Below, piece after piece: positions 1 through 64,000 of a stretch of DNA of 64,000 nt. The stretch comes from Hyphomonadaceae bacterium (lineage in GTDB: Bacteria; Pseudomonadota; Alphaproteobacteria; Caulobacterales; Aquidulcibacteraceae): positions 1-64,000 of the forward strand of contig JAEUMT010000021.1 in NCBI GenBank assembly GCA_016791365.1, in the 5' to 3' direction. Position 1 is the first letter of the stretch. Every line of letters begins with the position of its first letter. The notes beneath the pieces were generated by a model that worked only from the letters and a program-made list of their open reading frames with translations, searched no databases and was not told the origin of the DNA. The position numbers and the translations under genes were made by a program.

Positions 1-477
1 ATGACCATGGTCGGCTGCTCGATGGCCTACAACATGACCGAAACGCCGGCGCGCAAGGCGCTGCTGCGCCGCTTCGATCACGCCGCCATCTTCCTGATGA
101 TCGCCGGCTCCTACACGCCCTTCACCACCATCCGCTTCGACGGAGCCTGGGCGATCTCGATGACGACGCTCGTGTGGGGCCTCGCGCTCCTCGGCGCCGC
201 CGGCAAACTCTTCCTGCCCGGCATCGGCAAGCGTCTTTGGCTCATCTTCTACGTCGCGCTCGGCCTCCTGATCTTCGCCGCGTTCGGACCGCTCGTGCAA
301 ACCGTACCGCTCCCGGGCGTCATCCTGCTGTCGATCGGCGGCCTGCTCTATGTCGCCGGCATCCCGTTCTACGTCCTGGAAAAGCTGCCGTTCCGCCGCG
401 CCATCTGGCACAGCTTCGTCATGGCCGCCGCCGCCGTGCATTACGCGGCCGTGCTGACGGGCGTCGTATTCGCGTAG
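1..477 (+). CDS. Hemolysin III / PAQR-family membrane protein, 5'-truncated by the window edge
   Basis: This is the C-terminal 158 residues of a polytopic inner-membrane protein of the hemolysin III (HlyIII/PAQR) family. The diagnostic stretch FDHAAIFLMIAGSYTPF lies at about residues 25-41, and the final helix carries the family H-x-x-x-x-x-x-x-x-H arrangement in WHSFVMAAAAVHYAAV. About five hydrophobic segments are visible. Family members are usually about 210 residues, so the first one or two helices lie outside the window and the ATG at base 1 is probably internal. The usual SxxxH motif reads SMAYN here, with Asn in place of His, as I recall for several alphaproteobacterial homologues. The biochemical role is unknown; family assignment is firm. 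Confidence 0.85.
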   Translation: MTMVGCSMAYNMTETPARKALLRRFDHAAIFLMIAGSYTPFTTIRFDGAWAISMTTLVWGLALLGAAGKLFLPGIGKRLWLIFYVALGLLIFAAFGPLVQTVPLPGVILLSIGGLLYVAGIPFYVLEKLPFRRAIWHSFVMAAAAVHYAAVLTGVVFA

Positions 478-489
478 TACAATCTCGTC

Positions 490-1269
490 ATGAGACTTGA
501 AGGCAAGCGCGCCATCGTCGTCGGCGCGGGACAAACTCCGGGCGACACCATCGGCAACGGCCGCGCCATCGCGACCTTGTTCGCACGTGAAGGCGCGCGC
601 GTACTCTGCGTCGATCGCATCGGCGCTCGCGCCGAAGCCACGGCCGCCGAAATCAACGCGGCCGCCATCGAAGCCGACATCACCAGCACCGACGCCTGCG
701 CCGCCATCATCGCCGAAGCCAACACACGCTTCGGCGGCGTCGACATCCTCATCAACAATGTCGGCATTGGCGGCGGCGGCGACGGCCCCGCGCACTTGGC
801 GGACGAAGCCGCCTTCGACCGCATCATGAACGTCAATCTCAAAGGCGCGTGGCTCACCATCAAAGCCGCGACGCCAGCGCTCCGCGAAAGCAAAGGCGCC
901 ATCGTCAACATCTCGTCGCTCGCCTCGCTCGCCGGCGCCAGCATGATCGCCTACGAAGTCTCGAAAGCCGCGCTCAATCGGCTGACGCTCTCGGTCGCGC
1001 TCTCGAACGCCAAATACGGCCTGCGTTGCAACGCCATTCTCCCCGGCCTCATGGATACGCCAATGGCGATGGCCGGACACTCAGCCGCGCAAGGCATCGA
1101 CATTGAAACGCTGCGCGCCAAACGCGCCGCGCAAGTGCCGCTCAACGCAGCTATGGGCGACGCCTGGGACACCGCCAACGCCGCGCTCTTCCTCGCCTGC
1201 GACGAAGCCAAATTCATCACCGGCGTGCTGCTTCCCGTCGATGGCGGCATGTCGGCGCGCGTCGGCTAA
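490..1269 (+). CDS. SDR family NAD(P)-dependent oxidoreductase
   Basis: A 259-residue classical short-chain dehydrogenase. The Rossmann dinucleotide-binding turn near residues 11-24 is atypical and longer than TGxxxGxG (GAGQTPGDTIGNG). The NNVG motif (about residues 87-90), a catalytic Ser in NISSLASLAG and the YEVSK (YxxxK) catalytic pair at about residues 155-159 are all present. The C-terminus (FITGVLLPVDGGMSARVG) is the standard SDR ending. The gene starts 12 bases after the preceding membrane-protein stop, so co-transcription is possible. The substrate cannot be read from the sequence. The extended glycine loop resembles SDRs that act on small alcohols or polyols, but that is only an inference. 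Confidence 0.9.
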   Translation: MRLEGKRAIVVGAGQTPGDTIGNGRAIATLFAREGARVLCVDRIGARAEATAAEINAAAIEADITSTDACAAIIAEANTRFGGVDILINNVGIGGGGDGPAHLADEAAFDRIMNVNLKGAWLTIKAATPALRESKGAIVNISSLASLAGASMIAYEVSKAALNRLTLSVALSNAKYGLRCNAILPGLMDTPMAMAGHSAAQGIDIETLRAKRAAQVPLNAAMGDAWDTANAALFLACDEAKFITGVLLPVDGGMSARVG

Positions 1270-1323
1270 CACTTCGCTCCAACCTGCAAAGAGCGGCGCG
1301 GGCAAATGCGATGATGCTCCGTT

Positions 1324-1346
1324 CCTTCTCCTGGTTAAGGAGAAGG
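1324..1346. repeat. Solo terminal hairpin of the structured intergenic repeat superfamily
   Basis: A perfect palindrome CCTTCTCC-TGGTTAA-GGAGAAGG. The same hairpin, reverse-complemented in the loop, forms the right end of the 149-bp element at 42381-42529. It overlaps the 3' end of the leftward DoxX-like gene: that gene's TAA stop at 1335-1337 is inside the loop, and its last residues (RPSP) are encoded by the stem. It probably also acts as a terminator between the convergent genes. Confidence 0.7.
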
Positions 1347-1721
1347 CCGCGTCGACCACCAAATGATCCAGATCAGCACCGGCTGAAACGCCATGCGCAG
1401 CCACAACACCGTCGCGCCAATCGCTGGATAGCGCTCAGGATGCAGCGCCATTTCGAGATTGGCCGGCGTCACGCAAATCGTCAGCGCGATCAGCGCCCAG
1501 CCCGCGAGCGATCTGAAGCGCGGCATCAGCACGCCAATGGCGCCGCCGATTTCGCAGACGCCCGTGAACAAAACCCAAAACTCAGGCCACGGCGCATAAG
1601 GCGGCATGATAGAAACAAACGCCTCGGTGGCAACAAAATGAAAAACGCCGCCAACCGCGAACCACACAACGACGAAACCAAGCCCAAGCCGCCGCCACAT
1701 GGCCGTCGATATGTGGATCAT
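1335..1721 (-). CDS. DoxX-like small integral membrane protein
   Basis: A 128-residue protein with four predicted membrane helices. The pattern (GGVFHF near residue 24, FTGVCEIGGAIGVLMP, then WALIALTICVTPANLEMALHP) is typical of DoxX-like membrane proteins related to the MauE/DoxD group. I chose the ATG at 1721 because the longer reading frame to 1808 runs into a dispersed repeat and encodes a repeat-derived peptide (MLSLSKQ). The stop codon lies within a palindromic repeat, so the natural C-terminus may have been replaced. Function is unknown; relatives are linked to redox and stress physiology. It is convergent with the upstream dehydrogenase. Confidence 0.75.
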   Translation of the reverse strand: MIHISTAMWRRLGLGFVVVWFAVGGVFHFVATEAFVSIMPPYAPWPEFWVLFTGVCEIGGAIGVLMPRFRSLAGWALIALTICVTPANLEMALHPERYPAIGATVLWLRMAFQPVLIWIIWWSTRPSP

Positions 1722-1762
1722 GCGATGGTGGCTCCAAGGACGAAGGCTGATGGCCCGCGTCT

Positions 1763-1842
1763 GCTTCGACAAGCTCAGCATGACGCTACTGGAAGGCGGG
1801 CGCCACAATCTAGGTTAGCGTCACGCTGAGCCTGTCGAAGCG
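1763..1842. repeat. REP-like inverted pair (TTCGACAAGCTCAG family)
   Basis: Two opposed copies of a short element: GCTTCGACAAGCTCAGCATG begins at 1763, and its inverted partner (GCGTCACGCTGAGCCTGTCG) lies at 1818-1837. The same core recurs at 30388-30413, 30442-30482, 41802-41824 and 41848-41870. This is a common class of extragenic palindrome in Gram-negative genomes. It sits in the spacer between the divergent DoxX-like and enoyl-CoA hydratase genes. Confidence 0.8.
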
Positions 1843-1943
1843 CGACGTCACCGCATCAACGAAGTACGAGGCTCCGGCTACGCTTGCGCAACGTGACGCT
1901 GCCCTAGCCACATGCTAGCCAATGTCCAGGGAGCCCGCGCGCC

Positions 1944-2786
1944 ATGACCGAACACACCTGTTTCAAAGTCAGCATCGAAAACAACATCGCTCATATCGTC
2001 CTCAATCGCCCCGAGGCGTTCAACGCCATGCCGCGGCCCTTCTGGAATGAGCTGCCGGCGATCGTTCAGGACATCAACGACAACGCGCGCGCGCGCGTCA
2101 TCGTCATCTCCTCGACCGGCAAGCACTTCACCGCTGGCATGGACATTTCGGTTTTCACCGACGGCTCAGGCATTGGCGCCCAAGGCGGCGATCAATACGC
2201 GCGCGCCGAAGCCTTCCGCCAATTCGTGCTGACGCTGCAGGGCAGCTTCAATTGCCTCGATACCGCGCGCATGCCGGTGATCGCCGCGATCCAGGGCGGC
2301 TGCATCGGCGCCGGCGTCGACATGAGCAGCGCCTGCGATATCCGCTTCTGCACCGAAGACGCCTTCTTCCAGATCGCCGAAATCAATATCGGCATGACCG
2401 CCGACGTCGGCACCTTTCCGCGCCTGTGCAAACTCATCCCCGAAGGCTGGGTGCGCGAACTTGCTTACGCCGGTCGCCGCTTGCCCGCGCAGCGCGCCAA
2501 AGAGATCGGCCTCGTCAACGAAACCTTCACCACGCAGGAAGCGATGCTCGCGCACGTCATGGAACTCGCGCACGAAATCGCCGCCAAAGCCCCGGTCGCC
2601 GTCGCCGGCTCCAAGCGCATGATCAATCACGCCCGCGACCATTCCATCGCCGATGGCCTCGATTACATCGCCACCTGGCAAGCCGGCATGTTCTCCCCTC
2701 CCCACATGATGGAAGCCTTCGCCGCCAAAGCCCAAAAGCGCGATCCGGTGTTCGAAGACTTAGCGCCGCTAAGAAAGAAGATGTAA
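1944..2786 (+). CDS. Enoyl-CoA hydratase/isomerase (crotonase) family protein
   Basis: A 280-residue crotonase-fold protein expected to hydrate or isomerise acyl-CoA thioesters in the cytoplasm. The first oxyanion-hole segment reads STGKHFTAGMDI (about residues 55-67), and the second, IQGGCIGAGVDMSSACDIRFC, lies at about residues 113-133. Glu in the segment AEINIGMTADVGTFPRL falls where family members carry a catalytic acid, and the Asp in TADVG matches delta3,delta2-/delta3,5-delta2,4-dienoyl-CoA isomerase-like members. A dienoyl-CoA isomerase activity is therefore as likely as hydratase. Length fits the family. Spacing suggests independent transcription. Confidence 0.88.
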   Translation: MTEHTCFKVSIENNIAHIVLNRPEAFNAMPRPFWNELPAIVQDINDNARARVIVISSTGKHFTAGMDISVFTDGSGIGAQGGDQYARAEAFRQFVLTLQGSFNCLDTARMPVIAAIQGGCIGAGVDMSSACDIRFCTEDAFFQIAEINIGMTADVGTFPRLCKLIPEGWVRELAYAGRRLPAQRAKEIGLVNETFTTQEAMLAHVMELAHEIAAKAPVAVAGSKRMINHARDHSIADGLDYIATWQAGMFSPPHMMEAFAAKAQKRDPVFEDLAPLRKKM

Positions 2787-2823
2787 CTTAGACGCCAACA
2801 AGTTGGAGCAGAAGATGTGACAC

Positions 2824-2931
<108 letters not shown>

Positions 2932-2945
2932 TTGCGGAGCAAGAC

Positions 2946-3470
2946 ATGGACATCCGTTTCGTCTCCCCCGGCCCGAACCCACCGCACGAAGTGAACGCCT
3001 TCGTCGAAATCCCCCAAGGCGGCCTGCCGGTAAAATATGAGCTCGACCAAAAATCCGGCGCGCTCTTTGTCGATCGCTTCCTGCACACCTCGATGCTGTA
3101 TCCGAGCAATTATGGCTTCATCCCGAACACGCTCGGCGAAGACGGCGATCCGCTCGACATTCTTGTCGTCACGCCGATGCCAGTCGTGCCCGGCTGCCTC
3201 ATCCGCTCACGCCCGGTCGGCGTGCTGTTGATGGACGATGAAAAAGGCGTTGACGAAAAAATACTCGCGGTCCCGGTCGATGCGCTGAATCCGTTTTATA
3301 AGGACGTCAAAACGCACGAAGATCTGCCGCCGCTGCTCGTGCAGCAGATCAAGCACTTCTTCACCCACTACAAGGATCTCGAACCCGGCAAAATGGCGAG
3401 CGTCGGCGAATGGGCGACGCTCGACGTCGCCTATGAGCGCATCAATCTGGCGATCAAGCGCAAGAAATGA
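2946..3470 (+). CDS. ppa: Inorganic pyrophosphatase (family I)
   Basis: A 174-residue soluble inorganic pyrophosphatase that hydrolyses PPi to two phosphates and drives biosynthetic reactions forward. The family I signature is clear: the D-x-D-P-x-D pattern in EDGDPLDILV (about residues 64-73), Lys in PVKYELDQKSG (about residues 28-38), YPSNYGFIP (about residues 51-59), and the C-terminal KHFFTHYKDLEPGK. I chose the ATG at 2946 because a GGAG ribosome-binding site lies 6 bases upstream; longer in-frame starts run into the heptamer repeats. Its stop overlaps the next start (ATGA). Confidence 0.95.
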   Translation: MDIRFVSPGPNPPHEVNAFVEIPQGGLPVKYELDQKSGALFVDRFLHTSMLYPSNYGFIPNTLGEDGDPLDILVVTPMPVVPGCLIRSRPVGVLLMDDEKGVDEKILAVPVDALNPFYKDVKTHEDLPPLLVQQIKHFFTHYKDLEPGKMASVGEWATLDVAYERINLAIKRKK

Positions 3471-3712
3471 CGTCCGCGATCGCCGCCAAATTGATCGACG
3501 CACTCGAAGCCGCCGCCGGGCGCGAAGCCGGCGGCCAAACCGCGCTCGTCTCCGTAACGATCGATATGCTGAGCGCCGACGCCGAAACTTCGGCCGAAGC
3601 CAAGCTCGTGCGCAAAACCCGCACGCTCGTCTTCATGAGCGCCGAAGCGCGCTCCGCCAGCGGCGAACGCGTCGCGACCGCCTCAAGCGTGCACAAAGTC
3701 CTGAGCGCCTAA
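3467..3712 (+). CDS. Small hotdog-like protein, possibly a partial thioesterase-fold domain
   Basis: An 81-residue soluble protein translationally coupled to ppa by an ATGA overlap. The second half (KTRTLVFMSAEARSASGERV followed by ATASSVHKVL) resembles the last two beta-strands of PaaI-type hotdog thioesterases, where the pattern is R-x-G-R-T-L-x-F-x-x-A-x-V-x-x-x-G-x-x-V-A-x-A. The HGG-type catalytic segment and long helix are absent, so it is either a remnant or a small stand-alone protein. No function is assigned. Coupling to ppa argues that it is translated. Confidence 0.55.
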   Translation: MTSAIAAKLIDALEAAAGREAGGQTALVSVTIDMLSADAETSAEAKLVRKTRTLVFMSAEARSASGERVATASSVHKVLSA

Positions 3713-3836
3713 CCCCCGCTTCCCGGACCCAAGGATGGGCCAATCAGCTGTAGAAATGGAGCCAGCGCCAGAAATGGCGTCACGCTACTTAAATAATTGA
3801 ACTCAGATTGGCGCCGAGCCCCGAAACCCCGGCCCG

Positions 3837-4432
3837 CTAAACCCGCGGCGCGATCCAGCGCATTTCGACCAACGTCGCATCGTGCAGAAGATCAGGCTCG
3901 ATCTCGTCGAACGACGCGGCCGGCTCAGCCCCATCCGGCAAACGATAGACGCGCCAGAAGCGTCCATCCGCCGCCGTCGAGCACGCAAAGCCATTGCCGC
4001 CGTCGAATTGTTCAGTGGCGCAGAACACCACCTCTTCCGGCGGCGCCACCGCGAACTTCGATTGACCAACGACCTCGCCGGCGGGGCTGCGCGCCTGCGC
4101 CGAGCGCGTCACCACGGAATGGATGTGCTGACGATCCGCTGTCGGCAGCACGCGAAACACTTCCTCGGCGCCGGTCGAAAGCGTGATCGCCTTGAACGCT
4201 TCGCCTTCGACCTGATCATCGACCTCGGCGACGACGTAATCCGCCGCCGCGCCCTGCACCGCCGCGACATTCATCGGCAACGCCGCGGAAATGCCCGCCG
4301 CGCCATCCGGACCGATCGTCGACGCGGACGTCTCCGACGCCACCGCAACCGGATCAGCGTCGCTGGTCTCGCGTTGTTGCGCTTGCTGTCCGCACGCGGC
4401 CAAAACCAGCGCCGCCGCGATAACCCATCGCT

Positions 4433-4436
<4 letters not shown>
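3837..4436 (-). CDS. Predicted lipoprotein coupled to the thiolase gene
   Basis: A 199-residue lipoprotein: a lipobox LAAC follows a short signal peptide ([14 protein letters not shown], cysteine near residue 15). The rest is soluble and contains two later cysteines ([19 protein letters not shown]) that could form a disulfide. I chose the GTG at 4436 because it overlaps the thiolase stop (GTGA on the minus strand) and begins the signal peptide directly. I do not recognise a named domain. Tight coupling to an acyl-CoA thiolase gene is unexpected for an envelope protein and may only reflect shared transcription. Confidence 0.7.
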
Positions 4437-5617
<1,181 letters not shown>

Positions 5618-5653
5618 GGACGTACTCCTCCAAATATTTGCGCGGACACTAAT

Positions 5654-5689
5654 CGCCGCGATGCGCGCGTGAAAGCGCGTATCGCGGCG
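5654..5689. terminator. Hairpin downstream of the coiled-coil membrane protein gene
   Basis: A 15-bp stem (CGCCGCGATGCGCGC pairing with GCGCGTATCGCGGCG, one G-T pair) with a 6-base loop. It lies just past the stop of the leftward gene at 5711 and before the leftward thiolase start. There is no T-tract on the minus strand, so intrinsic termination would be weak; it could instead protect the transcript 3' end. Confidence 0.5.
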
Positions 5690-5710
5690 TCAGCGTCACT
5701 ATAACCGCGA

Positions 5711-6835
5711 TTACGAGATCGCGTTGTTGTTCACGAGCCCACCGGTTGGCGCCGCTTCCGGCGCCGGCGGCGATACAGGCGCCGAGGCGGAAACTCCTCC
5801 TTGCTGGAAGATGCCGCGCCCGCGGTCCTGGATCCACTTGGCGATGTCCTCCGAGAGAACCCCCGCGACAATGCCGACGAGCGACACCGTGAACGGATTG
5901 AGCGTCGAGGATGTCGTCGCCTGCTGCACCGAGGACGCGATCGAAAAGCCGGCTATGGCGGCGTTGGCGAGCACATAGAATGCGAGCGCCGCGCACATGC
6001 CAAAGATAAGACGCACAACGATCTCGGCCATCGTCACCTGCACCGGACGATTGAGATAAGCGGGGAAGAGATAAAGCAGCGAGCCAAGCGCGCCCATCAG
6101 CAGAACGAGAATCGTCGAAAGCAATGCCGGGTGCCCCTGCGCGAGAAAAGCACTGGCGCCCAGCGGGCTCATCGAACGCAGCGCATACGCTTCGCCGCGA
6201 ATGCGCGTGTAGTGCTCATAGTCCGGCACAACGCTCTGCTGGAGCGCGAAGACGCGGCGGTTGACCTCAGCGACCTGGCCGGAAACCAGACGCTGGCGCG
6301 CCACCAGCGCCGACCGCTCCGCACCGCGATCATCGAGCGCTTCTTCCTGCGATGCGAGTTGCTGCACCTGCACGCGCAATTGCGCCACGCCCTGCTGATC
6401 AGCCGGCGGCAGCCCGGGGCGCGCGGCAAGCGCATTGATACGTTGCGAAAGCCCCTGCGCGGTCATGTCAGCGGCGGCGCTTTCACCCGTTTGAACGTTG
6501 GAGCGCGTTTCGATATCGGCGATCGCGCCCACCATGGCGGCGCGCGCTTCGTTGGTTGAAGCCTCCGCCCCTTGAACCTGCGTATCCAGCGACGCGATCT
6601 GCTGGTCGATCTCGAGCAACTCGCCGCGCGGGCCAGCGCTTTCGCCTTCAAGCTGACGGATCTGGCGATCGGCCGCGTCGAGTTGCGCAAACGATATGAG
6701 GCCGTTCGTCGACGGCGAAATTTGCTGCACGCCAAACTGGAAATCGCGCGAGCTGAACACGAGCGCGGCAAGGCCAAGCACAGCCACCATCGCCACCGCG
6801 AGCACCACGCCTACGGAAAACTTGTAGATCGTCAT
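5711..6835 (-). CDS. Membrane protein with a long periplasmic coiled coil, function unknown
   Basis: A 374-residue protein. Residues 7-30 form an N-terminal membrane anchor. Residues about 50-215 are rich in Glu, Gln, Ala and Arg with heptad periodicity (for example DAADRQIRQLEGE and AQLRVQVQQLASQEEALDD), which indicates a coiled coil. Two or three further hydrophobic segments follow (LLSTILVLLMGALGSLLYLF; RLIFGMCAALAFYVLANAAI; FTVSLVGIVAGVLSEDIAKW). The C-terminal tail is rich in Ala and Pro. I do not recognise a named family. The layout suggests an envelope scaffold or sensor. It is transcribed divergently from the small secreted protein at 7096. Confidence 0.7.
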   Translation of the reverse strand: MTIYKFSVGVVLAVAMVAVLGLAALVFSSRDFQFGVQQISPSTNGLISFAQLDAADRQIRQLEGESAGPRGELLEIDQQIASLDTQVQGAEASTNEARAAMVGAIADIETRSNVQTGESAAADMTAQGLSQRINALAARPGLPPADQQGVAQLRVQVQQLASQEEALDDRGAERSALVARQRLVSGQVAEVNRRVFALQQSVVPDYEHYTRIRGEAYALRSMSPLGASAFLAQGHPALLSTILVLLMGALGSLLYLFPAYLNRPVQVTMAEIVVRLIFGMCAALAFYVLANAAIAGFSIASSVQQATTSSTLNPFTVSLVGIVAGVLSEDIAKWIQDRGRGIFQQGGVSASAPVSPPAPEAAPTGGLVNNNAIS

Positions 6836-6934
6836 CGCCGGTCGTCCCCTTGGTTCTAATCCGACGCGCCCACCCGCACGCGTCCCGCCGCAGGCCCCGT
6901 TCTAGCGCATCGGATGGGAGCGGGCTGGCCTTTT

Positions 6935-6942
6935 TTAACCAT
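6935..6942 (+). promoter_or_regulatory. Candidate CtrA half-site TTAACCAT
   Basis: An exact TTAACCAT preceded by a T-run lies in the divergent spacer between the coiled-coil membrane protein gene and the small secreted protein gene. TTAACCAT is one form of the Caulobacter CtrA recognition sequence. A single 8-mer is weak evidence. Confidence 0.25.
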
Positions 6943-7095
6943 GGAAGCTGACCTGAGCCGTAGCTGACGCTACGTAATCACTATTCAGTGAACATTTTCT
7001 CATTCCTTCAATTTTCTCTTGTCAGCCATCAGCGAACCCGTCATACAGGCGATGCGCTCCTCCCCAAGCAGCGCGACCAGTCCAGGAGTAGGTTC

Positions 7096-7434
7096 ATGTC
7101 CGTCATTCGTTCGATCGTCGCCGCCGCTGTGATCAGCGCTGCTTTCGTCGCCCCCGCGTTCGCCCGCGAAGTTTACACGATCAAATTGTCGGCCCCGGTG
7201 GCCGCCCAAACCCGCATTATCGCGCTCAACACCATTTGGGATTGCGAAGGCGACACCTGCCTCGCCCGTGCCGACCATGGCGTGAACGTCCGTTCGTGCC
7301 GCCAGTTCGTGCGCCAGGCCGACGGCCTGCGCATCGTCTCGTACGGCGCCGCCAATGAACAACTGAGCGCTGACGAAGTCGCGCGCTGCAACGGCGAGAC
7401 CTATCAGGCGTCGAGCGGCCAATCAGGCCAATAA
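7096..7434 (+). CDS. Small secreted protein resembling the CC_3452 family
   Basis: A 112-residue exported protein. A classical signal peptide (residues 1-23, ending AFVAPAFA) precedes a domain with the pattern TRIIALNTIWDCEGDTCLAR, then RSCRQFVRQAD and LSADEVARCNG. The two Cys pairs are likely disulfides. The pattern matches my memory of a small alphaproteobacterial secreted family known only by a Caulobacter locus number (CC_3452); its function is unknown. I chose the ATG at 7096 because AGGAG lies 7 bases upstream and the signal peptide begins there. It ends in a strong intrinsic terminator. Confidence 0.8.
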   Translation: MSVIRSIVAAAVISAAFVAPAFAREVYTIKLSAPVAAQTRIIALNTIWDCEGDTCLARADHGVNVRSCRQFVRQADGLRIVSYGAANEQLSADEVARCNGETYQASSGQSGQ

Positions 7435-7466
7435 TCGAACGCGCTTGGGCGCTTTGAGTTTGAGAG

Positions 7467-7493
7467 CCGCCGGTCGAAAGACCGGCGGTTTTT
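7467..7493 (+). terminator. Intrinsic terminator
   Basis: A 9-bp GC-rich stem CCGCCGGTC, GAAA tetraloop, GACCGGCGG, followed by TTTTT. It ends the small secreted protein gene and touches the 3' end of the convergent lipoprotein gene. Confidence 0.9.
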
Positions 7494-7966
7494 CATATCC
7501 GGCCGCGGAGATCTTCGCGCCAGGGATGCGCGCCGCAGGGCGCAAGCGTCAGCGCCTGCACCGCCGGATCATCGCCAATGCGCATGCGCGCGGCGCCCGT
7601 GCGCGCATCGACGATACTGTGCGTCAGCGGCGCCAGGCCGCCATTGGGTTGGCGCGCCAGCACCAACATGCCGCGCGCGCCGGCGACGCGCGCCCCGCCG
7701 GCGACATGCGGCAGCTCATAAGTGATGCGCACGCGGAACGACAGGCCTTCGCTTTCCAGCCTGTAACGTGGATGATCGAACAGCGTTTGCGTCTCTTCGT
7801 CATAGACGACTTCAACCGCATCCGCCTGAAAACGCACACCTACGCCGGCCGCGCACGCCGCGGGCCCCGCGCTCCACAACCCATCCAATTCGGCAGGCGG
7901 GCGCGATGGCCCGGCGCACGCCGAAACCAGAAGACTCACGGAAAGGAGCGCCAAAGCGCGCAACAT
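7493..7966 (-). CDS. Predicted lipoprotein, function unknown
   Basis: A 157-residue protein with an N-terminal signal (LRALALLSVSLLVSAC), so Cys17 is the likely lipidation site. The mature part begins with a Pro-rich linker and then a compact domain containing LDGLWSAGPAACAAGVGVRF, DHPRYRLESEGLSFRVRI and IGDDPAVQALTLAPCGAHPW. The Cys in AACAAG and APCGAH may pair. I recognise no family. It is convergent with the preceding gene and shares its terminator region. Confidence 0.75.
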   Translation of the reverse strand: MLRALALLSVSLLVSACAGPSRPPAELDGLWSAGPAACAAGVGVRFQADAVEVVYDEETQTLFDHPRYRLESEGLSFRVRITYELPHVAGGARVAGARGMLVLARQPNGGLAPLTHSIVDARTGAARMRIGDDPAVQALTLAPCGAHPWREDLRGRI

Positions 7967-8063
7967 CAGGCAATGGAGCTACGCTGGTATGGTTGATGCT
8001 GTCTGAACGTCGCTAAATCACTGGTCAAAGCAGCAGCGGCGCCCCATGTGACGGCCATACCTC

Positions 8064-8750
8064 ATGGACATACCGGTGCCCGCCCCCTCCGCCGCCAAAC
8101 ACGGCGTACATACTGAAGGTCGCGCGGCCTCCGAAGTTCTGCAGGAGCTGTCGGACTCATTCACCAGCGACAGAATCAGCGTCGGCGATCTGATTGACCG
8201 GCTCGATTCACGCGCCCACGGCGTGCTCTTGCTCATCCTCGCATTGCCGATGTGCATCCCGAACGTGCCTGGCATCTCCACCATTTTCGGCGTGCTGATG
8301 ATCGCGCCCGCGCTCGGCCTTCTCTTCGGTCAGCGCCGCTTGTGGCTGCCCCGCCAAGTGCGCGCCTGGACGTTCCCGCGCGCAGCGTTTTGCCGCGCGC
8401 TCGGCGTCGCGATCGGCGGTTTGCGACGCGTCGAATTCCTGATCAAGCCGCGCCTTTCTTTTCTGACGCGCTGGCCCGTCACGTCCGCCGTCGGCTTTCA
8501 AACGCTGCTCATGGCGCTGGTGCTGATCCTGCCGATCTTCGGCGCGAACATGCCGCCAGGCGTCGCCGTCGTGTTCATGGCGCTCGCTCTGATGCAGCGC
8601 GACGGCCTCTTGATGCTGCTCTCAATTCCGATCGCGATCGGCTCGATCATCTACGTCTATCTGTTCACCAAGTACGGCATCCTCGTCGCCGCCTGGCTCG
8701 GCAATTGGGCGCAAGACGCCCTCACTTCGCTCAACCTTCATTTCTTCTAG
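8064..8750 (+). CDS. exoD: ExoD family membrane protein
   Basis: A 228-residue polytopic membrane protein of the ExoD family, named for a Sinorhizobium exopolysaccharide locus; the molecular activity is not established. Diagnostic features are the N-terminal helix (SEVLQELSDSFTSDRISVGDLIDRLDSRAHG), then LLLILALPMCIPNVPGISTIFG, and a later GANMPPGVAVVFMALALMQRDGLLM. About five membrane helices are visible. The start lacks a clear Shine-Dalgarno sequence. The stop overlaps the stop of the convergent DoxX gene by 4 bases. Confidence 0.85.
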   Translation: MDIPVPAPSAAKHGVHTEGRAASEVLQELSDSFTSDRISVGDLIDRLDSRAHGVLLLILALPMCIPNVPGISTIFGVLMIAPALGLLFGQRRLWLPRQVRAWTFPRAAFCRALGVAIGGLRRVEFLIKPRLSFLTRWPVTSAVGFQTLLMALVLILPIFGANMPPGVAVVFMALALMQRDGLLMLLSIPIAIGSIIYVYLFTKYGILVAAWLGNWAQDALTSLNLHFF

Positions 8751-9166
8751 GCGCGCGCCCCGCGCGGCGCATACGCCCAGGCGATCGCGATCAGGCCGGC
8801 AAGCAACAGCACCGAATATTCCATGCCGTTGCGTCCCGCGCCGACGACGAACCATCCCGCCGGCAAGTGCACCAGCACCATGCCGAGCCCGATAATGCAG
8901 ATGTGCCCAAGCGCGGCGAGAGTCACGTAGCGGCGCGCGAGAATGAAGAGCGGCCCGATCAGCTCATAGACGGTGACCGCGCCCGCCCAATAAAGCCCCA
9001 TCGGAAAGCCAAGCGAACTCAGCCACTCGCCGAACCCCGTCACGTGTGGGTCCCATTGGCTGGCGCGAAACGCCCCGTGAATGAACACTAGAACCGCAAG
9101 CGTAACGCGCACGATCGACAGCGAAAACTCAAGCCGATCCGCATGCGCGCGTGGTCCAAAAAGCAT
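8747..9166 (-). CDS. DoxX family protein
   Basis: A 139-residue, four-helix integral membrane protein of the DoxX family. The motif LSIVRVTLAVLVFIHGAFR opens the first helix, and FGEWLSSLGFPMGLYWAGAVTVYELIGPLFIL is the usual helix-2 region with the conserved Gly-x-P and Glu. DoxX proteins are associated with quinone- or thiol-linked redox processes; the substrate here is unknown. It overlaps the convergent exoD stop. This is one of three DoxX-like genes in the window. Confidence 0.85.
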   Translation of the reverse strand: MLFGPRAHADRLEFSLSIVRVTLAVLVFIHGAFRASQWDPHVTGFGEWLSSLGFPMGLYWAGAVTVYELIGPLFILARRYVTLAALGHICIIGLGMVLVHLPAGWFVVGAGRNGMEYSVLLLAGLIAIAWAYAPRGARA

Positions 9167-9242
9167 TGCGGCCCTCCCTCATCACAACGACGAAAGTGCG
9201 CCGCAGCGCGGCGTCATGCGCAATGAGATTGCGACGAAGCGA

Positions 9243-10088
9243 CTAGCAGCTCGTGCGGATCAGCCAGCCAAGCTGCGCGCCGCCGCGATCGACGGCGGGT
9301 TCAACCGTGCGGCAGTTGCGCGCCGCCGGCCGCGGGCCGCCCGGCTGAAACTCCGGATCGCCCTCGCCGTTGCGCCGGTCGACATCGGACAGCGGCTCAT
9401 ACACCGACACCGCCCCATCCGTGATGATGCACTCATGCCGCGAGCCATTCGCTTCGCGCATGCGCACCAGCACTTCGCCCTGATCGAGCGCTGACGCGAA
9501 CGAAATCCGCGCCGGCGTCGATGACGCACGTGCAACGCAGGTATTGATCGCCGGCATCAGCTCCGGCAGCAGCGACGCCCAGGTCGGCCGCTCGCCCTCA
9601 ATCACGCCGCGGCGCGCGCAACCCTGATAAGCGACGCCTTCAAACAAAACATGCGCCGTGTACGGCAGCTCGACGCCGCTCGCGGTGCAAGCTTGCTGCG
9701 AAATCGTAATCGTGAGCGGCCCCGCGACAACGCGCATGCCGCGCTCGCGATAATCGCGATCGCCTGGAATGCCGCCATCTTCGCCGAGCCCCGGCCGCGC
9801 GAACTGCGCGTAATCGGTAAGCAGCGTCAGCTCCCAGGCGCCTTCGGCGTTGCCGAGCGCATCGATGCTGCCGGAAGCCTGGAACTCGCCTTCATATTGC
9901 GCGCGCTGTTCAGCACTCGCCGGACCGCCAAGGGCGGCCAACGTTTCGGCGGCGATTTCTGCTTCACGTTCGGCGTTGGTGGGCGTTGACGGCCCCTCTT
10001 CGCCCGATGGCGATTGCCGTTGGCATGCCGACAAAACGGCGACGCTCAGTACGAGCCCTGCCAGCGCACCGCGGATCAAGGTCCGCAT
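9243..10088 (-). CDS. Predicted lipoprotein with a COG3650-like C-x(n)-GC domain
   Basis: A 281-residue lipoprotein: signal peptide MRTLIRGALAGLVLSVAVLSAC, with lipidated Cys22. I chose the ATG at 10088 because it starts this signal peptide. The central region (GPLTITISQQACTASGVELP, then YTAHVLFEGVAYQGCARRG) matches the smaller lipoprotein at 14848 in the spacing of a Cys, a Tyr-x-Ala strand and a terminal GC motif, so the two are probably paralogous domains. The C-terminal third has a separate disulfide-rich segment (INTCVARASS ... RHECIITDG ... RNCRTVEP). Function is unknown. Confidence 0.75.
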   Translation of the reverse strand: MRTLIRGALAGLVLSVAVLSACQRQSPSGEEGPSTPTNAEREAEIAAETLAALGGPASAEQRAQYEGEFQASGSIDALGNAEGAWELTLLTDYAQFARPGLGEDGGIPGDRDYRERGMRVVAGPLTITISQQACTASGVELPYTAHVLFEGVAYQGCARRGVIEGERPTWASLLPELMPAINTCVARASSTPARISFASALDQGEVLVRMREANGSRHECIITDGAVSVYEPLSDVDRRNGEGDPEFQPGGPRPAARNCRTVEPAVDRGGAQLGWLIRTSC

Positions 10089-10156
10089 CGGCTTCCCCCT
10101 GTTGGCTCTGCCATCCGGATGGATGTCAGCACCGTCATAGCGGGTAGTATAGCCCC

Positions 10157-11296
10157 ATGCAGCGTGATTCCGGCGCCCCACTGTGGGAGTTTTTCGCGGG
10201 AGGCGGCCTGGCGCGCCTGGGCCTCGAGCCCGATTTCGCCTGCGTCTTCGCAAATGACATCGATCGGGCCAAGGCGAACGCCTATCGGACAGCGTTTCCG
10301 CCCGGCGATCACATGCACGAAGGCGATATCTGGAAGCTCACGCCGGCAAAGCTTCCCGGCAAGGCGGCTTTGGCGTGGGCCTCGTTCCCGTGCCAGGACC
10401 TCTCGCTCGCGGGCGCACGCCGGGGTCTAGCCGCCCCGCGCTCCGGCGCCTTCTGGGGCTTTCACGCCCTCATCGAAAAACTCGGGCACGAAGGCCGCGC
10501 GCCCGACGTGCTCGCCCTCGAAAACGTCAGCGGCTTGCTCAGCTCTCACGGCGGCGCCGACTTCACAGCGTTGCTGCACGCGCTCGATGATCTCGGCTAC
10601 CGCGCCGGCGCGCTCGAAATCGACGCGGCGCACTTCACCCCGCAATCGCGCCCGCGCCTCTTCATCATCGCCGCCCGCAACCCGCCCGCGCATCTCACCG
10701 CATCCGGCCCGAGCGAGCCGTTTCATAGCCAGGCGCTCCGCAACGTCGTCGCACGCCTGCCCGACGCGCAGCGCAAGCGCTTCGTGTGGTGGCGCCTCGA
10801 CACGCCGCCAAAGCGCAACACGCGCCTCGCCGATCTGCTCGACGCTGACAGCGATGCGTGGAATAGCGACGAGCAAACCGCCAAGCTCGTCTCGCAAATG
10901 AGCCCGCTGCAACGCACGCGCCTCGAAGCGCTGCAGGAGAGCGGACGCCGCGACGTCGGCGCTGTTTTCCGGCGCATCCGCATCGAACACGGCGAGCGCG
11001 TACAGCGCGCGGAAGCGCGTTTTGACGGCCTTGCGGGCTGTTTGCGCACCCCCACTGGCGGCTCAAGCCGCCAGCTTCTGCTGTTCGTTGAAGGCAAACA
11101 GCTCAAGTCGCGCCTGCTCTCACCACGCGAAGCCGCGCGTCTCATGGGCGTGCCGGAGCACTACCCGCTACCCAGCGGGCAAACCGCAGCGCTCCACCTC
11201 GTCGGCGACGCCGTATGCGTGCCCGTCGTGCGCTGGCTCTCGCAACACCTGCTGGCGCCGCTTGCGGGCGCGGCGACGGCGCGCAAGAGCGCTTAA
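10157..11296 (+). CDS. DNA (cytosine-5-)-methyltransferase
   Basis: A 379-residue C5-cytosine DNA methyltransferase using S-adenosylmethionine. Motif I is LWEFFAGGGLARLGL (residues 9-23), motif IV SFPCQDLSLAG with catalytic Cys79, motif VI ALENVSG with Glu122, motif VIII TPQSRPRLF (QxRxR), and motifs IX/X occur near the C-terminus (SPREAARLMGVPEHYPLP ... LVGDAVCVPVVRWL). The target-recognition region lies between about residues 220 and 310; specificity is not readable. A vsr gene starts on the base after its stop and no restriction endonuclease gene is adjacent, so it looks like a Dcm-style orphan enzyme or the remains of a restriction system. Confidence 0.93.
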   Translation: MQRDSGAPLWEFFAGGGLARLGLEPDFACVFANDIDRAKANAYRTAFPPGDHMHEGDIWKLTPAKLPGKAALAWASFPCQDLSLAGARRGLAAPRSGAFWGFHALIEKLGHEGRAPDVLALENVSGLLSSHGGADFTALLHALDDLGYRAGALEIDAAHFTPQSRPRLFIIAARNPPAHLTASGPSEPFHSQALRNVVARLPDAQRKRFVWWRLDTPPKRNTRLADLLDADSDAWNSDEQTAKLVSQMSPLQRTRLEALQESGRRDVGAVFRRIRIEHGERVQRAEARFDGLAGCLRTPTGGSSRQLLLFVEGKQLKSRLLSPREAARLMGVPEHYPLPSGQTAALHLVGDAVCVPVVRWLSQHLLAPLAGAATARKSA

Positions 11297-11713
11297 GTGC
11301 GCGCCGACGTTTTCGACCCCGCCAAACGCTCAGCAATCATGCGCGCCGTCAAATCGCGCGACACCGGCCCCGAACTCAAAGTGCGCGCGCTGGTGCGCGA
11401 GCTCGGCTACGCACGGCGCTATCGCCTCAACGGCGCCAACCTTCCCGGCAAACCCGATCTCGTTTTCAGCGCAATGCGCAAAGCCGTGTTCGTGCACGGC
11501 TGCTTCTGGCACGGCCACGATTGCAAACGCGGCGCGCGCCAGCCGAAAGACAACGCCGCCTATTGGCGCGCCAAGATCGCACGCAACACAGCGCGCGATC
11601 GCGCCTCACTCAAAGCGCTGCGCAAAGACGACTGGACGCCGCTTGTGATCTGGGAGTGCGAAACGCGCGACGCCGTCGCGCTCAAGCGCAAGCTCACGAA
11701 ATTCCTGCGCTAG
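11297..11713 (+). CDS. vsr: Very short patch repair (Vsr) mismatch endonuclease
   Basis: A 138-residue Vsr endonuclease, which nicks at T:G mismatches created by deamination of 5-methylcytosine. Recognisable elements are the opening (DPAKRSAIMRAVKSRDTGPE, about residues 7-26), RYRLNGANLPGKPDLVF with the catalytic Asp (about residue 54), the zinc/active-site block VFVHGCFWHGHDC, and AYWRAKIARN. The GTG start directly follows the methyltransferase TAA with no spacer, so the two are co-translated. This pairing is the classic way to repair lesions generated by the partner methylase. Confidence 0.93.
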   Translation: MRADVFDPAKRSAIMRAVKSRDTGPELKVRALVRELGYARRYRLNGANLPGKPDLVFSAMRKAVFVHGCFWHGHDCKRGARQPKDNAAYWRAKIARNTARDRASLKALRKDDWTPLVIWECETRDAVALKRKLTKFLR

Positions 11714-11958
11714 CGCTCCGCCCCCGCCCGCGGGGCCGACCCTGCTACGCCGCAGCGAAGCTCCGGCTTCGCCGAGGCGAGGCCGCGGACGAGGGCGGAG
11801 TTCGGGGCGTCAGCATCACAGGAGGACGTGCGCCCCCGCCCCAATTCCAAACGCGCCGTCGCCATCAGGGCGGCCAGCGGCGCCGCGCCAATCAATCGGA
11901 GCGCGGGACGGTCATCGGCCTTGGGCGATGGTCCCAGCATGGCGGCGATCGTCAGCAC
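11710..11958 (-). CDS. Candidate small ORF behind a Fur-like box (tentative)
   Basis: An 82-codon reading frame with GTG start at 11958, preceded at 7 bases by TAGGAG (11966-11971) and further upstream by a Fur-like palindrome (11973-11989). Residues about 1-40 (LTIAAMLGPSP, then PLAALMATARLELG) are moderately hydrophobic; the second half is low-complexity, GC-driven sequence overlapping the vsr stop region. It may be a small iron-regulated protein, the remnant of a longer gene, or not translated. I recognise no family. The 11714-12034 spacer holds nothing else that I can support. Confidence 0.3.
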   Translation of the reverse strand: MLTIAAMLGPSPKADDRPALRLIGAAPLAALMATARLELGRGRTSSCDADAPNSALVRGLASAKPELRCGVAGSAPRAGAER

Positions 11959-11972
11959 CGGCGCGCTCCTAG

Positions 11973-11989
11973 TTGCAAATCACTCGCAA
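11973..11989 (-). promoter_or_regulatory. Fur-like palindrome
   Basis: On the minus strand the site reads TTGCGAGTGATTTGCAA, an imperfect dyad close to the alphaproteobacterial Fur motif (TGCGAAT-N-ATTCGCA type). It differs at two positions from the site at 50835-50850. It is placed just upstream of the ribosome-binding site of the small leftward ORF. Confidence 0.4.
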
Positions 11990-12034
11990 TAGCAAAACAT
12001 GCAGACGCAAAGCCGTCAAGCACCCCGTCCGGGG

Positions 12035-13471
12035 TTAAGCGGCCGAGGTGGCCCGGGCCGCGACGACGGGCGCGTCGAGCGTAAAGGAGAACACCGAGCC
12101 TTCGCCCAGCTCACTCTTGGCGACGAGCTTGCCGCCCATCAGGCGCGCAAGCCGCAGCGAGATTGAAAGCCCGATCCCCGGCCCCTCGCCATCGGCGCTA
12201 AGCCGCTCGCGCCCGAAGATCAGCGCCAATTGCGAGCGCGACATGCCCGCGCCCGTATCAGCGACGACGACAGTGAGGCGCACGCGCGAAGCATCGATCG
12301 GCTGCGCGCTCATCCGCACGCGTACGCCGCCATGTGTGGTGTAGCGGATCGCATTGGCGAGCAGGTTGAACAGAATCTGACGCACGCGTCCGGCGTCGAG
12401 CACAAGGTGCGGCGGCAAGGCCGGATCAACATCGACAAAAAGTTCGAGCTGCTTGTCCTGCGCCGCGGCGCGGAAGGCGCTGACAACGCTGCGCAGGAGT
12501 TCGCGCGGATCGGCGGGTTTCGCATCGATCCGCAGTTGGCCGTTTTCCAGGCGATCAAGATCGGAGAGATCGCTGAGCACCAGCCGCAAGACCTCACTGG
12601 CTTGCACCAAGGTCGCGATATGCGCGCGCGCTTGCGGCGATTGCGCGGCGCGCCGCAAATGCTCCGCGGCCCCGACGAGCGCCGTCATCGGCGTTCGCAT
12701 TTCATCGTTCATACGCTGAATTACGCTGCTTTTCGCGGCGGCGGCGGCAGCCGCGGCCTGGCGCTCGCGCAGCACCGCGGCCTCCGCTTCGAGTTGCGCC
12801 GCATCGGATGCAAGCAGGCTCTTCCAAAGATTGACGCCAAACGCCAGCAGCAACAAACCGCCCATGAGCGGCATCAGATCGAGCGGATTGCGCGCGCCGT
12901 TCACAAGATACTCGGCCAGAGGCAAGCCAAGCAAAAACGCCACTGTCGATCCCGCGGCGGCAATTGAAAGCGTGATCGAGGACCGCAACGTCGCCGCCGC
13001 GTTCGCAAGCCCGCCGAACAGATAGATGATCGCCAGCGTCTCACCCGGCACATAAGGCGAGAACCACAACATCGCCGCGATGATGTTGCCGTAGATGCCC
13101 TGCGCCGCCGTCCAGAGAATGACACGCGGCATGCTGCGCGGCGGATCGCCGGCAACGCACGCCTTCAACAGACGCTGAAACATCCAGCGGTCAAACAGCA
13201 GCACCGGCGTAAGACCGGCGAACCAGAGTATCGGCGTCATCTCGCCAATGACCGAGGTCGCGACAGCCGCGACGATCGCGCACGAGCCCAGGCGCAACCA
13301 CGTATTGGCAATGCGCGCACGGCTGACATTGGCCAAAGCGCGGGCGCGTTTGGCGCGGTCGGGCAAGGGGGGCGCGGCAGCCGTCAAAACAGGCGGGATT
13401 GTGTCAAACGCCTCCTGAACTTTGGTTAAGACGGGAACTCCGCTTGCCGGTTCGGCGCGGGAGCGCTTCAA
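12035..13471 (-). CDS. Histidine kinase-like membrane protein lacking the phospho-acceptor His
   Basis: A 478-residue protein with about six membrane helices (residues 55-215), a short coiled linker, a dimerisation-like segment and a HATPase domain. The H-box region reads MNDEMRTPM where active kinases have M-S-H-E-(L/I)-R-T-P: residue 256 is Asp (GAT) in place of His (CAT/CAC). The ATP-binding motifs look intact: N-box VRQILFNLLANAIRYT, G1 VADTGAGM, G2 GEGPGIGLSIS. It may be a pseudokinase that regulates a partner kinase, or a kinase inactivated by one base change. The TTG start is uncertain because it lies only 21 bases from the divergent gene at 13493. Confidence 0.8.
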   Translation of the reverse strand: MKRSRAEPASGVPVLTKVQEAFDTIPPVLTAAAPPLPDRAKRARALANVSRARIANTWLRLGSCAIVAAVATSVIGEMTPILWFAGLTPVLLFDRWMFQRLLKACVAGDPPRSMPRVILWTAAQGIYGNIIAAMLWFSPYVPGETLAIIYLFGGLANAAATLRSSITLSIAAAGSTVAFLLGLPLAEYLVNGARNPLDLMPLMGGLLLLAFGVNLWKSLLASDAAQLEAEAAVLRERQAAAAAAAAKSSVIQRMNDEMRTPMTALVGAAEHLRRAAQSPQARAHIATLVQASEVLRLVLSDLSDLDRLENGQLRIDAKPADPRELLRSVVSAFRAAAQDKQLELFVDVDPALPPHLVLDAGRVRQILFNLLANAIRYTTHGGVRVRMSAQPIDASRVRLTVVVADTGAGMSRSQLALIFGRERLSADGEGPGIGLSISLRLARLMGGKLVAKSELGEGSVFSFTLDAPVVAARATSAA

Positions 13472-13492
13472 AGTCCCCCTGGGGGATTTCCG

Positions 13493-14032
13493 ATGCGCCT
13501 TTTCGTTGCCGCCATATGCGCCGCTCTGCTGCTGACCGCCGCTTCGCCTCGCGCGGAAGTTGTAGCCGCCTCACCCTCCGCGTTCTCGCTCAGCTACCGG
13601 GCCGAGATCGCCAAATCCCCGGACCAGGTCTGGAGCGATCTGCAACGCATCAATCGCTGGTGGAGCGCCGCCCACACCTATTCCGGTGACGCATCAAATC
13701 TCCGCCTGGAGCCCAGAGCCGGCGGATGTTGGTGCGAGCGTTGGGGAAACCGCCAATCCGTCGAGCACGCGCGCGTGGTCCTGGTCATGGAGCACGAAGG
13801 CGTTCGCACGCTGCGTCTCATCGGCGGCTTCGGCCCGCTCCAGGAAATGGGCGTTACAGGCGTGCTGACCTTCACGGTCTCGCCGCACCCCAATGGCGCG
13901 AATTTGGCGCTCACCTACCGCGTCACAGGCGATCCCGGCCTCAACCTCGACGCCCTCGCGGCGCCTGTGGATGGCGTCATGGCCGGGCAGTTCGCCCGCC
14001 TCGTTCAATATTCGTCGGGAACGCTCGACTGA
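13493..14032 (+). CDS. Secreted SRPBCC-fold protein
   Basis: A 179-residue protein with a cleavable signal peptide (residues 1-21) and an SRPBCC/START-like domain: LSYRAEIAKSPDQVWSDLQR followed by INRWWSAAHTYSG, then YRVTGDPGLNLDALAAPVDG. This fold binds hydrophobic ligands in a deep cavity. Export is less common for the family, and related secreted members occur in alphaproteobacteria. A good ribosome-binding site (GGGGGA) lies 7 bases upstream. It is divergent from the kinase-like gene with almost no promoter space. Ligand unknown. Confidence 0.8.
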   Translation: MRLFVAAICAALLLTAASPRAEVVAASPSAFSLSYRAEIAKSPDQVWSDLQRINRWWSAAHTYSGDASNLRLEPRAGGCWCERWGNRQSVEHARVVLVMEHEGVRTLRLIGGFGPLQEMGVTGVLTFTVSPHPNGANLALTYRVTGDPGLNLDALAAPVDGVMAGQFARLVQYSSGTLD

Positions 14033-14125
14033 TCCAGGCGTTCAGCGCAGGCTCAGAATACCGGCGCCATGTTCCCGACTGGATCGGGCCGTACGTCGCG
14101 CCCGTTCAATTGGAGGGGTTGCCCT

Positions 14126-14776
14126 ATGTTTCGTAAAGTCACTGCCGCGCTCGCGGTACTCATGCTCGTCGCCGGCTGCACCACGACCGATCCGGTCACG
14201 GGCGAACGCGAACCGAACCGCACCGCGAACGGCGCCATCATCGGCGCGATCGTCGGCGCGGGCGCGGGCACGCTCGCTGGCGGCGACGATGGCCGCAACG
14301 CCGCGATCGGCGGCGTCATTGGCGCGCTCGCCGGCGGCGCCATCGGCAATTACATGGATCGCACCTATCAAAACCTGCGTGAGCGTCTCGCCGGCACCGG
14401 CGTCGGCGTTGAGCGCATCAACCAGGAAAAAATTCTGCTCATCTTCCCGGCCGACCTCACGTTCGATCTGAACCGTGACTCCGTGAAGAGCCAGTTCCTG
14501 CCCGTGCTCAACAACACCGGCTCGATCCTGCGCGAGTACGAACAAACCACGGTTGACGTGTACGGCTTCGCCGATTGCACTGGCGCCGACGCCTACAACC
14601 AGGATCTGTCGGAGCGTCGCGCAAGCAACGTCGCCACGGTGCTTGCCTCGAACGGCGTCATCCGTCAGCGCATCATCACGCAAGGCTTCGGTGAAACGCG
14701 CCCGGTCACGCAACCGTGCTCGGCCGCCGCGAACCGCCGCGTCGAAGTGACGATCAGCGCCTTCACCGGCCGTTGA
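14126..14776 (+). CDS. OmpA family lipoprotein (YiaD-like)
   Basis: A 216-residue outer-membrane lipoprotein. Signal peptide plus lipobox (LMLVAGC, Cys near residue 18), then a glycine-rich segment (GAIIGAIVGAGAGTLAGGDD, and GGVIGALAGGAIGNYMD) typical of glycine-zipper lipoproteins, then an OmpA-like peptidoglycan-binding domain (residues about 95-215). The OmpA core has VYGFADCTGADAYN, LSERRASNVATVL and NRRVEVTI, including the Asp and Arg that contact diaminopimelate. Cys in ADCTG and in QPCSAA may form a disulfide. GGAGGGG lies about 9 bases upstream of the ATG at 14126. It is followed by a strong terminator. Confidence 0.9.
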   Translation: MFRKVTAALAVLMLVAGCTTTDPVTGEREPNRTANGAIIGAIVGAGAGTLAGGDDGRNAAIGGVIGALAGGAIGNYMDRTYQNLRERLAGTGVGVERINQEKILLIFPADLTFDLNRDSVKSQFLPVLNNTGSILREYEQTTVDVYGFADCTGADAYNQDLSERRASNVATVLASNGVIRQRIITQGFGETRPVTQPCSAAANRRVEVTISAFTGR

Positions 14777-14797
14777 TCGCCTGAGCTAAAACAAAGA

Positions 14798-14829
14798 CGC
14801 CGTCGCGCCAAAAGCGCGGCGGCGTTTTT
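14798..14829 (+). terminator. Intrinsic terminator
   Basis: An 11-bp stem CGCCGTCGCGC pairing with GCGCGGCGGCG (one G-T pair), a 5-base loop and TTTTT. It ends the OmpA lipoprotein gene. Confidence 0.9.
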
Positions 14830-14847
14830 CTTTCCGGAGCACACAGC

Positions 14848-15288
14848 ATGCGCGCACTGATCCTCGTTCTCGCCCTCGCCGCCTGCTCACCCGCGGCGAC
14901 AACCGAAACGCCTGCGACCACCGCCGAAGCGCCCAACACCACCGCCCAAGCGCTCGCCGAAATGCCGTCCTGGGCAGATGCACGCGCCGCCGGCGTCGAC
15001 TTCCGCGCCATCGGCCAGGAGCCCGGCTGGATCGTCGATATCTACACAGCCGACCGCATCGTCGCCCTGCTCGATTACGGCCAAACCCGCCTCGAATTTC
15101 CGGGCCCGAACCCAACCAATCCCCGCGAGGGCTCAACCCGCTACGAAAGCCAAGCCAACGGCCACACACTTTCGATCACCTACAACCGCGCGCCTTGCCA
15201 AGACGCCATGAGCGGCGAAGCCTATCCGGCGACCGTCGAACTCATCATCGACGGCCGCACTCTGAACGGCTGCGGGCGGAGCGTCTAA
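14848..15288 (+). CDS. Small lipoprotein with a COG3650-like domain
   Basis: A 146-residue lipoprotein: short signal LILVLALAAC with Cys13 as lipidation site, then a Thr/Ala-rich linker (residues 14-37). The folded part contains FRAIGQEPGWIVDIY, VALLDYGQTRLEF and, at the end, HTLSITYNRAPCQDAMSGEA with a terminal LNGCGRSV. The C-x(n)-GC pattern is shared with the larger lipoprotein at 9243. The opening resembles COG3650/HslJ-linked envelope lipoproteins, which are poorly characterised. It starts 19 bases after the terminator T-tract of the OmpA gene. Confidence 0.78.
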   Translation: MRALILVLALAACSPAATTETPATTAEAPNTTAQALAEMPSWADARAAGVDFRAIGQEPGWIVDIYTADRIVALLDYGQTRLEFPGPNPTNPREGSTRYESQANGHTLSITYNRAPCQDAMSGEAYPATVELIIDGRTLNGCGRSV

Positions 15289-15301
15289 CAGCGAGACGCA
15301 A

Positions 15302-15327
15302 TGTCCGCTTTGGGCCCAAATGGACGG
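15302..15327. repeat. Dispersed alphaproteobacterial palindrome (ATGTCCGCTTTGGGCC type)
   Basis: A near-palindrome beginning ATGTCCGCTTTGGGCCCAAA and ending in TGGACG. Its minus-strand translation gives FGPKADIASRC, a peptide I recall as characteristic of a widespread dispersed repeat annotated as spurious small proteins in rhizobia and relatives. It lies between the lipoprotein stop and the DUF1835 gene. Confidence 0.5.
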
Positions 15328-15362
15328 TCGCGGCCCGACGCATCGGTAGCTATTGTCGGCGG

Positions 15363-16121
15363 ATGCGGATCAATCTTGTTCATGGACAAACTGCGGGCGG
15401 CTTGCTTAGGCAAGCGGTTCGCGACTTTGGCCTGCCTGGCGAAGTGTGCGTCATTGATGACGACCTTTCGGTGGGGCCGCTCCACGACGACCGCACGCGA
15501 AATGAATGGTGGCTAGCCGTCTATGGCCCGCACCCCAAGGCACATCAACCGAGTCTATATGATCAGTGGCAATCGATCAGCGATAGCCTCCGTACAACAA
15601 GCGAACTCGTGCTGTGGTCGTCGAACTCAGCGCGCGATCATGTCTTTGAGCGCATGGCGGTGTCCGTGCTCAGTGAACGTTCGGCATTCTTCCAAGTACT
15701 CGTTCCGGCCTCTGGAAAGCTAGAAGGAGTGCCATTCCATGCCCCACACGCACTCGCGGCAATGGAGGCGACTAGACGAGTTCTAACTGCGACCGAATTG
15801 GCGGATCGGGCCGCGACTTTTGCGAACCAACTGCGCCAAAGCGGCGGGATAAGGGTGCTAAAGCGGGGCTCGATCATTGCGCTGCCAGAGAACGCCTTTG
15901 ATGAATTCTTGCTGGAGCGTTGCCCGCTCGAATGGACTAAGTGGTACTACCCAATCGGGCACGCAATGGGCGATTGCGACGGACAAAATCTGATGAGCGA
16001 TGCGTTCTTCTCGTGGCGCTTAAGATTGCTGGTCGAGGACCGACGAGTTGAAGCACAAGGCGATCTAACATCCTTTGAAAACCTCAAAGGCGTGTTGGTT
16101 CGCCGCGTTGACGCAAGATGA
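15363..16121 (+). CDS. DUF1835/DUF3658 domain-containing protein
   Basis: A 252-residue cytoplasmic protein. The N-terminal half (INLVHGQTAGGLLRQAV, then CVIDDDLSVGPLHDD) matches DUF1835, and the C-terminal half (residues about 140-250, including RGSIIALPENAFDEFLLERC and ALPENAFD) matches the companion DUF3658. Function is unknown. The gene uses more AT-ending codons than its neighbours (many aat, aaa, gat, cta), and a dispersed repeat sits just upstream, so it may be a horizontally acquired patch. I chose the ATG at 15363 because residue 1 then begins the conserved MRINLVHGQ; upstream in-frame sequence is repeat-derived. Confidence 0.75.
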   Translation: MRINLVHGQTAGGLLRQAVRDFGLPGEVCVIDDDLSVGPLHDDRTRNEWWLAVYGPHPKAHQPSLYDQWQSISDSLRTTSELVLWSSNSARDHVFERMAVSVLSERSAFFQVLVPASGKLEGVPFHAPHALAAMEATRRVLTATELADRAATFANQLRQSGGIRVLKRGSIIALPENAFDEFLLERCPLEWTKWYYPIGHAMGDCDGQNLMSDAFFSWRLRLLVEDRRVEAQGDLTSFENLKGVLVRRVDAR

Positions 16122-16158
16122 CGTTACGTCTGCTCGCGATGAAATGCCGAGTAAACCA

Positions 16159-17604
16159 CTAACGGAACGGCGGCTCGTCGAACGCGCGCAGCTTGCGGCT
16201 GTGCAGGCGATCGCGGTTTTGCTTCAACAGCGCGATCGTCTCCAACCCGATGCGCAAGTGCGAGCCGACGGCGCTATCGTAAAACCGATCCGATACGCCC
16301 GGCAGCTTGATCTCGCCATGCGCGGGCTTATCGGAAATGCACAACAAAACGCCGTACGGCACCCGCAACCGGAAACCCTGCGTCGCCACGCATGCGCTTT
16401 CCATATCGACAGCAATGGCGCGCGATTGCGACAGCAATTGCCGCTCCTGATTGTAGTTCAGCTCCCAATTGCGATCCGCGTACGAGACCACAGTCCCCGT
16501 CCGCAAGCGCCGCCGCAAATCTTCCTTGTCGCCGCCCGCCACCGACGTCGCCGCCTGTTGCAACGCGATCTGCACTTCCGCGATTGCCGGAATCGGCACT
16601 TCGAGCGGCACGCGGTCGTCGAGAATTTTGTCGCGCCGCAAATAAGCGTGCGCCAACACGTAATCGCCAATGCGCTGCGTATGCCGCAAGCCCCCACAAT
16701 GGCCGATCATCAGCCAGCAATGCGGTCGCAACACCGCCAGGTGATCGGTGATCGTCTTGGCGTTCGACGGCCCGACGCCGATATTCACCAGCGTGACGCC
16801 ATCATTGTCCGGCGTCGTCAAATGGTAGGCCGGCATCTGATACTTGCGCCACGGCGCGCCCAGCGCCTTCAACTCCGCGTCCTTGTCCCCCGCTTCGACG
16901 CGAACGCCGCCAGGACACGACAGCGCCCAGCCTTTCGGCCCGTTGGCGACGCCCTCGGCCGCCCAGCGAATGAACTCGTCGACGTAACGCTGGTAGTTGG
17001 TGAACAAGATCCACGGCTGCACGTCGCCATAGGGCGCGCCGGTATAGTGCTCGATCCGCTTCAACGAATAATCCGTGCGCGGCGCATCGAACAACGCCAG
17101 CGGACGCGCGCCATCGAGGCGCTCCATCCGCAACCCGTCGACCACGGCATCGCCAACTTGCGTCAGGCGCGGGCTCGGGAAGTAGCGCGCCAAATCCTCG
17201 GCCGGCACATTTTCAAACGCCGCCGCGCCCGCCGCATCGAGCACGAACGAATACGGAATTTCGCTATCGCTGACGCGCACGCTCAGCTCCGCGCCGTAAT
17301 CGTCGACCAGCAATTGCAGCTGCTCGAGCAAATACCGGCGATAATATTTCGGCTGCGTGATCGAGACGGCGTATTCGCCCGGCCACATCATTTGCCCATA
17401 GGCGCGCGCGAGCCGCGGCGCCGGCGCGTCTGACAAATATGTGACGCGCAGCTCCGGATAGCGAAACAGCGCCCGCTCATCCAACGAAGGCGGCACGCCC
17501 TCTTCCGCGTAGCGGCGGATCGCGTTGATCAGCGCCGTCACGGCGCGATTGTGCAAAAATTCCAGGCGGTCGACGGCTTCAGCGGGCGTTTTCGGATCTT
17601 CCAT
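16159..17604 (-). CDS. amn: AMP nucleosidase
   Basis: A 481-residue cytoplasmic AMP nucleosidase that hydrolyses AMP to adenine and ribose 5-phosphate, controlling the adenylate pool. The N-terminal regulatory domain (residues about 1-170; ELRVTYLSDAPAPRLARAYGQ, SITQPKYYRRYLLEQL) precedes the catalytic nucleoside-phosphorylase-like domain (TLVNIGVGPSNAKTITDHLA, LMIGHCGGLRHTQRIGDYVLAHAYLR). VDMESACVATQGFRLRVPYG supplies the conserved ME motif that binds the nucleoside. Length matches the family. It is transcribed on its own, tail to tail with the DUF1835 gene. Confidence 0.95.
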   Translation of the reverse strand: MEDPKTPAEAVDRLEFLHNRAVTALINAIRRYAEEGVPPSLDERALFRYPELRVTYLSDAPAPRLARAYGQMMWPGEYAVSITQPKYYRRYLLEQLQLLVDDYGAELSVRVSDSEIPYSFVLDAAGAAAFENVPAEDLARYFPSPRLTQVGDAVVDGLRMERLDGARPLALFDAPRTDYSLKRIEHYTGAPYGDVQPWILFTNYQRYVDEFIRWAAEGVANGPKGWALSCPGGVRVEAGDKDAELKALGAPWRKYQMPAYHLTTPDNDGVTLVNIGVGPSNAKTITDHLAVLRPHCWLMIGHCGGLRHTQRIGDYVLAHAYLRRDKILDDRVPLEVPIPAIAEVQIALQQAATSVAGGDKEDLRRRLRTGTVVSYADRNWELNYNQERQLLSQSRAIAVDMESACVATQGFRLRVPYGVLLCISDKPAHGEIKLPGVSDRFYDSAVGSHLRIGLETIALLKQNRDRLHSRKLRAFDEPPFR

Positions 17605-17648
17605 CGCGGGAGTGTCCCGCGCTGGCCGCGCGCGTCAAGAGGCGATAA

Positions 17649-18191
17649 TCAGGCGACGCGCGGGATCGGATCGACCAGGCGCGAACGGCGATACGCATTG
17701 TGCGTCATGCTCACCTGGTTCTGAAACAGAAAACCCAGCGGAGCATGATATTGATACGCCGACTCCACCATGATGACGCTGCTGCCCACCGTCATCATGC
17801 GGCTGTCGAGCGCGACGTTGGAGCCCGGCTGACGCCCGGCCATGCCGCCATGACCTTCGCTCCAGACAACGCTCGCCGTCGAGGCGTTCACGATCGAGAT
17901 GCTGGACACGCGGATCTGCATCGAGGCCGGATCGTTCGGGAACATCAGAATATCGAGCGCGCGCCACATGCCGTCGATTTCGGCGTTTGAGATTTCGGTA
18001 TCGCGCGCGACGACGTCGGCGATGGAGGACGCCGCGTTCTGCGCGCGTTTGTTGGCGCCCATCACGTCGATGAGATCAACCGAGCCCAGGAGCAACGGCA
18101 CCATCAGCAACGGCGCGATGATGGCGAATTCAAGCGCCGCGACGCCTTTGTTCGCGGCCGCAAAGTGGCGAAGGCGCTGGATCAGCTTCAT
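17649..18191 (-). CDS. TadE-like pilus assembly protein (second of pair)
   Basis: A 180-residue pseudopilin-like protein. A positively charged N-terminus is followed by the TadE-type segment GVAALEFAIIAPLLMVPLLL (residues about 16-35) with the conserved Glu, then a periplasmic domain. TadE-like proteins are processed like prepilins and needed for Flp pilus assembly. I chose the ATG at 18191 because it overlaps the upstream stop (ATGA) and starts the typical N-terminus. Residues about 70-90 (SNAEIDGMWRALDILMFP) recall other tad accessory proteins. The pair is transcribed away from the main cpa operon. Confidence 0.85.
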   Translation of the reverse strand: MKLIQRLRHFAAANKGVAALEFAIIAPLLMVPLLLGSVDLIDVMGANKRAQNAASSIADVVARDTEISNAEIDGMWRALDILMFPNDPASMQIRVSSISIVNASTASVVWSEGHGGMAGRQPGSNVALDSRMMTVGSSVIMVESAYQYHAPLGFLFQNQVSMTHNAYRRSRLVDPIPRVA

Positions 18192-18739
18192 GCGTAAGGC
18201 TCGTTGCGGAACATCATCGTGGACACGAGAATTCGTTGACCACCGGAAATATTCTGAAAGACCGGCTCGAACATCGGCGTGAGCACCTGCCAGCGATAAT
18301 AGGCGCGCACGACGACGATGTCGGACGCCGCGCCAGGCTGATAGCCCATGCCGGCGTCCGAGAATTGATTGTTCTGGATCGGATTCTGCGCGCCGTTGCT
18401 CGCATCGGTGAACGAAGCGAAACGGCGGACATCGAGATAGAGATTGCCGTCGCAACCCATGGCGATGAAGTTGTTGAGCTCATCGCAAAGCTGCGCCTCG
18501 ATCTGCGCCTCGCTCACGCCGCCCATTTGCGCCTGTCCGGTCCGGATCTGGCGCGCCGTCTCGGTCACGGCGTAATCGAGACTGGTTTGCGCAAAGCCGA
18601 TCATCGCGACTTCGGCCAAGCCGAACGTCAGCAGGAAGAACGGCATGAGCACAAGCGCGAACTCGACGGCCGCCGAGCCGCGGCGCGCGCGGGCGAACCG
18701 CTTGAAGACTCGCATTCTTCGTAATGTGCGCGCGAACAT
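18188..18739 (-). CDS. tadE: TadE family pilus assembly protein
   Basis: A 183-residue TadE-family pseudopilin. After a basic leader, the segment GSAAVEFALVLMPFFLLTFGLAE (residues about 20-42) carries the invariant Glu and the long hydrophobic helix. The periplasmic part contains two cysteines (QLCDEL, AMGCDG) likely to form a disulfide. GGAGG about 5 bases before the ATG at 18739 supports that start. Its stop overlaps the start of the second TadE-like gene, so the two are co-translated. The protein is expected in the inner membrane, acting with the CpaF/TadB/TadC machine. Confidence 0.88.
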   Translation of the reverse strand: MFARTLRRMRVFKRFARARRGSAAVEFALVLMPFFLLTFGLAEVAMIGFAQTSLDYAVTETARQIRTGQAQMGGVSEAQIEAQLCDELNNFIAMGCDGNLYLDVRRFASFTDASNGAQNPIQNNQFSDAGMGYQPGAASDIVVVRAYYRWQVLTPMFEPVFQNISGGQRILVSTMMFRNEPYA

Positions 18740-18808
18740 ACCGCCTCCGAACGGGCACCTTACCCGCGCAGTGGCTGATTTTCCGTCAAACGAAAGGGTA
18801 AATGGCGC

Positions 18809-19255
18809 TTAACGGCGCGCGGCGGTTGCGGTCGCGGCGCGTGAGGTGATCTGATCGTTCACCGCCGAAGACGCCTCGCCGTCACCGATATCAGGACGCG
18901 GACGGCAAAGCGGCGTGCACTCAAGGCGCGCGACTTCCGCGCCGCGCTGAACCATGACCACATCGGTTTCATCCGGCGTGACGACGACGCGCCCCGAATA
19001 AAGCACGCGGCCGTTTTGTCCGACGACAACAAGATTGGTCGAGCCGTATGAGCGGCCGGTCACGAACAGGAACTGGTCGTTCTGGACGGTGACGCCGGCG
19101 ATGCTCGGATTGCCGATCGCCACCCCTTCGGCGGATTCAGACAAGCGGATCGGGAAGGCTTGATCCAGTGCAACGCGGATATCGCGGGCCGAAGCGGGCG
19201 CGGCAAACATAAACAGTGCGGCAGCAGCGGCGACGAGCGGACGCAGAACGCGCAT
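18809..19255 (-). CDS. Stand-alone secretin N-domain pilus assembly protein
   Basis: A 148-residue exported protein. Signal peptide (residues 1-23, ending APASA) followed by the pilus-formation N-terminal domain that usually opens the CpaC/RcpA secretin: IRVALDQAFPIRLSESAEGVAIGNPSIAGVTV, then FLFVTGRSYGSTNLVVVGQNG. The same pattern occurs in CpaC here (residues about 50-110), so this is a truncated paralogue with no secretin domain. Similar single-domain proteins occur in Caulobacter-type pilus loci. It may dock to the secretin or the pilotin. The C-terminal tail is low-complexity and Cys-containing. Confidence 0.8.
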   Translation of the reverse strand: MRVLRPLVAAAAALFMFAAPASARDIRVALDQAFPIRLSESAEGVAIGNPSIAGVTVQNDQFLFVTGRSYGSTNLVVVGQNGRVLYSGRVVVTPDETDVVMVQRGAEVARLECTPLCRPRPDIGDGEASSAVNDQITSRAATATAARR

Positions 19256-19513
19256 TGGCGTTTCCTTCTAATATCTCTCCTTATACTGGCTACGCGCCAA
19301 TGGTTTCGGGATCGCTAAGAAACGCGCCCGCGCGCAACATGACAACGCGGCAAGCACGCTAAAAAGCGCCGCGCTGTTAACCGAATCTTTGCCTTCCGAG
19401 GAGGCGTCAAAATTAACTTCGCTCCCGTAATGTCTGCGAGTGTCTGGGAAGGGTGTCGGGTGCGACGCTTGACCGGGCCGGTGAAAGAGCACTCGACAAA
19501 CGGAGCTATTATT

Positions 19514-19669
19514 ATGTTGAAGCGTTTCCTGAAGAACGAAGACGGCGCGACGGCCATTGAATACGGCCTCATCGCCGCCCTCATTGGCGTTGCGATCATC
19601 GTCGCCGTCACGGCAGTCGGCACGAACCTGACCGCCACGTTCACGGCGATCTCGGCTGGTCTGACCTGA
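19514..19669 (+). CDS. flp: Flp family type IVb pilin
   Basis: A 51-residue Flp pilin, the major subunit of the tad pilus. The prepilin site is NEDG/ATAIEYGLIAA: cleavage by CpaA after Gly would leave the mature N-terminus ATAIEYGLI with Glu5 and Tyr6, as in Caulobacter PilA. A single hydrophobic helix follows. I chose the ATG at 19514; a GGAG occurs about 9 bases upstream. The 258-base upstream region, shared with the divergent pilus gene, contains TTAACC (19377) and TTAAC (19413), which could be CtrA half-sites. An intrinsic terminator follows, so pilin is probably expressed more strongly than the downstream machine. Confidence 0.95.
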   Translation: MLKRFLKNEDGATAIEYGLIAALIGVAIIVAVTAVGTNLTATFTAISAGLT

Positions 19670-19741
19670 TCTAGCTAAAACGTGATGAGCGCGTCGCCCC
19701 TCGGATGGCGCGCTCAATACGTCCTTGTTTTCCCCTCTCGA

Positions 19742-19768
19742 AACGCCGCCCCTCGGGCGGCGTTTTTT
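19742..19768 (+). terminator. Intrinsic terminator after the pilin gene
   Basis: An 8-bp stem CGCCGCCC / GGGCGGCG with a 3-base loop and six T residues. It separates the pilin gene from cpaA and allows differential expression. Confidence 0.9.
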
Positions 19769-19814
19769 GTCGTTAATAATTCCTTGAGTCGGCGCGCGGC
19801 AGAATCATTTCGCA

Positions 19815-20318
19815 ATGTTCGAAATGATCGCGCTCACTGCTTTTGCCGGTTTGGTTGTGTTCGCGGCGTGCTCGGACGTCTCGCGCCTCATCATTCCGAA
19901 CTGGGTTTCGATCGCGTTGACCGCCATCTTTCCGGTCGCCGCGCTGATCGCCGGCGCGCCCCTCCTCAATGTCGGCCTGCACGTCTTGTTCGGTTTCGGC
20001 GTCCTCGCCGTCGGCTTCGTGCTTTTCCAATTCAACGTCATCGGCGGCGGCGATGCGAAATTGCTCGCCGCGGTTTCGGTGTGGACCGGCGCCGCCGCGT
20101 TCGCGCCCTTTATATTATGGACGGCGATCGCCGGCGGCGTGATGGCGCTGCTGTTGTTAACCGCCCGTCAACTCATTCCCGCCGGCGCCGTGCCGGCGCC
20201 GATCGATCACCTTCTCAAAAAGCAAAACGGCATTCCCTACGGCGCGGCGATCCTGGTCGGCGCGCTCATGGCGATTCCATCGCTTCCCTACCTGTCAAGC
20301 CCATTAACCCTGTCTTAG
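19815..20318 (+). CDS. cpaA: Prepilin peptidase CpaA (TadV)
   Basis: A 167-residue inner-membrane aspartyl prepilin peptidase (A24A type). The two catalytic Asp are in CSDVSRLIIPNW (about residue 21) and IGGGDAKLLAA (about residue 80, the GxGD motif). Five to six hydrophobic helices are visible. The N-methyltransferase domain of classical PilD is absent, as expected for tad systems. It processes the Flp pilin and TadE-type pseudopilins. It lies between the pilin terminator and cpaB. Confidence 0.93.
   Translation: MFEMIALTAFAGLVVFAACSDVSRLIIPNWVSIALTAIFPVAALIAGAPLLNVGLHVLFGFGVLAVGFVLFQFNVIGGGDAKLLAAVSVWTGAAAFAPFILWTAIAGGVMALLLLTARQLIPAGAVPAPIDHLLKKQNGIPYGAAILVGALMAIPSLPYLSSPLTLS
20304..20318 (+). 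promoter_or_regulatory. Candidate CtrA box TTAA-N7-TTAG
   Basis: TTAACCCTGTCTTAG overlaps the cpaA stop codon and lies 59 bases upstream of cpaB. It matches the CtrA consensus TTAA-N7-TTAA at seven of eight defined bases. CtrA controls pilus genes in Caulobacter, which makes the position plausible. Confidence 0.35.
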
Positions 20319-20377
20319 CCACAACAATGGTCTGTTCCGTTGGCTGCTTCGGGATGAACGCGCGGGAGTTTTAAAAC

Positions 20378-21181
20378 ATGTCAGCGCGTCAGCTGATCGT
20401 CTTGGTGGTTGCAGCGATTGCAGCCGTGGGCGCTCTTCTTCTTATTCGCGGCCTTGGCTCGCGCCAGGCCGAACAGACATCCGCCGAGTCCGAGCAAATC
20501 GCCGGCCAGCAGGTCCTGGTCGCGGCGCGCGACATTCCGCAGGGCGCCGCGCTCGCGCCGAGCGATCTCGCGGTCGCCCTCTTCCCGACAAGTTCGGTGT
20601 CAGGCAGCTTCATTCGCCTCGACCAACAACCTTCGGCGCAAGCTGATTTCGTTGGCGGCGTCACGCGTCGTCCGTTCGTGCAGGGCGAGCCGATCGTCGC
20701 CGCTTCGGTCGTGCAGCCGGATGGTCGCGGCTTCCTGGCCGCGCAACTGCAACCCGGTTTCCGCGCCGTTGCGGTTGAAATCGAAAAGACCACCGCCGTC
20801 GGCGGCTTCATCCAGCCGAACGATCATGTCGACGTCATCGTCACCGCGCGCCTCAACAATCGCGAAGGCGGCGGCGAGCAGGTCAACAGCGACATCATCC
20901 TGCGCGACATTCGCGTGCTCGCGCTCGGCGAAACCACAACCACACAGGATTCAGGCAACGCCCCGGCCATCGTCGAAGCCGGCGTCGCGGTGCTCGAGAT
21001 GAGCGCCGAAGACGCGCGCATTCTCGCGCTCGGCGACGAAATGGGCACGATCAGCCTCGCGCTTCGCGGCGTGCAAGCTGAAACGGTCGGAATGAATACG
21101 CCCTCGAACGGGCGGCAAATGAGCCAATCATCAGGCTCCGTGCGCGTCCATGCGTACGGCGCCGTGTCTGGGGGCAATTGA
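20378..21181 (+). CDS. cpaB: Flp pilus assembly protein CpaB (RcpC)
   Basis: A 267-residue protein with one N-terminal membrane helix (residues 5-25) followed by an SAF-like domain (VLVAARDIPQGAALAPSDL, about residues 45-65) and a beta-clip region (FRAVAVEIEKTTAVGGFIQPNDHVDVIVT). CpaB is a periplasmic component thought to stabilise the secretin or link it to the inner-membrane platform. The TGA stop overlaps the cpaC ATG by one base (TGATG), so translation is coupled. Confidence 0.93.
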   Translation: MSARQLIVLVVAAIAAVGALLLIRGLGSRQAEQTSAESEQIAGQQVLVAARDIPQGAALAPSDLAVALFPTSSVSGSFIRLDQQPSAQADFVGGVTRRPFVQGEPIVAASVVQPDGRGFLAAQLQPGFRAVAVEIEKTTAVGGFIQPNDHVDVIVTARLNNREGGGEQVNSDIILRDIRVLALGETTTTQDSGNAPAIVEAGVAVLEMSAEDARILALGDEMGTISLALRGVQAETVGMNTPSNGRQMSQSSGSVRVHAYGAVSGGN

Positions 21182-22869
21182 TGAGCGCCGGGAATACTTT
21201 TCGCGTTTCGCTCGTTACTGCCCTATCGGCGGCGGTAACGCTTGCGCCAACTTACGCTGTCGCCCAGGTCGAACCGCCGGATGCGCAGACTGTGCGCATC
21301 AACAATGGCGGCACGGCGCGGTCGGCTTCCATCGTGCTCCCCTGGGGCAAGTCGGCGATCATCGATCTGCCGGCTGACGCACGCGACATCCTGATCTCGA
21401 ACCCGCAAATCGCCGACGCCACGGTGCGCACCTCACGTCGCGCTTACGTCATCGGCCGCGCGCTTGGTCAGACCAACATCTTCTTCTTCGACGCGGCCGG
21501 CCGTCAGATCGCCAACGTCGATATCCGCGTCGAACCCGACGTTGGTCCTCTCAACGAATTGCTCCATCGCCATCAGCCGAGCAGCAACATCAACGCCGAG
21601 GCAGTCAACGCCTCGGTCGTGCTCACCGGCACCGCGCGCAATGCGGGCGACGCCGATCAGGCCGTCAACCTGGCGCGCACATTCCTCGGCATCAGCGGCG
21701 GCGAAGGTGCCGGCCAAGGCGGCCAACCGGGCGGCGCCAACTCGCCCGGCAACGCCACCGCCGGCGGCGCAGCCCCGCGGATCGTCAACATGATCCAGGT
21801 GCAAGGCAGCGAACAGGTTCTGGTCCGCGTCCGCGTCGTCGAGATGAGCCGCACATTGGTTCGCCAGCTCGGCATCAACGCCAATTACGACGAGATGATC
21901 AACCAGCTGATCGGCGAAGATGACTTCCTGAACCTCGCCACCGACAACGGCTTTTCGGTCAACGGCCAAATCCTCGGCGGCCTCACCGCCGCCGGCGGCA
22001 TCGCCAGCAACATCCTGCGTCCGGACTCCTACGCTTACCCGAGCGGCTCGGTCGATGCGAACATCGGCACCGGCGACGCAATGGTCGGCGGCTACGAGTT
22101 CGACGGCACAACCACAACCTACGGCCCCGCGCACGTTGAAAGCGCGCGCCGCACCGACGCCACCATCGAAGCCTTCGAGCGCGCCGGCCTCCTGCGCGTT
22201 CTCGCCGAACCGAACCTCACCGCCATCTCGGGCGAAGCCGCGCGCTTCCTCGCCGGCGGCGAATTTCCGGTGCCGGTCAACAGCGACGACGGCCAGATCA
22301 CGGTTGAGTTCAAGCCCTTCGGCGTCGGCCTCGCGTTCACGCCAATCGTCATGTCGGGCGGCAACATCTCGCTCAAGGTCGCGACCGAAGTCAGCGAACT
22401 GACCAGCGAGGGCGCGATCTCGACCGGCGACACGCCGATCCGCAACCAGGATGGCACCACCACCGTCATCCGCGGCATCACGATCCCCGCTCTGCAGGTG
22501 CGCCGCGCCGAAACGACGGTTGAAATGTCCTCGGGCAGCTCGATCGTCCTGGCTGGCCTCATCCAGGAGCGCACGCGCCACGCGGTTGAAGGCGTCCCGG
22601 GTGTGATGAACACGCCGGTGATCGGCTCGCTCTTCCGCTCGCGTGACTTCATCAACAACGAAACCGAACTGGTCATCATCGTGACGCCGTATCTGGTGCG
22701 TCCGACGAGCCCGGAAAATCTGCGCACGCCGTCAGATGGTTTCAGAAACCCCAGCGAAGGCGAAAGCCTGCTGACGGGCCGTCTCAACGCCATCTACCGC
22801 CCTTCGCGCGACGAAGCCGGTGAACAACAACAGCGCCTGCAAGGGCCGCATGGTCACGTGATCGAATGA
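21181..22869 (+). CDS. cpaC: Pilus secretin CpaC (RcpA)
   Basis: A 562-residue outer-membrane secretin that forms the pilus exit channel. Order: signal peptide (residues 1-29), pilus N-terminal domain (SASIVLPWGKSAIIDLPADA, then ILISNPQIADATV, about residues 41-110), a BON-like region (residues about 125-165), a glycine-rich linker, then the secretin domain (residues about 215-520; IVNMIQVQGSEQVLVRVRVVE, LAEPNLTAISGEAARFLAGG, GSSIVLAGLIQERTRHAVEGVP). The C-terminal tail is short. It starts one base within the cpaB stop. GGGGG lies 6 bases upstream. Confidence 0.95.
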   Translation: MSAGNTFRVSLVTALSAAVTLAPTYAVAQVEPPDAQTVRINNGGTARSASIVLPWGKSAIIDLPADARDILISNPQIADATVRTSRRAYVIGRALGQTNIFFFDAAGRQIANVDIRVEPDVGPLNELLHRHQPSSNINAEAVNASVVLTGTARNAGDADQAVNLARTFLGISGGEGAGQGGQPGGANSPGNATAGGAAPRIVNMIQVQGSEQVLVRVRVVEMSRTLVRQLGINANYDEMINQLIGEDDFLNLATDNGFSVNGQILGGLTAAGGIASNILRPDSYAYPSGSVDANIGTGDAMVGGYEFDGTTTTYGPAHVESARRTDATIEAFERAGLLRVLAEPNLTAISGEAARFLAGGEFPVPVNSDDGQITVEFKPFGVGLAFTPIVMSGGNISLKVATEVSELTSEGAISTGDTPIRNQDGTTTVIRGITIPALQVRRAETTVEMSSGSSIVLAGLIQERTRHAVEGVPGVMNTPVIGSLFRSRDFINNETELVIIVTPYLVRPTSPENLRTPSDGFRNPSEGESLLTGRLNAIYRPSRDEAGEQQQRLQGPHGHVIE

Positions 22870-22877
22870 GGCACGTC

Positions 22878-23564
22878 ATGAATTCCCGCCTGCCCCTTCT
22901 AGTTGTCGGTTTGACCGCGCTCACGGCTTGCGCCGGCGTGCCAAAGCCCGATCTCACCCAGCCGCCACTGGCGTCGCCTGTCGATCTGCACGAACCGACC
23001 GCAGTCGCCGCGGTTGCGCGCGTTGAGATCGCTGTCGCGCCGGGCCAAACCCAGCTTGCGGGCGCGGACCGCGCGCAGCTTCAAGCCTTCGCCGGCGATT
23101 ATCTCCGCTACGGCCACGGCCCGCTCGTGTTGGAAACGCCTTCAGGCGGCGCCAATTCCGAGGCCGCTTCCGTTCTCGCCGCCGATGCGCGCCGCGCCCT
23201 CGCGGAGGCCGGCGTGTCCTACGCCGCGATCGCGGGCTCGACGCGCGATGCAAGCGGCGAAGCGATGCCGATCCTGGTGAGCTTCAACCGCTTCGAAGCC
23301 CGCCCGCCCGAATGCGCCCCGCTTTGGGAGCAGGACCTCGCCCACCAGAGCAACAATCAGCCCTGGGCGAGTTTCGGCTGCGCCACCAATTTCAATCTCG
23401 CCGCGATGGTCGAGGATCCCGCTGATCTCGATCACCCGCGCGACATGACGGCGCGCAACTCCGGCCGCCGCGACACGGTCATGGACGCCTATCGCCAGGG
23501 CGATCAGACCCACGCCGACCGCAGCACAGACGAACGCATCACCATCAGTAACGCGGTCCAATAG
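22878..23564 (+). CDS. cpaD: Pilus assembly lipoprotein CpaD
   Basis: A 228-residue lipoprotein of the CpaD family, a likely pilotin or periplasmic partner of the secretin. Signal SRLPLLVVGLTALTAC gives a lipidated Cys. The conserved region ILVSFNRFEARPPECAPLWEQ and the block NNQPWASFGCATNFNLAAMVEDPADL are characteristic of CpaD. GAGG 6 bases upstream favours the ATG at 22878; the ATG at 22866 (overlapping the cpaC stop as ATGA) is a possible alternative adding four residues. Confidence 0.9.
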   Translation: MNSRLPLLVVGLTALTACAGVPKPDLTQPPLASPVDLHEPTAVAAVARVEIAVAPGQTQLAGADRAQLQAFAGDYLRYGHGPLVLETPSGGANSEAASVLAADARRALAEAGVSYAAIAGSTRDASGEAMPILVSFNRFEARPPECAPLWEQDLAHQSNNQPWASFGCATNFNLAAMVEDPADLDHPRDMTARNSGRRDTVMDAYRQGDQTHADRSTDERITISNAVQ

Positions 23565-23575
23565 GGCTAACGCAC

Positions 23576-25027
23576 ATGAGCAACCCCGATCCCGCCTGGA
23601 GCCTTGGCTCAGACGACGACTTCGTGCTCGAAGACGACGACACGTTCGGCGTTGGAGAGATCGAAGGGGGCGACCTGCCGCCCTTCGACAACGAGGACGC
23701 GCCAATCCCCGCCAACGAGCCGACGCACGCGCTCGCCGGCGAAGATCCGTTTGGCCTGAGCGCGCCAGCGCCGATCGTGCATGCCGCCGCCGCGGCGCCG
23801 GCCATGCCGCGTGAGGACACCCGCAGCACCGAGCAACCGGTGCCGCGCATCACCATTCACGCCGCCTGCGAACGTCACGAGATTTCCGACATCATCTCGG
23901 GCATCTCCGCCGACCGCCGCATGGCGCGCGCGGAAATCTCCGTCGAAAACGGCGGCATCGAAGCCGCCGTGACGCGCTTTGCCTCACAAGCCAGCCCGAA
24001 CCTGCTCATCATCGATACGCTGATGCAGGGTCAGCAGATGCTGCACCATCTCGATCGCCTCGCCCAGGTGATCGAGGAAGGCACCAAGGTCGTCATCATC
24101 GGCGCCGTCAACGATATCGCGCTCTTCCGCGAGCTGATGGCGCGCGGCGTGAGCGAATACATCGTGCCGCCGACACAACCGCTCGATCTCATTCGCACGA
24201 TCTGCGGTCTCTATGTGAACCCGGACAAGCCGTTCGCCGGCCGGGTCATCTCCGTGATCGGCGCGCGCGGCGGCATCGGCGCCTCCACCATCGCGCACAA
24301 CCTCGCCTGGTCGATCGCCGAGCGGCAGGAATCGAGCGCAACCCTGCTCGATCTCGACCTCTCCTTCGGCACCGCCGCGCTCGACTTCAACCAGGACCCG
24401 CCGCAATCGATCGCTGACGCGCTGATGGCGCCCGATCGCGTTGACGACGTCTTCCTGGAGCGCGTCACCACCAAGCAAACCCAACGCCTGCAGATGCTCA
24501 CCGCCCCGGCGACATTGGAACGCGAGTTCGAACTCGATCCGCAATCCTATGAGATGGTGATCGAGCGCGTGCGCCGCACCAGCCCGTTCGTTGTGCTCGA
24601 TCTGCCGCACGTCTGGACGTCATGGGTGAAGAACACGCTGCTCTCCGCCGATGACGCGATCATCGTCGCGGGGCCGGACCTGGCCTCGCTCCGCAACACC
24701 AAGAACATCATCGATCTCTTGAAGGCGATGCGCCCCTACGATTCACCACCGGCAGTGGTGCTCTCGATGGTCGGCGTGCCGAAGCGCCCTGAAATTCCGT
24801 TCAAGGATTTCGCGGAAGCGTTGGGCGCCGAGCCGGTGGCCGCGATCCCGTTCGATCCGCAACTCTTTGGTATGGCCGCGAACAACGGTCAGATGGTTGG
24901 CGAAGTCGCCGCGCAGTCGAAGACTGCGATCGCGCTCGACGCCCTTGCTGCAAGCCTGACGGGTCGCAAGCCGGTGGAGGCGAAGAAGACGTCCTTCACC
25001 GACAAGATTCCGTTCCTGAAGCGCTAG
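23576..25027 (+). CDS. cpaE: Pilus assembly ATPase-like localisation protein CpaE (TadZ)
   Basis: A 483-residue protein. The first ~85 residues are acidic and Pro/Ala-rich. A receiver-like domain follows (residues about 85-210; ISDIISGISADRRMARAEIS ... NLLIIDTLMQGQ). A ParA/MinD-type ATPase domain occupies residues about 220-470, with the deviant Walker A loop VIGARGGIGASTIAHNLAW and LLDLDLSFGTAALDF. CpaE/TadZ proteins place the pilus apparatus at the cell pole. The Walker A loop lacks the usual GK-T/S lysine but has the form common to CpaE. Confidence 0.94.
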   Translation: MSNPDPAWSLGSDDDFVLEDDDTFGVGEIEGGDLPPFDNEDAPIPANEPTHALAGEDPFGLSAPAPIVHAAAAAPAMPREDTRSTEQPVPRITIHAACERHEISDIISGISADRRMARAEISVENGGIEAAVTRFASQASPNLLIIDTLMQGQQMLHHLDRLAQVIEEGTKVVIIGAVNDIALFRELMARGVSEYIVPPTQPLDLIRTICGLYVNPDKPFAGRVISVIGARGGIGASTIAHNLAWSIAERQESSATLLDLDLSFGTAALDFNQDPPQSIADALMAPDRVDDVFLERVTTKQTQRLQMLTAPATLEREFELDPQSYEMVIERVRRTSPFVVLDLPHVWTSWVKNTLLSADDAIIVAGPDLASLRNTKNIIDLLKAMRPYDSPPAVVLSMVGVPKRPEIPFKDFAEALGAEPVAAIPFDPQLFGMAANNGQMVGEVAAQSKTAIALDALAASLTGRKPVEAKKTSFTDKIPFLKR

Positions 25028-25035
25028 GGGTTTGA

Positions 25036-26577
25036 ATGTTCGGTAAGCGAGGCCTTGGCGACGCTCCCGGCGCTGCGCCGACACCTGCTGTCGCGCCGCC
25101 GTCCGCTGCACGCGTGCAAGCGGTCACGGCGCCTCGCCCCGCCGCGCCTGCCGCCGCCGCGCCCGCTCCGCAAGCCGCGCGCCCTGCCGCGGCCGGCGCG
25201 CCTGCGCCGCCACGTCCCGCGACACCCGCCCCGCGTCCCGCGGCCCCCCCGCCGCCGCCGCCGCGCGTGCCCGATCCGAGCGAAAACCCCGAATATCGCT
25301 CGGAGGCGTACTACCGCGTCAAATCCACGATCTTCAACGCGCTGATCGAAACCATCGATCTGACGCAACTCGCGCAGCTCGATCCCGAATCCGCGCGCGA
25401 CGAAATCCGCGACATCGTCGCGGAAATCATCTCGATCAAGAACGTCGTCATGTCGATCGCCGAGCAGGAAAGCCTGCTCGACGACATCTGCAACGACGTG
25501 CTGGGCTACGGCCCGCTTGAGCCGCTGCTCGCACGCGACGACATCGCCGACGTCATGGTCAACGGCGCCAACGCCGTCTTCATCGAAGTCAACGGCAAGA
25601 TTTCAAAGACCGGCATCCGCTTCCGCGACAACGGCCAGCTGATGAACATCTGTCAGCGCATCGTCAGCCAGGTCGGCCGCCGCGTCGATGAAAGCTCACC
25701 GATTTGCGACGCGCGCTTGCCTGACGGTTCGCGTGTCAACGTCATCGTGCCGCCGCTGGCCATCGATGGCCCGACGCTCACCATTCGTAAGTTCAAAAAA
25801 GACAAGCTGAAGCTCTCCAACCTGGTTGAGTTCGGTTCGATCTCGCCCGCCGGCGCGAAAATCCTGCAAATCATCGGCGCTTGCCGCTGCAACGTGCTGA
25901 TCTCCGGCGGCACCGGTTCGGGCAAGACCACCTTGCTCAACACCCTCACCGCCTTCATCGATCCGACCGAGCGCGTCATCACCTGCGAAGACGCCGCCGA
26001 ACTGCAGCTGCAGCAGCCCCACGTCGTGCGTCTCGAAACCCGCCCGCCCAACCTCGAAGGTTCGGGCCAGGTCACCATGCGCGACCTCGTCAAGAACTGC
26101 CTGCGGATGCGTCCCGAGCGGATCATCGTCGGCGAAGTCCGCGGCAGCGAAGCGTTCGATCTTCTGCAAGCCATGAACACCGGCCACGACGGCTCGATGG
26201 GCACGCTGCACGCCAATACGCCGCGCGAAGCCCTCTCGCGTCTTGAATCCATGATCACGATGGGCGGCTTTTCGCTACCGGCCAAGACCATCCGCGAAAT
26301 CATCGTCGCCGCCGTCGACGTCGTCATCCAGGCGCAGCGTCTGCGCGACGGTTCGCGCCGCATCACCCAGATCACCGAAGTGCTCGGTCTCGAAGGCGAT
26401 ACGATCATCACGCAAGACCTCTTGCTCTACGAGATCCAAGGCGAAGACCAGAACGGCCGCATCAATGGCCGCCACAAGGGCACCGGCGTCGGGCGTCCGC
26501 GCTTTTGGGAACGCGCCCGCTATTTCGGCCTTGAAAAAGAACTCGCGCAAGCGCTCGACGAGACGGAGGCCGGCTAA
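25036..26577 (+). CDS. cpaF: Pilus secretion ATPase CpaF (TadA)
   Basis: A 513-residue cytoplasmic hexameric ATPase that powers Flp pilus extension and retraction. After a Pro/Ala-rich N-terminus (residues about 5-78), the helical N-domain (residues about 85-220) precedes the RecA-like domain: Walker A SGGTGSGKTTLLN (about residues 294-306), Asp box ITCEDAAELQL, Walker B MRPERIIVGEVRG and His box GTLHANTP. The C-terminal residues include a conserved glycine-rich strand-turn. The stop overlaps the tadB ATG by one base. Confidence 0.96.
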   Translation: MFGKRGLGDAPGAAPTPAVAPPSAARVQAVTAPRPAAPAAAAPAPQAARPAAAGAPAPPRPATPAPRPAAPPPPPPRVPDPSENPEYRSEAYYRVKSTIFNALIETIDLTQLAQLDPESARDEIRDIVAEIISIKNVVMSIAEQESLLDDICNDVLGYGPLEPLLARDDIADVMVNGANAVFIEVNGKISKTGIRFRDNGQLMNICQRIVSQVGRRVDESSPICDARLPDGSRVNVIVPPLAIDGPTLTIRKFKKDKLKLSNLVEFGSISPAGAKILQIIGACRCNVLISGGTGSGKTTLLNTLTAFIDPTERVITCEDAAELQLQQPHVVRLETRPPNLEGSGQVTMRDLVKNCLRMRPERIIVGEVRGSEAFDLLQAMNTGHDGSMGTLHANTPREALSRLESMITMGGFSLPAKTIREIIVAAVDVVIQAQRLRDGSRRITQITEVLGLEGDTIITQDLLLYEIQGEDQNGRINGRHKGTGVGRPRFWERARYFGLEKELAQALDETEAG

Positions 26578-27563
26578 TGGATCCCGCGCTCACCGTTGCG
26601 GTGCTGGCTTTCGTTGCAATCGGCGGCGCGGGCTTTGTGCTCACCTCGAACAACCAGCCGCAAGCAGCGAACAAGCGCGTCAAGGCGGTTGCGAGCGCCG
26701 CGTCGACCAAGAGCGTCGATCGCCGCAAGCAGGCGACTGAAATCGCCGCCTTGAAGCGCCGCCAGTCCACGGCTGAGGCGCTGAAAGAGCTCTCGAACAA
26801 CGAAAAGCAATCGCGCCGGCGCCGCTTCTCGGTCAAAGGCCAACTGGCGCAGGCCGGCCTCACCTATTCGCCGGCGGTGTTCTGGATCGCGGCGGCGAGC
26901 GTCTCCGTCGTGCTCGGCCTCATCGGCCTGGTCGTTCAAGGCTATATCGGCGCCGCGATGGGCTTTTTCATCGGTCTTTTCGGCCTGCCGCGCTGGGCGC
27001 TCGGCATGATGGTCGAAGGACGCCAGAAGAAATTCGCCAACCAGCTCGCCGACGCCATCGACATCATCGTCCGCGGCGTCAAATCCGGCCTGCCGCTCAA
27101 TCAGTGCTTGCGCATCATCAGCGCCGAAAGCCCCGAGCCGCTGCGCGCGGAATTCAAGTCTCTGGTCGACGCCGGCGCCATGGGCGTGCCGCTCGAGCAA
27201 AGCCTGCAGCGCATGTACGAACGCATGCCGCTGGCCGAAGTGAACTTCTTCGCCATCGTCCTCGTCATTCAACAGAAGACAGGCGGCAACCTCTCTGAAT
27301 CGCTGGGCAATCTTTCCTCCGTCCTGCGCGCGCGCAAGCTGATGAAGGAAAAGGTGAAGGCGCTATCTTCCGAAGCGAAAGCTTCGGCATGGATCATCGG
27401 CTCGCTGCCGATCATCGTCATGCTGATGGTGTACTTCACGCGCCCGACTTACATCATGATCTTGTTCAACGAGCCGGTCGGCAATCTCATCCTGCTCGGC
27501 GCCGCGACGATGATGTCGCTCGGCATCTTCGTGATGAACAAGATGGTCAACTTCAAGTTCTGA
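26577..27563 (+). CDS. tadB: Inner-membrane platform protein TadB (CpaG)
   Basis: A 328-residue type II secretion F-domain protein. One N-terminal helix (residues 3-22), a basic linker (RRKQATEIAALKRRQ), two central helices (residues about 100-140), the T2SSF domain (residues about 160-290; DAIDIIVRGVKSGLPLNQCLRI, AMGVPLEQSLQRMYERMP, VIQQKTGGNLSESLGNLSSVLR) and two C-terminal helices. It forms the platform with TadC over the CpaF ATPase. Start TAATG overlaps the cpaF stop. Confidence 0.95.
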   Translation: MDPALTVAVLAFVAIGGAGFVLTSNNQPQAANKRVKAVASAASTKSVDRRKQATEIAALKRRQSTAEALKELSNNEKQSRRRRFSVKGQLAQAGLTYSPAVFWIAAASVSVVLGLIGLVVQGYIGAAMGFFIGLFGLPRWALGMMVEGRQKKFANQLADAIDIIVRGVKSGLPLNQCLRIISAESPEPLRAEFKSLVDAGAMGVPLEQSLQRMYERMPLAEVNFFAIVLVIQQKTGGNLSESLGNLSSVLRARKLMKEKVKALSSEAKASAWIIGSLPIIVMLMVYFTRPTYIMILFNEPVGNLILLGAATMMSLGIFVMNKMVNFKF

Positions 27564-27573
27564 GGGTGCGCTG

Positions 27574-28548
27574 ATGAACATCGTCAAGACCCTCACCGAT
27601 CCGCTGCTGATCGCCGGCGTTCTCGCCGCCGGCGCGTGCTTTGCCACCATCGTCACCCTCGCCGCGCCCTCGCTTGCCGAAGACAAGCTCGGTTCGCGCC
27701 TGAAAGAAGTCGCCAAGAAACGCGAAGAGCTGCGCAAGCGCTCACGCGCCGAACTCGCCAAGGGCGCGGGCTCGCTGCAGCACAAGGACGCCAACTCGTT
27801 CGCCAAGGGCCTCGTCGAAAAGCTCGACCTGCAAAAGGCCCTCGCCGACGACACGCTGACCGAAAAGCTCATCCGCGCCGGCCTTCGCGGCCACGCCGCG
27901 CAGACCATGTTCTATTTCTACCGCGCCGCGCTGCCGATCGGCTTCGGCCTCGCCGCGCTCATGTACGTGATCTTCCTCGGCCATGACATCAGCCTGCAGA
28001 TGAAGCTCGTCGCCGTCGTCGGCGGCGTCGCCGCCGGCTTCTACGCGCCGAACATCTATCTGAAAAACATGGCCGACAACCGCCGCGCCAAGATCATGTC
28101 GTCCTTCCCGGACAGTCTGGACATGATGCTGATCTGCGTTGAATCCGGCATGTCGATCGAAATGGCGCTGCAGCGCGTGGGCCATGAAATCGCCACCGCC
28201 TCCGTCGAACTCGCCGAGGAATTCGCGCTGACGACGGCCGAGCTCTCCTATCTGCCCGAGCGCCGCATGGCCTACGAAAACCTCGCGCGCCGCACCGATC
28301 ACCCCGGCGTCAAGGCCGTCGCCATGGCGCTGACGCAAGCGGAAAAATACGGCACGCCCGTCGGCCAGGCGCTCCGCGTCATGGCGAAGGAAAACCGCGA
28401 TCTGCGTTTGGCCGAAGCCGAAAAGAAAGCCGCATCGCTGCCGCCGAAGCTCACCGTGCCGATGATCGTCTTCTTCCTGCCGGTCCTCTTCGCCGTCATC
28501 ATCGGCCCCGCCCTCATCCAGGTCAGCCACATGATGAGCGGCAACTAA
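27574..28548 (+). CDS. tadC: Inner-membrane platform protein TadC (CpaH)
   Basis: A 324-residue second T2SSF platform protein. N-terminal helix (residues 10-30), Lys/Arg-rich linker, two helices (residues about 110-160), then the F-domain with FPDSLDMMLICVESGMSIEMALQRV, ELSYLPERRMAYENLARR and VKAVAMALTQAEKYGTPVGQAL. The terminal helix is typical. It sits 10 bases after tadB and completes the rightward pilus operon; a TadD-like gene follows about 2 kb further on, on the other strand. Confidence 0.95.
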   Translation: MNIVKTLTDPLLIAGVLAAGACFATIVTLAAPSLAEDKLGSRLKEVAKKREELRKRSRAELAKGAGSLQHKDANSFAKGLVEKLDLQKALADDTLTEKLIRAGLRGHAAQTMFYFYRAALPIGFGLAALMYVIFLGHDISLQMKLVAVVGGVAAGFYAPNIYLKNMADNRRAKIMSSFPDSLDMMLICVESGMSIEMALQRVGHEIATASVELAEEFALTTAELSYLPERRMAYENLARRTDHPGVKAVAMALTQAEKYGTPVGQALRVMAKENRDLRLAEAEKKAASLPPKLTVPMIVFFLPVLFAVIIGPALIQVSHMMSGN

Positions 28549-28572
28549 CTCCTAGACCGCCGGCGCCGCAAC

Positions 28573-29247
28573 TCACGTCCCTGTACGCTTGAGCGCTTGA
28601 TCCGCGCTGCTGTTCAGCCAGGGCATTTCACCGCCCGGCCGCGCGATGCCAAGCACGTTCACGCAAAAATCGCCGAACAAATCCGCCCGCGCGAAATCAT
28701 AGTCGCGAACGATGACGTTGGCCTCGCCAAGCACCGCGCGCAGGCCGCGCAAGTGGCGTGCGAACGGCGGCACGTATTTGCGGAGATAGTTTTCGCGCGC
28801 CTTGGTTGTCCGCCCCATCGCGGCCGATCGCGCGAACACGGAGCTCGCATAGTCGGACTCATCGCGGAGATAATAGACCGCCTGCGTCCTGTATCCCGCC
28901 GCCGCCGCAAGCTCGGCGGCAAACGCAAGCCGCTCATTCTCAAACAGCGCCATGGCTTCACTTGAATAAAGAACGATGCGGTCGTGCGTTTCATAAAGAC
29001 AACGCAGCGCGCGCAAGCCATCGTCACGCGTGTAGTAGCGGCTCGCGCCGTCCCTGGCGATCAGCGCCGCGATCGCGCCGCCATTGCCGCTCGCGGTCGC
29101 GCCCGCCGCGACATCCTCGAACCCGGGCCAGCGCGGAAAATGCACGCCGTGCGTCGCGAGATAGTCGACATGGCGGCAGAACATCGTTTGCAGCGCCGAC
29201 GTCCCGGTCCTGCCGGGGCCGACATGAAGAATGAGTCTGCGTGGCAT
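28573..29247 (-). CDS. Sulfotransferase-like P-loop protein
   Basis: A 224-residue protein beginning with a sulfotransferase-type phosphosulfate loop: LILHVGPGRTGTSALQTMF (residues about 5-23), equivalent to the 5'-PSB of PAPS-dependent enzymes. A later segment (VYYLRDESDYASSVFARSA, about residues 120-140) corresponds to the 3'-phosphate-binding strand and helix with the conserved Arg and Ser. I chose the ATG at 29247, which places the P-loop at the usual distance; upstream in-frame sequence is not conserved-looking. It could modify a surface glycan or lipid. It ends 24 bases from tadC but is convergent to it. Confidence 0.7.
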   Translation of the reverse strand: MPRRLILHVGPGRTGTSALQTMFCRHVDYLATHGVHFPRWPGFEDVAAGATASGNGGAIAALIARDGASRYYTRDDGLRALRCLYETHDRIVLYSSEAMALFENERLAFAAELAAAAGYRTQAVYYLRDESDYASSVFARSAAMGRTTKARENYLRKYVPPFARHLRGLRAVLGEANVIVRDYDFARADLFGDFCVNVLGIARPGGEMPWLNSSADQALKRTGT

Positions 29248-29357
29248 CCCCCGATGCTTCAACGCCGCCCCGCTGAGTCGCAACTCACGCGCGCAACAAA
29301 ACCCGCGCCGCGCCACGATTCCCACAGAATTCAACCCAACCGGCCCCCGTCGCTAAA

Positions 29358-29455
29358 CTTGGAGCGCCGGCGCCCTCGCCGGCATTCTTGGTTCACGTTG
29401 TTACAAACCGGTGCGGCTGAAACGCCCGTTGCCGGCGGGACGCCGGCGCTCCAAG
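29358..29455. repeat. Long inverted repeat (CTTGGAGCGCCGGCG family)
   Basis: The left arm at 29358-29384 begins CTTGGAGCGCCGGCG and continues with CCCTCGCCGGCA. The right arm (29430-29455) is its reverse complement apart from two to three differences. The arms are 45 bases apart. It lies in the 267-base spacer between the divergent sulfotransferase-like and DUF genes, which otherwise shows nothing. Confidence 0.75.
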
Positions 29456-29514
29456 CGCGCTTCAAAAAAATCTATCCCACACCCCCAGCCACGCGCGCAT
29501 ACTTCCCGCGCCCA

Positions 29515-30246
29515 ATGCACCCCGCTCCGCCATCACCGCCGCCATCACCGCCGCTCTGGGAACGTCTGCGTGCAATGTTCGGGCGCGTCATCGCCGTCAT
29601 CGGCGCGCCGGCCATGATCGCGGTGCTCTCACTTTCGCCAGGTCTGCGCACCGGCATCTGCCGCCACATCGCGCTCATCGAAATTCTGGCGCGCAAGCTC
29701 CTGCTCGCCGAAGCTGCGCTGATCGCCACGGCTCCATCGACGCGCGCCCCGCGTCTTACCGAAGCAAACTTGAGCGCCAGCGGCCTTTACACGCTGCCGC
29801 AAACGCGCCGCGCAAGCGCGGCTTCAAACCCATGCGCACCCGATCTCGCCAATCCCGAAACCTGGTCCGCCCGTTTCGCGCTCGCCATCCCACGCGATGC
29901 ACGCACGGTCCGGGATCGCAACGCACCGCGCATCCGCGCGCTCTGGGGCGATCCGCCTGCGCCACCGCCCGCGCTCGAACGCAAATATTCGCAACGCAAT
30001 TCCGACGCGTTCCTCGTCGCCCGCCGCACCGAAGCTCTGCGCCGCCTCCTGCACAATCCCGCGCCCTACGTAACGCGCCTCGCCCGCACGCGCCGGATCG
30101 GCGTCGCACGCTCACGCGACGCCATCACCCGCTACGCGTTCCGGGCGCCGCGCCGCTTCGTCGGCGATCGCTACGATCCACGGCTCACGGTCGACATTTT
30201 CTCCGTCGCCGTCCGCGCCCACGCCGTCCTCACCGACACCAGCTGA
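29515..30246 (+). CDS. Conserved hypothetical protein with one membrane helix
   Basis: A 243-residue basic protein. Residues 1-16 are Pro-rich (PAPPSPPPSPP), then VIAVIGAPAMIAVLSLSPGL is a membrane helix (about residues 25-44), followed by CRHIALIEILARKLLLAEAALI. The remainder is Arg- and Ala-rich (SDAFLVARRTEALRRLLHNP, then YVTRLARTRRIGVARSRDAI). I do not recognise a family. A longer in-frame extension upstream crosses a palindromic repeat and the opposite strand of the sulfotransferase-like gene, so I start at the ATG at 29515. Coding potential is good but function is unknown. Confidence 0.6.
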   Translation: MHPAPPSPPPSPPLWERLRAMFGRVIAVIGAPAMIAVLSLSPGLRTGICRHIALIEILARKLLLAEAALIATAPSTRAPRLTEANLSASGLYTLPQTRRASAASNPCAPDLANPETWSARFALAIPRDARTVRDRNAPRIRALWGDPPAPPPALERKYSQRNSDAFLVARRTEALRRLLHNPAPYVTRLARTRRIGVARSRDAITRYAFRAPRRFVGDRYDPRLTVDIFSVAVRAHAVLTDTS

Positions 30247-30320
30247 GGCGCAAGACATTGTGATCGAACAGAGCGCAACGAGCCCGCTTCGCTGCGTGCG
30301 AATGCGCGCGCCTAAGCCAC

Positions 30321-30482
30321 CTTCGACAATCCCGGATTTAGTCCGGGGCAGGCTGGGGCTGGTTTGTTCAACGCGTTCAGCCCAAAAAGCGTCACGCTGA
30401 GCTTGTCGAAGCGCGACGTCACAGACCGCAGAGCCGCGCCTGCTTCGACAACCCCGGATTAAATCCGGGGCAGCATGACGCT
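30321..30482. repeat. Cluster of three REP-like palindromes
   Basis: Three related units fill most of the 285-base spacer. At 30321-30357 the unit is CTTCGACAATCCCGGATTTA-type with its own GTCCGGGGCA half. At 30388-30421 lies GCGTCACGCTGAGCTTGTCG-type, the same core as at 1818. At 30442-30482 lies a hybrid in which the centre is replaced by CCCCGGATTAAATCCGGGG. They are extragenic palindromes between convergent genes. Confidence 0.8.
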
Positions 30483-30531
30483 ACTCTTGCTACTGCGCTT
30501 GAAACGGCGTCACTAAGAATGGAAACAGCGT

Positions 30532-31344
30532 CTAACGCCCGCGCCCCATATCATTCCAACGACGCGGATCGCTCAACAAGCCGCGCAGATACTGAATGTT
30601 CTGCGCCGCTTGCGCCGGCGGCAGATCCACGCGCTCGATTTGCTCGGCCTCATCGAAGCGGCCCTGCAGCGCCACGGCGATCGCCAAATTCTGACGCGCC
30701 TCCGCCGGCGCGCCCGCTTGCGCAACGGCTTGGCGCAGGATCGGTTCGGCTTCCGCCGGTTCGCCCGACAAAATGTGCGAGACGCCCATATTGGTGAGGA
30801 TGCGCGGATTGTTCGGCTGCAGCGCCAGCGCCTCTTGGTACGCTTGGCGCGCTTCGTTGAAACGTCCGACCTGATCGAGCGCCGCGCCCAGCGCCGAACG
30901 GATGCGCCAATTCTCCGGCTCGGCCGCCGCAACCATCGCCAACGGGCGCACCGCTTGTTGCGGCCGGTTCAGCGTGATCTGCGCATAGCCGTACGTCGTC
31001 AGCAATTTGCGGTCTTCCGGAAAGCGGCTGAGCGCTTCGCCGGCGATCTGCACCGAACGATCCGTGCGACCGCCCTTGCGCAGCGCTTCGGCGAATTGTT
31101 GCGCCGCTTCGAGGTCGTTCGGAAATGTTTGATATTCCGCCGCCCAGAACGCCATCTGCGTCAGCGCATCTTCCCGCGCCACCTGCTCGCGCGCGCGCCG
31201 GTCGATCGGCCGCGCGCCCTGCGGCGCGCCGTGAGCGGCGTCAGCCGCCGCCTGCGAGGACGAACCGTCCCCGGTCGTTGCACAAGCGGCAAGCGATGAA
31301 ACAGCAAGAAGCGCGATCGGCAGGGCGGCAAGCTGGCGGGACAT
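30532..31344 (-). CDS. tadD: TadD-like tetratricopeptide lipoprotein
   Basis: A 270-residue lipoprotein: LLAVSSLAAC signal with lipidated Cys21, an Ala/Gln-rich linker, then four to five TPR-like repeats (residues about 60-250; AQQFAEALRKGGRTDRSVQI, LLTTYGYAQITLNRPQQAVR, ALGAALDQVGRFNEARQAYQ, ILTNMGVSHILSGEPAEAEP, LAIAVALQGRFDEAEQIERV). TadD proteins are TPR lipoproteins of the tad apparatus that assist the secretin. Proximity to the cpa/tad operon supports this role. The divergent region upstream has been entered by the four-helix-bundle element (31405-31836), which begins 61 bases before this start codon. Confidence 0.88.
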   Translation of the reverse strand: MSRQLAALPIALLAVSSLAACATTGDGSSSQAAADAAHGAPQGARPIDRRAREQVAREDALTQMAFWAAEYQTFPNDLEAAQQFAEALRKGGRTDRSVQIAGEALSRFPEDRKLLTTYGYAQITLNRPQQAVRPLAMVAAAEPENWRIRSALGAALDQVGRFNEARQAYQEALALQPNNPRILTNMGVSHILSGEPAEAEPILRQAVAQAGAPAEARQNLAIAVALQGRFDEAEQIERVDLPPAQAAQNIQYLRGLLSDPRRWNDMGRGR

Positions 31345-31404
31345 GGTTGCGAATCCTAATAAGCGCCTAATGCTGCGCCCCGATGCTCAACAAAGGGCTA
31401 ATGA

Positions 31405-31836
31405 GGGACTAGGGTTTGGGGACTGGGGACTGGGAAATTCAGCCAATGCCGCTCACGAATTATCGGCAGCTCGACGTTTGGGCGAAGAGCATGGATTTGG
31501 CGGAGGCGATATACACGGCCGCGAGGCTGATGCCCAAACAGGAGGAGTATCGTCTTACGGCTCAGATGATCCGCGCAGCGATCTCTATTCCCGCCAACAT
31601 TGCCGAAGGCAACCTTCGCGCGACCCGTAAGGACTACGCCCATTTCATCAGCATCGCTCAAGGATCCGCCGCTGAACTTGAAACGCTCTTATTGCTTGCC
31701 GAACGCGCGAAGCTGCTTCAGCCAGAGGTCACCACACCATTGCTCAACAGCATCGATCCAATCGGCCGAATGCTGAACCGGCTGCACGCGCGTCTCGCCA
31801 GCCCCGCCTAGTCCCCAGTCCCTAGTCCCGAGTCCC
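31405..31836 (+). mobile_element. Candidate element: four-helix-bundle gene bracketed by inverted 7-bp arrays
   Basis: Left array: four in-register heptamers at 31405-31432, GGGACTA, GGGTTTG, GGGACTG, GGGACTG. Right array: four inverted heptamers at 31809-31836, TAGTCCC, CAGTCCC, TAGTCCC, GAGTCCC. Between them is one gene of 366 bases whose TAG stop is the first three bases of the right array. The element separates the divergent tadD and leucyl aminopeptidase genes and ends three bases before the aminopeptidase ATG. The compact, symmetric design suggests a unit that moves or is copied together, but no transposase is present. Confidence 0.6.
31446..31811 (+). CDS. Four-helix-bundle protein (23S rRNA intervening-sequence / Avd-like family)
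   Basis: A 121-residue helical protein of the family first seen inside 23S rRNA intervening sequences and related to the Avd accessory protein of diversity-generating retroelements. The motif order is typical: NYRQLDVWAKSMDLAEAIY (residues 4-22), then AAISIPANIAEGNLRATRKDY (about residues 45-65) and FISIAQGSAAELETLLLLAERA (about residues 67-88). These proteins form pentameric bundles that bind nucleic acid in the Avd case; a role here is not established. I chose the ATG at 31446; an in-frame TTG at 31416 would read the heptamers as GTGDWE. The stop overlaps the right-hand heptamer array. Confidence 0.9.
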   Translation: MPLTNYRQLDVWAKSMDLAEAIYTAARLMPKQEEYRLTAQMIRAAISIPANIAEGNLRATRKDYAHFISIAQGSAAELETLLLLAERAKLLQPEVTTPLLNSIDPIGRMLNRLHARLASPA

Positions 31837-31839
31837 GAT

Positions 31840-33222
<1,383 letters not shown>

Positions 33223-33451
33223 GTCGAATACGTCGCCAAACGTATCCCACACCTCGCGAGCGGCCGTAGAGTGTTCGTCGACGCCAAGACCAAGCCCACA
33301 CTCCCGCGCAGACGCACACGAGGCAGCCAACCACTCATGCTCGAACCCGCCACCAACCTGTTCGCGAGCTCCAAACACCGTTCAGGCGGCGTCCAGCGCG
33401 GTCGAAGCCAAGTTTTTTCAGCATCCGAAAACGCCTTAACGGACAAGGGTC

Positions 33452-33529
33452 GTTTCGGCCTGTACCGTCAACATTTGGTTAATCATTTCGGCCATTCCAC
33501 AACATCTTGTGGTTTCGGCCTTGTACTGA
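33452..33529 (+). promoter_or_regulatory. Direct repeats upstream of the MarR gene (possible operator)
   Basis: TTTCGGCC occurs three times in 70 bases (33453, 33486, 33513). The first and third copies extend to a longer imperfect direct repeat, GTTTCGGCCTGTACCGTC and GTTTCGGCCTTGTACTGAC, 60 bases apart. They end about 50 bases before the marR start. They could be an autoregulatory operator. The rest of the 33223-33579 spacer shows no gene. Confidence 0.4.
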
Positions 33530-33579
33530 CCACCAAATCAGCGAATCTTCCACTTGCGATTCAATTCTGGGAGGTCGGC

Positions 33580-33951
33580 ATGGAACTCGGTCAAAACCAA
33601 GTAGAGGCATTGGACCTGTGGCGACGGGTTACCGTCACGACGGTTCGTTCGGATGCGCCGGATCTGACGGCGCGCCAAATGGCGGTCCTGATGACGGTTC
33701 GTCTGCAGCCCGCCCCGCACACGGTGCGCGGTCTGGCAAGCACGCTGAATGTCGGCAAGCCGGCGATCACGCGCGCTCTGGACACGCTGTCGCGTCTCGG
33801 CTTCGTCCAGCGCCGCCGCGATCCGAAGGACGGCCGCAACGTGTTCGTCGAGCGCACCGAAAAGGGCGACGCGTTCCTCGACATGCTGGGCTCAACGATC
33901 ATCAGCGGCGACACTGTCGAACAGCGTCCGCAACTGGCTGCTGTTTCGTAA
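33580..33951 (+). CDS. MarR family winged-helix transcriptional regulator
   Basis: A 123-residue DNA-binding protein. The winged helix is intact: LTARQMAVLMTVRL (helix 2), TVRGLASTLNVGKPAITRAL (helix-turn-helix, about residues 51-70), DTLSRLGFVQRRRDPKDGRN (recognition helix end and wing). It is slightly shorter than classical MarR, lacking part of the C-terminal dimerisation helix. GGGAGG five bases before the ATG at 33580 fixes the start. Ligand and targets are unknown; direct repeats upstream suggest autoregulation. It ends in a strong terminator. Confidence 0.88.
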   Translation: MELGQNQVEALDLWRRVTVTTVRSDAPDLTARQMAVLMTVRLQPAPHTVRGLASTLNVGKPAITRALDTLSRLGFVQRRRDPKDGRNVFVERTEKGDAFLDMLGSTIISGDTVEQRPQLAAVS

Positions 33952-33972
33952 GCAGCAATGCGAGCCTAACAA

Positions 33973-34005
33973 GACGGCGCTTCGCTGACGCGGAGCGCCG
34001 TCTTT
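33973..34005 (+). terminator. Intrinsic terminator
   Basis: A 13-bp stem GACGGCGCTTCGC / GCGGAGCGCCGTC (one G-T pair) with loop TGAC, followed by TTTGTCTT. It ends the marR gene and may serve the convergent membrane-protein gene. Confidence 0.85.
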
Positions 34006-34009
34006 GTCT

Positions 34010-34432
34010 TCAGGACCGCATCGCGCGTTGAAGCGCTTGAAGATCGAACTGAACCGGCGGCGTCGTATCGAGAACAAAACGGCGCCCCGCGACATAGAGC
34101 GGAAAGTGATAGTTCACGTCGCCGAAGCGAACGTGCTGCTCGATCTCATTCCCGAACCGGACTTGGGCCGGATCAAAACGAACGTGCCGCTCACCGAACG
34201 CTGAGAGCGTCGACATCACCCAGCCAGAGCCATCGCGCGTGATACGCGTGATATATCGGCGGATGTAGAAAATCTCGAACGCCGCAACGCACGCCGCGCC
34301 AATTGCGCCCAATATCAGCGCTAGAGCCGCATCATCGCCGCTCGCAAGCAGCACAATGCCAATCGCCGCGGCGACGATTGCGCCTTGAACGATGCGCACA
34401 TTCAGAATGCGCGTGTTGACGTAGAAATCCAC
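34010..34432 (-). CDS. Small two-helix membrane protein, function unknown
   Basis: A 140-residue protein with two adjacent hydrophobic segments (VQGAIVAAAIGIVLLAS and ALALILGAIGAACVAAFEI, residues about 15-55) followed by a soluble domain (ITRDGSGWVMSTLSAFGERH, then VNYHFPLYVAGRRFVLDTTP). The GTG start directly follows the TAA of the cytochrome gene on the minus strand, so they form an operon. I do not recognise a family. The soluble domain resembles PH-like membrane-associated domains only in general layout. Confidence 0.65.
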   Translation of the reverse strand: MDFYVNTRILNVRIVQGAIVAAAIGIVLLASGDDAALALILGAIGAACVAAFEIFYIRRYITRITRDGSGWVMSTLSAFGERHVRFDPAQVRFGNEIEQHVRFGDVNYHFPLYVAGRRFVLDTTPPVQFDLQALQRAMRS

Positions 34433-35065
34433 TTAGCCCGGAGGCGCCGGCGCGGCCGGAGCAGCAGCGCCTTCGGCCGGCGCTTCACCTTCCGTCGTCG
34501 CCGGAACGGCCGCCGGGAGCGGCGCAGGCAACGGCACATTGTTCGGCGAAATCGAGCGCAGGAACGCGATGAGCGCAACGCGATCCTGGTCGTTACGAAT
34601 ACCCGCGAACGCCATCTTCGTGCCGCGCACAACCGTGCCCGGCGAAGTCAGGAAGTCGTTGAGCGCCAGATAATCCCAGGCGCCGCCATGAGCGCGCATC
34701 GGATCAGAATAGTCAAAGCCACCATGGCTCGCGACAGCGCGACCGAACACGTCGTGAAGATTCGGGCCGATCCCATTCGCGCCGCCGGCGTCAAACGTGT
34801 GGCACGAGACGCACTGGGCATGAACGCGCTCACCGCGGGCAACCAGCGCTTCCAACCCGGCCGCGTCAGCAAAGAGCAGGCCGAAGTCCGGCGGACCAGT
34901 CGGCCCCTCGGTGGTCGGGCCTTCAAGCGCCACTTCCGGCAGATAAGCCGCCTTCTCAGGATAGTTCGGGTGAATCAGTGTTTCGGCCCCGACACCAACA
35001 AGCATCACACCCAGCACGGCGGCTAAGCCCGCGCCGAGAATCGAATTCATCTTGAGATCGCTCAT
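34433..35065 (-). CDS. Membrane-anchored c-type cytochrome (CycM-like)
   Basis: A 210-residue class I cytochrome c. An N-terminal uncleaved signal anchor (residues about 8-27) precedes the heme domain: CVSCH binds heme (Cys85, Cys88, His89), and Met151 in GTKMAFAGI is the likely sixth ligand. The C-terminal tail is Pro/Ala-rich. The order cytochrome c - kdsB - pheA is conserved in alphaproteobacteria, where the cytochrome is called cycM or cytochrome c552 and passes electrons from the bc1 complex to terminal oxidases. It is divergent from kdsB. Confidence 0.9.
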   Translation of the reverse strand: MSDLKMNSILGAGLAAVLGVMLVGVGAETLIHPNYPEKAAYLPEVALEGPTTEGPTGPPDFGLLFADAAGLEALVARGERVHAQCVSCHTFDAGGANGIGPNLHDVFGRAVASHGGFDYSDPMRAHGGAWDYLALNDFLTSPGTVVRGTKMAFAGIRNDQDRVALIAFLRSISPNNVPLPAPLPAAVPATTEGEAPAEGAAAPAAPAPPG

Positions 35066-35201
35066 CGCCCTGCCTTGCTGGCGTCCGGAAAAAGTTGCGC
35101 GGTTTATGGCGTGCGTTGCGCCGCTCGCCAAGCGGCCACGGTGACGCCATGCGGCCCGGAGCGCCCTTGCGCGTCAACCCGCCGCACGGCACTGGGAGCC
35201 G

Positions 35202-35918
35202 ATGAACCCCGTCGTCGTGATCCCGGCCCGCATGGCCTCCACCCGCCTGCCCGGCAAGCCGCTCGCCGATATCCACGGCCGCCCGATGATCGCCTGGATG
35301 GTGGACCTGGCAAAACGCGCCAATGCCGGCCCGGTTCTGGTCGCCGCTTGTGAGGAAGAGGTCGCGGAGGCTGCCCTGAAAGCTGGGGGCAACGTCACGC
35401 TGACCGATCCCGATCTGCCGTCCGGCTCCGACCGTGTTCACGCCGCCCTGGAAGCATTCGACCCAGCCGGCCACTACGACGTCGCGGTCAACCTCCAGGG
35501 CGATATGCCAACAATGCGCGCCGAGGATGTCGCCAAGGCCGTCGCCGCGCTGCGCGACGGGGCTGACATCGCCACTCTGGTTTCGCCTTCGACTGATGCG
35601 AGCGAACGCGACAATCCGAATGTCGTCAAAGCCGTGCGCGCCGCCGATGGCCGCTGCCTCTATTTCACGCGCGCCGCAGCGCCGCATGGTGATGGAGCGA
35701 TCGAACGCCATGTCGGCATTTACGTCTATCGCCGCGACGCGCTCGCGCGTTTCGTCGCCGCGCCGCCCTCACCGCTCGAGCAACGCGAGAAACTCGAACA
35801 ATTGCGAGCGCTTGAAATGGGCATGATCATCCGCGCGGACTCGATTGCGGATTTTCCAAAGGGCGTCGATAGCCCGCCGGACTTGGAAGCCGCGCGTGCT
35901 GTTTTGGCGAAGCGCTAA
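35202..35918 (+). CDS. kdsB: 3-deoxy-manno-octulosonate cytidylyltransferase
   Basis: A 238-residue CMP-Kdo synthetase that activates Kdo for lipopolysaccharide inner-core synthesis. The nucleotide-binding start VVIPARMASTRLPGKPLADI (residues 4-23), SGSDRVHAALEAF (about residues 75-87), the NLQGDMPTM segment and HVGIYVYRRDALARF are all diagnostic. Length is normal for the family. It is divergent from cycM and, after three unrelated leftward genes, precedes pheA. Confidence 0.95.
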   Translation: MNPVVVIPARMASTRLPGKPLADIHGRPMIAWMVDLAKRANAGPVLVAACEEEVAEAALKAGGNVTLTDPDLPSGSDRVHAALEAFDPAGHYDVAVNLQGDMPTMRAEDVAKAVAALRDGADIATLVSPSTDASERDNPNVVKAVRAADGRCLYFTRAAAPHGDGAIERHVGIYVYRRDALARFVAAPPSPLEQREKLEQLRALEMGMIIRADSIADFPKGVDSPPDLEAARAVLAKR

Positions 35919-36202
35919 GCTCTCGGCATCACGTGAGGAAAATGCTCGGCGTCCCAATCGTCGGGACGCAGCAGCACCTTTCCGCTCTTAAACACCTTAT
36001 CGCCTTCGTTGTACGGCGTTGCTCTTAGCGGCACGTCGGTTGCGAACTCCATCCCGGCATCTTCGAAATGGTCAAGGTGAAAGTGATCCCAGCTTTTATC
36101 TAGACGTTGAAGCTCGCGCACCACCAGTTCGCGCGCCTCTTCGTTGAGATAAATCTCGAACGTGCCGTCCGGTCGTTCACAAACCGTCACTCTCACCGCC
36201 AT
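35915..36202 (-). CDS. Small conserved hypothetical protein
   Basis: A 95-residue soluble acidic protein (VRVTVCERPDGTFEIYLNEE, then SWDHFHLDHFEDAGMEFATD and LLRPDDWDAEHFPHVMPRA). I recognise no family. I chose the ATG at 36202 because the upstream frame is the complement of the neighbouring lipoprotein gene. Its stop overlaps the convergent kdsB stop by four bases. It starts 9 bases after the lipoprotein stop on the same strand, so the two are probably co-transcribed. Confidence 0.6.
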   Translation of the reverse strand: MAVRVTVCERPDGTFEIYLNEEARELVVRELQRLDKSWDHFHLDHFEDAGMEFATDVPLRATPYNEGDKVFKSGKVLLRPDDWDAEHFPHVMPRA

Positions 36203-36210
36203 CGCCAGAC

Positions 36211-36774
36211 CTAACCCGGAAAACTCTGGACGCCGACGCTTTCGAGCGCGCCGTCTTGCAGCACCAGGCAATTCAGGCTCTCCATGCCTTGCACGTAGCA
36301 ATACATCGGCGCGTCGGCGCCGCGCACCGCGTTGTAGATTTCGCGCGTCGAACCTTCGGCCGGATAGAACGGAAATTCGCCGCTCTGCGGGCCATCGGCG
36401 TTCGCGGGCCATTCCGGCAGCGCTGAACTTGCTTGCATCGTCGTGTTCGAAGCCGGATCGACCCATTCTTGCAGCGCCGTTTGCATCGCAGCCGGCGTGC
36501 CGGCTTGTGCGAGCGTCATCACTTGCGATGGGATATGCGTTTCAGAATAGATGGGCTCGCCCGACCCATTGCGGATAATGAGCGTCGCGACCGCACGCGC
36601 GCAATCAGGGCCGGTGGTGATCGCTTCGATGGAGGCGTTGGGGTCAGCTGGCGTATTCCAGGTCGCAACCCCGCGCGCATCACAGCCTTCAGACAGGTCG
36701 CCGTGTTGTTCGGCAGCGGGCGTACAAGCAGCAACAGCCAAAGCCGCCAAACCGGCAATCAAAAATCCGCGCAT
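36211..36774 (-). CDS. Predicted lipoprotein, function unknown
   Basis: A 187-residue lipoprotein: RGFLIAGLAALAVAAC gives lipidated Cys17. The mature protein has Cys in SEGCDARG, GPDCARAV, MYCYVQG and LNCLVLQ, likely two disulfides. A segment TLIIRNGSGEPIYSETHIPS and ALPEWPANADGPQSGEFPFY recall periplasmic inhibitor-like domains, but I assign no family. It lies between the alpha/beta hydrolase and a small hypothetical gene, all leftward. Confidence 0.72.
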   Translation of the reverse strand: MRGFLIAGLAALAVAACTPAAEQHGDLSEGCDARGVATWNTPADPNASIEAITTGPDCARAVATLIIRNGSGEPIYSETHIPSQVMTLAQAGTPAAMQTALQEWVDPASNTTMQASSALPEWPANADGPQSGEFPFYPAEGSTREIYNAVRGADAPMYCYVQGMESLNCLVLQDGALESVGVQSFPG

Positions 36775-36806
36775 GAGACATCCTCCCCCAAATTCGTGGC
36801 GGATGT

Positions 36807-37679
36807 TTAGCGCCCAAATGCCTCGCGCACTAGCTGGCCGACGTCCTGCAGAGCTGTAGTGGCGGTTTTTGAGTAGGCGGTGAAGTTGAGCCCGCCGTGC
36901 ATCAACACCGGGTACTTCTTCTCAATGACCGGCACGCCAGCTTTTCTAAGCGCGTCAACCAGCGCCTTTGCGTCATTGCGCACCGGATCCATTGCACCGC
37001 CGCCGGCAATGATCGTCGGCGGCGCGGCGGAGAGATCAACATCCAACAGAGACGGCAGCGCTTCCGCGCCCAAGCTCCGTGCAATGTAAAGCGCGGCGAC
37101 GCGGCCCAAAAAGCGGAAGTTGCGTAGCTCCTCGTCAGCCCAAAGCGAATCCTGCACGTGAACGAGCGGATAGAGCAGCACCTGCAGCGGCACGGCGCCG
37201 GGCGTTATGCGATTGAGTTCGAGCGTTGCGGTCGCCGCAAGATAAGCGCCGGCGCTATCGCCCGCGAGCACGATCCGCTCCGGGGTTGCGCCGAGGCGCG
37301 GTGCGTTCTGAAAGGCCCAAGCACACGCGGCGCGCACATCTTCAAGTTGACCGGGAAAGCGCGTTTCCGGCGCGAGCCGATAGCTGATCGCGAGCACCCG
37401 CCCTTGCGACGACTTCGCGAGCCACGAGCAAATCGAATCGTGCGTATCGATGTCGCAGCAAACGAAGCCGCCGCCGTGAATGTAAACCATCAACGGCGCT
37501 TCCACCGCGTCCGCCGCCTCGTAATAGCGCGCGCGAAGCTGACCGCCCGGTCCGGGAATTTCCAGATCTTCGACTTTCGCCAGACCGGCGGCGCGCGCGG
37601 CAGGCACGGCAAGCAAAGTGCGCAAACCCCGGCGCGTTTGCGCCAGAATGGCGCGCTCTGCGTTTTGCGTCATGCTCAT
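36807..37679 (-). CDS. Alpha/beta hydrolase (HSL / acetyl-hydrolase family)
   Basis: A 290-residue serine esterase of the hormone-sensitive-lipase group. The oxyanion motif is YIHGGGFVCCD (HGGG at residues 68-71). The nucleophile Ser142 lies in LAGDSAGAYLA. Asp231 (GAMDPVRNDAK) and His261 (LMHGGLNF) complete the triad. Length and spacing are typical. The likely substrates are short acyl esters. It is divergent from pheA with 52 bases between start codons. Confidence 0.9.
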   Translation of the reverse strand: MSMTQNAERAILAQTRRGLRTLLAVPAARAAGLAKVEDLEIPGPGGQLRARYYEAADAVEAPLMVYIHGGGFVCCDIDTHDSICSWLAKSSQGRVLAISYRLAPETRFPGQLEDVRAACAWAFQNAPRLGATPERIVLAGDSAGAYLAATATLELNRITPGAVPLQVLLYPLVHVQDSLWADEELRNFRFLGRVAALYIARSLGAEALPSLLDVDLSAAPPTIIAGGGAMDPVRNDAKALVDALRKAGVPVIEKKYPVLMHGGLNFTAYSKTATTALQDVGQLVREAFGR

Positions 37680-37731
37680 GACGGGTGGGCTCTTTCCTTT
37701 TCGGCGCCGCTTGCGCTAACGCTCGCGACCT

Positions 37732-38568
37732 ATGAGCGAACGTATCTCCTTTCAAGGCGAACCTGGGGCGAACTCTCACATCGCCGCGCATGAGGCCTAT
37801 CCAGAACTCGAGCCCCTGCCGTGCGCGAGCTTCGAGGACGCGTTCGCCGCGGTCACCGAAGGCCAGGCGCGCTACGCGATGATTCCGGTTGAAAATTCGG
37901 TCGCAGGGCGCGTGGCGGATGTGCACACGCTGATCCCGGAAAGCGGCCTCTATATTATCGCCGAGCGCTTCGTGCCGATCCGCCACCAATTGCTGGGATT
38001 GAAAGGCGCGACACTGGATGGACTGACGCACGTGCGTTCGCATCCGCAAGCGCTCGGCCAATGCCGCAAGCAATTGCGCGATCTAGGTGTGGTCGCGGTG
38101 AAAACGGCGGACACCGCCGGCGCCGCGCGCGAGATCGCGGAGCTCGGCGATCCGAAGATCGGCGCGCTCGCCTCCGCGCTCGCGGCGGATATCTATGGCT
38201 TGCAAGTGCTCAAGGCCGACATCGCCGACGCCGCACATAACACGACGCGCTTCCTGGTGTTTTCGCGCGAAGAGCAACGCGCCCCGGCGAACAACGGTCC
38301 GTGCATGACGAGCTTCGTCTTCCGCGTCCGCAACGTGCCTGCCGCGCTCTATAAAGCGCTGGGCGGGTTCGCCACCAACGGCGTCAACATGACGAAGATC
38401 GAGAGCTACATCGAAGGCGGCGCGTTCTCGGCGGCCATGTTCTTCTGCGAAGTCGAAGGCCACCCCGAAGAACGCGGCTTGAAGTTCGCGCTTGAGGAAT
38501 TGGCGTTCTTCTCGTCTTCGATGACGGTGCTCGGCGTTTATCCGGCTGACCCGTTTCGGCGACGGTGA
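37732..38568 (+). CDS. pheA: Prephenate dehydratase
   Basis: A 278-residue monofunctional prephenate dehydratase converting prephenate to phenylpyruvate in phenylalanine synthesis. The catalytic domain (residues 1-180) has FQGEPGANSHIAAHEAYP, the MIPVENSVAGRVADVH block and the diagnostic NTTRFLVFSRE. The regulatory ACT domain (residues about 195-270) has TNGVNMTKIESYIEGG, where the usual ESRP is replaced by ESYI, as common in alphaproteobacteria. Phenylalanine feedback is likely. A palindromic repeat follows directly. Confidence 0.95.
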   Translation: MSERISFQGEPGANSHIAAHEAYPELEPLPCASFEDAFAAVTEGQARYAMIPVENSVAGRVADVHTLIPESGLYIIAERFVPIRHQLLGLKGATLDGLTHVRSHPQALGQCRKQLRDLGVVAVKTADTAGAAREIAELGDPKIGALASALAADIYGLQVLKADIADAAHNTTRFLVFSREEQRAPANNGPCMTSFVFRVRNVPAALYKALGGFATNGVNMTKIESYIEGGAFSAAMFFCEVEGHPEERGLKFALEELAFFSSSMTVLGVYPADPFRRR

Positions 38569-38570
38569 TC

Positions 38571-38631
38571 TTCTTGGACCGCGCGTCTTCAGACGCGCAC
38601 TTTACGGGCCTGAAGGCCCGCGATCCAAGAA
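38571..38631. repeat. Palindromic repeat between convergent pheA and NYN genes
   Basis: Outer arms TTCTTGGA / TCCAAGAA enclose two inner hairpins (CGCGCGTCTTCAGACGCGC and CGGGCCTGAAGGCCCGCG). It starts two bases after the pheA stop and ends at the last base before the NYN-gene stop codon. It may act as a two-way terminator. Confidence 0.7.
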
Positions 38632-39501
38632 TCAGCGCCTCGCCTCGGCCGCCGCTTCCGGCGAACGATATGCGACGGCGACGCCGCCATTGCGATACGA
38701 ATAAAGCCGTAAATCCGTGCGCTTCTTGGCGATCGCCAGCAGCATCTTCTTATAGGAGCCATGCCCCAGCCACGCATTGGCGCCGCCAGTGTTGAAACCG
38801 GGCACATCACGCATCGCCAAGATCGCGGCTTTGCGGCTGAGCATCGCGCCGCCAACGCCTTGCGCGGCGTGGACGATGCGTTCGGCGGCGAGATCGATCG
38901 GCGTGATCTTAGCGCCGCCAGGCTTTTGCGTTGGCGTGGGCGCCGGCTTCGGCGCCGGCGGCTTCACGCGCACGAGGCCGAACCATTTGCGCTTCGGGCG
39001 CTCATACTTGAACGCATCCATGAACGCGTTCCGCAGCACGACATTGTCGGCGTATTCGCGATAGACGGCCGCTGTCGGGTTCTGTTCGTGACCCATGGCG
39101 ACGACTTCAAGTTCGCGCTCCTGCAGGCGGTTCACCACCGGCACGAAATCGGTGTCGGAGGTCAGCAGGATAATTTCTTCGAGCCCCCTCGTCCCTGCCG
39201 CGATATCGACAGCATCGAGCGTGATGACCATATCGGCCGAGCTCTTCTTGCTCTTAGCGATAGCGGCGCAGGCAAAAGCTTCGAAGCCCGCGGCCTCGAA
39301 CGGATCGCGGTACCGATCGTAGAGCGGATTCCAATAGACGCGCTTGATCAGGAATTTGCGCTTCTGACGTTTTTCATCAAAGGCGCCGTCTTCGAGCCAT
39401 TCCATCCATTTGGCTATGGAGGTGGTGAATTCACCGCTCGTCATGCCGAGCACGTTGTCGAAGTCGATCAGCAGCGCGCATTTCTTGCGTCGGCCGAACA
39501 T
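38632..39501 (-). CDS. NYN domain-containing protein (LabA/MARF1-like)
   Basis: A 289-residue protein with a PIN-like NYN nuclease domain at the N-terminus: ALLIDFDNVLG (residues about 9-19), SADMVITLDAVDIAAG and LLTSDTDFVPVVNRLQERE supply the acidic metal-binding residues. The C-terminal part (residues about 205-280; IDLAAERIVHAAQGVGGAML, LGHGSYKKMLLAIAKKRTDL) resembles an OST-HTH/LOTUS-like domain, the usual NYN partner. This suggests RNA cleavage. I chose the ATG at 39501: AGGAG lies 7 bases upstream, inside a longer in-frame GTG extension. Confidence 0.85.
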   Translation of the reverse strand: MFGRRKKCALLIDFDNVLGMTSGEFTTSIAKWMEWLEDGAFDEKRQKRKFLIKRVYWNPLYDRYRDPFEAAGFEAFACAAIAKSKKSSADMVITLDAVDIAAGTRGLEEIILLTSDTDFVPVVNRLQERELEVVAMGHEQNPTAAVYREYADNVVLRNAFMDAFKYERPKRKWFGLVRVKPPAPKPAPTPTQKPGGAKITPIDLAAERIVHAAQGVGGAMLSRKAAILAMRDVPGFNTGGANAWLGHGSYKKMLLAIAKKRTDLRLYSYRNGGVAVAYRSPEAAAEARR

Positions 39502-39559
39502 TGGCTCTCCTGACACCCAGCGTTAGTTTGCTAAAGCGGATGTTACAGGGCGTCCAGGT

Positions 39560-39587
39560 GTAACCGGGCAACACTGGCGGTCGTATC
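39560..39587 (+). promoter_or_regulatory. Predicted ECF-sigma promoter of the sigma-factor gene
   Basis: GTAACC (39560-39565), 16-base spacer, CGTATC (39582-39587), 17 bases before the sigma-factor TTG start. The -35 AAC core and -10 CGT match ECF promoters; the same pattern with the same spacing precedes the DoxX gene at 41309. Confidence 0.6.
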
Positions 39588-39604
39588 GACCTGAACGAGG
39601 GGAT

Positions 39605-40159
39605 TTGGCCGACGAAGCCGCACTCAAGGCCCTCTTTTTGAAGGGTCTCGCCGGCGATGGCGCCGCAACGCGCGCGTTCCTGACGGAAGCGGCCGCCCTC
39701 CTGCGCGCCTTCTTTCGCTCGCGTCTGAGGGGCCGGGCCGAAGACGCCGAGGATTTGGTTCAGGAGACGCTGGTGGCGCTCCACACGCGGCGCGAGAGTT
39801 ACGACCCGAGCTACCCGCTGACCGCGTGGCTTTACGCGATCGCGCGCTATCGGCTGATCGACTTCCTCCGCCGCGCCAAGCACCGCGCGCACGCTTCGCT
39901 AGATGGCGTCGACGTGGGCGAGCCTGATCCGGATTACGAAGCGAGCGACGCGAAACGCGATGTCGCCACGCTTCTCGACAAGCTCCCGGAAAAACAACGC
40001 ACCGCCATCCGCATGGTGAAGCTCGAAGAGAAGAGCGTGAAGGAAACGGCGGAAGCGACAGGGCTTTCGGAGTCCGACATCAAAATCTCGATCCATCGCG
40101 GCCTGAAGACGCTGATGCGCCTCATGGGCCAGGAGCAACCCCAGGAGACGGGGACGTGA
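39605..40159 (+). CDS. sigF: ECF RNA polymerase sigma factor (SigF-like)
   Basis: A 184-residue extracytoplasmic-function sigma factor. Region 2 (residues about 25-95) has FFRSRLRGRAEDAEDLVQET, SYDPSYPLTAWLYAIARYRL and IDFLRRAKHR. Region 4 (about residues 120-175) has LLDKLPEKQRTAIRMVKLEE and SVKETAEATGLSESDIKISI. The TTG start follows GAGGGG by three bases. Its stop overlaps the anti-sigma start (GTGA), so the two are co-translated. In Caulobacter the SigF-NrsF pair responds to chromate and other metal stress; that role is inferred here. Confidence 0.88.
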   Translation: MADEAALKALFLKGLAGDGAATRAFLTEAAALLRAFFRSRLRGRAEDAEDLVQETLVALHTRRESYDPSYPLTAWLYAIARYRLIDFLRRAKHRAHASLDGVDVGEPDPDYEASDAKRDVATLLDKLPEKQRTAIRMVKLEEKSVKETAEATGLSESDIKISIHRGLKTLMRLMGQEQPQETGT

Positions 40160-40797
40160 AGACCGACGATCTCATCAACGCGCTGTCGCGCGGCGTCGAA
40201 CCGGCGAAGCCTCCGCGCTGGCGGATGAACCTCGCGATCACTTTGGTCGCGGGGTTGATCGTTGCCGGTGCGCTCGTCGCCATCGGCCTCGGCGTGCGCC
40301 CTGACATTGGCGCCGCGCGCATGCCGATCATGATGAAGTCGATGTTCGCGGCGCTCGCTGCCGCAGTGATCCTGCCGATTGCGGTGCAATTGATGAAGCC
40401 AGGCCGCCCGCTTGGGTGGCGCATCGGCGCGGTCGCGTTATTTGTCGCGATTTGCGCGATTGCGACGGTGACGGCGCTGATGGGCGAAATGCCGGAGCAG
40501 CGCTGGCAGGCGTGGATGGGCGGCGAAGGCCGCGCGCCGTGGTGCGTTGTACTCATTCCGATCTTGGCTGTGCCGGCGGCGGCGCTGCTGACGTGGTTCA
40601 TGCGTGCGTTCGCGCCAACGCGGATTACGCTGACGGGCGCTGCGATTGGCGCGTTGTCAGGCGGCGTATCGGCGATGGCCTACGCGATGTATTGCCCAAC
40701 GGATTCCGTGGCGTTCGTGACGACGTGGTACACGCTAGCGATAGCGGTGTGCGCGGCGCTGGGCGCCGTGATCGGATCCAGATTTTTGCGCTGGTGA
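40156..40797 (+). CDS. nrsF: DUF1109 / NrsF-type membrane anti-sigma factor
   Basis: A 213-residue inner-membrane protein with six helices and a short cytoplasmic N-terminus (MKTDDLINALSRGVEP) of the DUF1109 family. Caulobacter NrsF belongs to it and sequesters SigF; two conserved cysteines there are needed for signalling. Cys130 (GRAPWCVVLIP) and Cys180 (YAMYCPTDS) occupy loop positions here and are the likely sensory pair. Translation is coupled to the sigma factor. Chromate/cadmium sensing is inferred only from homology. Confidence 0.88.
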   Translation: MKTDDLINALSRGVEPAKPPRWRMNLAITLVAGLIVAGALVAIGLGVRPDIGAARMPIMMKSMFAALAAAVILPIAVQLMKPGRPLGWRIGAVALFVAICAIATVTALMGEMPEQRWQAWMGGEGRAPWCVVLIPILAVPAAALLTWFMRAFAPTRITLTGAAIGALSGGVSAMAYAMYCPTDSVAFVTTWYTLAIAVCAALGAVIGSRFLRW

Positions 40798-40814
40798 TGC
40801 TTCTCGCCAGCCAA

Positions 40815-41156
40815 TCAGCCGGCCGAGCGAACCTGACGCCTGAAATAAAAGTACCTATTCGTGTACGGGTTGCCGAACGTGTCCCGATTAGCCACGACCT
40901 CGACGTCAAACAGTTCCCAGCCCTGAGCGCCAAAAGTGTTGAGCCAACCGCTTGCTGGCGCACTCATGCGTGCTCCGTCTTCTTCCCACGTGGTGCCACT
41001 AATGTGCGTCTGGTTGGTGATGAACTTGTACTCCCATTGCTGTGGACTTTCTTGAGCGACCGCCGGAACCGGCGGAGACGTTTCTGAGACTTGCGCCAAG
41101 GCCGGCGCCATCGACGACAGCGCCCACAGACACGAGGCAATCGCATATTTTTTCAT
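40815..41156 (-). CDS. Secreted DUF4177-like protein
   Basis: A 113-residue exported protein. Signal peptide (residues about 1-22, ending APALA) then a Pro-rich linker and a DUF4177-like domain: QQWEYKFITNQTHIS and LNTFGAQGWELFDVEVVAN. The pattern WEY ... LN-x-x-G-x-x-GWEL is the core of that small family. Function unknown. The ATG at 41156 is chosen; MSIM at 41165 is an alternative. It lies between the anti-sigma gene and the divergent DoxX gene. Confidence 0.72.
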   Translation of the reverse strand: MKKYAIASCLWALSSMAPALAQVSETSPPVPAVAQESPQQWEYKFITNQTHISGTTWEEDGARMSAPASGWLNTFGAQGWELFDVEVVANRDTFGNPYTNRYFYFRRQVRSAG

Positions 41157-41261
41157 GATGCTCATCCATCTCGGCAAGTACGCTAAGGATGGTAGATGCG
41201 CGCCGCGAGACTTTATTGACGCCGATCAACCTCACCCGGAAGTTAATTTCTCGGCCAGCCT

Positions 41262-41287
41262 GTAACGACCGCCGCAGCTCAGACGAC
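41262..41287 (+). promoter_or_regulatory. Predicted ECF-sigma promoter of the DoxX-YHS unit
   Basis: GTAACG (41262-41267), a 16-base spacer, CGAC (41284-41287), 22 bases before the DoxX ATG. It shares the AAC core, spacer length and CG -10 with the sigma-gene promoter at 39560. Confidence 0.5.
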
Positions 41288-41308
41288 CTTCGTTTCCAAG
41301 GAGGCCAC

Positions 41309-41860
41309 ATGCTCAACCGTATCAAGCGCTACGCGCCGGCCGCGATTTCTGTGTTCGCCGCCGCCGTTTTTTTGGACAGCCTGCGCTACAAATTCACCAA
41401 TCACCCGAACACGCAGGAGATTTTTGGCCGCCTTGATGACTGGGCCGGAACGCTTGGTTTGCCGGGCTTGTTCGCCCACACCGGATTGTTCAGCCAATAC
41501 GTGATCGGATCAGCTGAACTTGTCGCGTCCACGCTTTTGCTTGCCGGTCTCCTCCCCCGCTTCGTGCGCTTGAATGCGCTCGGCGCGTTGATCGGCTTGT
41601 GCGTGATGACCGGCGCCGTGAGCTTCCACGTCTTCACGCCGCTAGGCATCGATCCGAACAATGACGGCGGCGGCTTGTTTGCCGCGGCTGTGACGATCTG
41701 GATTTCGTCCATCGTGCTGCTCACCATCCGCCGCAATGAGATCGCCGGTCTGTTTTCCGATCTGGCGCGGGCGCTTGTGCCGTCCATGCCTGGCGTCGCC
41801 TTTCGACAAGCTCAGGATGACGCCTCTTCAAGCACAGCAGCAAAAGTGGCGTCATCCTGA
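41309..41860 (+). CDS. DoxX-like membrane protein with a repeat-derived tail
   Basis: A 183-residue membrane protein with four to five helices, including ISVFAAAVFLDSLRYKFTNHP and VIGSAELVASTLLLAGLLPRF. It resembles the DoxX-like group found near ECF sigma factors. AAGGAGG five bases before the ATG at 41309 fixes the start. The last ~20 residues (RQAQDDASSSTAAKVASS) are encoded by a REP-type inverted repeat (41802-41870), so the original C-terminus has been replaced. A predicted SigF-type promoter lies upstream, and a YHS-domain gene follows. Confidence 0.82.
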   Translation: MLNRIKRYAPAAISVFAAAVFLDSLRYKFTNHPNTQEIFGRLDDWAGTLGLPGLFAHTGLFSQYVIGSAELVASTLLLAGLLPRFVRLNALGALIGLCVMTGAVSFHVFTPLGIDPNNDGGGLFAAAVTIWISSIVLLTIRRNEIAGLFSDLARALVPSMPGVAFRQAQDDASSSTAAKVASS

Positions 41861-41870
41861 GCTTGTCGAA
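41802..41870. repeat. REP-like perfect inverted repeat inside the end of the DoxX gene
   Basis: Two 23-bp arms, perfect inverted copies of TTCGACAAGCTCAGGATGAC plus GCC, at 41802-41824 and 41848-41870, 23 bases apart. The DoxX stop codon (41858-41860) is inside the right arm. Same family as 1763-1842 and 30388-30482. Confidence 0.9.
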
Positions 41871-41913
41871 GGAGACGCGCGCCACATCCGAAAAAAACGT
41901 AGGACATCTCCAA

Positions 41914-42372
41914 ATGCGCAAGCTTTTTACAGCGTTGGCCTTCGCCTTCGGTACGCTCACCATCGCCGCCGCGCCTGCCTACGCAGATCAAGCGCCAGTT
42001 TATACCGGCGTGCTCTCGCGCGTTGCTGTCGGCGGTTACGACCCGGTTGCGTACTTCACCGATGGCCGCCCAGTGCGCGGCACGACGCAATTTCGCATCA
42101 CGCACCAAGGCTACGAGTATCGCTTCGCATCAGCGGAGCACCTTATGGCGTTTCGCGCCAATCCTTCTCGCTACCTGCCGCAATACGGCGGCTATTGCGC
42201 GTGGGCGGTGAGCCAGGGCTACACAGCCTCTGGCAATCCGAACAATTGGCGGATCGTCGATGGCCGGCTCTATCTCAACTACAACGCGGAGATTCAGACG
42301 CGTTGGGAAGGCGATATTCCGCGGCACATTCGCAGCGCCAATGGAAACTGGCCGAGCGTGCTTAGTCGTTAG
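41914..42372 (+). CDS. Exported YHS domain-containing protein
   Basis: A 152-residue exported protein. Signal peptide (residues 1-23, ending APAYA), then a YHS-type domain: VAVGGYDPVAYFTDGRPVRG, TTQFRITHQGYEYRFAS and HLMAFRANPSRYLPQYGGYC. Similar proteins bind metals or contribute to tolerance. AGGAC lies 9 bases upstream of the ATG at 41914. It lies 53 bases behind the DoxX stop with a REP pair between them, and may share its ECF-controlled promoter. Confidence 0.85.
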   Translation: MRKLFTALAFAFGTLTIAAAPAYADQAPVYTGVLSRVAVGGYDPVAYFTDGRPVRGTTQFRITHQGYEYRFASAEHLMAFRANPSRYLPQYGGYCAWAVSQGYTASGNPNNWRIVDGRLYLNYNAEIQTRWEGDIPRHIRSANGNWPSVLSR

Positions 42373-42380
42373 GCTTCGTT

Positions 42381-42529
42381 CCCTCTCCCGGTTAGGGAGA
42401 GGGTGTCAGTGAGCGCAGCGAACGACGGGTGAGGTTTGCCGGTGTTTGCAGGATGCGGCGCCATTACCGTCGCACAGCAGCAAACCTCATCCGGCGCTTC
42501 GCGCCACCTTCTCCTTAACCAGGAGAAGG
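42381..42529. repeat. Structured intergenic repeat (terminal hairpin / GCGC-hairpin / inverted stem)
   Basis: Left terminal hairpin CCCTCTCCC-GGTTA-GGGAGAGGG (42381-42403), right terminal hairpin CCTTCTCC-TTAACCA-GGAGAAGG (42507-42529). Inside lie GGTGAGGTTTGC / GCAAACCTCATCC pairing arms and a CGGCGCTTCGCGCC hairpin next to the right end. The same architecture, with other end sequences, is at 45847-45966 and 54502-54631. It fills the spacer between the convergent YHS and serine-hydrolase genes. Confidence 0.85.
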
Positions 42530-42537
42530 GCCGCTTA

Positions 42538-43941
42538 TCACACCACCGCCTGCGCGGCTTCCACCAACGCCGAACCAACCGGCGCGCGCAGATCGCCTGC
42601 GCGGCCGTCGTTGGCGGCTGCCGCCGCAACGATGCCGCGTGACTGGTCGAACATCACTTCGGCGTACCAGAGCGTGTTCGAGCCGTTGTGCCAAAGCGCG
42701 TTGCCTTGGCGCGAGAAGCCCATCGCGTATGGGCCGCCGAACGGCGCCGTGTGCAGCGTTTGCCAGCTTTCGCGGTTCAGGAAACCCGCGCGCATTTCGC
42801 AGTGCGCCATGAGGTATTTCTGCACGTCCTCGAAATTGGCGTGCACACGACCAGCGGGGCCGAGCGCGACAGGGTTGTCATTGATCCCGTCTCCAGGCGG
42901 AAACGGCGCCATCGCGCCTGTCACGTCAGGTGCGTGGCCACACGGTTGATCCCAGGCGCCAGGCGTGCCCGGCGCACCATGACCGGCGCTCGCCATGCCG
43001 AGCGGCTCGAACACGTATTCCTGGATCAGCGCCTCCCACGGCGCGCCCATCTTTGCTTCAAGCATCGCGCCGGCAATGACGTAGCCGGTGTTCGAATACA
43101 TGAATGTCGTTTCCTTCGGTCCTTGCGGCGGTTGCAAAAGGCCGAGGCGCGCATAGGCGACGCGTTCGGTACGTGCATCGTCGCTGGCGCGCGAAAAGCG
43201 CAGCAGGTCCGCCATGTCAATGTTGCCCTGCAGACCGGCGCGGTGGCTGCAGAGATGGCGGAAGGTCACATCGCGATATTCAGCGCGCATGTCAGGGATG
43301 GCGCCGCCGAGGACGCCACCGACAGTGTCGGTCCAGGAGATGCGTCCTGCTTCGGCGAGGCGCGCGACGAGCGTTGAGGTCATCGATTTCGTGATCGAGC
43401 CGAGGTGCCACTTGTCGGAGGTCGTCACGCGCTGTTCGTGACCGATGGCGCGCAGGCCAGTGGCGAACGCGATGCTGCGGCCGCCGATTTTGGTTGCGGC
43501 TGCGGCCATGGCGGGCGTGTTGATCCCGGCGCGTAGCGCTTCGAGGCGCGCTTGCGTCAGCGCTTCAGTCGAACCCGCCGTGGCTTCGCCGCGCTGGAAG
43601 ACGAGCAGCAGCGTGCCGCCTTGGGTGAACTGGCCTTCGATGCGGCCGTTGCGGAGTTCGCCGGTGAAGCTGGCGCGGATCACCGGAATATCGAGCGTGA
43701 GGCGCCCGCCCGCGATCGTCGTCGTGCCGACGGGGATGGCGGAATTGCCTTGGTCGACGCTGTAGAGCGTTGAGGTCGGGCCCTCGGCGACGACGAGGCG
43801 CAAGCGCAACGTCTGCGAGCCCATGTTCAGCGCGCCGTTCCATTCGCCCATGAAGTCCGAGGCGCTCTGCGCGTGGGCGGCGCCGGCCATCAGGCCTGCC
43901 GCAGCGGCGCCCATCAACAGCGGGCGGCGGGTGATCATCAT
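42538..43941 (-). CDS. Secreted serine hydrolase (beta-lactamase/penicillin-binding-like family)
   Basis: A 467-residue exported class C beta-lactamase-like hydrolase. The Tat-like signal peptide begins ITRRPLLMGAAAAGLMAGAA. An N-terminal ~110-residue domain (FMGEWNGALNMGSQTLRLRL) precedes the catalytic domain: SxxK in GSITKSMTSTLVARL, YxN in YSNTGYVIAG, and the third motif HNGSN near the C-terminus. Similar proteins are esterases, DD-peptidases or amidases. The start is the ATG at 43941, with an alternative three bases later. Confidence 0.85.
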   Translation of the reverse strand: MMITRRPLLMGAAAAGLMAGAAHAQSASDFMGEWNGALNMGSQTLRLRLVVAEGPTSTLYSVDQGNSAIPVGTTTIAGGRLTLDIPVIRASFTGELRNGRIEGQFTQGGTLLLVFQRGEATAGSTEALTQARLEALRAGINTPAMAAAATKIGGRSIAFATGLRAIGHEQRVTTSDKWHLGSITKSMTSTLVARLAEAGRISWTDTVGGVLGGAIPDMRAEYRDVTFRHLCSHRAGLQGNIDMADLLRFSRASDDARTERVAYARLGLLQPPQGPKETTFMYSNTGYVIAGAMLEAKMGAPWEALIQEYVFEPLGMASAGHGAPGTPGAWDQPCGHAPDVTGAMAPFPPGDGINDNPVALGPAGRVHANFEDVQKYLMAHCEMRAGFLNRESWQTLHTAPFGGPYAMGFSRQGNALWHNGSNTLWYAEVMFDQSRGIVAAAAANDGRAGDLRAPVGSALVEAAQAVV

Positions 43942-44121
43942 GGGTTTGGTCTCCGGGTGAAACGTGCCGGGCTTGGGATGCCGCCCGGATGAAGTTTGGA
44001 TGCGTCTTCGCGAGGTCCAGCTATCCCGATAGTCGCATTGACGGGACATTTCTTACGGGCTTTATGTGCGACCGCGAACTAGGCGTGGGCGACACGCCGC
44101 TAATCTCCAAGGATTTCAACG

Positions 44122-44886
44122 ATGAAGGTCCTCGTCCCGGTCAAGCGGGTGCTCGATTACAATCTCAAAGTCCGCGTCAAGCCGGATGGGTCGGGCGTCG
44201 ATCTCTCGAACCTCAAAATGTCGATTAATCCGTTCTGCGAAATCGCGATCGAAGAAGCGGTGCGCATGAAGGAAGGCGGCGGCGGGCACGCGAAAGATAG
44301 CGCGACGGAAGTCGTCGCTGTTTCGATCGGCCCGGAGCAAGCGCAAGAGACGCTGCGCAACGCATTGGCGATCGGCGCCGACCGCGGAATCCTCGTGAAG
44401 GCCGACGGCGAAGTTGAGCCGCTGGCGGTCGCGAAGATTTTGAAGGGCGTGATCGAGGCGGAAAAGCCGGATCTCGTCATTCTCGGCAAGCAAGCCATCG
44501 ACGACGACAACAACGCCACCGCGCAAATGCTGGCCGCGCTGCTCGATTGGCCGCAAGCGACGTTCGCCTCGAAGGTTGTGCTAGCGGGCAACAAGGCGAC
44601 AGTGACGCGCGAAGTCGATGGCGGTCTGCAAACGATCGATGTCGATCTGCCGGCAATTATCTCGACGGACCTGCGCTTGAATGAGCCGCGCTACGCGTCG
44701 CTACCGAACATCATGAAGGCCAAGAAAAAGCCGATCGATGCGAAGACGCCGGCCGACTACGGCGTTGACACCGCTCCGCGCCTGAAGGTCACGAAGACCG
44801 CCGAGCCCGGCAAACGCCAGGCGGGCATCAAGGTGAAGACGACGGCCGAACTGGTCGGTAAGCTCAAAGAAGCGGGAGTGATCTAA
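44122..44886 (+). CDS. etfB: Electron transfer flavoprotein beta subunit
   Basis: A 254-residue ETF beta subunit that binds AMP and accepts electrons from acyl-CoA dehydrogenases. Diagnostic regions are [20 protein letters not shown] at the start, [38 protein letters not shown] and [20 protein letters not shown], and the recognition-loop region [25 protein letters not shown] lies 8 bases upstream. It precedes etfA by one base of spacer, then a hydroxyacyl-CoA dehydrogenase, an order seen in alphaproteobacteria. Confidence 0.95.
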
Positions 44887-44887
44887 G

Positions 44888-45832
44888 ATGGCCGTTCTCG
44901 TTGTTGCCGAGCACGACAATGCGTCTGTGAAGGACGCCACCAACAAAGTCGTCACCGCCGCAACGGCGATGGGCGCCGATGTGGATGTGCTGGTTGCCGG
45001 TTCGAACGCGGGCGGCGCTGCCGCCGCTGCGGCGAAAATCGACGGCGTACGCAAAGTGCTGCACGCTGATGGCGCGACCTTGGCCAAGCAAATGGCTGAG
45101 CCGCTGGAAGCGCTGATTGTGCCGCTGATGAGCGGCTACGACGCCGTGCTCTTCCCCGCTTCGACCACCGGCAAGAACGCCGCGCCGCGCGTCGCGGCGA
45201 AGCTGGACGTGATGCAAGTCTCGGGCGTCATCGGCATTGAAGGCGCGGATACGTTCGTGCGCCCGATCTATGCCGGCAACGCGATCATCACTGTGCAGGA
45301 CTCGCAACCGAAGAAGGTTCTGGTCGTGCAGCCGACGGCGTTCAAAGCCGCGGGCAATGGCGGCAGCGCTTCGGTGGAAGCGACAGCGGCGCCGGCTGGT
45401 CCGTTCAAGTCGGCGTTCGTCAGCGAAGAGATGGCGAAGTCGGATCGTCCGGAACTGACGGCTGCGAAGCGTATCGTCTCGGGCGGCCGCGCGTTGGGCT
45501 CGAGCGAAGAATTCCACAAAGTGCTCGAGCCGCTGGCGGACAAGCTTGGCGCAGCGGTCGGCGCCTCGCGCGCTGCCGTGGACGCCGGCTACGCGCCGAA
45601 CGACTACCAAGTCGGCCAGACCGGCAAGGTCGTCGCGCCGGAGCTTTACGTCGCCATCGGCATTTCGGGCGCCATCCAGCATTTGGCCGGCATGAAAGAC
45701 TCGAAGGTCATCGTCGCCATCAACAAGGACGAAGACGCCCCGATCTTCCAGGTCGCCGATTACGGCCTGGTCGCGGACTACAAAACCGCGGTTCCGGAGC
45801 TGATGGACGAACTGGGTAAGGCGGGCGTCTAG
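44888..45832 (+). CDS. etfA: Electron transfer flavoprotein alpha subunit
   Basis: A 314-residue ETF alpha subunit, the FAD-binding partner of EtfB passing electrons to ETF:quinone oxidoreductase. The FAD domain signature is in [21 protein letters not shown] (about residues 258-278), with [19 protein letters not shown] after it. The segment [20 protein letters not shown] is also typical. It follows etfB directly. A 120-bp structured repeat lies downstream. Confidence 0.95.
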
Positions 45833-45846
45833 TATGGAGCGCCCCT

Positions 45847-45966
45847 GCTCGCCCTTGATGGGCGAGCTGTCATGACGCGATAGCGGCGTGACTGAGTGGG
45901 TGAATCCTCCGTCTCAGCCGCCACCCACTCCGGCGCTTCGCGCCACCTCGCCCATCAAGGGCGAGG
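45847..45966. repeat. Structured intergenic repeat, copy 1 (CTCGCCCTTGATGGGCGAG ends)
   Basis: Both ends are 21-bp hairpins: CTCGCCCTTGATGGGCGAG at the left (45848) and its inverse CTCGCCCATCAAGGGCGAG at the right (45947). Inside are the pairing arms GAGTGGGTG / CACCCACTC and, on the right, a GGCGCTTCGCGCC hairpin. It is the reverse complement of the copy at 54502-54631. The 45833-46237 spacer otherwise shows no gene. Confidence 0.9.
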
Positions 45967-46237
45967 AGGGAATGAGCGGCTTTTTTGCGCCTCGACAAGC
46001 TTGGCGCGACGCTGCCAGCGCGTCCGCCTGAGGTAGTCGCGCCGAAATGCACTATATTGGTCGCTCCACACGCGTTGTGAGCGCGTGGATTATCCGAACC
46101 TGCGAATTGGCCGCCTTGCCGGAAACCGAGCTGCTTGCCCTCCCTACAGCTCTGCAGTTGCTTGAGCCCTCTTGCGCCAGCCGCTCCATCATGCTGCACT
46201 GCAACAAGAATTGCAATTCAGCGGCGCGTAAGCGCCT

Positions 46238-47128
46238 ATGACGGTTAAGATGAGCAAGATTTCCACGGTCGGCGTCGTTGGCGCCGGGCAAATGGGCAAT
46301 GGCATCGCGCACGTGTGCGCGCTGGGCGGCTACGATGTGGTGTTGAGCGACGCGGAGCCCGCGCGCATCGACACCGCAATCCAAACCATCACCAGAAATT
46401 TGACGCGCCAAGTTCAGCGCAACGTCATCAAGCAAGCCGACATGGACGCTGCCTTGAAGCGCATCAAAGGCGCCGCGAAGTATGCCGATCTCGCGCCATG
46501 CGATTTGGTGATCGAATCGATCGTTGAACAAGATGACGCCAAGCGCAAAGTGTTCGCGGATCTAAAGTCCGTGCTGCGGCCGGACGCGATCCTTGCGTCG
46601 AACACCTCATCGATTTCGATCACGCGCCTGGCGGCGGCGACGGATCGTTCGGACAAGTTCATCGGGCTTCACTTCATGAACCCGGCGCCGGTGATGGAAG
46701 TCGTCGAGATCATTCGCGGCCTCGGCACCAGCCAGGAAACCTACGACACCTCGATCAAGTTCGTCGAAAGCCTCGGCAAGCAGATCGCCAACGCCGAAGA
46801 CTTCCCCGCCTTCATCGTGAACCGCGTGCTGATCCCCATGATCAACGAAGCGGTCTATACGCTGTACGAAGGCGTCGGCTCGGTTGAAGCGATCGACAAA
46901 GCGATGAAGCTTGGCGCGCACCACCCGATGGGTCCGCTCGAACTTGCGGACTTCATCGGTCTCGATACCTGTCTATCGATCATGCAAGTGCTTCACGACG
47001 GCCTCGCGGACTCCAAATATCGCCCGTGCCCGCTGCTGGTAAAATATGTTGAAGCAGGCTGGCTTGGCCGAAAAACCCAACGCGGCTTCTACGACTACCG
47101 GACCGACCCCCCAACGCCGACGCGCTAA
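46238..47128 (+). CDS. 3-hydroxybutyryl/3-hydroxyacyl-CoA dehydrogenase
   Basis: A 296-residue NAD-dependent 3-hydroxyacyl-CoA dehydrogenase. The Rossmann motif VGVVGAGQMGNGIAH (about residues 9-23), catalytic His in LHFMNPAPVMEVVEII, ASNTSSISIT, and the C-terminal dimerisation part NRVLIPMINEAV and HPMGPLELADFIGLD are standard. It acts in beta-oxidation or PHB/butyryl metabolism. The ATG at 46238 or 46250 may start translation; neither has a clear Shine-Dalgarno sequence. The gene order etfB-etfA-hbd supports an acyl-CoA oxidation role. Confidence 0.93.
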   Translation: MTVKMSKISTVGVVGAGQMGNGIAHVCALGGYDVVLSDAEPARIDTAIQTITRNLTRQVQRNVIKQADMDAALKRIKGAAKYADLAPCDLVIESIVEQDDAKRKVFADLKSVLRPDAILASNTSSISITRLAAATDRSDKFIGLHFMNPAPVMEVVEIIRGLGTSQETYDTSIKFVESLGKQIANAEDFPAFIVNRVLIPMINEAVYTLYEGVGSVEAIDKAMKLGAHHPMGPLELADFIGLDTCLSIMQVLHDGLADSKYRPCPLLVKYVEAGWLGRKTQRGFYDYRTDPPTPTR

Positions 47129-47166
47129 AGCCGTCGGTATTTTTGTTGCAAACTGGAAGGTGCGCG

Positions 47167-47195
47167 GGGAGCGCGGGCGTTCTGCCCACGCTCCC
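47167..47195. terminator. Hairpin between convergent genes
   Basis: A 12-position stem GGGAGCGCGGGC / GCCCACGCTCCC with one mismatch and a 5-base loop, without a T-tract. It separates the rightward hydroxyacyl-CoA dehydrogenase gene from the leftward small ORF at 47209. Confidence 0.45.
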
Positions 47196-47208
47196 GACGC
47201 GATGCGCC

Positions 47209-47319
47209 TCACAACGCGATCTGCGCCATCAGGACCGCGCCTTGAGCCACGTACGCCGCAACGGCGATCGTGAAGGCGCTGCCGATCACGAGTTCGAGCA
47301 GCGAAATTGCAGTGCGCAT
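47209..47319 (-). CDS. Small single-helix membrane protein (36 residues)
   Basis: A 36-residue reading frame starting MRTAISLLELVIGSAF with a hydrophobic core of about 22 residues, so a one-helix membrane protein. GAGGG lies 6 bases before the ATG at 47319, and the stop faces a hairpin (47167-47195). Between convergent and divergent neighbours it is the only plausible user of that ribosome-binding site. No homologue is recognised; it could be a regulator or subunit of a membrane complex. The other spacer sequence up to 47475 is empty. Confidence 0.5.
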   Translation of the reverse strand: MRTAISLLELVIGSAFTIAVAAYVAQGAVLMAQIAL

Positions 47320-47475
47320 GAAATTCCCTCGGTTGCGCGAACGAGTGTGTTCGCAGCGCCGGACATAGGCGCCGTTCACGACACGAAAATGGCCCGCGCA
47401 TTAAATGCTTGTGACATTCGCCATAAGCGGCGCCGGGCTTGCATTCTTGCCACGTGACCAAAGGGACACTGGCAA

Positions 47476-47940
47476 ATGAACATCGGCGCGATTGCCTCCA
47501 ATCCACTGCTTTCGCTTGTTTCCCGCACACAAAATGCGGGCGCGAGCGCTGGCGTATTTGCGCCGGTGAATACAAACGCCGCGGCAAATTCTGCCGGGCC
47601 GCTGTCGATTTTGCCTAGCAGCGCCGCGGCGCCGCTCTCGTTCGAGAGCATTCTCTCATTGCAGAGCCTTGCCGACGAAGAGCCCGCGCAGCTCACCGGG
47701 ATGAGCGCGACGGAGACGTTCTTAGAGGAAGCGCGGAAGACTCCGATGGAGCGGATGCGTGAGCAAGTGCTTGCCTCGCTTGGGCTCTCGGAAGACGCGC
47801 TGGCGCAGATGTCGCCGGATGAGCGGCGCGCGGCTGAGGATAAGATCCGCGAGATGATCGAGGAGAAGATTCGTCAGGGCATGAATGGCGGCGACAAATC
47901 TCCGGCGTCCAATGCCGAAATGATGGAGCGGATCGCCTAG
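47476..47940 (+). CDS. Conserved hypothetical protein with a helical C-terminus
   Basis: A 154-residue protein. Residues 1-60 are low-complexity Ala/Ser/Asn. Residues about 70-150 are helical and charged (SATETFLEEARKTPMERMRE, LASLGLSEDALAQMSPDERR, AAEDKIREMIEEKIRQGMNG). The pattern of SEDALAQMSPDERRAAEDKI followed by MIEEKIRQ is one I have seen in small uncharacterised alphaproteobacterial proteins. Function unknown. It is divergent from the small ORF at 47209. Confidence 0.65.
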   Translation: MNIGAIASNPLLSLVSRTQNAGASAGVFAPVNTNAAANSAGPLSILPSSAAAPLSFESILSLQSLADEEPAQLTGMSATETFLEEARKTPMERMREQVLASLGLSEDALAQMSPDERRAAEDKIREMIEEKIRQGMNGGDKSPASNAEMMERIA

Positions 47941-47953
47941 CGCATCACGCTTG

Positions 47954-48586
47954 TTAACGCGCGATGCCGTGGCGCTCGAATACGAGCGACAGATTGTTCG
48001 CCGGCATTTCGATGATTTCGCGCAGGCGCAGGCCGTTGACGTTGGCGGCCGCCTCTACTTCTTCAAGATCGCGCACGCCGTAGCTCTTGTCGCGCGCCTT
48101 CAACCAGGCGTCGAAAGCTTCGTTTGACGGCGCGGTATGTTCGCCGCCGCGCTTGTAGGCGCCGTAGGTGAAGAGGATGCCCGGGCCACGCGTGGCCTTG
48201 GAGAGCAGCACGCCAGCGCCGCGCATCAAGCCCAACGTCGCTTCCCATGGCGAGATGTGGATCATGTTGATGGCGATGATGGCGTCATAGCCGGAGGCGA
48301 AGCGTTTCTCCCAGCCCTCTTCCTCGACATTGAGATCGAGGGGCTGTGCGATGTTGCCGGCGCTCTCGTGTTCGATCCAGGCGGCGACACTGGCGCGGGC
48401 GTTCTCATCCGGATCGCTGGGTTGCCACTCAACGCGGCTCAGATTCCTGGCGAAGTGGATGGCGTGCTCACCAGAGCCCGAGGCGATCTCGAGCACGCGC
48501 GAGCCCGGTGCGATCACACGCTTCAACACGCCAAGGATCGGCTCGCGGTTGCGGCTGGTCGGGATCGAATGTTGGCGAGCGTCCAT
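47954..48586 (-). CDS. DUF938 family SAM-dependent methyltransferase-like protein
   Basis: A 210-residue class I methyltransferase-like protein of DUF938. The start MDARQHSIPTSRNREPILGV is typical for the family, followed by the SAM-binding loop RVLEIASGSGEHAIHFARNL (about residues 30-49), VEWQPSDPDENARASVAAWI and IIAINMIHISPWEATLGLMR. Substrate unknown. The ATG at 48586 is chosen by family length; a longer frame to 48616 adds ten residues. It is convergent with the gene at 47476. Confidence 0.85.
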   Translation of the reverse strand: MDARQHSIPTSRNREPILGVLKRVIAPGSRVLEIASGSGEHAIHFARNLSRVEWQPSDPDENARASVAAWIEHESAGNIAQPLDLNVEEEGWEKRFASGYDAIIAINMIHISPWEATLGLMRGAGVLLSKATRGPGILFTYGAYKRGGEHTAPSNEAFDAWLKARDKSYGVRDLEEVEAAANVNGLRLREIIEMPANNLSLVFERHGIAR

Positions 48587-48672
48587 GAACGCTTTGAAAC
48601 ATGGTTGCGCGCGCAAGCAAAACCTTTTGGGGAAATGGCTCGCGTAAAGCGTGGCGCCTCAGTGACGCCGTG

Positions 48673-49203
48673 ATGCGCTGGCGTATGCTCCGTTCCATGC
48701 GCGCCCCGCCCATACCACAACGCATTCTGCCGCTCGCATGGCGCAAGCCCGCGTTCCTGTGGACGCCAATCGCGCTGGCGCTCGCGATCGGCTGGCCAGC
48801 GGCGTTGTTCTACGAAGCCCTGGCTCCGCAGCGGCTGACCATTGCCGCGCTTTTCGCTGTGTTCGCCTTGGCCCTCATCAGCCTTGGCGCGAGTTGGGCG
48901 CTGGGGCGCGCGCCAAGATCGCGGCGGATCGTGGTCTTGCACGTGGTGATGGCGGGCGTCGCCACCGCGATCGCCGCGCCCTTTGTGCTGACATGGCTGC
49001 TCTCAACGACCAGGTTCGAGACCAATGGCGAAGCCGAACATGTCTCGCTTGCGATGTCGTTCGCGACAACGCCGCTGGTGGTGATGATTGGACTGCCGGT
49101 GGTGCTGATCTCCGGCATCGTATTCGCCTGGACAGCCCTCAAGCGCGACACACCGCCTGACCGAACGGAAGATCATCGCCACGACGTGCAGCCGTTTCGC
49201 TAA
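48673..49203 (+). CDS. Four-helix membrane protein, function unknown
   Basis: A 176-residue membrane protein with about four hydrophobic segments (WTPIALALAIGWPAALFYEA, LTIAALFAVFALALISLGAS, VLHVVMAGVATAIAAPFVLT, TTPLVVMIGLPVVLISGIVF). The C-terminal tail is charged. I recognise no family. Start is uncertain: ATG at 48673 or 48697, neither with a Shine-Dalgarno sequence; the longer frame to 48601 would overlap the divergent methyltransferase gene. Confidence 0.6.
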   Translation: MRWRMLRSMRAPPIPQRILPLAWRKPAFLWTPIALALAIGWPAALFYEALAPQRLTIAALFAVFALALISLGASWALGRAPRSRRIVVLHVVMAGVATAIAAPFVLTWLLSTTRFETNGEAEHVSLAMSFATTPLVVMIGLPVVLISGIVFAWTALKRDTPPDRTEDHRHDVQPFR

Positions 49204-49274
49204 GGCTTGCGCCACAGCGCTTTGCGACTGAGAACGAAGCAGGCGCGGAGCACAGCGCGGGGCGGAGGATTGTG

Positions 49275-50093
49275 ATGTTCGCAGGCAAGACATGGTGGAT
49301 CACCGGCGCCTCCTCCGGCATTGGCGAAGCGCTGGCCCTAGCGCTGGCGAAAGACGGCGCAAAGCTCATTCTATCGGGGCGCAACGTTGAGGCTCTGAAT
49401 GCGGTGGCCGCCAAGTGCGGCGCGGGCGCCTTGGTGTTGCCGTTTGAAGCGACGGACTATGCGCGCATCCCCGCCCTGGTTGAACAAGCCTGGACCTGGA
49501 GCGGGCGTGTTGACGGGCTCGTCAACAACGCCGGCATCTCACAGCGCTCGATGGCGATCGACACGGTGTTCGAGGTCTATGAGAAGATCATCGGCATCGA
49601 TCTCATAGCCCCGATTGCGCTGACGCAGGCCTTGTTGCCAAGGATGGCGGGCGCCGGCGGCGGCGACATCGTGGCGATCTCCAGCGTAGCCGGCATTGCC
49701 GGCCCACCACTCCGCAGCGCTTACAGCGCGGCCAAAGCCGGGCTCATTGGCTACCACGATAGCGTTCGGGCCGAGACAGCGCATTTGGGGATACGCGTGC
49801 TGGTCGTAGCCCCGGGCTCGGTGAAAACGAACGTGTCCAGGAACGCGCTTGACGCAAATGCGAGCGCGCGGGGTTTCAGCGACAGCGTGATCGAAGCGGG
49901 CATGCCGGCTGATGTCGCGGCGGAGCGGATCGTCACGGCGCTGCGCAATGGCGAGCGTGAGTTGATCTTGGCGGAAGGCATGGAAGCGGAAATCGCCCGC
50001 TTGCGGCGGGCCGATCCGAACGCGCTGTTCGATGCGATGGCGCGCCTTGTTGCGGGCGGTTACGCACAACAATTGGGGGCGGAGAAGAAGTAG
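49275..50093 (+). CDS. SDR family NAD(P)-dependent oxidoreductase
   Basis: A 272-residue short-chain dehydrogenase. The coenzyme loop is WITGASSGIGEALALALA (residues about 8-25), NNAGIS follows at about residue 87, and the catalytic set is ISSVAGIAG plus YSAAKAGL (YxxxK). The C-terminal part is extended (ADVAAERIVTALRNGEREL), as in DltE/dehydrogenase-reductase 7B-like SDRs that act on lipidic ketones. GGAGGA five bases upstream supports the ATG at 49275. Confidence 0.9.
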   Translation: MFAGKTWWITGASSGIGEALALALAKDGAKLILSGRNVEALNAVAAKCGAGALVLPFEATDYARIPALVEQAWTWSGRVDGLVNNAGISQRSMAIDTVFEVYEKIIGIDLIAPIALTQALLPRMAGAGGGDIVAISSVAGIAGPPLRSAYSAAKAGLIGYHDSVRAETAHLGIRVLVVAPGSVKTNVSRNALDANASARGFSDSVIEAGMPADVAAERIVTALRNGERELILAEGMEAEIARLRRADPNALFDAMARLVAGGYAQQLGAEKK

Positions 50094-50765
50094 CTAGCGC
50101 GCCCACATCCGCAGCAGATTGGAAATGCTCTTGTCGAGGCGGAGCAATTCTTCGCGCGCCACGCCTGCTTCCGCGAGCCGGCCCCGCGTCACAGAAAGAT
50201 CGAACAGCGTTTCGCGCTGCGTGAGATCGGGAACGAAACTCTGAACCCAGCCCACAGCCGCGAACCGCACGCCAGACGTCACCGGCGCAACATGGTGGAT
50301 GGAGCCGGCGGAATAGAGAAACGCGTCGCCGGCCTCCAATTTCACGCCCTGCTCGCCGAGCGCGGAATCCACAACCAGCTCGCCTCCTTCATAGCTCTCG
50401 CGATCAGCGATGAAGATCGTCAGGGCAAGATCGGTACGCAGCTTGTCTTCGCCTCGGCCCATCAGCGCATCGTCGGTGTGCGCGCCGTATGTCATCCCCG
50501 GTTCGTAGCGCGAGAACATGAGCCGCGAGAGACGCGCAGGCCGCGCCGCGATCTCAAACAAAGGATGACGCCGCAACGCCTCGGCGACAAAACGCTCGAG
50601 TTCGCGCGTACGCGGGTGGGCGCCGTCCGCCTGCAGATTTTCCTTCACACCGCGCGCGGCGGCGCCTGCCGTGCGCTTGCCAGAGGCCCAATCCAACTCA
50701 GCCAATTCCGTGCGCACGCGGACGATATCGTCGGCTTCCAGCACCCCTTGAAGGATCAAGCTCAT
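50094..50765 (-). CDS. Fe2+-dependent PKHD-type dioxygenase (PiuC/YbiX-like)
   Basis: A 223-residue 2-oxoglutarate/Fe(II)-dependent dioxygenase of the PKHD family. The His-x-Asp iron ligands lie in PGMTYGAHTDDALMG, the distal His in YSAGSIHHVAPVTSGVR, and the 2-oxoglutarate-binding Arg follows. In other bacteria piuC accompanies iron-uptake receptors and is Fur-regulated. A Fur-like palindrome (50835-50850) lies upstream in the divergent region, supporting iron control. Substrate unknown. Confidence 0.9.
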   Translation of the reverse strand: MSLILQGVLEADDIVRVRTELAELDWASGKRTAGAAARGVKENLQADGAHPRTRELERFVAEALRRHPLFEIAARPARLSRLMFSRYEPGMTYGAHTDDALMGRGEDKLRTDLALTIFIADRESYEGGELVVDSALGEQGVKLEAGDAFLYSAGSIHHVAPVTSGVRFAAVGWVQSFVPDLTQRETLFDLSVTRGRLAEAGVAREELLRLDKSISNLLRMWAR

Positions 50766-50834
50766 ACCCGAGACCTAATGTGCCGCACGCCGGAACACGA
50801 GGAACGGCGCGCGCGGGCTAACGGTCGCACCTTG

Positions 50835-50850
50835 TTGCGAGTGCTTCGCA
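50835..50850. promoter_or_regulatory. Fur-like palindrome
   Basis: TTGCGAGTGCTTCGCA, with perfect outer arms TGCGA / TCGCA, in the divergent region between the PKHD dioxygenase and the lipoprotein at 50897. It differs at two positions from the site at 11973-11989. Confidence 0.45.
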
Positions 50851-50896
50851 TATCAGGCAAGGTGCGCCCGCTCAAGGTTGGAGGAGCATCGCGCCC

Positions 50897-51763
50897 ATGA
50901 TCACGCTGAAATTGAAACATTGGCGCACATTGGGGATCGCGGCGACGACAATGGGTGTCGCGGCCTGCGGCGGCGAGCGCGGCGCCGACACCGGCGAAGG
51001 CGGCGACGGTGAAGCGGGGCCCGCGCCCATCGGCGAAAATGGCGGTGCGACGCCCGCGGTGTCCGCCCAGGGCATTGAAGCCGGCGAGGCGGCCATCGGC
51101 GAAAGCGGCGGCGAGCACGGCGAGGCCGGCGCTGCAACTGCGTACGAGGGTCTTTCCGGCGATCAGCTGACGGCGATGCGCATCCAGCACCTGCGCGGGT
51201 TCGTGATGGCGGCCGCGCAGGTTGTCGCCGATCGCGGCAGCAACAGCGGCAACCCGGCGGACGCGGCAATCCTCGTTCAACAGGGCTTGCTCGAAGTCTA
51301 TGACGCGGCGCCGGATCAATTCGGCACGCTGGATGTAACGCCGCTGCGGGAAGCCGCCGCAGGCACGACGTTTACGCGCGCGCAGATGATGCAGCGCCTG
51401 CGAACGGCGCAGGAAAACCTGACACACGCGATCGGGCGGCTGGACTTTGACGAAGCGCAACTCGTGGTGCGGATGGTCGATTTGTCGACCGGCCTCTACC
51501 AGCATGTGTTGATCGACGGCGTCGCTGATCCGACCGAATACCAGCACAGCATGGGCGCGGCGCTCGCCGCCCAGCAAGCCATGTTGTTGCGCGAGGATGA
51601 GATGCGTCGCGCGAATTTGACCGCATACAGCCGCGCCGTTGGAGAGCTCAACCGCTTCGTCGCGCTCTTTCCGTCGTATCAAGCGCCGGAGAACCCGGCC
51701 GCGTACCAGCAGGTGCTGGTGCAGGGCTCACGCGTGCGGTTGGCGCTATCGCCGTACCTCTAA
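50897..51763 (+). CDS. Predicted lipoprotein with Gly-rich linker and helical domain
   Basis: A 288-residue protein: signal peptide with lipobox (IAATTMGVAAC, Cys near residue 24), a long Gly/Glu/Ala-rich linker (residues 25-82), then a helical domain (residues about 85-288; TAMRIQHLRGFVMAAAQVVA, RAQMMQRLRTAQENLTHAIG, LVVRMVDLSTGLYQHVLIDG). The helical layout recalls periplasmic iron-uptake proteins of the imelysin/EfeO type but the key motifs are not evident, so no family is assigned. The nearby Fur-like box and divergent PiuC-like gene make an iron-linked role plausible. The stop overlaps the convergent GNAT stop. Confidence 0.7.
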   Translation: MITLKLKHWRTLGIAATTMGVAACGGERGADTGEGGDGEAGPAPIGENGGATPAVSAQGIEAGEAAIGESGGEHGEAGAATAYEGLSGDQLTAMRIQHLRGFVMAAAQVVADRGSNSGNPADAAILVQQGLLEVYDAAPDQFGTLDVTPLREAAAGTTFTRAQMMQRLRTAQENLTHAIGRLDFDEAQLVVRMVDLSTGLYQHVLIDGVADPTEYQHSMGAALAAQQAMLLREDEMRRANLTAYSRAVGELNRFVALFPSYQAPENPAAYQQVLVQGSRVRLALSPYL

Positions 51764-52272
51764 GAGCGGCGGAGCATCACCGAGGTCTCGCCTTTGTAAC
51801 GGCCGCGTCCGTATTCACGGTAGCCGAGCTTGTGCGCGAGGCTGTGCGAAGGCGCGTTATCGGGCGCGATGATGCAAACGAAATCCGAGCGGCCGAAGTG
51901 CTTTTCGCCCCAGCCTATCGCGGCGTTCATGGCCTCGAAGCCATAGCCTTTGCCCTGAGCGGATGACGAAAGCGCCCAGCCCTGCTCATATGAATCGAGC
52001 GGCGGCTCGATCTCACGTTTGAAGGAGGCAAACCCGCCCTCGCCAATGAAGGCGCCGGTTGCCTTGTCCTCGATCAGCCAGAAACCATGGCCGAGCGCCT
52101 GCCAATGACCGAGATAGCGCAGAAAGCGGCCCCAACTATCCTCACGCGATGACGGCTTGCCCGAGATGAAGCGCACGACATCGGGATCGGCCCACATCGC
52201 CGCGCTGGCGTCGAAATCGCGTAGCTCGTGACCGCGCAGACGCAGGCGCTCGGTTTCAATGACCGGGATCAT
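51760..52272 (-). CDS. GNAT family N-acetyltransferase (RimJ/RimL-like)
   Basis: A 170-residue acetyl-CoA-dependent acetyltransferase. It opens IETERLRLRGHELRDFDASA, continues with WLIEDKATGAFIGEGGFASF and has the acetyl-CoA loop WALSSSAQGKGYGFEAMNAA (about residues 94-113; Q/RxxGxG/A variant), then NAPSHSLAHKLGYREYGRGR. This pattern is the RimJ/RimL-type that acetylates protein N-termini or small amines. It overlaps the tlpA stop by four bases, so translation is coupled. Confidence 0.9.
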   Translation of the reverse strand: MIPVIETERLRLRGHELRDFDASAAMWADPDVVRFISGKPSSREDSWGRFLRYLGHWQALGHGFWLIEDKATGAFIGEGGFASFKREIEPPLDSYEQGWALSSSAQGKGYGFEAMNAAIGWGEKHFGRSDFVCIIAPDNAPSHSLAHKLGYREYGRGRYKGETSVMLRRS

Positions 52273-52889
52273 TCTTCCTCCGCAAGCACGGCTTCAATCA
52301 GACGCGAAGCGTCCTCACTGGACCAATCGGCCCCACCTGCCAAGCGCGCAACCTCTTCGCCGCGTGTGTTGTAGATGATCGTCACCGGCATGCCGGCGGC
52401 CTGGACGTCAAACAGAACGCCGCGGGTCATGTCCTGCAGGAACGGCAAGGCGCCGCCGGAAAGGCGCTGCAGTTCGCTGATCGCCTTCCCGCGCTCGCCT
52501 TCACTGTCGACGCTGATGGGGATGACGCGGATACGGCCCTCAAAATTGTGCTGAAGCCGCGCCAGCGAGGGCATCTCCTCCATGCAGGGCGCGCACCACG
52601 TAGCCCAGAGATTGAGGACAATGACCTGGCCCTGATAGGCGGCGAGAGTCGTCTCGTTGCCTGCGGCGTCACGCAGCGTGCGCGCCGGCATCGGCGGCGG
52701 CGCTTCGGTCAAGTAAAGCCGCGACATCTCGCCTTGCGCAAATTGACTGAGCCCTGTTTGCGTCTCGGGCTTTGAAGAGGCGATGAAAAGCACGTAGAGA
52801 AGCGCGATCGCCCCCGCTCCGATCAGCGTTAGTGCAGCCCACAGCGCCCAGGGTTTTTGCGGGGGCGCGGAGTTTGCGTTCGTGTCCAA
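52269..52889 (-). CDS. tlpA: TlpA-like membrane-anchored thiol-disulfide oxidoreductase
   Basis: A 206-residue periplasmic thioredoxin anchored by an N-terminal helix (residues about 15-38). The redox motif is [13 protein letters not shown], with Cys99 and Cys102; [15 protein letters not shown] contains the cis-Pro. It resembles Bradyrhizobium TlpA, which reduces proteins for cytochrome oxidase assembly. The tlpA<>argH head-to-head order is conserved in alphaproteobacteria. The TTG start at 52889 is preceded by GAGGA at 7 bases; it overlaps the argH GTG start region on the other strand. Confidence 0.88.
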
Positions 52890-54291
52890 TTCAGAATCCT
52901 CGGGCGGCGGTCAAAAGATGTGGGGCGGGCGCTTTGCTGCCCAACCCGCCGACGCCATGCAAGCCATCAACGCTTCGATCGATGTCGATAAGCGCTTGTG
53001 GCGCGAGGACATCGAAGGCTCGAAAGCGCATGCGGCCATGCTGGCGGCGCAAGGGATTATTACGGCGGAAGACAACGCCGCGATACAAGCCGGATTGGAC
53101 CAGATTGCCGCGGAAATCGTCCAAGGGACGTTCCAATTCTCCGTGGCGCTCGAGGACATCCACCTCAACATCGAGGCCCGGCTGACGGAACGGATCGGGG
53201 AAGCCGGGAAACGGCTCCATACAGGCCGCTCGCGCAACGATCAGGTCGCGACCGATTTCAAGCTTTGGACGATGCGCGCAGCGCGTGAGGCGGCTGAGGG
53301 CTTGCGGGCGCTGCAGATTGTCCTGCTGCGCCAGGCCGAGGCGCACGCGGACTGGGTGATGCCGGGCTTCACGCATTTGCAGACGGCGCAGCCGATCACA
53401 CTGGGGCATCATTTGCTCGCTTACGTGACGATGCTGGAGCGCGATCGGGTACGGATCATCGGCGGTGCTTTGGAGGCTGCGTGGGAGTGCCCGCTGGGCG
53501 CCGCGGCGCTGGCGGGCACCGGATACAAGATCGATCGCGAAGCGACGGCGCAGGCTTTGGGCTTTCATGCGCCAGCGTCGAACTCGCTGGATGCGGTGGG
53601 CTCGCGCGACTTTGCCTTGGCGGCGCTGAGCAATCTTGCGATCGCGATCACGCATCTTTCACGGCTTGCGGAAGAGATCGTGTTGTGGACGTCGCCGCAA
53701 TTCGGTTTCGCGCGCTTGAGCGATGCCTGGTCGACGGGCTCGTCGATCATGCCGCAAAAGCGCAATCCGGACGCGGCTGAACTCGTCCGCGCGAAGTCCG
53801 CCCGGATCGCCGCGGACTTCTCCGCGCTCAACGCCATCGTGCAAAAGCTGCCGCTCGCCTACGCCAAGGACCTCCAGGAAGATAAGACGCTCACCTTCTC
53901 GGCGTTTGATGATTTCGCGCTCTCGGTCACCGCCATGATCGGGATGATGGATACGATGCGTTTCAATCGCGAGAAGATGCGCGCCGCGGCTGCCATGGGC
54001 TATTCCACAGCGACGGACCTGGCTGATTGGCTGGTGCGTGAACTCAGAGTGCCATTCCGTGAGGCGCACGAGATCACCGGCAGAATCGTCCGCGCAGCAG
54101 AGGATGCGGGCGTGGCGGAGTTGGCACACTTACCGCTGGACGCCTTCCTGGCCGTCGATCCGCGCATCAATGAGGGCGCGCGGGCGTTGTTGACGGTTGA
54201 AAAATCGGTCGAGAGCCGGGATAGCTATGGCGGGACCGCCCCTCAGCGCGGGCGCGAGCCGGTTGAGCGGTGGAAGGAGATGTTCAAATGA
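52882..54291 (+). CDS. argH: Argininosuccinate lyase
   Basis: A 469-residue argininosuccinate lyase, the last step of arginine synthesis, yielding arginine and fumarate. The WGGRF start (residues about 13-18), [23 protein letters not shown] and the fumarase-superfamily signature [18 protein letters not shown] (about residues 288-305) with catalytic Ser are present. The GTG start at 52882 is supported by GGAG 9 bases upstream; ATG 52918 would remove the normal N-terminus. Its stop overlaps the lptM start (ATGA). Confidence 0.95.
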
Positions 54292-54485
54292 GCCGCATCG
54301 TTCTGGCACTCACGGCGCTGACGCTCCTTTCCGCATGCGGAATCAAAGGCGACCTCGAACGCCCCGATCCGCTCTGGAATCGCGAAGAAGCGATCCGACG
54401 CGATTGTCAGGCGGCCGCGGAGCGCAATCAGCCGCAAGACCCGCGCTGCGCGCAGTATCAAACTGGCGCTCAGACAACGCCGTGA
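54288..54485 (+). CDS. lptM: Small lipoprotein LptM-like
   Basis: A 65-residue lipoprotein. Signal [15 protein letters not shown] gives lipidated Cys17, followed immediately by GIKGDLERP, the conserved start of LptM/YifL mature proteins. LptM helps fold the LPS transporter LptD in Escherichia coli. The alphaproteobacterial location between argH and lysA is typical. Start overlaps the argH stop (ATGA), so the two are translationally coupled. A 130-bp structured repeat separates it from lysA. Confidence 0.85.
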
Positions 54486-54501
54486 ACCACGCACCCGCTC
54501 T

Positions 54502-54631
54502 CCTCGCCCTTGATGGGCGAGGTGGCGCGAAGCGCCGGAGTGGGTGGCTGCTCAATCTCTTCGGGCGCGGCGCTGTCACCCACTCAGTCATCACGCTGCG
54601 CGTGCTGACCGCTCGCCCATCAAGGGCGAGC
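54502..54631. repeat. Structured intergenic repeat, copy 2 (inverted relative to copy 1)
   Basis: Ends CTCGCCCTTGATGGGCGAG (from 54503) and CTCGCCCATCAAGGGCGAG (to 54630). After the left end the sequence TGGCGCGAAGCGCCGGAGTG matches the reverse complement of copy 1 exactly; the centre differs; CACCCACTCAGTCA is shared again. It ends only 17 bases before the lysA ATG, so it occupies the place of a normal leader. Confidence 0.9.
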
Positions 54632-54648
54632 AGATTGCTCTCTTCCAG

Positions 54649-55908
54649 ATGAATCACTTCGAATACCGGAACGGCGCACTGCATTGCGAAGCCGTGAAGC
54701 TTGCCGACATCGCCGAAGCGGTCGGGACGCCGTGTTACGTCTATTCGACCGCCACGCTGGAGCGGCACTACCAGGTCTTCCGCGACGCATTCGCGCCGCG
54801 CAGCGTGCTGGTCGCGTTTGCGGTGAAGGCGAACGCGAACATCGCCGTGATCGCGACATTGGCGCGCAAAGGCGCCGGCGCCGATACCGTGAGCCGGGGC
54901 GAGATTGAACGGGCGCTGATGGCGGGCGTGCCTGCCGACAAGATTATCTTCTCCGGCGTCGGCAAGACGGCGGATGAATTGGCGTTCGCGGTGAAAACGG
55001 GCGTTCATGAGATCAACGTCGAGAGCCGCGCCGAGTTGGAGCTGCTGTCGGAGATCGCGCGCGGGCTCGGGAAAAAAGCGCCAATCGCCATCCGCGTAAA
55101 TCCGGACGTAGGCGCGGGCGGGCACGAGAAAATTTCGACCGGCAAGGGTGACGCGAAGTTCGGCGTTTCGCCGGAGCAAGCGTTGGCGCTCTACGCGCGC
55201 GCGGCCGACGATCCGCATCTGCACGCGCAGGGCCTAGCGGTGCACATCGGCAGCCAAATCCGCGATCTCGCACCGCTTGAGGCTGCATTCCGCGTAATGC
55301 GCTCGCTAGCGGAGAAGCTGCGCAACGAAGGCATCGCGATCGAGCGGCTCGACCTCGGCGGCGGCCTGGGCGTGCCGTATTTCAACGAACCTGATCCGCC
55401 CTCACCGACGGAGTATGCGGCAATGGTTGGCGAGGTCTTCGATGGCTTCGACATTGGTTTGTCGTTCGAGCCGGGCCGGATGATCGCGGCGAACGCGGGC
55501 GTGCTGCTATCGCGTGTGGTGCGCTTGCAGGATCGGCCGCGGCCGATCGTGGTGCTCGATGCGGCGATGAACGATCTGATCCGGCCGGCGATCTACGACG
55601 CCTATCACGGCATCAAACCGCTAAAGCAAGCGACAGCGCCTGAGCAGGCGGTTGATGTCGTCGGGCCAATTTGTGAGACGGGCGATACGTTCACGCGCAA
55701 TCGCATGCTGCCGCCCTTGGAGGCCGGCGATCTGGTCGCCTTCATGACCGCTGGCGCCTACGGGGCCGTGATGGCTTCGACATACAACGCCCGTGCGCTC
55801 GTGCCGGAAGTACTTGTGAGCGGTGAAAAATTCGAGGTCGTGCGGCGACGCTGGGATGTGGCTGAGCAGTTGAAGCTGGAAAGCTTGCCGGCTTGGATGG
55901 AGAGCTAG
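54649..55908 (+). CDS. lysA: Diaminopimelate decarboxylase
   Basis: A 419-residue PLP-dependent enzyme converting meso-diaminopimelate to lysine. The PLP lysine is in VAFAVKANANIAV (about residue 57). HIGSQIRDLAPLEAAF, LDLGGGLGVPYF, SFEPGRMIAANAGVLL, and the second-domain motif GPICETGDTFTRNRML with the catalytic Cys are all present. I chose the ATG at 54649; in-frame sequence upstream is a repeat. No Shine-Dalgarno sequence is visible because the repeat abuts the start. Confidence 0.95.
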   Translation: MNHFEYRNGALHCEAVKLADIAEAVGTPCYVYSTATLERHYQVFRDAFAPRSVLVAFAVKANANIAVIATLARKGAGADTVSRGEIERALMAGVPADKIIFSGVGKTADELAFAVKTGVHEINVESRAELELLSEIARGLGKKAPIAIRVNPDVGAGGHEKISTGKGDAKFGVSPEQALALYARAADDPHLHAQGLAVHIGSQIRDLAPLEAAFRVMRSLAEKLRNEGIAIERLDLGGGLGVPYFNEPDPPSPTEYAAMVGEVFDGFDIGLSFEPGRMIAANAGVLLSRVVRLQDRPRPIVVLDAAMNDLIRPAIYDAYHGIKPLKQATAPEQAVDVVGPICETGDTFTRNRMLPPLEAGDLVAFMTAGAYGAVMASTYNARALVPEVLVSGEKFEVVRRRWDVAEQLKLESLPAWMES

Positions 55909-55909
55909 C

Positions 55910-56758
55910 ATGATCAGGCGCGCATTCGTCGTCGGCGGTTTGGCTTTGGCGCTGTGCGCCTGCGCATCCGCGCCGGCTTCGCCGCAAGATCAGTTCTTTG
56001 CCAATCTGCGCGCGCTGTGCGGGCAGAGCTTTGAGGGCCGTGTTGTCTCGACGGATGCGGCTGACGCCAGCTTCGCGAACGCACGGCTGGTGATGCAGGT
56101 GCGCGAGTGCAATGCCGATGAGGTGCGGGTTCCGTTTCATGTCGGCGAGAACCGGTCGCGGACCTGGGTGATTACACACACGGCTGACGGGCTGCGTCTG
56201 AAACACGATCACCGGCATGAAGACGGCAGCGAAGATGCGCTGACGCAGTATGGCGGCGACACACTGAGCGCCGGCTCGGCGGAGCGACAGGCGTTTCCGG
56301 CGGATGCGTTCTCACGAACGCTGTTCACGCAGAACAACATTCCGCAGTCGGTGAACAACATCTGGGCAGTCGAAGTGCATCCTGGCCGCATGTTTGCGTA
56401 CGAGTTGCGGCGACCGAACCGGCACTTCCGTGTCGAGTTCGACCTTACGCGCCCCGTCGCCGCCCCACCCGCGCCCTGGGGCGCGGACCAGAGCGAAACG
56501 GCGTCAGGTGCGGCCCAGACCCAGGATCGGCGCATCGACCTGCACGGCGCCGCGCTCAACCACCGGGAATTGGTAATTGCTCTGGCCCTCTTGCGTCGAA
56601 GCGCTGATGCGCTCTTCGCGGGCGAACTCGCGACGCACATAGGCGCCGAGTTCGCCAGCCGTGATCACGCGATCACGATTTTCATCGGCGCCGCCTTCCA
56701 GCCCGGTTTGGATGAAGTGCGAGAGGAAACCGCCAGCCTGGAATTTCTCGGCCACTGA
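55910..56758 (+). CDS. Predicted lipoprotein whose 3' end overlaps the convergent caspase gene
   Basis: A 282-residue frame with lipoprotein signal (FVVGGLALALCAC, Cys near residue 20). Residues about 25-185 look like a folded domain (NLRALCGQSFEGRVVSTDAA, then PFHVGENRSRTWVITHTADG and ELRRPNRHFRVEFDLTRPVA) that I recall from small alphaproteobacterial proteins whose usual end is near that LTRPV. The last ~80 residues lie antisense to the caspase gene (255-base overlap) and look like shadow translation, so the true stop may have been lost. It starts one base after the lysA stop. Confidence 0.65.
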   Translation: MIRRAFVVGGLALALCACASAPASPQDQFFANLRALCGQSFEGRVVSTDAADASFANARLVMQVRECNADEVRVPFHVGENRSRTWVITHTADGLRLKHDHRHEDGSEDALTQYGGDTLSAGSAERQAFPADAFSRTLFTQNNIPQSVNNIWAVEVHPGRMFAYELRRPNRHFRVEFDLTRPVAAPPAPWGADQSETASGAAQTQDRRIDLHGAALNHRELVIALALLRRSADALFAGELATHIGAEFASRDHAITIFIGAAFQPGLDEVREETASLEFLGH

Positions 56759-58399
56759 ACTGGTGAGGTCTTCCTCGGAGCTGAAAAGCCCCATCACGCC
56801 CGGGCGGCTCACCACGTCGCGCGCGAAGCCGCCGCTGAAGCATGAGTCGAGCACAAGCAAAGATGTCTGCGCACGAACTTGCTGGAACATCTGGTTCAGC
56901 TCGTCGTCGGTGATCGAGCCATCGACCATTTCGATCGTCTCGTCTTTGCCATCGGGCTCGGTGGCGTTCACCTGGCCGCGCACCTGGTTGCCGTGCCCCG
57001 AGTAGAAGAAGAGAAAAAGATCATCCGGTCCGGCGGCGGCGGCGACGCGCTGGAACGCCTGGCGAAGACCAGCCCGCGTAGCTTGGCCGTCAATCAGGGT
57101 GACACTTTCGGGAGCGAGCGTGCCTTGGCGCCCTAAGGCTTGTTGCAGCTTGCGCGCGTCTTCGGCCGTGAGCGGCAGGTCGTTGCCCGAGCCAGGATAG
57201 TCGGAAATGCCCACCATCACCGCATAGACACGGCGCGCGCTATTGTTCGCGGACACCTGCGGCGCCGTACCTTGCTGCAGCGTCACGACGTACGCGCCGC
57301 GCTCACCAGGCTGATACGACGTCGCGCCAATCCGGTAATTGCCGGTTTCGCTCAGCGTCGTCTCGATGCGCGCGTTGCGGTCCGTTGAGGAGATATCGTC
57401 ATTGTCCTCCTGCGCGCCGGATGGCGCGAGCAGGATGAGATAGGGGTCCATCGCGGTCGAACGCATATCGATGGTGACGCGCTGACCGGCCGTGCCTTGG
57501 AAATTGTAGCTGTCGATGAACTCGCCGGAATTCAGCTGTTGATCACCCTCGGCCAGTTCGCCGTTCATGGTCTGACCGGCGGTGAAGGCTTGGGAATTGC
57601 CGCCAGCCAGCGCGTCTGTCGCGGTGGTGGTCGCGGACGGCGCGATGTTGAGCGCGTAATTGCCGGTCTCGCCGGCAGCGTAAGACGTCACGTGGATTGT
57701 GTATTCGCCGGTGGCCGGCAGCGTCACGTTCATGCGGCTATCGCGCACGCCGCGCTCGGTGTCGTCGTCGTTATATTGCTGAAAGCCGCCGGGGCCGCTG
57801 ATCGCGACATAGGTGTCGAACTGCGGCGATGAGAGGCTGATTTCGACTTGCTGACCAGCCACGCCTTGCAGCGGGTAGGTGTCGATGTATTCGCCGGAGT
57901 TGAGTTGTGTGTCGCCTTGCGCAAGCTGGCCGGTCAGTTGCTGAGCGGCGATTGCGGGGGCCTGGCCCGGAGGCGGCGTGGCGCCCGCGACGTTGGTTTG
58001 GCCGGTGCGCTCGACGAGCAAGTTGTAAGCGCCGGTCGCGTTGCGGCTGAAACTGGTGACGTAAACCTGCGCCGTGCCATCCGCGGGGAATGTGATGGCG
58101 AGGCGCGAATTGTAGCTGCCGGAGCCGTCGTCGTCGTTGTCCTGCGAGAGGTCGCCCGGGCCGCGCACATAGAGGTACGGATCGAAGGCGTCGGACGTCA
58201 GCGTCAGTGTGAATTGTTCGCCCTGGCGCCCGCGAAGCTCAAACGTGTCAGCGACCGCGCCACCCTGATCGGACTTGGTCTCGGACGCTTCCAGCGTGCC
58301 GCTCACCGGCTGGCCGGGCTGCAATCCGCCGCCGCCAAGCTGACCGCACGCCGCCAAGGCGGCCGCCACAATCAGGGCCGCAGCTGTCCGAATGTTCAT
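56504..58399 (-). CDS. Lipoprotein caspase-family protease with three PPC-like repeats
   Basis: A 631-residue envelope protein. Lipoprotein signal IVAAALAAC precedes three PPC-type beta-sandwich repeats (about residues 28-130, 150-255, 275-375), each with an Asp/Asn-rich turn such as GPGDLSQDNDDDGSGS. A caspase/metacaspase-like domain follows (residues about 395-620): it opens RVYAVMVGISDYPG and carries catalytic His469 (FFYSGHGNQ) and Cys520 (VLDSCFSGG). I chose the ATG at 58399, which starts the signal peptide after GGGGG; the longer frame upstream is the complement of the DUF4175 gene. Likely substrate and role unknown. Confidence 0.85.
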   Translation of the reverse strand: MNIRTAAALIVAAALAACGQLGGGGLQPGQPVSGTLEASETKSDQGGAVADTFELRGRQGEQFTLTLTSDAFDPYLYVRGPGDLSQDNDDDGSGSYNSRLAITFPADGTAQVYVTSFSRNATGAYNLLVERTGQTNVAGATPPPGQAPAIAAQQLTGQLAQGDTQLNSGEYIDTYPLQGVAGQQVEISLSSPQFDTYVAISGPGGFQQYNDDDTERGVRDSRMNVTLPATGEYTIHVTSYAAGETGNYALNIAPSATTTATDALAGGNSQAFTAGQTMNGELAEGDQQLNSGEFIDSYNFQGTAGQRVTIDMRSTAMDPYLILLAPSGAQEDNDDISSTDRNARIETTLSETGNYRIGATSYQPGERGAYVVTLQQGTAPQVSANNSARRVYAVMVGISDYPGSGNDLPLTAEDARKLQQALGRQGTLAPESVTLIDGQATRAGLRQAFQRVAAAAGPDDLFLFFYSGHGNQVRGQVNATEPDGKDETIEMVDGSITDDELNQMFQQVRAQTSLLVLDSCFSGGFARDVVSRPGVMGLFSSEEDLTSSVAEKFQAGGFLSHFIQTGLEGGADENRDRVITAGELGAYVRREFAREERISASTQEGQSNYQFPVVERGAVQVDAPILGLGRT

Positions 58400-58540
58400 G
58401 GCAATCCCCCTCAAGCGCGAAGCGGACCTTAGACTTCGCCAAATAGCCGTCAACATGAGGAACACGGCCGGCTGGCTGTGCCTTTGCGTGGGATGGTCAT
58501 GGTTTGGCTCAAAACGGGCTGATACCGTCAGCGGCGCGGA

Positions 58541-61105
58541 ATGAAGCACCAGGACGCCCTCGATCAACTCGCCCGGGAAACGAACCGGGCCCGGCGCCGG
58601 CTGGCGCTGGAGCGGCTTCTTCGCGCCTGTCTCGTTGTAGCGGGCGCGGTCGGAGTCTGGGCCGCGGTTGCGCTGCTGGGCGGACACGAGCGCCTGCCGC
58701 CGCTGCTTCAAAGCCTGAGCGCGATTTTTGCTTTGTTGCTGTTCGGATATCTCGCTGTGCGAGCGCGGCGCGAATGGCGCGCGCCGACTGAAGAAGAAGC
58801 GCGCGCGCAACTGGCGGCGGACTCGGCGATGGATGCGGGCGCATTCGATGCGCTGCGCGACCAGCCAACGCGCTACGATCCAGTATCCGTCGCGCTTTGG
58901 AATCGCGAGCGCGAACGACTGCTCGAGAACGCCGACAGTGTCAGGCTGGGCCCGCCGCGCCCGCGCCTGGACGAACTGGATCCGTACAAGCTGCGCTATG
59001 TGCTGGTGGTGCTGTTGATCGGCGCGTTCGTCGTGGCGGGCGCACAATCCGGCGACCGGTTGGCGCGCGCGTTCCTGCCTGATCCAGGGCCCTTGCTCGG
59101 CGATCAGGAAATGGCGATCGAAGCGTGGGTTGCGCCGGCCGAGTACACGCGCGCGCCGCCTGTCTCATTGAGCGATCTCATCGGCGAGCGCGTGGCGACG
59201 CCGCCTACGGTGCGCGTCACCGTGCGTGTCACCGGCCCCGCTGGCGCGCCGGTATTGCGCTTCAACGGCCAGGGCGGCGCGCGCAACGAACGCTTCGTGC
59301 GCGCGGCCGACGGCGCCTGGGAAGCGCAGATGGATATTCCGGGCCGCGGCGAACTGCGGATCGTGCGCTTTCATACGCGCGCGCGCTGGCATTTGGCGCC
59401 AGCCGCGGATCAGTCCCCGCGCGCGTCCTGGGATGCGCCGATCAGCACGCTCTCGGATGAGCGCGTGAACTTATCGTGGAAAGCGCGCGACGATTTTGGC
59501 GTGCGGCGGCTGGTGCTGCGCGTGCGTCCGCTGCATCCGCCCGCGGGCCTGGTGCGCGCCGATCCGGTCGACACCGAACTTGAAGCGCCGGCAGGCGATC
59601 CGCGCGAAGCGGAAGGCGTAAGCGAAGTCGATCTCGCGGCGCATCCCTATGCGGGAATGGAAGTTGAAGCACGCATCGTGGCGATCGATGCGCTCGGCCA
59701 GGAAGGCGTGAGCGATCCGCTGCACTTCACGTTGCCGGAGAAGGTCTTCCTGCAGCCATTGGCGCGCGCCGCGATCGAGATACGCCGTCACATTCTGGCG
59801 GAACGCCGCCCCTACCGGGATGGTCCGGGCGTGCAACAACATCGCGTGCCGGCCGGCGATATTCTGCTCGGCAACGAGCGCATTGAGGTTCGCGACTACG
59901 ATAGCCGTCCGGCGCTCCTGCGCGCACCGCCCGGCATCCAGCGTTCAGCACGCTTGATGGATGCGCTGATGATGGCGCCGCAGGATGGGTATTTCCGCGA
60001 CCTCGCGGTGTATTTCGGGTTCCGCACGGCGCGCTCGCAACTCGCCGTCGCACGCAATCCGGACGAAGCCGACATCGCCGCGGATACGTTGTGGCGCACG
60101 GCGCTGCGAGCCGAATATGGCGGCGCGGCGGACGCACGGCGCGCGCTCGAAGAAGCGCAGCGCCAACTGGCGGAAGCCCTCGCGCAAGGCGCGCCGCAAG
60201 AGCGCATACGCCAATTGCTCGAAGCCCTGCGACGCGCGACCGAAAACTACATGCAGGCCCTGGTGCAGGAAGCGCTGCGCAATGGCGAAACCGCGCAGAA
60301 CCAGGATGACACCGAAGAGCAAGCCTCGCTGAGCGAGCGCGACATTCAGGATATGCTGCGGCGCGTTCAGGAGTTGAGCGAGCAAGGACGAAACGCAGAA
60401 GCGCAACAGCTCCTCCAGCAACTCGCGCAAATCCTCTCAAACCTGGACGTCCAGCTTAGCCAGGGCGGCCAGGGCGAAGGTCAGGAAGGCGAAGGCGATC
60501 AACAGATGCAGCAGAGCATCGATGAGCTTTCGGAGACCATGGGCGAGCAACGCGCATTGCGGGACGAGACACGCCAGGAGCAGCAGCAACAGCAGGGTCA
60601 AGGCGGCAGCGGCGGCGATCAACAGGGCGGCGAAGGCGGCGATCAACTCGCGCAACGCCAGGCGCAATTGCGCCAAGGCCTGAGCGAAGCCCAGCGCATG
60701 GCCGACGAGGCGGGCGCCGCGCCGAGCGACGACCTCAACGCCGCCGGCGAGGCGATGCGTCAGGCGGAAAACGCGCTGCGCCGCGGCGATCTCGAAGGCG
60801 CGGAGGCGGCGCAGAGCGCGGCGCTCGAAAATCTCCGCCAAGGCGCGGATGCGTTGAGCGCGGAGATGCGCGAGCGCGGCCGCAACGGCCAAGAGCAGGG
60901 CCGCGAAGGCGGCAGCCGCGATCCGCTCGGGCGCCAGACCGGAAGCGGCAGCGACGATGGCGAAGGGTTCGTGCCGAACACGGCCGATCCCGCGCGGGCG
61001 CGCGAAATCTTCGATGAGATCCGCAGGCGGGCGCAAGATCCGAACCGGCCGGAAGCGGAGCGGGAATACCTGCGGCGCTTGCTGGATCGCTTTAGCGATA
61101 GCTGA
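58541..61105 (+). CDS. TIGR02302 / DUF4175 membrane protein
   Basis: An 854-residue protein of the alphaproteobacterial TIGR02302/DUF4175 family, found near lysA or argH in this group. Two helices at the N-terminus (residues about 28-75), another near residue 150, then a periplasmic beta-rich region (residues about 180-420; YTRAPPVSLSDLIGERVATP, VNLSWKARDDFGVRRLVLRV), a helical region (AMRQAENALRRGDLEGAEAA) and low-complexity Gln/Gly-rich stretches (about residues 640-710). Function is not known; envelope integrity is a reasonable guess. It is divergent from the caspase gene. Confidence 0.9.
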   Translation: MKHQDALDQLARETNRARRRLALERLLRACLVVAGAVGVWAAVALLGGHERLPPLLQSLSAIFALLLFGYLAVRARREWRAPTEEEARAQLAADSAMDAGAFDALRDQPTRYDPVSVALWNRERERLLENADSVRLGPPRPRLDELDPYKLRYVLVVLLIGAFVVAGAQSGDRLARAFLPDPGPLLGDQEMAIEAWVAPAEYTRAPPVSLSDLIGERVATPPTVRVTVRVTGPAGAPVLRFNGQGGARNERFVRAADGAWEAQMDIPGRGELRIVRFHTRARWHLAPAADQSPRASWDAPISTLSDERVNLSWKARDDFGVRRLVLRVRPLHPPAGLVRADPVDTELEAPAGDPREAEGVSEVDLAAHPYAGMEVEARIVAIDALGQEGVSDPLHFTLPEKVFLQPLARAAIEIRRHILAERRPYRDGPGVQQHRVPAGDILLGNERIEVRDYDSRPALLRAPPGIQRSARLMDALMMAPQDGYFRDLAVYFGFRTARSQLAVARNPDEADIAADTLWRTALRAEYGGAADARRALEEAQRQLAEALAQGAPQERIRQLLEALRRATENYMQALVQEALRNGETAQNQDDTEEQASLSERDIQDMLRRVQELSEQGRNAEAQQLLQQLAQILSNLDVQLSQGGQGEGQEGEGDQQMQQSIDELSETMGEQRALRDETRQEQQQQQGQGGSGGDQQGGEGGDQLAQRQAQLRQGLSEAQRMADEAGAAPSDDLNAAGEAMRQAENALRRGDLEGAEAAQSAALENLRQGADALSAEMRERGRNGQEQGREGGSRDPLGRQTGSGSDDGEGFVPNTADPARAREIFDEIRRRAQDPNRPEAEREYLRRLLDRFSDS

Positions 61106-61170
61106 GCAGCGGCCCGCCTTGAAATCGACGCGGCGCGCGCCACTGTCATCTCCATCACCGGAGGGACTTC

Positions 61171-61698
61171 ATGCGCGCTTTTCTGCTGACCACTGCCTTC
61201 GCCGCACTCGTCGCCGGGTGTTCGCCGCCGGCGCAGCAGGCGGAACGACCCGACACCCCGCCCGGACCAACGACAGTCGCGTGCAATGACGTAACACCTG
61301 ACGCGGCGCGGCAGGTTGCGGTCGGCGATGAAGTGGCGACGGCTGCCGCCGCTTCGGACTTGCGCGGCGGTTCTATCGCGCCTGGAACGTACGATCTGAC
61401 GAGTGCGTCACGCATCGGCGCGGCGGCGGGCTGGGCTGGCACGCGCGCGGTCGCGCTCGAAGTCACCGAATCTCAGAACGGCGGCGTAACGTTCGATTGG
61501 GCGGGCGCGGAAACCGGCGGCGCCACGGACCGCTGGGCCGCCAGCTTCACCGAAGCGCCGCAGCCGCGCCTTGCCTATACGTGCGGGCGGATAGGTGAAG
61601 TCGCGGCTGAGTTCGCGGCGCAGAGCAATGCGCTGCAGCTCCGCCTCCAGGACGGCGCGGGCGGCCAATTGGCGCTGCACTTCCAGCGGCGCGGCTAG
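61171..61698 (+). CDS. Predicted lipoprotein, function unknown
   Basis: A 175-residue lipoprotein: RAFLLTTAFAALVAGC with lipidated Cys17. The mature part begins with a Pro/Ala-rich linker (residues 18-35), then a domain with GGSIAPGTYDLTSASRIGAA, VALEVTESQNGGVTFDWAGA and LAYTCGRIGEVAAEFAA. Two cysteines (VACNDV and TCGRI) may pair. No family recognised. A GGAGG sequence lies 8 bases upstream of the ATG. Confidence 0.72.
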   Translation: MRAFLLTTAFAALVAGCSPPAQQAERPDTPPGPTTVACNDVTPDAARQVAVGDEVATAAAASDLRGGSIAPGTYDLTSASRIGAAAGWAGTRAVALEVTESQNGGVTFDWAGAETGGATDRWAASFTEAPQPRLAYTCGRIGEVAAEFAAQSNALQLRLQDGAGGQLALHFQRRG

Positions 61699-61781
61699 CC
61701 CCCATATTCATGCGGTTGTGAGCGCGCCCCGGCGCGCGCCATCCCTTTCAAGCGCGGTGAAACCGTAGCGGAGGGATACGC

Positions 61782-62216
61782 ATGAAGACATCCACCAGTT
61801 TGGCCATGGCCGCGGCGCTCAGCGCGGGGCTGATGGCGGGCAACGCGGCCGCGCAGGACATGCGCGACTTCGACAGCCTGAACAACGCCCGCGCCTCCGA
61901 GGGTGAAGCCGTGCGCGTACGGTTGACGATCCCATTCCAGCGCGAAGCCGAGCAACGCGACACGCGCGTTTCGTTCGCTTTGCAGCAAGGCGACGGCGAA
62001 GGCCGTGTGCGCAATCTCGACATGTTTTCGTTTTCGCTGACAGGCGATGCGCCGCCGCAATTGGAGACGCCGTTCGCGCTGGGCGCGGCCGATGGCGATG
62101 GCTTTTTCTCGAAGCCCATGAACTGGGTATGGATCGGCCTTGGCGTCGGCGCCGCGTATTGGCTTTATGAGGAGAGCCAGGACGACGACGATCCGGCGCC
62201 ACAGATCGCCCAGTAA
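61782..62216 (+). CDS. Exported small protein with a C-terminal membrane helix
   Basis: A 144-residue exported protein. Signal peptide (residues 1-25, ending GNAAA), a soluble region (SLNNARASEGEAVRVRLTIP, DTRVSFALQQGDGEGRVRNL) and a C-terminal helix (WVWIGLGVGAAYWLYEES), ending in an acidic tail. The order signal - beta strands - C-terminal anchor suggests an inner-membrane anchored periplasmic protein. No family recognised. It starts 83 bases after the preceding lipoprotein. Confidence 0.68.
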   Translation: MKTSTSLAMAAALSAGLMAGNAAAQDMRDFDSLNNARASEGEAVRVRLTIPFQREAEQRDTRVSFALQQGDGEGRVRNLDMFSFSLTGDAPPQLETPFALGAADGDGFFSKPMNWVWIGLGVGAAYWLYEESQDDDDPAPQIAQ

Positions 62217-62277
62217 CCCGACTGGCTAAGCGGCGCGTCCTGCCCCAGAGTGGCGCGCCGCACAGGACACCTGAAAA

Positions 62278-62946
62278 TTGAACCAATCCCCCCCTCGCGC
62301 ACGAGTCGCAATCGTCGAAGACGATGCGATTCTGCGCGAGGATTTGGCGCGCCTGGTGACGCGCGCTGACGGATTGGAGATCGCGGGTGTCGCTGACACG
62401 CTGGCCGCGGGGCGCGCGCTCATTGAAACGGCCTTGGACGTATTGCTGATCGATCTGGCGCTGCCTGACGGCAACGGCGTCGAACTTATCCGCGAAGCGC
62501 GCGAGCGGCTTGCGAACATCAAGATCATTGTCGTCAGCATTTTCGGCGATGCGCGCAGCGTGGTGCGCGCGATCGAAGCAGGCGCTGACGGCTATTTGCT
62601 GAAAGGCGCCGGCGAGCAGCAGGCCGAGGAAGCAATCCGCAGCGTACTGGGCGGCGGCGCGCCGATTTCACCGGCGGTAGCGAGCCATATCCTCACACGC
62701 ATGCGCGAGCGCACATCGTCCCCGCGCGGCGCTGATCTCGAGGTGCCGCTGACCGAGAAAGAGACGGCGGTGTTGACCGATCTCGCCAAGGGCTTTCGCT
62801 ACAAGGAAGTCGCGCGTCTCCACGGGATTTCGCCGCACACGGTCGCGGATCACGTGAAGTCGATCTATCGCAAGCTCGCGGTGAACTCGCGCAGCGAAGC
62901 GGTGTTTGAGGCGGTGCAGGCCGGTTTGATCAACTTGAAGGATTGA
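62278..62946 (+). CDS. NarL/LuxR-family response regulator
   Basis: A 222-residue two-component response regulator. The receiver (residues about 8-125) has acidic pocket VEDD (residues 13-16), phospho-acceptor Asp59 in LLIDLALPDG, VVSIFGDARS and Lys in YLLKGAGEQ. The C-terminal LuxR-type HTH (residues about 155-215) reads PLTEKETAVLTDLAKGFRYK followed by EVARLHGISPHTVADHVKSI. The TTG start at 62278 lacks a strong Shine-Dalgarno sequence. The following gene (62979) encodes a membrane sensor and is very likely its kinase partner. Confidence 0.92.
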   Translation: MNQSPPRARVAIVEDDAILREDLARLVTRADGLEIAGVADTLAAGRALIETALDVLLIDLALPDGNGVELIREARERLANIKIIVVSIFGDARSVVRAIEAGADGYLLKGAGEQQAEEAIRSVLGGGAPISPAVASHILTRMRERTSSPRGADLEVPLTEKETAVLTDLAKGFRYKEVARLHGISPHTVADHVKSIYRKLAVNSRSEAVFEAVQAGLINLKD

Positions 62947-62978
62947 CGCGGAGTGGCTGCCTCCGCCAATCCAAGCGG

Positions 62979-64000
62979 ATGACGCTGCGGCTAAGCCCCA
63001 ACTCAAAGCCTCGCTGGCCGACGGTTCTCACGATTCTGCTGCTGCTCGCCGCGTTCTGCGCGGGCCTGCTCGTCATCAATGCAACGGCGGAGAACGTGCC
63101 GGGGCGGCCGGTGACGACGGTGCTTGTGGCGTCCACGCCCGGCGCGCCGTTCCGGCCCGCGACATTGCCGCACTGGGAGTGCTGTTCGACAAAGCCGCTG
63201 ATCTTCCGCACCACCTTGGACGACGCCACAGCGCGTGCGGACGCGCCGGCGATTCTGATCGTCAGCGCGCATGACAATGCACGGCTCTACGTTGATGGCG
63301 TGCTTGTTGGCGGCGAAGGGCCGACACGCGGCGATCCGACCAATTGGAGCCGCCGCCCGCGCTTGATCCGCATTCCACCGCAGGTCGCGCATCCCGGAGC
63401 GGTGCTTGATATCGAAGTGCAACGCGGCGTCGGCTTCGGCCATTTGCGACCGATCTATCTCGGCGAATACGATGAGCTTTATGCCTCGTACGGCGCGCTG
63501 CGCTTCTTGCGCGCGGATATGCACGTGGCGACGGGCATCATCGCGGCGTTTGTCGCGGCTTTTTGCTTCGCTGCCGGCCCGCTTCTTGGCATGCGTGGGC
63601 TCATGTATGCGCTGGGCGGGCTTGCTGCGTCTTGGGCGCTGCAGGTGATTGGGCTGTCGCCGAGCGATCCGCCGTGGAACGGGACGGTTGCGAACGGCAT
63701 CTATTTCGCCGGATATTTCGGCACGAGCGTCTTCCTGCTTTGGTTTTTCATCGAGTGGACGTCGGTGTTTGCCGCGCCAAGCGCGCGACGCCACAAACTT
63801 GGGTGGCTGACCGCGCCATGGCCGCGCGCGTTGCGGCGCAAATTGGGTTTGGCTGCGATCGGGGCGATGGCGATCAGCCCGGCGATCATCGCGCTGGTGC
63901 TTTGGAATGATCCGGCGATTGGCTCGCAGAACGTTGATCGCATCTGCGGCTTTCTTGGCCTTGCCGTGATTGCGTTTTGCCTGACCCGCGTCGTCAGCTA
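62979..64000 (+). CDS. Membrane sensor (probable histidine kinase), 3'-truncated by the window edge
   Basis: At least 340 residues without a stop. A membrane helix (residues about 14-34) precedes a periplasmic domain (about residues 35-185) with PLIFRTTLDDATARADAPAI, ARLYVDGVLVGGEGPTRGDP and VLDIEVQRGVGFGHLRPIYL, a jelly-roll ligand-binding arrangement seen in 7TMR-DISM sensors. Several membrane helices follow (IIAAFVAAFCFAAGPLLGMR, LAASWALQVIGLSPSDPP, SVFLLWFFIEWTSVFA). The catalytic domain is beyond the window. It follows the response-regulator gene by 32 bases, so they probably form a two-component operon. Confidence 0.75.
   Translation, partial: MTLRLSPNSKPRWPTVLTILLLLAAFCAGLLVINATAENVPGRPVTTVLVASTPGAPFRPATLPHWECCSTKPLIFRTTLDDATARADAPAILIVSAHDNARLYVDGVLVGGEGPTRGDPTNWSRRPRLIRIPPQVAHPGAVLDIEVQRGVGFGHLRPIYLGEYDELYASYGALRFLRADMHVATGIIAAFVAAFCFAAGPLLGMRGLMYALGGLAASWALQVIGLSPSDPPWNGTVANGIYFAGYFGTSVFLLWFFIEWTSVFAAPSARRHKLGWLTAPWPRALRRKLGLAAIGAMAISPAIIALVLWNDPAIGSQNVDRICGFLGLAVIAFCLTRVVS

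Follow-up and report, generated by a model that had tools for sequence, protein, structure and literature searches.

The small gene at positions 31446-31811 of the window (the whole 64,000-nucleotide stretch of DNA that was analysed) and the inverted heptamer arrays on its two sides are most probably an autonomous copy of a dispersed, selfish mobile hairpin element. We put the probability of this reading at roughly 0.66, and there are no binding, excision or transposition data for it. Our comparisons show that the architecture is general, that the two arms agree within a locus, that heptamer word and protein lineage are correlated and that insertions are patchy between related species. They also show that the genomes concerned contain scattered gene-less relatives, which turn up repeatedly in particular operon spacers and with varying heptamers. 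For an action of the protein on the arrays the support is only indirect, namely the covariation of heptamer and protein and the tendency of gene-less arrays to match the resident gene, a tendency with clear exceptions, and no binding data exist.

The element in the window and its genome

The element lies between a tadD-like TPR gene (30532-31344, minus strand) and the divergent M17 aminopeptidase gene (31840-33222, plus strand, ATG at 31840), and not in an rRNA gene. The left arm (31405-31432, plus strand) has four 7-bp units of the GGGACTN type with the G-rich strand toward the gene, in the order GGGACTA, GGGTTTG, GGGACTG and GGGACTG, the second of which has two differences from GGGACTG. The right arm (31809-31836, minus strand) has four inverted 7-bp units, TAGTCCC, CAGTCCC, TAGTCCC and GAGTCCC. 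Tandem Repeats Finder gave 4.3 period-7 copies on the left arm and 4.1 on the right. The sole gene of the element (31446-31811, plus strand) codes for a four-helix-bundle protein of 121 aa of the PF05635/TIGR02436 family, as judged by profile matches, AlphaFold2 and Foldseek, and the right array starts with the TAG stop codon of this gene (31809-31811). The first-pass annotation had described four heptamers facing four inverted ones around one ORF, a PF05635-type protein, a stop codon inside the right array and a place in the divergent tadD/aminopeptidase spacer with the right array ending at 31836, just ahead of the aminopeptidase ATG. Sequence reading and Tandem Repeats Finder bore out the arrays, the profile score of 120.5 bits against a cut-off of 33.8 bore out the family, and the two remaining points stand as described. 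Beyond that annotation, our analysis adds the extent of the family, the gene-less copies (one of them in the window at 2822-2928) and the connection with 23S rRNA intervening sequences and with published heptamer repeats.

The arrays in the window are far beyond chance. GGGACTNGGGACT, allowing at most one mismatch, had 4 matches in the window against 0.09 expected from 100 shuffles, and a stricter period-7 scan (15/17) found 3 arrays against 0 in each of 20 local shuffles. One of these three is the right arm of the PF05635 element and the other two belong to a hairpin at 2822-2928; the left arm at 31405-31432 scores under the 15/17 threshold. An Rfam search of 30500-33500 gave no match at E 1. 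The hairpin at 2822-2928, seen by Tandem Repeats Finder and by the period-7 scan, has no gene and is given no strand: it has GTAGGCA six times, then a loop, then an inverted arm of CCCATTG/CCTATTG type. At what we judged by reading to be the same site, G001, G006, G012 and G014 have a full PF05635 gene with ATCGGGG/TTCGGGG-type arms (L038, L043, L052 and L057).

The assembly (65 contigs, 3.46 Mb, 2% contamination) has three PF05635 matches, all three with inverted heptamer arrays and each with another word: GGGACTN in the window, GGGAATN at L001 and GAAGTCN at L003. From the translations of the neighbours, we take L001 to lie between glyA and nrdR and L003 between imuB and dnaE2. The right arm of L003 is weaker (14/21, just below the threshold of 15/21) and was counted by reading. 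Arrays of GGGACTN and of GGCARTN were found in this genome also without a gene. Besides the three genes there are at least 16 gene-less array places, 6 with GGGACT and 10 with CGGCAGT, most of which are two-arm hairpins whose loop is some 10-60 bp long; some have one arm missing or degenerate. Two contigs of this assembly (G000, C33 and C40) carry two copies of rplO with differing upstream hairpins, possibly from contamination or a strain mixture.

Arrays at homologous genes

PF05635 genes have a patchy distribution, being present in 35 of 150 relatives and 17 of 30 genus genomes (both counts including this one) and in 62 of 398 genomes of the phylum. We assembled a set of 157 loci from the best 52 of 68 matches in relatives (the 16 left out were weaker and mostly fragments), the best 80 of 558 confirmed GTDB loci, taken by likeness to the window protein, and 25 loci from the phylum search, which were among the matches listed and do not include the remainder. 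Removal of 7 near-identical loci left 150, and removal of 11 with short flanks left 139.

Period 7 at 15/21 or better was found to the left of 103, to the right of 99 and on both sides of 80 of these 139 loci; control windows 600 bp away (n=125) gave 3, 3 and 1. Periods 4-6 and 9-12 at 18/21 gave one match in total. When period 7 or 8, whichever was better, was scored within 200 bp, 131/139 loci had an array on at least one side and 86/139 on both, and the same rule applied to displaced windows gave 5 and 0 of 136 at 400 bp, 6 and 1 of 131 at 600 bp, and 8 and 0 of 127 at 800 bp. The proposal in the first-pass annotation was to fall if homologues had flanking heptamers no more often than chance, and 131/139 on at least one side against 6/131 at 600 bp exceeds the chance level. 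The array-bearing loci span Pseudomonadota, Chloroflexota, Cyanobacteriota, Acidobacteriota, Planctomycetota and others, the phylum labels having been assigned from record titles, and one of two archaeal contigs has an array. No array of period 7 or 8 was found at 8 of the 139 loci (L049, L055, L070, L086, L115, L133, L138 and L159). Period 8 occurs in a small set of loci that includes the Ochrobactrum/Brucella group; octamers were seen at L102, L116, L122, L129, L134 and L158.

Arrays were also seen by reading in three cyanobacterial plasmid copies, two of them near-identical. The Anabaena sp. 90 plasmid pANA02 (L413) has a type I-D CRISPR locus in which cas6 and cas4 are separated by a PF05635 gene with arrays of the GGTGACA type. 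At five loci from different phyla (L080, L085, L096, L101 and L138) PF05635 genes lie at one recurring point in what is apparently a single conserved coding frame (NLFVIFGEPDI ... VDVFHPNTGE), and L138 is without an array there.

The two arms of a locus are related to each other. An inverted arm match was present at 94/139 loci versus 8/274 mispaired loci and 1/127 distal windows, and the left and right words were the same to within one mismatch in 64 of 80 loci versus 8% of between-locus pairs. A G-rich left arm and a C-rich right arm, that is, the G-rich strand pointing inward on both sides, was the rule in 76/80 loci; this polarity is broken in 4/80, and one or two have direct instead of inverted arms. 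With no fixed window the most frequent number of units per arm was four (left 39/98, right 47/96), our first count having used a 28-bp window that leans to four. Among the 75 loci with no more than 2 mismatches between the arms, heptamer distance followed protein distance with a Mantel r of 0.385, the highest of 5000 permutations being 0.18, and the mean heptamer distance was 0.95 for proteins differing by less than 30%, 2.25 at 30-40% and about 3.1 at 55-70%. This covariation is no proof of binding, because joint inheritance without recognition would equally yield it.

Occupied and empty sites in relatives

The sites that we compared were chosen for carrying an element in at least one genome, and each was read in a subset of the genomes; draft assemblies are among the relatives. 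Automatic detection (14/17) flagged 31 of 145 spacers and missed several arrays that were seen by reading. The tadD-aminopeptidase spacer was read in 29 of the 30 genus genomes, one being without a match. Only this genome (1/29) has the full element there, and most genus members lack the stretch 31405-31839 (plus strand), their array-free spacers measuring about 41-92 bp with ends that were extrapolated from protein matches. G003, which is closest to this genome in aminopeptidase identity, has a decayed copy that has lost most of the gene; G006, G010 and G001 have gene-less heptamer hairpins; and 24 of 29 have no heptamer array, G005 having a different hairpin and 23 having neither. Automatic detection finds 3 of the 5 array-bearing spacers. 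By reading, no target duplication is visible at this site.

The first-pass annotation had named empty sites already holding the arrays, in a manner fitting ordinary slippage, as grounds for rejection. What the relatives hold is 24/29 array-free spacers and five array-bearing ones, of which one has the full gene, one a decayed gene and three a gene-less hairpin, and slippage is insufficient because of what these five are. We rejected slippage alone since array-free spacers are usual in relatives and the arms are mostly matched inverted pairs.

Other spacers gave a comparable range of states. At glyA-nrdR, 21 sequences (20 and this genome) comprised one full gene, one remnant with arrays, 11 empty spacers, 6 gene-less hairpins of three word types and 2 other insertions, one of which (G025) has a partial array. 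At imuB-dnaE2, also 20 and this genome, there was one full gene, one remnant and one left array with another hairpin, and 18/21 had no array, the two genes abutting or overlapping. The insertion of this genome at imuB-dnaE2 has (A/G)TGAGCGG on either side, a possible direct duplication of the target of the kind that marks insertion sequences and MITEs. Nine groES-groEL spacers, from 12 genomes searched, included 6 with arrays of four different heptamers and 3 that were empty. The nuoC-nuoD spacers, read in 27 loci, are a hot spot with many kinds of insertion and were left out of the counts. Whether different words at one site come from one insertion with a later change of word or from repeated insertion at a hot spot is not decided. 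Larger palindromic repeats were seen in the same spacers or in the loops of heptamer hairpins (L266, L267, L181, L209 and L214). Two different sites have a short motif resembling GAGCGNNAGCGA after the right arm, one in L001, L263, L264 and L265 and the other, before rplO, in L399, L401 and L402.

The rpmD-rplO spacer bears on an alternative in which the arrays matter as RNA. Here a native mini-hairpin, GACGGC...GCCGTC, is present in 8 of 13 sequences, and the remaining 5 have array hairpins in its place (4 clear and 1 degenerate by reading, 3 flagged automatically). Two of these five come from this assembly with its 2% contamination, and therefore one of them may not belong. On the alternative explanation, the arrays are RNA-processing or regulatory stems between operon genes, such as RNase III sites or attenuators, that are kept or rebuilt by their hosts, and the protein is an RNA-binding partner and not a mobility factor. 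The replacement of one hairpin by another at rpmD-rplO suits it, as do the arms around a native terminator at cspA in G020 and the 28-bp stem of the Coxiella burnetii intervening sequence (IVS), which is cut by RNase III according to the part of that paper available to us (PMC4990558). The mismatches between arms speak for it only feebly, G.U being favoured over A.C by 90 to 67 (p 0.08), and strong selection for RNA pairing was rejected on this weak excess. Patchy presence and a change of heptamer at one site between species are not suggestive of a conserved regulatory part. We regard this explanation as unlikely, although it has more weight than the other rivals.

Gene-less copies and resident genes

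Among 21 gene-less hairpins tested by shuffling, the loop was recognisably native in 3 (p 0.005 each): a promoter-like stretch after purA in G020, another purA case in G010 and the terminator after cspA in G020. The groES-groEL hairpin of this genome had p 0.017, the glyA-nrdR hairpin of G001 had p 0.047 and the remaining 16 were above 0.06. That the loop is always native is thus unsupported, being clear in 3/21 only. These three cases mean that the arms are able to flank native DNA, and for them a plain arm-loop-arm insertion is no explanation. We infer that in such cases the arms were made or copied in place, for example by fold-back or template-switch synthesis, and are not always imported with a loop.

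The association of gene and gene-less arrays is real but loose. CGGCAGT arrays are present in 14 of the 30 genus genomes. The three genomes in which a CGGCAGT-type gene was seen, G020, G021 and G025, have 29, 24 and 16 matches, or 25, 16 and 9 when the gene's own arms are subtracted, and they differ from the other 27 genomes (Mann-Whitney p 0.003, and 0.005 without own arms). Many matches without such a gene are found in this genome (25) and in G017 (18), which has no PF05635 match, so arrays can be present without a matching resident gene. Of the 7 genomes with GGGACT arrays outside a gene's own arms, 5 have a gene of the same protein subtype or a relic of it, as have 4 of the 23 genomes lacking such arrays (Fisher p 0.014). 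The p value was 0.003 before own arms were removed and is 0.06 when the relic in G003 is not counted as a gene, and the subtype was assigned by eye after the data had been seen. G026 and G028 have GGGACT arrays and no gene of that subtype was seen in them. Several weak PF05635 matches in the genus are not in the set, and their words are not covered by these counts.

It is conceivable that array hairpins came first, from slippage and fold-back repair, and that the PF05635 gene homes in on them as cargo. Such an order of events agrees with gene-less places being more numerous than genes (at least 16 against 3 in this genome) and with their occupying the same spacers as gene-bearing copies. We consider it improbable, because protein lineages retain their own heptamer across distant taxa and heptamer-specific homing or co-movement would be needed anyway. 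It is also at odds with the gene-bearing copy at imuB-dnaE2 in this genome, which lies where the genes of relatives overlap and leave no spacer. Marginally less credible still is that the protein is a regulator and the arrays its passively spread operators, for, while heptamer-protein covariation and arrays elsewhere in the genome are compatible with a regulon, most arms form matched inverted pairs that enclose the gene or a short loop, the same spacer holds different words in related species, and arrays are present in genomes without the matching gene.

The protein and a proposed mechanism

The window protein scored 115.1 bits against TIGR02436 (cut-off 24) in addition to its PF05635 match, and its AlphaFold2 model had a mean pLDDT of 96.4. 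The top Foldseek match was 2gsc, Xcc0516 (TMq 0.86-0.90), and 2rld had TMq 0.78-0.81; the closest solved structures are Xcc0516 and BT_0352, each entry with five chains, Avd being more distant. The Avd proteins of diversity-generating retroelements (4dwl and 8ube) have the fold in common with the window protein (Foldseek TM 0.75-0.78), but the identity is only 12-13% and the profile matches are weak, with the Avd profiles under their cut-offs for the window protein (DivGenRetAVD 30.3 against 80 bits, bAvd 21.8 against 40 bits). Avd is a five-membered ring. A five-membered ring that reads tandem heptamers is an attractive but untested idea, there being no binding data. The conserved residues W12, P30, E33, Q40, R43, S47, A50, N51, I52, E54, G55 and E77 could line an active site, a suggestion made without measurement on coordinates.

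A Pfam search of the window gene returned PF05635 and bAvd as the sole matches and no Y1 tyrosine transposase domain, and PADLOC gave no match. A search of this genome for the reverse transcriptase RVT_1 gave no matches, unlike what is found in diversity-generating retroelements. In the 30 genus genomes RVT_1 is present in 13, PF05635 in 17 and both in 7, against about 7.4 expected. A reverse-transcriptase partner is therefore unsupported, RVT_1 being absent here and showing no association with PF05635 across the genus. With the window protein as tblastn query, no match at E 1e-5 was found among 50,697 phage records; 17 of 72,556 plasmid records matched, 16 of them cyanobacterial.

For the selfish hairpin element we propose a mechanism that is inferred for the most part. 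The ends of the element would be the inverted arrays of about four heptamers each, with the PF05635 protein as its only gene product. The protein would recognise, at the DNA or RNA level, the heptamer of its own arms, might serve gene-less copies in trans, and together with host enzymes could bring about the spread of copies. Once transcribed, the arms would pair into a stem of some 28 bp, a possible RNase III substrate by analogy with 23S rRNA intervening sequences, and such cutting would allow operons to tolerate insertions. For the DNA step there are only guesses: fold-back or template-switch synthesis, or insertion of a hairpin at a fork.

A wider proposal is that there is a pan-bacterial class of selfish hairpins in which a seven-base word, present about four times per arm, is read by a small Avd-like ring protein. 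On this proposal the protein can place arms with its word on both sides of loops at new sites, including gene-less ones, and may rewrite old arms; the 23S rRNA intervening sequences and the unexplained heptamer repeats found in Xanthomonas, Nostoc and other bacteria would all derive from this class. No binding or mobility data support it, and we offer it tentatively, with the odds slightly against it. If our reading is right, a large gene family whose sole annotation is 'four helix bundle protein' acquires a role, and three puzzles, namely, rRNA intervening sequences, bacterial heptamer repeats and the relatives of Avd, become one. The element would be a mobile element without a recognised transposase or reverse transcriptase, and its specificity may follow a protein-to-heptamer code that could be read. 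In vitro assays can address directly which protein pairs with which word.

Comparison with known systems

REPIN/RAYT systems have a gene with inverted short repeats at its sides and gene-less hairpins of that repeat, and RAYTs are tyrosine transposases. The window element is like them in having a gene flanked by inverted repeats together with gene-less hairpins, but differs in that its gene has no match to the Y1 tyrosine transposase and its arms are heptamer arrays.

Tandem heptamers are known from other bacteria. The TAACTGA repeats of Beggiatoaceae are, from the part of the report available to us, intergenic tandem heptamers that occur in cyanobacteria too, and nearly all of them are direct, unlike the inverted arms here (PMC4679880); its available main text does not contain the terms 'four helix', 'S23' or 'intervening'. 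Rehm et al. (2015) described heptameric G-rich repeats of Xanthomonas and Nostoc with the forms GGGNATC and (GGGANTN)n, with four units preferred and with 70 and 75 inverted pairs in two Xanthomonas genomes, and groES is among the neighbouring genes that are marked (PMC4692102). As far as the accessible portion of that paper goes, these were read as quadruplex repeats, generally without association with a mobile element, and its main text links no protein to the repeats and has the same three terms 0 times. The unit form and the preference for four are common to these repeats, so far as they are described there, and the window element. The requirement of Rehm et al. for tandem GGGANTN of at least two units is met by GGGACTN on both sides, one left unit being GGGTTTG; the GGGNATC-type consensus is not present at the window element. 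Apart from the IVS paper (PMC4990558), we found no link of the protein family to heptamer arrays in PMC4692102 and PMC4679880, in what was available of them; only open-licence PubMed Central was covered, and a report elsewhere is possible.

The nearest known system is the 23S rRNA IVS, in which, on the partial text that we had, the same protein family lies within terminal inverted repeats, as in the window element. Warrier et al. described, in the portion available to us, the IVS of C. burnetii, in which GACAGAT heptamers in tandem immediately precede the S23p ORF; it is excised by RNase III and termed a selfish element, and its possible mobility is credited to earlier authors (PMC4990558). 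Terminal inverted repeats of about 28 bp around an S23p ORF are a feature that the window element meets, with four units or 28 bp per side. The IVS lies in 23S rRNA, and its heptamers are, in what we could consult of that paper, given for one species and upstream of the ORF (PMC4990558), whereas the PF05635 elements here are mostly between protein genes, occur in many phyla, have heptamers on both sides with a word for each protein lineage, and have gene-less copies. An IVS-like selfish element is thus known, and what appears to be new is the spread outside rRNA, the paired arrays, the link of word and protein, and the gene-less copies. The 23S rRNA intervening sequence and the heptamer repeats of Xanthomonas and Nostoc look like special cases of the element described here.
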